The notes under the pieces: model-generated
What the model saw: only the letters and a program-made list of their open reading frames with translations
What the model was told of the DNA's origin: nothing
Databases searched by the model: none
Source of the DNA: Verrucomicrobiales bacterium
GTDB lineage: Bacteria > Verrucomicrobiota > Verrucomicrobiia > Verrucomicrobiales > DEV007
Direction of reading: 5' to 3'
Assembly (NCBI GenBank): GCA_023253615.1
Contig: JALRFZ010000681.1
Coordinates: 1-5,421, forward strand
Length of the DNA: 5,421 bases
Part shown: piece after piece, positions 1-5,421 of the stretch
How the letters are laid out: each line of letters starts with the position of its first letter
Numbering within the stretch: position 1 is the first letter of the stretch
Position numbers and translations under genes: made by a program

Positions 1-156
1 AAACTCGGCCTTCCCACCGTCGAGATCCGCTGCCCCGATTACCACCCCTTCGAAATCAACATCACCCGAGCCCGCGCCGTCCTCGGTTACGCCCCGGAGA
101 ATGACTTCTTCCGCATGGCGGACCGCGCGGTGGAGACGGTAATCGGTAATCGGTAA
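1..156 (+). CDS. NAD-dependent epimerase/dehydratase, C-terminal end only (5' truncated by window)
   Basis: Frame 1 is open from the first base and reads 51 codons to TAA at 154-156. The stretch around residues 19-35 (INITRARAVLGYAPEND) matches the conserved C-terminal signature of extended short-chain dehydrogenases, where a 'D-x-(S/T)-K/R-A-R-x-x-LGY-x-P' segment precedes a final helix; here that helix is FFRMADRAVE. The family consists of cytoplasmic NAD(P)-binding enzymes that epimerise, dehydrate or oxidise sugars, often nucleotide sugars. The Rossmann fold and catalytic Tyr-Lys pair lie outside the window, so the substrate cannot be judged. The last five residues (VIGNR) and the stop codon are encoded by the 7-nt repeat array that starts at 139, so the native C-terminus may have been altered by repeat insertion. 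The class call is fairly secure and the exact function unknown. Confidence 0.75.
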   Translation, partial: KLGLPTVEIRCPDYHPFEINITRARAVLGYAPENDFFRMADRAVETVIGNR

Positions 157-180
157 TCGGTGATCAGTATCCAGTTTCCC
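139..180 (+). repeat. Heptanucleotide tandem array 1 (6 units, GTAATCG type)
   Basis: Six consecutive 7-nt units fill 42 bases. The first three are exact GTAATCG, the next three decay progressively, and the last is GTTTCCC. Every unit begins with GT. Because 7 is not a multiple of 3, the TAA in the first three units falls in all three forward frames (140, 147 and 154), and the third TAA ends the epimerase gene. The array runs without a spacer into the octamer array at 181. A slippage-born satellite, an RNA-level signal or a stop cassette are all possible. It resembles the array at 1344-1378. Confidence 0.85.
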
Positions 181-212
181 ACCACTCCACGAATCCACCA
201 CTCCATCCCTCC
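181..212 (+). repeat. Octanucleotide tandem array (4 units) abutting a start codon
   Basis: Four 8-nt units occupy 32 bases. Units 1 and 3 are identical (ACCACTCC). Units 2 and 4 each differ from that at two positions, but all start with A and end with TCC. The array ends at 212 and the ATG of the VOC gene is at 213-215, so the repeat forms the whole immediate leader of that gene. The leader is C/T-rich and contains no Shine-Dalgarno sequence. Together with array 1 it accounts for the entire gap between the first two genes. Confidence 0.75.
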
Positions 213-548
213 ATGAGAGAGTTCCACCACATCGGCCTCCCCACCGACCAGAGCCAGCCCGGCGAGTTCTTCGTCGCGGACACCCGCGTCTGGGTCACCG
301 ACCCTCGCAAACATCCCTACAAGGTCGAATACCTGCGTTTCGAAGCGGACAGTCCGGTGACCGGTCCGGTGCGCGACATGCCGCACGTGGCCTATCGCGT
401 CGACGACATCGCCGCGGCGATCGCGGGGGAGGAGGTCATCCTCGAGCCCTTTGAGCCTTCGCCGAATTTCACCGTCGCCTTCATCCTCAAGGACGGGGCC
501 GTCATCGAATACATGAAGTTCGATCGCGAGGAAGACCTGCCCTGGTGA
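213..548 (+). CDS. VOC-fold (glyoxalase/dioxygenase-like) metalloprotein, 111 aa
   Basis: This small single-domain protein belongs to the vicinal oxygen chelate superfamily, whose members bind a divalent metal and act on vicinal-oxygen substrates as isomerases, lyases, epimerases or dioxygenases. The two beta-alpha-beta-beta-beta modules are visible: HHIGLP at residues 5-10, VEYLRF at 38-43, PHVAYRVDDI at 57-66 and VIEYMKF at 97-103. The expected metal ligands are all in register: His6 (or His5), Glu39, His58 and Glu99. An active metal site is therefore likely, in contrast to the degenerate sites of many VOC proteins. The ATG at 213 suits the family because the first ligand normally lies within the first ten residues. 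No Shine-Dalgarno is present; the leader is the octamer array. The stop (TGA 546-548) lies six bases before the SDR start, so the two are probably translationally coupled and may act on the same metabolite. The substrate is not recognisable. Confidence 0.85.
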   Translation: MREFHHIGLPTDQSQPGEFFVADTRVWVTDPRKHPYKVEYLRFEADSPVTGPVRDMPHVAYRVDDIAAAIAGEEVILEPFEPSPNFTVAFILKDGAVIEYMKFDREEDLPW

Positions 549-554
549 TCCCTT

Positions 555-1325
555 ATGAACCTGAAAAACAAAGTCATTCTCGTCACCGGAGGCACCTCCG
601 GGATCGGCGAGGCCTGCACGCGTCACTTCGCCGCGCTCGGCGCCAAGGTCGTCACCACCTCGAACCAGCAGGACCGCGGCGAGGCGCTCGAGGACGAGCT
701 GCGCGCAGCCGGCAAGGAGGTGCGGTTCATCCACGCCGACGTCTCGAACGAGGAGAGTGTCAAAGCGCTCGTTGATTTCACCGTCGTCGAATACGGGCGT
801 CTCGACGGCGTCCATTGCAACGCCGGGGTCTGGGGCAAGGGCAAGGTCACGGAGTTCGACGAGGCGATCTGGGAGAAGATCATGAACGTGAACGTGAAAA
901 GTGTCTTCTGGACCGCCAAATACGCCATCCCGGCGATGGAGTCTTCGGGCAAAGGCGTCTTTCTCGTCACCACTTCGGTCGCGGCCTTCATCGGCTTTCC
1001 GGCCCACGCGCTCTACTGTGCGTCGAAGGGCGCGCTCGAGTCGCTGATCCGCTGCCTCGCCACCGACCACGCCGGCAAGGTGCGTGTCGTCGGGATTTGT
1101 CCCGGCACGATCGATACGCCCATGCTGGCGGCCACCTGCGACGGATGGGACAAACCGGTCGAGGAACTCTACGCCGAGGTCGCCAAGAAGATTCCGGTGC
1201 GTCGTCTCGGACAACCGGTCGACATCGCGAAGACGGCCGCGTTCCTCTTGAGTGAGGATTCCGAATACATCAACGCGACCTCCATCGTTCTTGACGGGGG
1301 AACCATGGCGCTGCCACCGTGGTGA
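555..1325 (+). CDS. Classical short-chain dehydrogenase/reductase (SDR), 256 aa
   Basis: This is a complete classical SDR of normal length (about 250 residues), a cytoplasmic NAD(P)-dependent oxidoreductase that interconverts an alcohol and a ketone. Visible motifs are TGGTSGIG at residues 11-18 (dinucleotide binding), a D-V pair at 62-63 contacting adenine, NAG at 89-91, and the full catalytic tetrad Asn113, Ser141, Tyr154 and Lys158 (YCASK). PGTIDTP at 183-189 and a closing IVLDGG near 248 follow. The residues after beta-strand 2 (TTSNQQ) show neither the Asp typical of NAD enzymes nor a clear Arg of NADP enzymes, so cofactor choice is open. The start is fixed by MNLKNKVILVTGG, the usual SDR N-terminus. 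The nearest purine run (526-535) is too far upstream to be a normal ribosome site, which favours coupling to the VOC gene six bases before. The TGA at 1323-1325 runs into a hairpin. The family assignment is firm; the substrate, probably a sugar, polyol or hydroxy acid, is inferred from neighbours. Confidence 0.95.
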   Translation: MNLKNKVILVTGGTSGIGEACTRHFAALGAKVVTTSNQQDRGEALEDELRAAGKEVRFIHADVSNEESVKALVDFTVVEYGRLDGVHCNAGVWGKGKVTEFDEAIWEKIMNVNVKSVFWTAKYAIPAMESSGKGVFLVTTSVAAFIGFPAHALYCASKGALESLIRCLATDHAGKVRVVGICPGTIDTPMLAATCDGWDKPVEELYAEVAKKIPVRRLGQPVDIAKTAAFLLSEDSEYINATSIVLDGGTMALPPW

Positions 1326-1343
1326 GCGCGACGAAGTCGCGCT
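1325..1343. repeat. Perfect inverted repeat (8-bp stem, 3-nt loop), REP-like
   Basis: The arms AGCGCGAC (1325-1332) and GTCGCGCT (1336-1343) are exact reverse complements around a GAA loop. The first base is the last base of the SDR stop codon, and the next heptamer array starts directly after the second arm. A stable GC-rich RNA hairpin would form. No T-run follows on either strand, so it is not a standard intrinsic terminator. Its position in the gap suggests a REP-like dispersed palindrome or an mRNA processing or stability element, but only one copy is visible here. Confidence 0.7.
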
Positions 1344-1378
1344 GTAAAAGGTAAAGAGTAAAAGGTAAAAAGTTTCAG
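1344..1378 (+). repeat. Heptanucleotide tandem array 2 (5 units, GTAAAAG type)
   Basis: Five consecutive 7-nt units cover 35 bases. Units 1 and 3 are exact GTAAAAG, units 2 and 4 are near-copies that keep GTAAA, and the last is GTTTCAG. TAA falls in all three forward frames (1345, 1352, 1359, and again 1366). The array begins directly after the hairpin and ends six bases before the ATG of the Gfo/Idh/MocA gene. Its A-rich sequence is sharply lower in GC than the surrounding genes and might act as an unstructured ribosome-loading leader. It shares strand, unit length, GT phase and a closing GTTTC unit with the array at 139-180. Confidence 0.85.
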
Positions 1379-1384
1379 ATTGAG

Positions 1385-2383
1385 ATGAGAAGATTAAAAC
1401 ACGCTGTCCTTGGTCTCGGTTGGTTCGGGGAGAAACATTGTGAGGCGCTCGCGGCTATTCCGAACGTGGAGATCGCGGCGGTGTGCACGCGGAATCCGGA
1501 GCGGCTCGCCGAAGTCGCGGGCAAGTTCGGCGTGAAAAAGACCTACACGGATTTCCACGCGATGCTCGCCGATCCGGAGATCGAGTCGGTCAGCATCACG
1601 ACGATGTGGGACCAGCATGCCGATCCCGCCGTGGCCGCGCTCGAGGCCGGAAAACACGTCTTTCTCGAAAAGCCGATGGCTTCGACGGTGGCGGACTGCG
1701 ACCGCATCGTCGCGGCGGCGAATACGGCGAGCGGCTTTTTCATGACCGGTCACATCTGCCGCTTCAATCCGCGGTATGCCGCCGCCAAGGAAGCGATCGA
1801 GGCGGGCCGCATCGGCAAAATCGTCTCGATGTATGCTCGGCGGAACCTGCCCTCCTGGGTGGGCGCGACGGTGCTCGACAAGATCGGTCCGATCATCGGC
1901 GACGGCGTTCACGACACCGACCTCATGTTCTGGTTCAGCGGTTCGCGCGCCGTCAGCGCCTACGCGCAGACCGTGCAATACCGCGACCACGCCCACCCCG
2001 ACCTCGGGCAGGTGATGTACCGTCTTGAAAACGGTGCCTCGTGCATTCTCGAGGCGGTCTGGTGCCTGCCTGACACGACACCTTTCCAGATCGACGAGCG
2101 CCTCGAGATCGTCGGCACGGAGGGGTCCATTTCCATCCACGACACCCATCCGAACCTGATGGTCGTCGACAAGGATGGTGCGCGTTGTCCCGACACGACC
2201 TACTGGCCGACCCAGCACGGCAAATTGCGCGGCGCCCTGCGCGACGAACTCGCTTACTTCGCCCAGTGCGTCCTCGACGGGGAGCGGCCCACCGTGATCA
2301 CTCCCGAGGAGTCGCGCGAGGCCGTGCGCGCGTGTCTCGCCGCGGAGGAATCGGCGCGGACCGGGCAGGTGGTGATGATTTGA
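1385..2383 (+). CDS. Gfo/Idh/MocA family oxidoreductase, 332 aa
   Basis: This is a complete NAD(P)-dependent dehydrogenase of the glucose-fructose oxidoreductase / inositol dehydrogenase / MocA family, cytoplasmic since no signal peptide is present. The N-terminal Rossmann domain (residues 5-120) carries G-L-G-W-F-G at 10-15, the end of strand 2 at CTR 34-36, and the hallmark EKP at 95-97, whose Lys96 is the usual catalytic lysine. The C-terminal alpha/beta domain (about 121-332) carries GHICRFNP at 122-129 and GDGVHDTD at 172-179, with His176 at the position of the catalytic histidine and Asp173 nearby. The C-terminus (SARTGQVV) is typical. In-frame upstream codons reach a TAA inside the repeat array, so the ATG at 1385 is the natural start; no good Shine-Dalgarno precedes it. 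Members oxidise sugars, inositols, sugar acids or nucleotide sugars. Without a search the substrate is undetermined. The next gene follows after 14 bases, consistent with one operon. Confidence 0.95.
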   Translation: MRRLKHAVLGLGWFGEKHCEALAAIPNVEIAAVCTRNPERLAEVAGKFGVKKTYTDFHAMLADPEIESVSITTMWDQHADPAVAALEAGKHVFLEKPMASTVADCDRIVAAANTASGFFMTGHICRFNPRYAAAKEAIEAGRIGKIVSMYARRNLPSWVGATVLDKIGPIIGDGVHDTDLMFWFSGSRAVSAYAQTVQYRDHAHPDLGQVMYRLENGASCILEAVWCLPDTTPFQIDERLEIVGTEGSISIHDTHPNLMVVDKDGARCPDTTYWPTQHGKLRGALRDELAYFAQCVLDGERPTVITPEESREAVRACLAAEESARTGQVVMI

Positions 2384-2397
2384 TCCTTCCCCCGAAA

Positions 2398-5300
2398 ATG
2401 AAAGCGCTTTGCTTCGCCCTATTTCTCTCGGGCTCCTCCCTATTTCTCTCGGGCTCCTCCCTTTTGCAGTCGGCCGACTGGCAACCCGCCAAAGTCCCCG
2501 GCGCGATCCCCACGTCCGGCACCACGTGGCTGCGCTGTTGGGTGAAGCCGCACGACAGCTTCTTCACGAAACACGATCGCAACCTCTTCGAGGAATCGGT
2601 CGGCTTCCATTTCAGCGACCTGCCCGGCTCGCATGAAGTCTGGGTGAACGGAGTGAAGATCGGCGGCGGGAGTGAACCCGGCTTCCTCCGCTACAAGGTA
2701 CCCGTCGGCACGCTCGTGCCCGGGCAGTGGAGCGAGATCGCGGTCAAAACGAGTCCGGTGGGCGGAGAGATCGGATTCCGCAAGGAAGCGCCCTTCCTCA
2801 TGAACTATTTCTGGGAATGCATCTTCGAGGGCGAATGGGAGCAGCTCTCCGGCGAGTACACCCCGGGCAAAGCCCTCCCCGAAAAACCGGCTCGGCCCGC
2901 CTTCGAGGAATTTCGTGAATCGAATCGCGTCCTCGGTCGCGCCGAGCAGGTCCATGGACCGAAACTCAACCCTGACGAAGCCGCCAAAACCTTCACCGCG
3001 ACTGATGAATTGAAGGTCGAGCAGCTCCTCGCCGAGCCTGACGTCGCGCAGCCCTTCCACTTCAGCTACGACGGAAAAGGGCGCCTCTGGGTGATTCATT
3101 CGAAGCAGTATCCCTATCCGGCGGGACTCCGCATGCTGAGTCGCGACCGCTACTACCGCGCCCACTACGACAAGGTGCCGCTCGCGCCGCCACATCACGA
3201 TCCCGGGGCCGATCTCGTGACGATCCACGAGGACACCGACGGCGACGGGCGCTACGACTCGCGCAAGGTCTTCGTCGAGGGGCTGAACATGGCCAACGCG
3301 GTCCTGCCGGGCAAAGGTGGCGTCTGGGTGATGAACGCGCCCTACCTGCTTTTCTTTCCCGATGCCGACGGCGATGACAAACCCGACGGCGATCCCGTGG
3401 TGCATTTGTCAGGATTCGGATTCGAGGACAGCCACTCCGCCGCGAACGGACTTGTCTGGGGTCCCGACGGCTGGATCTACGGCGGCCAGGGCAGCACCGT
3501 CTCGTGCCGGGTCGTGCGTCCCGGTCTCGATCCCGAGGGGCACACGGGCGTCTACTTCGAAGGTTGCATGGTGTGGCGATACCACCCCGGGACGCGGGCC
3601 TTCGAGATTTTCGCGGAAGGCAGCGGCAACACCTTCGGGCTGGAGTTCGACTCGGTGGGACGGCTTTATTCAGGGCACAACGGCGGCGGCACGCGTGGCT
3701 GGCATTACGTGCAGGGCGGCTTCTACCTGATGCAGGGTGTCGATCCCGGCAAGTTCGGGCCCCCGCGCAATCCCTACGCCTTCGGCGATCTGCCGATGAT
3801 GGCGACGAAGGATCCCGTGGTGCGTTTCACCCACTTCGGCGCCTTTGCCGACGGCACCGCGATGCCCGAGGCGGTGCGCGGGATGCTCTTCGCGATCGAT
3901 CCGCTCCACAACGAGGTCATCGCCACCCGGTGGCAGGCGCGCGGATCGACCTTCGAGACGGTCGATCATGGCACGGTGGTGAAGAGCAGCGACCCGGCCT
4001 TCCGTCCTGTCTATCTCGCCAATGCGCCCGATGGCTCGCTCCATGTCGCGGACATGTACGAATACTACATCGCCCACGGCCAGCACTATCAAAACCAGAT
4101 CGATCCGACTTCGGGACGGATCTACCGGGTCGCGGGGAAGGGGATGGAACTTGAGAACGAACTGACACTCTCGGCCTTGGACAGCGCGCAGCTGATCAGC
4201 CTGCTCGATCACCCGAACAAATGGCATCGTCGCACCGCGACCCGTCTCCTTGGTGAACGCGGGGATGAGTCGGTCGTGCCGAATCTGAAGGAACTCGCCG
4301 TGAGCGGAAACGGAACCGCCGCGCTCCACGCACTCTGGGCGCTTTACCAGATCGCGGGACTCGATGATGCGATTTCGGAAAAAACCCTCGCCCATGCCGA
4401 CCCGGCGGTGCGCGGTTGGACGGTGCGTTTGTTAGGCGACGCCTACGGCATCCAGCGCAACCTCGGCCTGCCGCCGGCCCGCACCGAGGCCTATCCGCTG
4501 GCGACGAATGTCTTCGACACCCTCCTCGCCCGCGCCGCGGTCGAGCCCGACGCCGAGGTGCGTTCGCAAATGGCTTCGACCGCCCGCCGCCTCGCCAACG
4601 AACAGGCCTTTCCCCTCGTTGCCGCCCTGCTCAGCCGGGACGAGGATATGAACGATCCCTACCTTCCGCTGCTCTGCTGGTGGGTCCTCGAGGCGCATCT
4701 TCCCTCATCAACGGAGGATGTGATGGCGCTCTTCGAAATCCGCGCCCTCTGGGACAAGAAGATCGTGCAGGAACATCTGCTTCCCCGCATCGCGCGGCGT
4801 TTTTCGGTCGAAGGCAAACGGCAGGATTTGCTCCAGCTCGCCAAACTTCTCCGTCTCGCGCCCGGACCGGAGCAGGCCGGGAAACTGCTCGAAGGATTCG
4901 AGGAAGCCTACCGTGGCCGAACCATGACCGCCTTGCCCGAGGAATTGCTCACCGCGATGGCTGCATCGGGCGGAGCCTCCCTCGGCATTCGCCTGCGCCA
5001 GGGCGATGAAGCCGCGGTGAAAGAGGCGCTCGCCTTCATCACCGATCCGAAGGCTCCGCTCGACGAGCGGCTCCGCTACACCCGCAGCTTCGGCGAGATC
5101 AAGCGGGCGGAGGCCGTGCCGGAGCTCATGAAACTCGCGACCGCCGAAGGCGAGAGCGGTCTTCGCCGCGCCGCCTTCGCTTCGCTCGGCGCCTACGATG
5201 ACCCGGCGATCGCCACCGAGACCCTGACAAACCTGCCAAAACTCCCGGAAGTTGTGCGTCCCGCCGCCTTCACCCTGCTCGGCAGCCGCCCGGCTTGGGC

Positions 5301-5421
5301 GGGAATGCTCATCGCCGCGCTGCAGTCGGGCAGCCTGCCCCTCTCGCTCGTGCCCGGCGATGTCGCCGACCAGTTGCGCTCGCACGCCGAGGAATCGGTC
5401 CGCACCGCAGCGGTGAAATTG
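2398..5421 (+). CDS. Secreted PVC-type membrane-bound dehydrogenase / heme-binding family protein, 3' truncated
   Basis: The frame is open for 1,008 codons from ATG 2398 to the last base with no stop, so the C-terminus lies outside the window. Domains in order: a signal peptide at about 1-26 (Lys2, then a hydrophobic run enlarged by a duplicated LFLSGSS; the cleavage motif LQSA before Asp27 is weak). Next comes a jelly-roll-like accessory domain at about 27-152, with HEVWVNGVKIG then RYKVP, resembling galactose-binding-like domains. A beta-propeller follows at about 205-582 (FSYDGKGRLWV, LVWGPDGWIYGG, GNTFGLEFDSVGRLYSGHNGG, YLANAPDGSLHVADMYE, GRIYRV). It has two calcium-loop-like acidic stretches, DTDGDGRYD at 279-287 and DADGDDKPDGD at 322-332. 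HEAT repeats run from about 590 on (HPNKWHRRTATRLLGER at 605-621, DPAVRGWTVRLLGD at 668-681). This architecture is that of the putative membrane-bound dehydrogenase family (TIGR02604-type) of Planctomycetota and Verrucomicrobiota, which normally ends in a CxxCH heme-binding domain. No CxxCH occurs within the visible part, so heme binding is only expected. A role in oxidising a carbohydrate in the periplasm is inferred; the substrate is unknown. Confidence 0.9.
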   Translation, partial: MKALCFALFLSGSSLFLSGSSLLQSADWQPAKVPGAIPTSGTTWLRCWVKPHDSFFTKHDRNLFEESVGFHFSDLPGSHEVWVNGVKIGGGSEPGFLRYKVPVGTLVPGQWSEIAVKTSPVGGEIGFRKEAPFLMNYFWECIFEGEWEQLSGEYTPGKALPEKPARPAFEEFRESNRVLGRAEQVHGPKLNPDEAAKTFTATDELKVEQLLAEPDVAQPFHFSYDGKGRLWVIHSKQYPYPAGLRMLSRDRYYRAHYDKVPLAPPHHDPGADLVTIHEDTDGDGRYDSRKVFVEGLNMANAVLPGKGGVWVMNAPYLLFFPDADGDDKPDGDPVVHLSGFGFEDSHSAANGLVWGPDGWIYGGQGSTVSCRVVRPGLDPEGHTGVYFEGCMVWRYHPGTRAFEIFAEGSGNTFGLEFDSVGRLYSGHNGGGTRGWHYVQGGFYLMQGVDPGKFGPPRNPYAFGDLPMMATKDPVVRFTHFGAFADGTAMPEAVRGMLFAIDPLHNEVIATRWQARGSTFETVDHGTVVKSSDPAFRPVYLANAPDGSLHVADMYEYYIAHGQHYQNQIDPTSGRIYRVAGKGMELENELTLSALDSAQLISLLDHPNKWHRRTATRLLGERGDESVVPNLKELAVSGNGTAALHALWALYQIAGLDDAISEKTLAHADPAVRGWTVRLLGDAYGIQRNLGLPPARTEAYPLATNVFDTLLARAAVEPDAEVRSQMASTARRLANEQAFPLVAALLSRDEDMNDPYLPLLCWWVLEAHLPSSTEDVMALFEIRALWDKKIVQEHLLPRIARRFSVEGKRQDLLQLAKLLRLAPGPEQAGKLLEGFEEAYRGRTMTALPEELLTAMAASGGASLGIRLRQGDEAAVKEALAFITDPKAPLDERLRYTRSFGEIKRAEAVPELMKLATAEGESGLRRAAFASLGAYDDPAIATETLTNLPKLPEVVRPAAFTLLGSRPAWAGMLIAALQSGSLPLSLVPGDVADQLRSHAEESVRTAAVKL
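2399..2412. promoter_or_regulatory. Possible LacI-family (cre-like) operator overlapping a start codon
   Basis: The sequence TGAAAGCGCTTTGC contains the perfect 10-bp palindrome AAAGCGCTTT (2401-2410) with a central CG. It resembles LacI/CcpA-type operators of the form TGNAANCGNTNNCA, except that the last two bases are GC instead of CA. It overlaps codons 1-5 of the secreted protein, an unusual but possible position for a roadblock repressor. Ten-base palindromes occur by chance several times per 5 kb, and these bases also encode an ordinary signal-peptide start, so the call is weak. Confidence 0.2.
2419..2460 (+). repeat. Exact 21-bp tandem duplication inside the signal-peptide coding region
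   Basis: Bases 2419-2439 and 2440-2460 are identical, giving two perfect copies of a 21-nt unit (three times seven). In the reading frame of the secreted protein this duplicates seven residues, LFLSGSS, in the hydrophobic core of the signal peptide. With one copy the leader before Asp27 would be about 19 residues, a usual length; with two it is about 26. Exact identity suggests recent slippage or selection for copy number. Confidence 0.95.
2464..2484. repeat. Palindrome just downstream of the 21-bp duplication
   Basis: Bases 2467-2480 (CAGTCGGCCGACTG) form a perfect 14-bp palindrome. The flanks TTGC (2464-2467) and GCAA (2481-2484) are also complementary if base 2480 is looped out. It lies at codons 23-29 of the secreted protein, around the expected end of the signal peptide. 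It could be a protein-binding site or an RNA hairpin, or may be fortuitous in GC-rich coding DNA: a perfect 14-mer is expected roughly 0.3 times in a window this size with uniform base use. Confidence 0.4.

What the first reader, a model, noticed from the sequence alone, without database searches (positions are those of the whole stretch)
139..1378. Two heptanucleotide arrays at different gene junctions share one grammar
Arrays at 139-180 and 1344-1378 have different core units (GTAATCG and GTAAAAG) yet follow the same rules: unit length 7 without slips, the same strand relative to the genes, GT at the start of all eleven units, GTAA in most, exact copies first and decayed copies last, and a terminal unit of GTTTCCC or GTTTCAG. 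Simple polymerase slippage would not explain the same polarity and the same closing unit at two loci with different cores. This suggests a dispersed family of period-7 elements with a defined direction, perhaps recognised as RNA or made by a dedicated copying mechanism.
Basis: partly seen in the sequence, partly recalled or inferred. Interest (0 to 1): 0.7.

Follow-up and report, generated by a model that had tools for sequence, protein, structure and literature searches.

The report
GT-locked seven-letter DNA repeat family
A bacterial genome and many of its relatives carry short DNA repeats, seven letters long and locked to the letters GT, at gene junctions and even in frame inside genes; they are likely made and renewed by a DNA-copying process, which would help explain a long-unexplained excess of seven-letter repeats in bacteria.

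Summary
Both arrays are real (3 pattern hits, 0.01 expected) and belong to a dispersed family in an uncultured, probably Verrucomicrobiales, genome and its relatives. Arrays found without assuming GT still keep GT invariant (32 of 41 occurrences; other dinucleotides 102 of 281; p=4e-7). Opposite-strand neighbours within 150 bp converge in 14 of 14 cases. At the SDR-to-Gfo junction sister species carry arrays of different units (GTAAAAG, GTTCAAA, GTTCTTG), so arrays turn over. New here: arrays sit in frame inside PSCyt2/DUF1549 genes. In 16 arms heptamer positions 1, 2, 4, 6 stay 97% conserved at every codon position while 3, 5, 7 drift: a period-7, frame-blind constraint on DNA. Likely mechanism: 7-nt recopying restarting at GT; main rival: a GTnAnY-reading DNA protein. 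Some relatives have heptamers outside this grammar. Heptamer arrays with convergent pairs are known in Xanthomonas: a new variant of a known kind.

The parts
139..180 (+). GT-heptamer array 1: GTAATCG x3, GTGATCA, GTATCCA, GTTTCCC
154..156 (+). TAA stop codon of the upstream gene, supplied inside the array (C-terminus ...VIGNR*)
1325..1343 (+). perfect 8-bp stem, GAA triloop hairpin directly 5' of array 2
   Evidence: (z -2.9 for 1326-1380)
1344..1378 (+). GT-heptamer array 2: GTAAAAG, GTAAAGA, GTAAAAG, GTAAAAA, GTTTCAG, between the SDR and Gfo/Idh genes
1..156 (+). 3' end of the upstream gene (51 codons seen; no Pfam match to the fragment)
213..548 (+). conserved 111-aa protein, no Pfam match (called 'VOC' in my scripts; label recalled, untested)
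555..1325 (+). short-chain dehydrogenase (adh_short_C2)
1385..2383 (+). GFO/IDH/MocA oxidoreductase, used as anchor for orthologous junctions

Best explanation
The two arrays belong to a genome-wide family of 7-bp tandem arrays locked in phase on GT, likely made and renewed in place by a DNA-copying process that steps 7 nt and restarts at GT, rather than being fixed regulatory sites. Shown: the family, the invariant GT, the convergence of neighbouring arrays, the change of unit at orthologous junctions, hairpins on the 5' side only of GTRAAAR arrays, and in-frame arrays in genes whose conservation has period 7 and ignores codons. Inferred: a polymerase copying the GT strand stalls (often at a hairpin just 5' of the array), its 3' end ...AC slips back to the next GT seven nucleotides away and recopies a unit. 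Most products inside genes would be purged, so arrays survive at gene ends, in spacers and in tolerant protein linkers. Why positions 4 and 6 are also kept is not explained by this model.
For: Period 7 is the commonest of periods 4-22 in 80 loci fetched by protein (28 arrays; next is 14 with 18) and in 359 kb of G014 (13; one shuffle 0). GT/AC is invariant in 32 of 41 occurrences, other dinucleotides in 102 of 281 (p=4.4e-7). Blocks of different units stack in one phase, GTAAAAG then GTCGGCG then GTGGGCG in L249. At the SDR-Gfo junction 9 of 12 orthologous loci have GT heptamers directly after the SDR gene, of three unit classes, including (GTTCAAA)12; G014 is degenerate and in G032 the Gfo gene lies 1.2 kb further on. 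At one coding slot (after LTGLPP in PSCyt2) 24 of 51 parsed loops have period-7 score 9 or more, of three unit classes; one orthologue pair differs by 21 nt = 3 units (L312/L367). Hairpin within 3 nt 5' of 12 of 35 GTRAAAR arrays, 3' of 0 of 35, random positions 6.9% (p=2e-6). mutS1 is over cut-off in 55 of 56 genomes, so loss of mismatch repair is not the cause.
Against: Simple recopying would homogenise all seven positions, but 3, 5 and 7 differ between neighbouring units while 1, 2, 4 and 6 hold; this looks more like a read motif. Grammar positions at codon position 3 change less than flanking 4-fold sites (3/30 against 178/513, p=0.005), as selection would do. Growth at the 5' edge is weakly supported, and GT-edge statistics are confounded by the variable positions 7 and 3 beside GT. 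In the random G000 contigs alone period 7 (3 arrays) is not the top period. 4 of 17 arrays with score 10 or more in G014 have no GT phase. Five PSCyt2 loops carry CAATCCG, which lacks GT. In one search the reversed control beat the pattern in several genomes, and GTCANTN explains this only in part: 369 of 423 hits in G205, but 6 of 114 in G037, 9 of 177 in G215, 2 of 29 in G237, so other heptamers exist there. Calothrix plasmids show 5 period-7 runs, none fully GT-phased.
Confidence: 0.42

Rival explanations
1. The arrays are binding sites for a DNA-binding protein that reads G-T-n-A-n-pyrimidine-n every 7 bp, as the ribbon-helix-helix omega/ParB protein of pSM19035 reads WATCACW heptads; selection keeps the four read positions.
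For: Spaced conservation of positions 1, 2, 4, 6, blind to codons; grammar wobble sites slower than 4-fold sites; convergent arrangement; known precedent of a 7-bp-step reader that needs four or more contiguous heptads (PMC9499535, passages).
Against: One genome holds many unit classes (GTAAAAG, GTCGGAG, GTTGGCG, GTCACGG, GTCATTC) and three classes share one coding slot, which one binding specificity does not predict; the same junction swaps class between sister species. No candidate protein was searched for.
Confidence: 0.27
2. The arrays are parts of short mobile elements (REP or MITE-like) spread by a transposase; the heptamers are a by-product.
For: Two composite forms with GTAAAAG arrays recur in the fetched G000 and G014 sequence: GTAAAAGGTNGGAA (8 sites) and GTGCCAGARRCGAA-flanked (6 sites); GTRAAAR arrays abut hairpins. 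Y1 transposase density correlates weakly with array density over 56 genomes (rho 0.27, p=0.047).
Against: Hairpin sequences differ and carry no adjacent GTAG, GGAG or CGTC tag on their 5' side (13 looked at). Over the 42 genomes at least 90% complete the Y1 correlation is 0.14 (p=0.38), and array-rich G035 has no Y1 match. Unit swaps at one junction are not element insertion.
Confidence: 0.15
3. Ordinary polymerase slippage on chance repeats, with no special role for GT.
For: Heptameric repeats are over-represented in bacteria and slippage tied to polymerase footprint was proposed (cited in PMC4692102, Discussion read).
Against: GT invariance, 14 to 0 convergence and codon-blind grammar are not predicted.
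Confidence: 0.08
4. The arrays act as RNA regulators (translation or transcript processing).
For: Suggested for TAACTGA arrays upstream of starts in Beggiatoaceae (PMC4679880 abstract).
Against: No strand preference relative to genes (14 same, 20 opposite); 21 of 83 arrays inside called genes; no covariation of convergent arms (0.494 against 0.513 shuffled, 18 loops); no Rfam match at gathering score in the window.
Confidence: 0.05

Closest known systems
Xanthomonas GGGANTN heptamer arrays (PMC4692102; passages, sections 10 and 16 read)
   Same: Heptamer arrays dispersed in spacers; some unit positions fixed and others variable (1-4 and 6 fixed); 70 and 75 convergent pairs reported in two genomes; spacer sequence varies between close species
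   Different: G-tract units instead of GT; authors tie them to G-quadruplexes; codon-blind conservation inside genes is not described in the sections read
TAACTGA repeats of Beggiatoaceae, Cyanobacteria, Bacteroidetes (PMC4679880; abstract and section 10 read)
   Same: Reverse complement is (GTTATCA)n, which fits GTnAnCn; indels mostly in 7-nt steps between two close Cyanothece strains; other heptamers mixed in
   Different: One unit is followed; mostly just upstream of start codons in one species; no common grammar over units in the parts read
parS heptads of plasmid pSM19035 (PMC9499535; passages)
   Same: Contiguous 7-bp repeats, WATCACW (reverse complement WGTGATW), in direct and inverted order
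   Different: Six defined plasmid sites bound by omega/ParB, not many chromosomal arrays with many unit classes
REP / GTAG-tagged palindromes (PMC3733652; passages)
   Same: Dispersed palindromes, reported in a Verrucomicrobia genome
   Different: The hairpins here lack an adjacent GTAG/CGTC tag on the 5' side and are followed by GTAA heptamers
Borg tandem repeats (PMC9879509; passages)
   Same: Recently formed arrays, independent at each locus, in spacers and genes
   Different: Repeats in genes have unit lengths divisible by three; here the unit is 7 and the frame survives by stop avoidance and, in one pair, a 21-nt step

Membership tests
Bacterial heptameric simple sequence repeats | 7-bp tandem units at many loci, mostly in spacers | tested here: met
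   (21 of 83 inside called genes)
Bacterial heptameric simple sequence repeats | excess of period 7 over neighbouring periods | tested here: met
   28 of period 7; periods 6 and 8: 8 and 6; G014 13; 6 and 3
TAACTGA repeats | unit TAACTGA | tested here: not met
   window units differ; GTTATCA-type units occur in L185
TAACTGA repeats | placed just upstream of start codons on one strand | tested here: not met
   14 same, 20 opposite; window array 1 overlaps a stop codon
Xanthomonas GGGANTN | G-tract units able to form G-quadruplexes | tested here: not met
   window units and most units have no GGG tract; folding into quadruplexes not tested
Xanthomonas GGGANTN | convergent neighbouring arrays | tested here: met
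   14 of 14 within 150 bp
REP / GTAG palindromes | tetranucleotide tag at the foot of the palindrome | tested here: not met
   tag word within 10 nt on the 5' side in 2 of 13 hairpins, adjacent in none
REP / GTAG palindromes | linked Y1 transposase in the genome | tested here: inconclusive
   21 matches in G000, 0 in array-rich G035
pSM19035 parS heptads | WATCACW consensus | tested here: not met
   window units are not WGTGATW
pSM19035 parS heptads | omega/ParB gene and binding | not tested
   -
RNA-templated (reverse transcriptase) repeats | reverse transcriptase in array-rich genomes | tested here: not met
   9 of 18 genomes with 30 or more GTNANNNx4 hits have no RVT_1 match

The most novel reading that the evidence does not exclude
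A dedicated DNA enzyme or DNA-binding copying factor reads G-T-n-A-n-pyrimidine-n and adds, swaps and preserves 7-nt units in convergent arrays. Heptamer families reported separately in Verrucomicrobiota, Xanthomonas, Beggiatoaceae and cyanobacteria would be dialects of one such system, visible even through coding sequence because it ignores the reading frame.
Probability: 0.27. Interest if true: 0.87.

Novelty: new variant of a known kind. Interest (0 to 1): 0.64.

Why it matters
The excess of 7-bp repeats in bacterial genomes is known, but mechanism and role are called unresolved in the two papers of which I read most (abstract, Discussion). Arrays inside protein-coding linkers give a direct test: codon selection has period 3, so a period-7 conservation pattern that ignores codons isolates a force acting on DNA. 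Orthologous junctions that swap unit class while keeping GT phase show that the arrays are products of an active process. Either a new mutational mechanism or a widespread unknown DNA-reading factor would follow.

Tried and rejected
Closing unit GTTTC as a general rule: rejected (directly follows 6 of 173 cores; of these L176 counts twice and shares its junction with window array 2, and L167 is the orthologous junction of window array 1).

Decay polarity from flanking GT units (54 arrays with extra GT units on the 3' side, 10 on the 5' side, of 114): withdrawn, because a partial unit at the 3' end begins with GT by definition; the phase-free comparison is flat. Edge-phase statistics: kept out of the argument because variable positions 7 and 3 flank GT and trim the edges there.

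RNA hairpin selection on convergent pairs: 7 of 14 fold with z of -4 or lower, but free positions of the two arms do not covary (0.494 against 0.513, 18 loops).

Reversed-pattern control: not neutral, since it equals the reverse complement of GNCANTN. One search tested 16 genomes picked for high control counts with GTCANTNx3: 16 of 16 positive, but the share explained runs from nearly all (G155 115 of 116, G236 205 of 213) to little (G037 6 of 114, G215 9 of 177, G237 2 of 29). The remaining heptamers there were not looked at.

Cyanobacterial comparison in Calothrix plasmids (200 kb): 5 period-7 runs, none fully GT-phased; no support there.

Synteny by longest ORFs around L167: useless, wrong-frame ORFs in GC-rich DNA; gene positions later came from a codon model of my own, which misplaced the start of the Gfo gene in the window.

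Full report
OBSERVATION. The window (G000:C229, a 5.0-Mb assembly in 802 contigs, 84.7% complete) holds the two arrays as described. The pattern (GTN5)4GT occurs three times in the window, all inside them, against a mean of 0.01 in dinucleotide-preserving shuffles. Array 1 overlaps the end of the upstream gene and supplies its stop codon. Array 2 starts directly after a perfect hairpin at the end of the short-chain dehydrogenase gene.

TAXON. The best relatives of the Gfo/Idh gene in named genomes are Akkermansiaceae and other Verrucomicrobiales assemblies, 97% identical at best. That the window comes from this group is inferred from this.

FAMILY. Hits overlap, so they count units more than arrays. 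In the assembly GTAATCGx2 has 14 hits (reversed control 0), GTAAAAGx2 with up to one mismatch 68 (control 1), GTNANNNx4 118 (control 17). Of 56 genomes from genus to order, own included, 46 have GTNANNNx4, from 0 to 245 hits. GTNANCNx3 occurs in 51 of 194 genomes of the phylum and 42 of 107 genera. In that search the reversed control had hits in many genomes and beat the pattern in several. Sixteen of these were tested with GTCANTNx3 and all 16 were positive: it accounts for most of the control hits in G205 (369 of 423), G236 (205 of 213), G155 (115 of 116) and G136 (147 of 162), but for few in G037 (6 of 114), G215 (9 of 177) and G237 (2 of 29). The phylum thus has at least two GT dialects, GTnAnCn and GTCAnTn, both of the form GTnAnYn, and further heptamers that I did not resolve.

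GT-BLIND TESTS. I scanned sequence not chosen for GT: contigs of G000 taken by number (35 after dropping 7 masked ones, 250 kb), 20 stretches of G014 (359 kb), and 80 loci fetched by the Gfo/Idh protein (1.2 Mb). Period 7 gives 3, 13 and 28 arrays at score 12 or more; it is the top period in the last two. In G000 alone it is not (3 arrays; periods 9 and 15 have 6 each, multiples of the codon length). Among imperfect arrays GT/AC is invariant in 32 of 41 occurrences, other dinucleotides in 102 of 281 (p=4.4e-7). Non-GT heptamers exist too, for instance GCTAGGA in L173 and CAATCCG in genes.

ARRANGEMENT. Neighbouring GT arrays on opposite strands within 150 bp are convergent in 14 distinct cases and divergent in none (three further rows there repeat the same loci; p=6e-5). 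Of 35 GTRAAAR arrays 12 have a hairpin within 3 nt on the 5' side and none on the 3' side (random positions 6.9%); the hairpin sequences differ. For 88 other GT arrays the numbers are 8 and 0, near the random rate on the 5' side. Relative to genes there is no strand rule: of 83 arrays 21 lie in called genes, and between co-directional genes 14 follow and 20 oppose them (genes called by a simple codon model).

TURNOVER AT ONE JUNCTION. Orthologues of the Gfo/Idh gene (86-97% identical to own) were compared in 12 genomes of the genus, own included. Directly after the SDR gene 5 have GTAAAAG-class units (own, G010, G014 degenerate, G032, G021), 3 have GTTnAAA-class units (G030, G008, G018 with (GTTCAAA)12), 1 has GTTCTTG (G016) and 3 have none (G027, G001, G019). 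At the other junction, readable in 9 of the 12, own and G014 have GTAATCG, G010 and G030 have GTRAAAR on the other strand, G021 has a non-GT heptamer and G027, G008, G019 and G016 have none; another relative (L174) has GTTAGCG on the other strand.

ARRAYS INSIDE GENES. G000, G014 and G010 have 58, 59 and 67 matches to PSCyt2 (PF07583, found in DUF1549-type proteins). Of these 184 I fetched 100 (60 as best-scoring loci, 40 chosen by hand from the list) and could parse the loop after LTGLPP in 51; the other 49 did not fit the search expression. Of the 51 loops 24 have period-7 score 9 or more: 17 convergent GTnAnCn pairs, 5 CAATCCG, 2 GTCGGA; loops without visible arrays reach 6. Plain loops read like TPEEVEAFVADQDPKAYEKLIDR. 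Arrays also lie in frame in a gene whose product resembles UvrA and in a glycosyltransferase-like gene (L105, L070; labels recalled).

CODON-BLIND GRAMMAR. Sixteen left arms share one codon frame (2 of 18 found with another offset were left out). Heptamer positions 1, 2, 4, 6 have mean major-base frequency 0.97 at codon positions 1, 2 and 3 alike; positions 3, 5, 7 have 0.72, 0.59, 0.62. Arms had been selected for at least 13 of 16 grammar matches, which alone forces 0.81, and they are related by descent, so they are not 16 independent cases. Unit 3 has T or C at position 3 in 15 of 16 arms; in this frame A or G before the usual A would make a stop codon (TAA or TGA). In six comparisons of true orthologues (three of them among one trio) free positions differ in 36 of 72 and grammar positions in 8 of 96 (p=1e-9). 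At codon position 3 the numbers are 16 of 24 and 3 of 30, while flanking 4-fold sites differ in 178 of 513 (p=0.002 and 0.005 against these). All 11 comparisons, paralogues and one pair with shifted flanks included, give 56 of 132 and 12 of 176. A period-7 pattern that ignores codons is not expected from selection on the protein.

MECHANISM. I favour a DNA-copying process with 7-nt steps that restarts at GT. It explains phase, new units at old junctions, perfect long arrays, stacked blocks and a 21-nt step in a gene (L312/L367). It does not explain positions 4 and 6, which fit a DNA-binding reader better; I give that 0.27. RVT_1 is not found in 9 of 18 array-rich genomes, and Y1 transposase in 1 of 18; densities correlate weakly with Y1 (rho 0.27, p=0.047 over 56; 0.14, p=0.38 over the 42 at least 90% complete) and not with RT. 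mutS1 is over cut-off in 55 of 56.

KNOWN WORK. Heptamer arrays are reported in Xanthomonas and Nostoc (PMC4692102, passages and two sections read) and as TAACTGA in Beggiatoaceae, cyanobacteria and Bacteroidetes (PMC4679880, abstract and one section read). Convergent pairs and fixed against variable unit positions were already seen in Xanthomonas. My searches for Verrucomicrobia heptamers (none; two papers) and for heptamer repeats in bacteria (and, of whose 111 papers 20 were listed) showed no title on this group's arrays or on codon-blind conservation; I saw listings only, and subscription papers are not held. The alignment of GGGANTN, GTTATCA and GTnAnYn into one grammar is my own comparison of published consensus units and was not tested on those genomes.

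Noticed in passing
window 2417-2473: 21-bp tandem repeat (2.7 copies) in frame near the start of the DUF7133 protein gene, giving FLSGSSLFLSGSSL in a likely signal peptide.
   Followed up: no
window 179-213; G010 and G030 at the same junction: A separate period-8 run (CCACCACT, CCATCACT) just before the 111-aa gene recurs in orthologous spacers.
   Followed up: no
L066 369 and 2736, L106 845, L249 (three sites): Dispersed composite element: GTGCCAGARRCGAA followed by a GTAAAAG-class array (6 sites).
   Followed up: partly
L009, L010 (two), L011, L013, L014, L015, L055: Composite GTAAAAGGTNGGAA, in most copies followed by GTAAAAG units, with differing upstream hairpins (8 sites).
   Followed up: partly
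L065, about 3828-3862 and 4385-4430: Nested palindromic insert (AATACGCGAAGCGGATAGACG...CGTAGTCAA) sits beside or inside GT arrays at two sites.
   Followed up: no
L105 2721-2807: Convergent GT arrays in frame inside a gene whose product resembles UvrA (label recalled).
   Followed up: no
L176: The (GTTCAAA)n junction is duplicated across an N gap, probably an assembly error at the array.
   Followed up: no
G037, G215, G237: Many hits to the reversed control pattern that GTCANTN does not explain: heptamer arrays of another grammar.
   Followed up: partly
G005, G011, G012, G019, G020 (same genus): Zero GTNANNNx4 hits in genomes at least 91% complete, against 209 in G014: on/off variation within one genus.
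   Followed up: no
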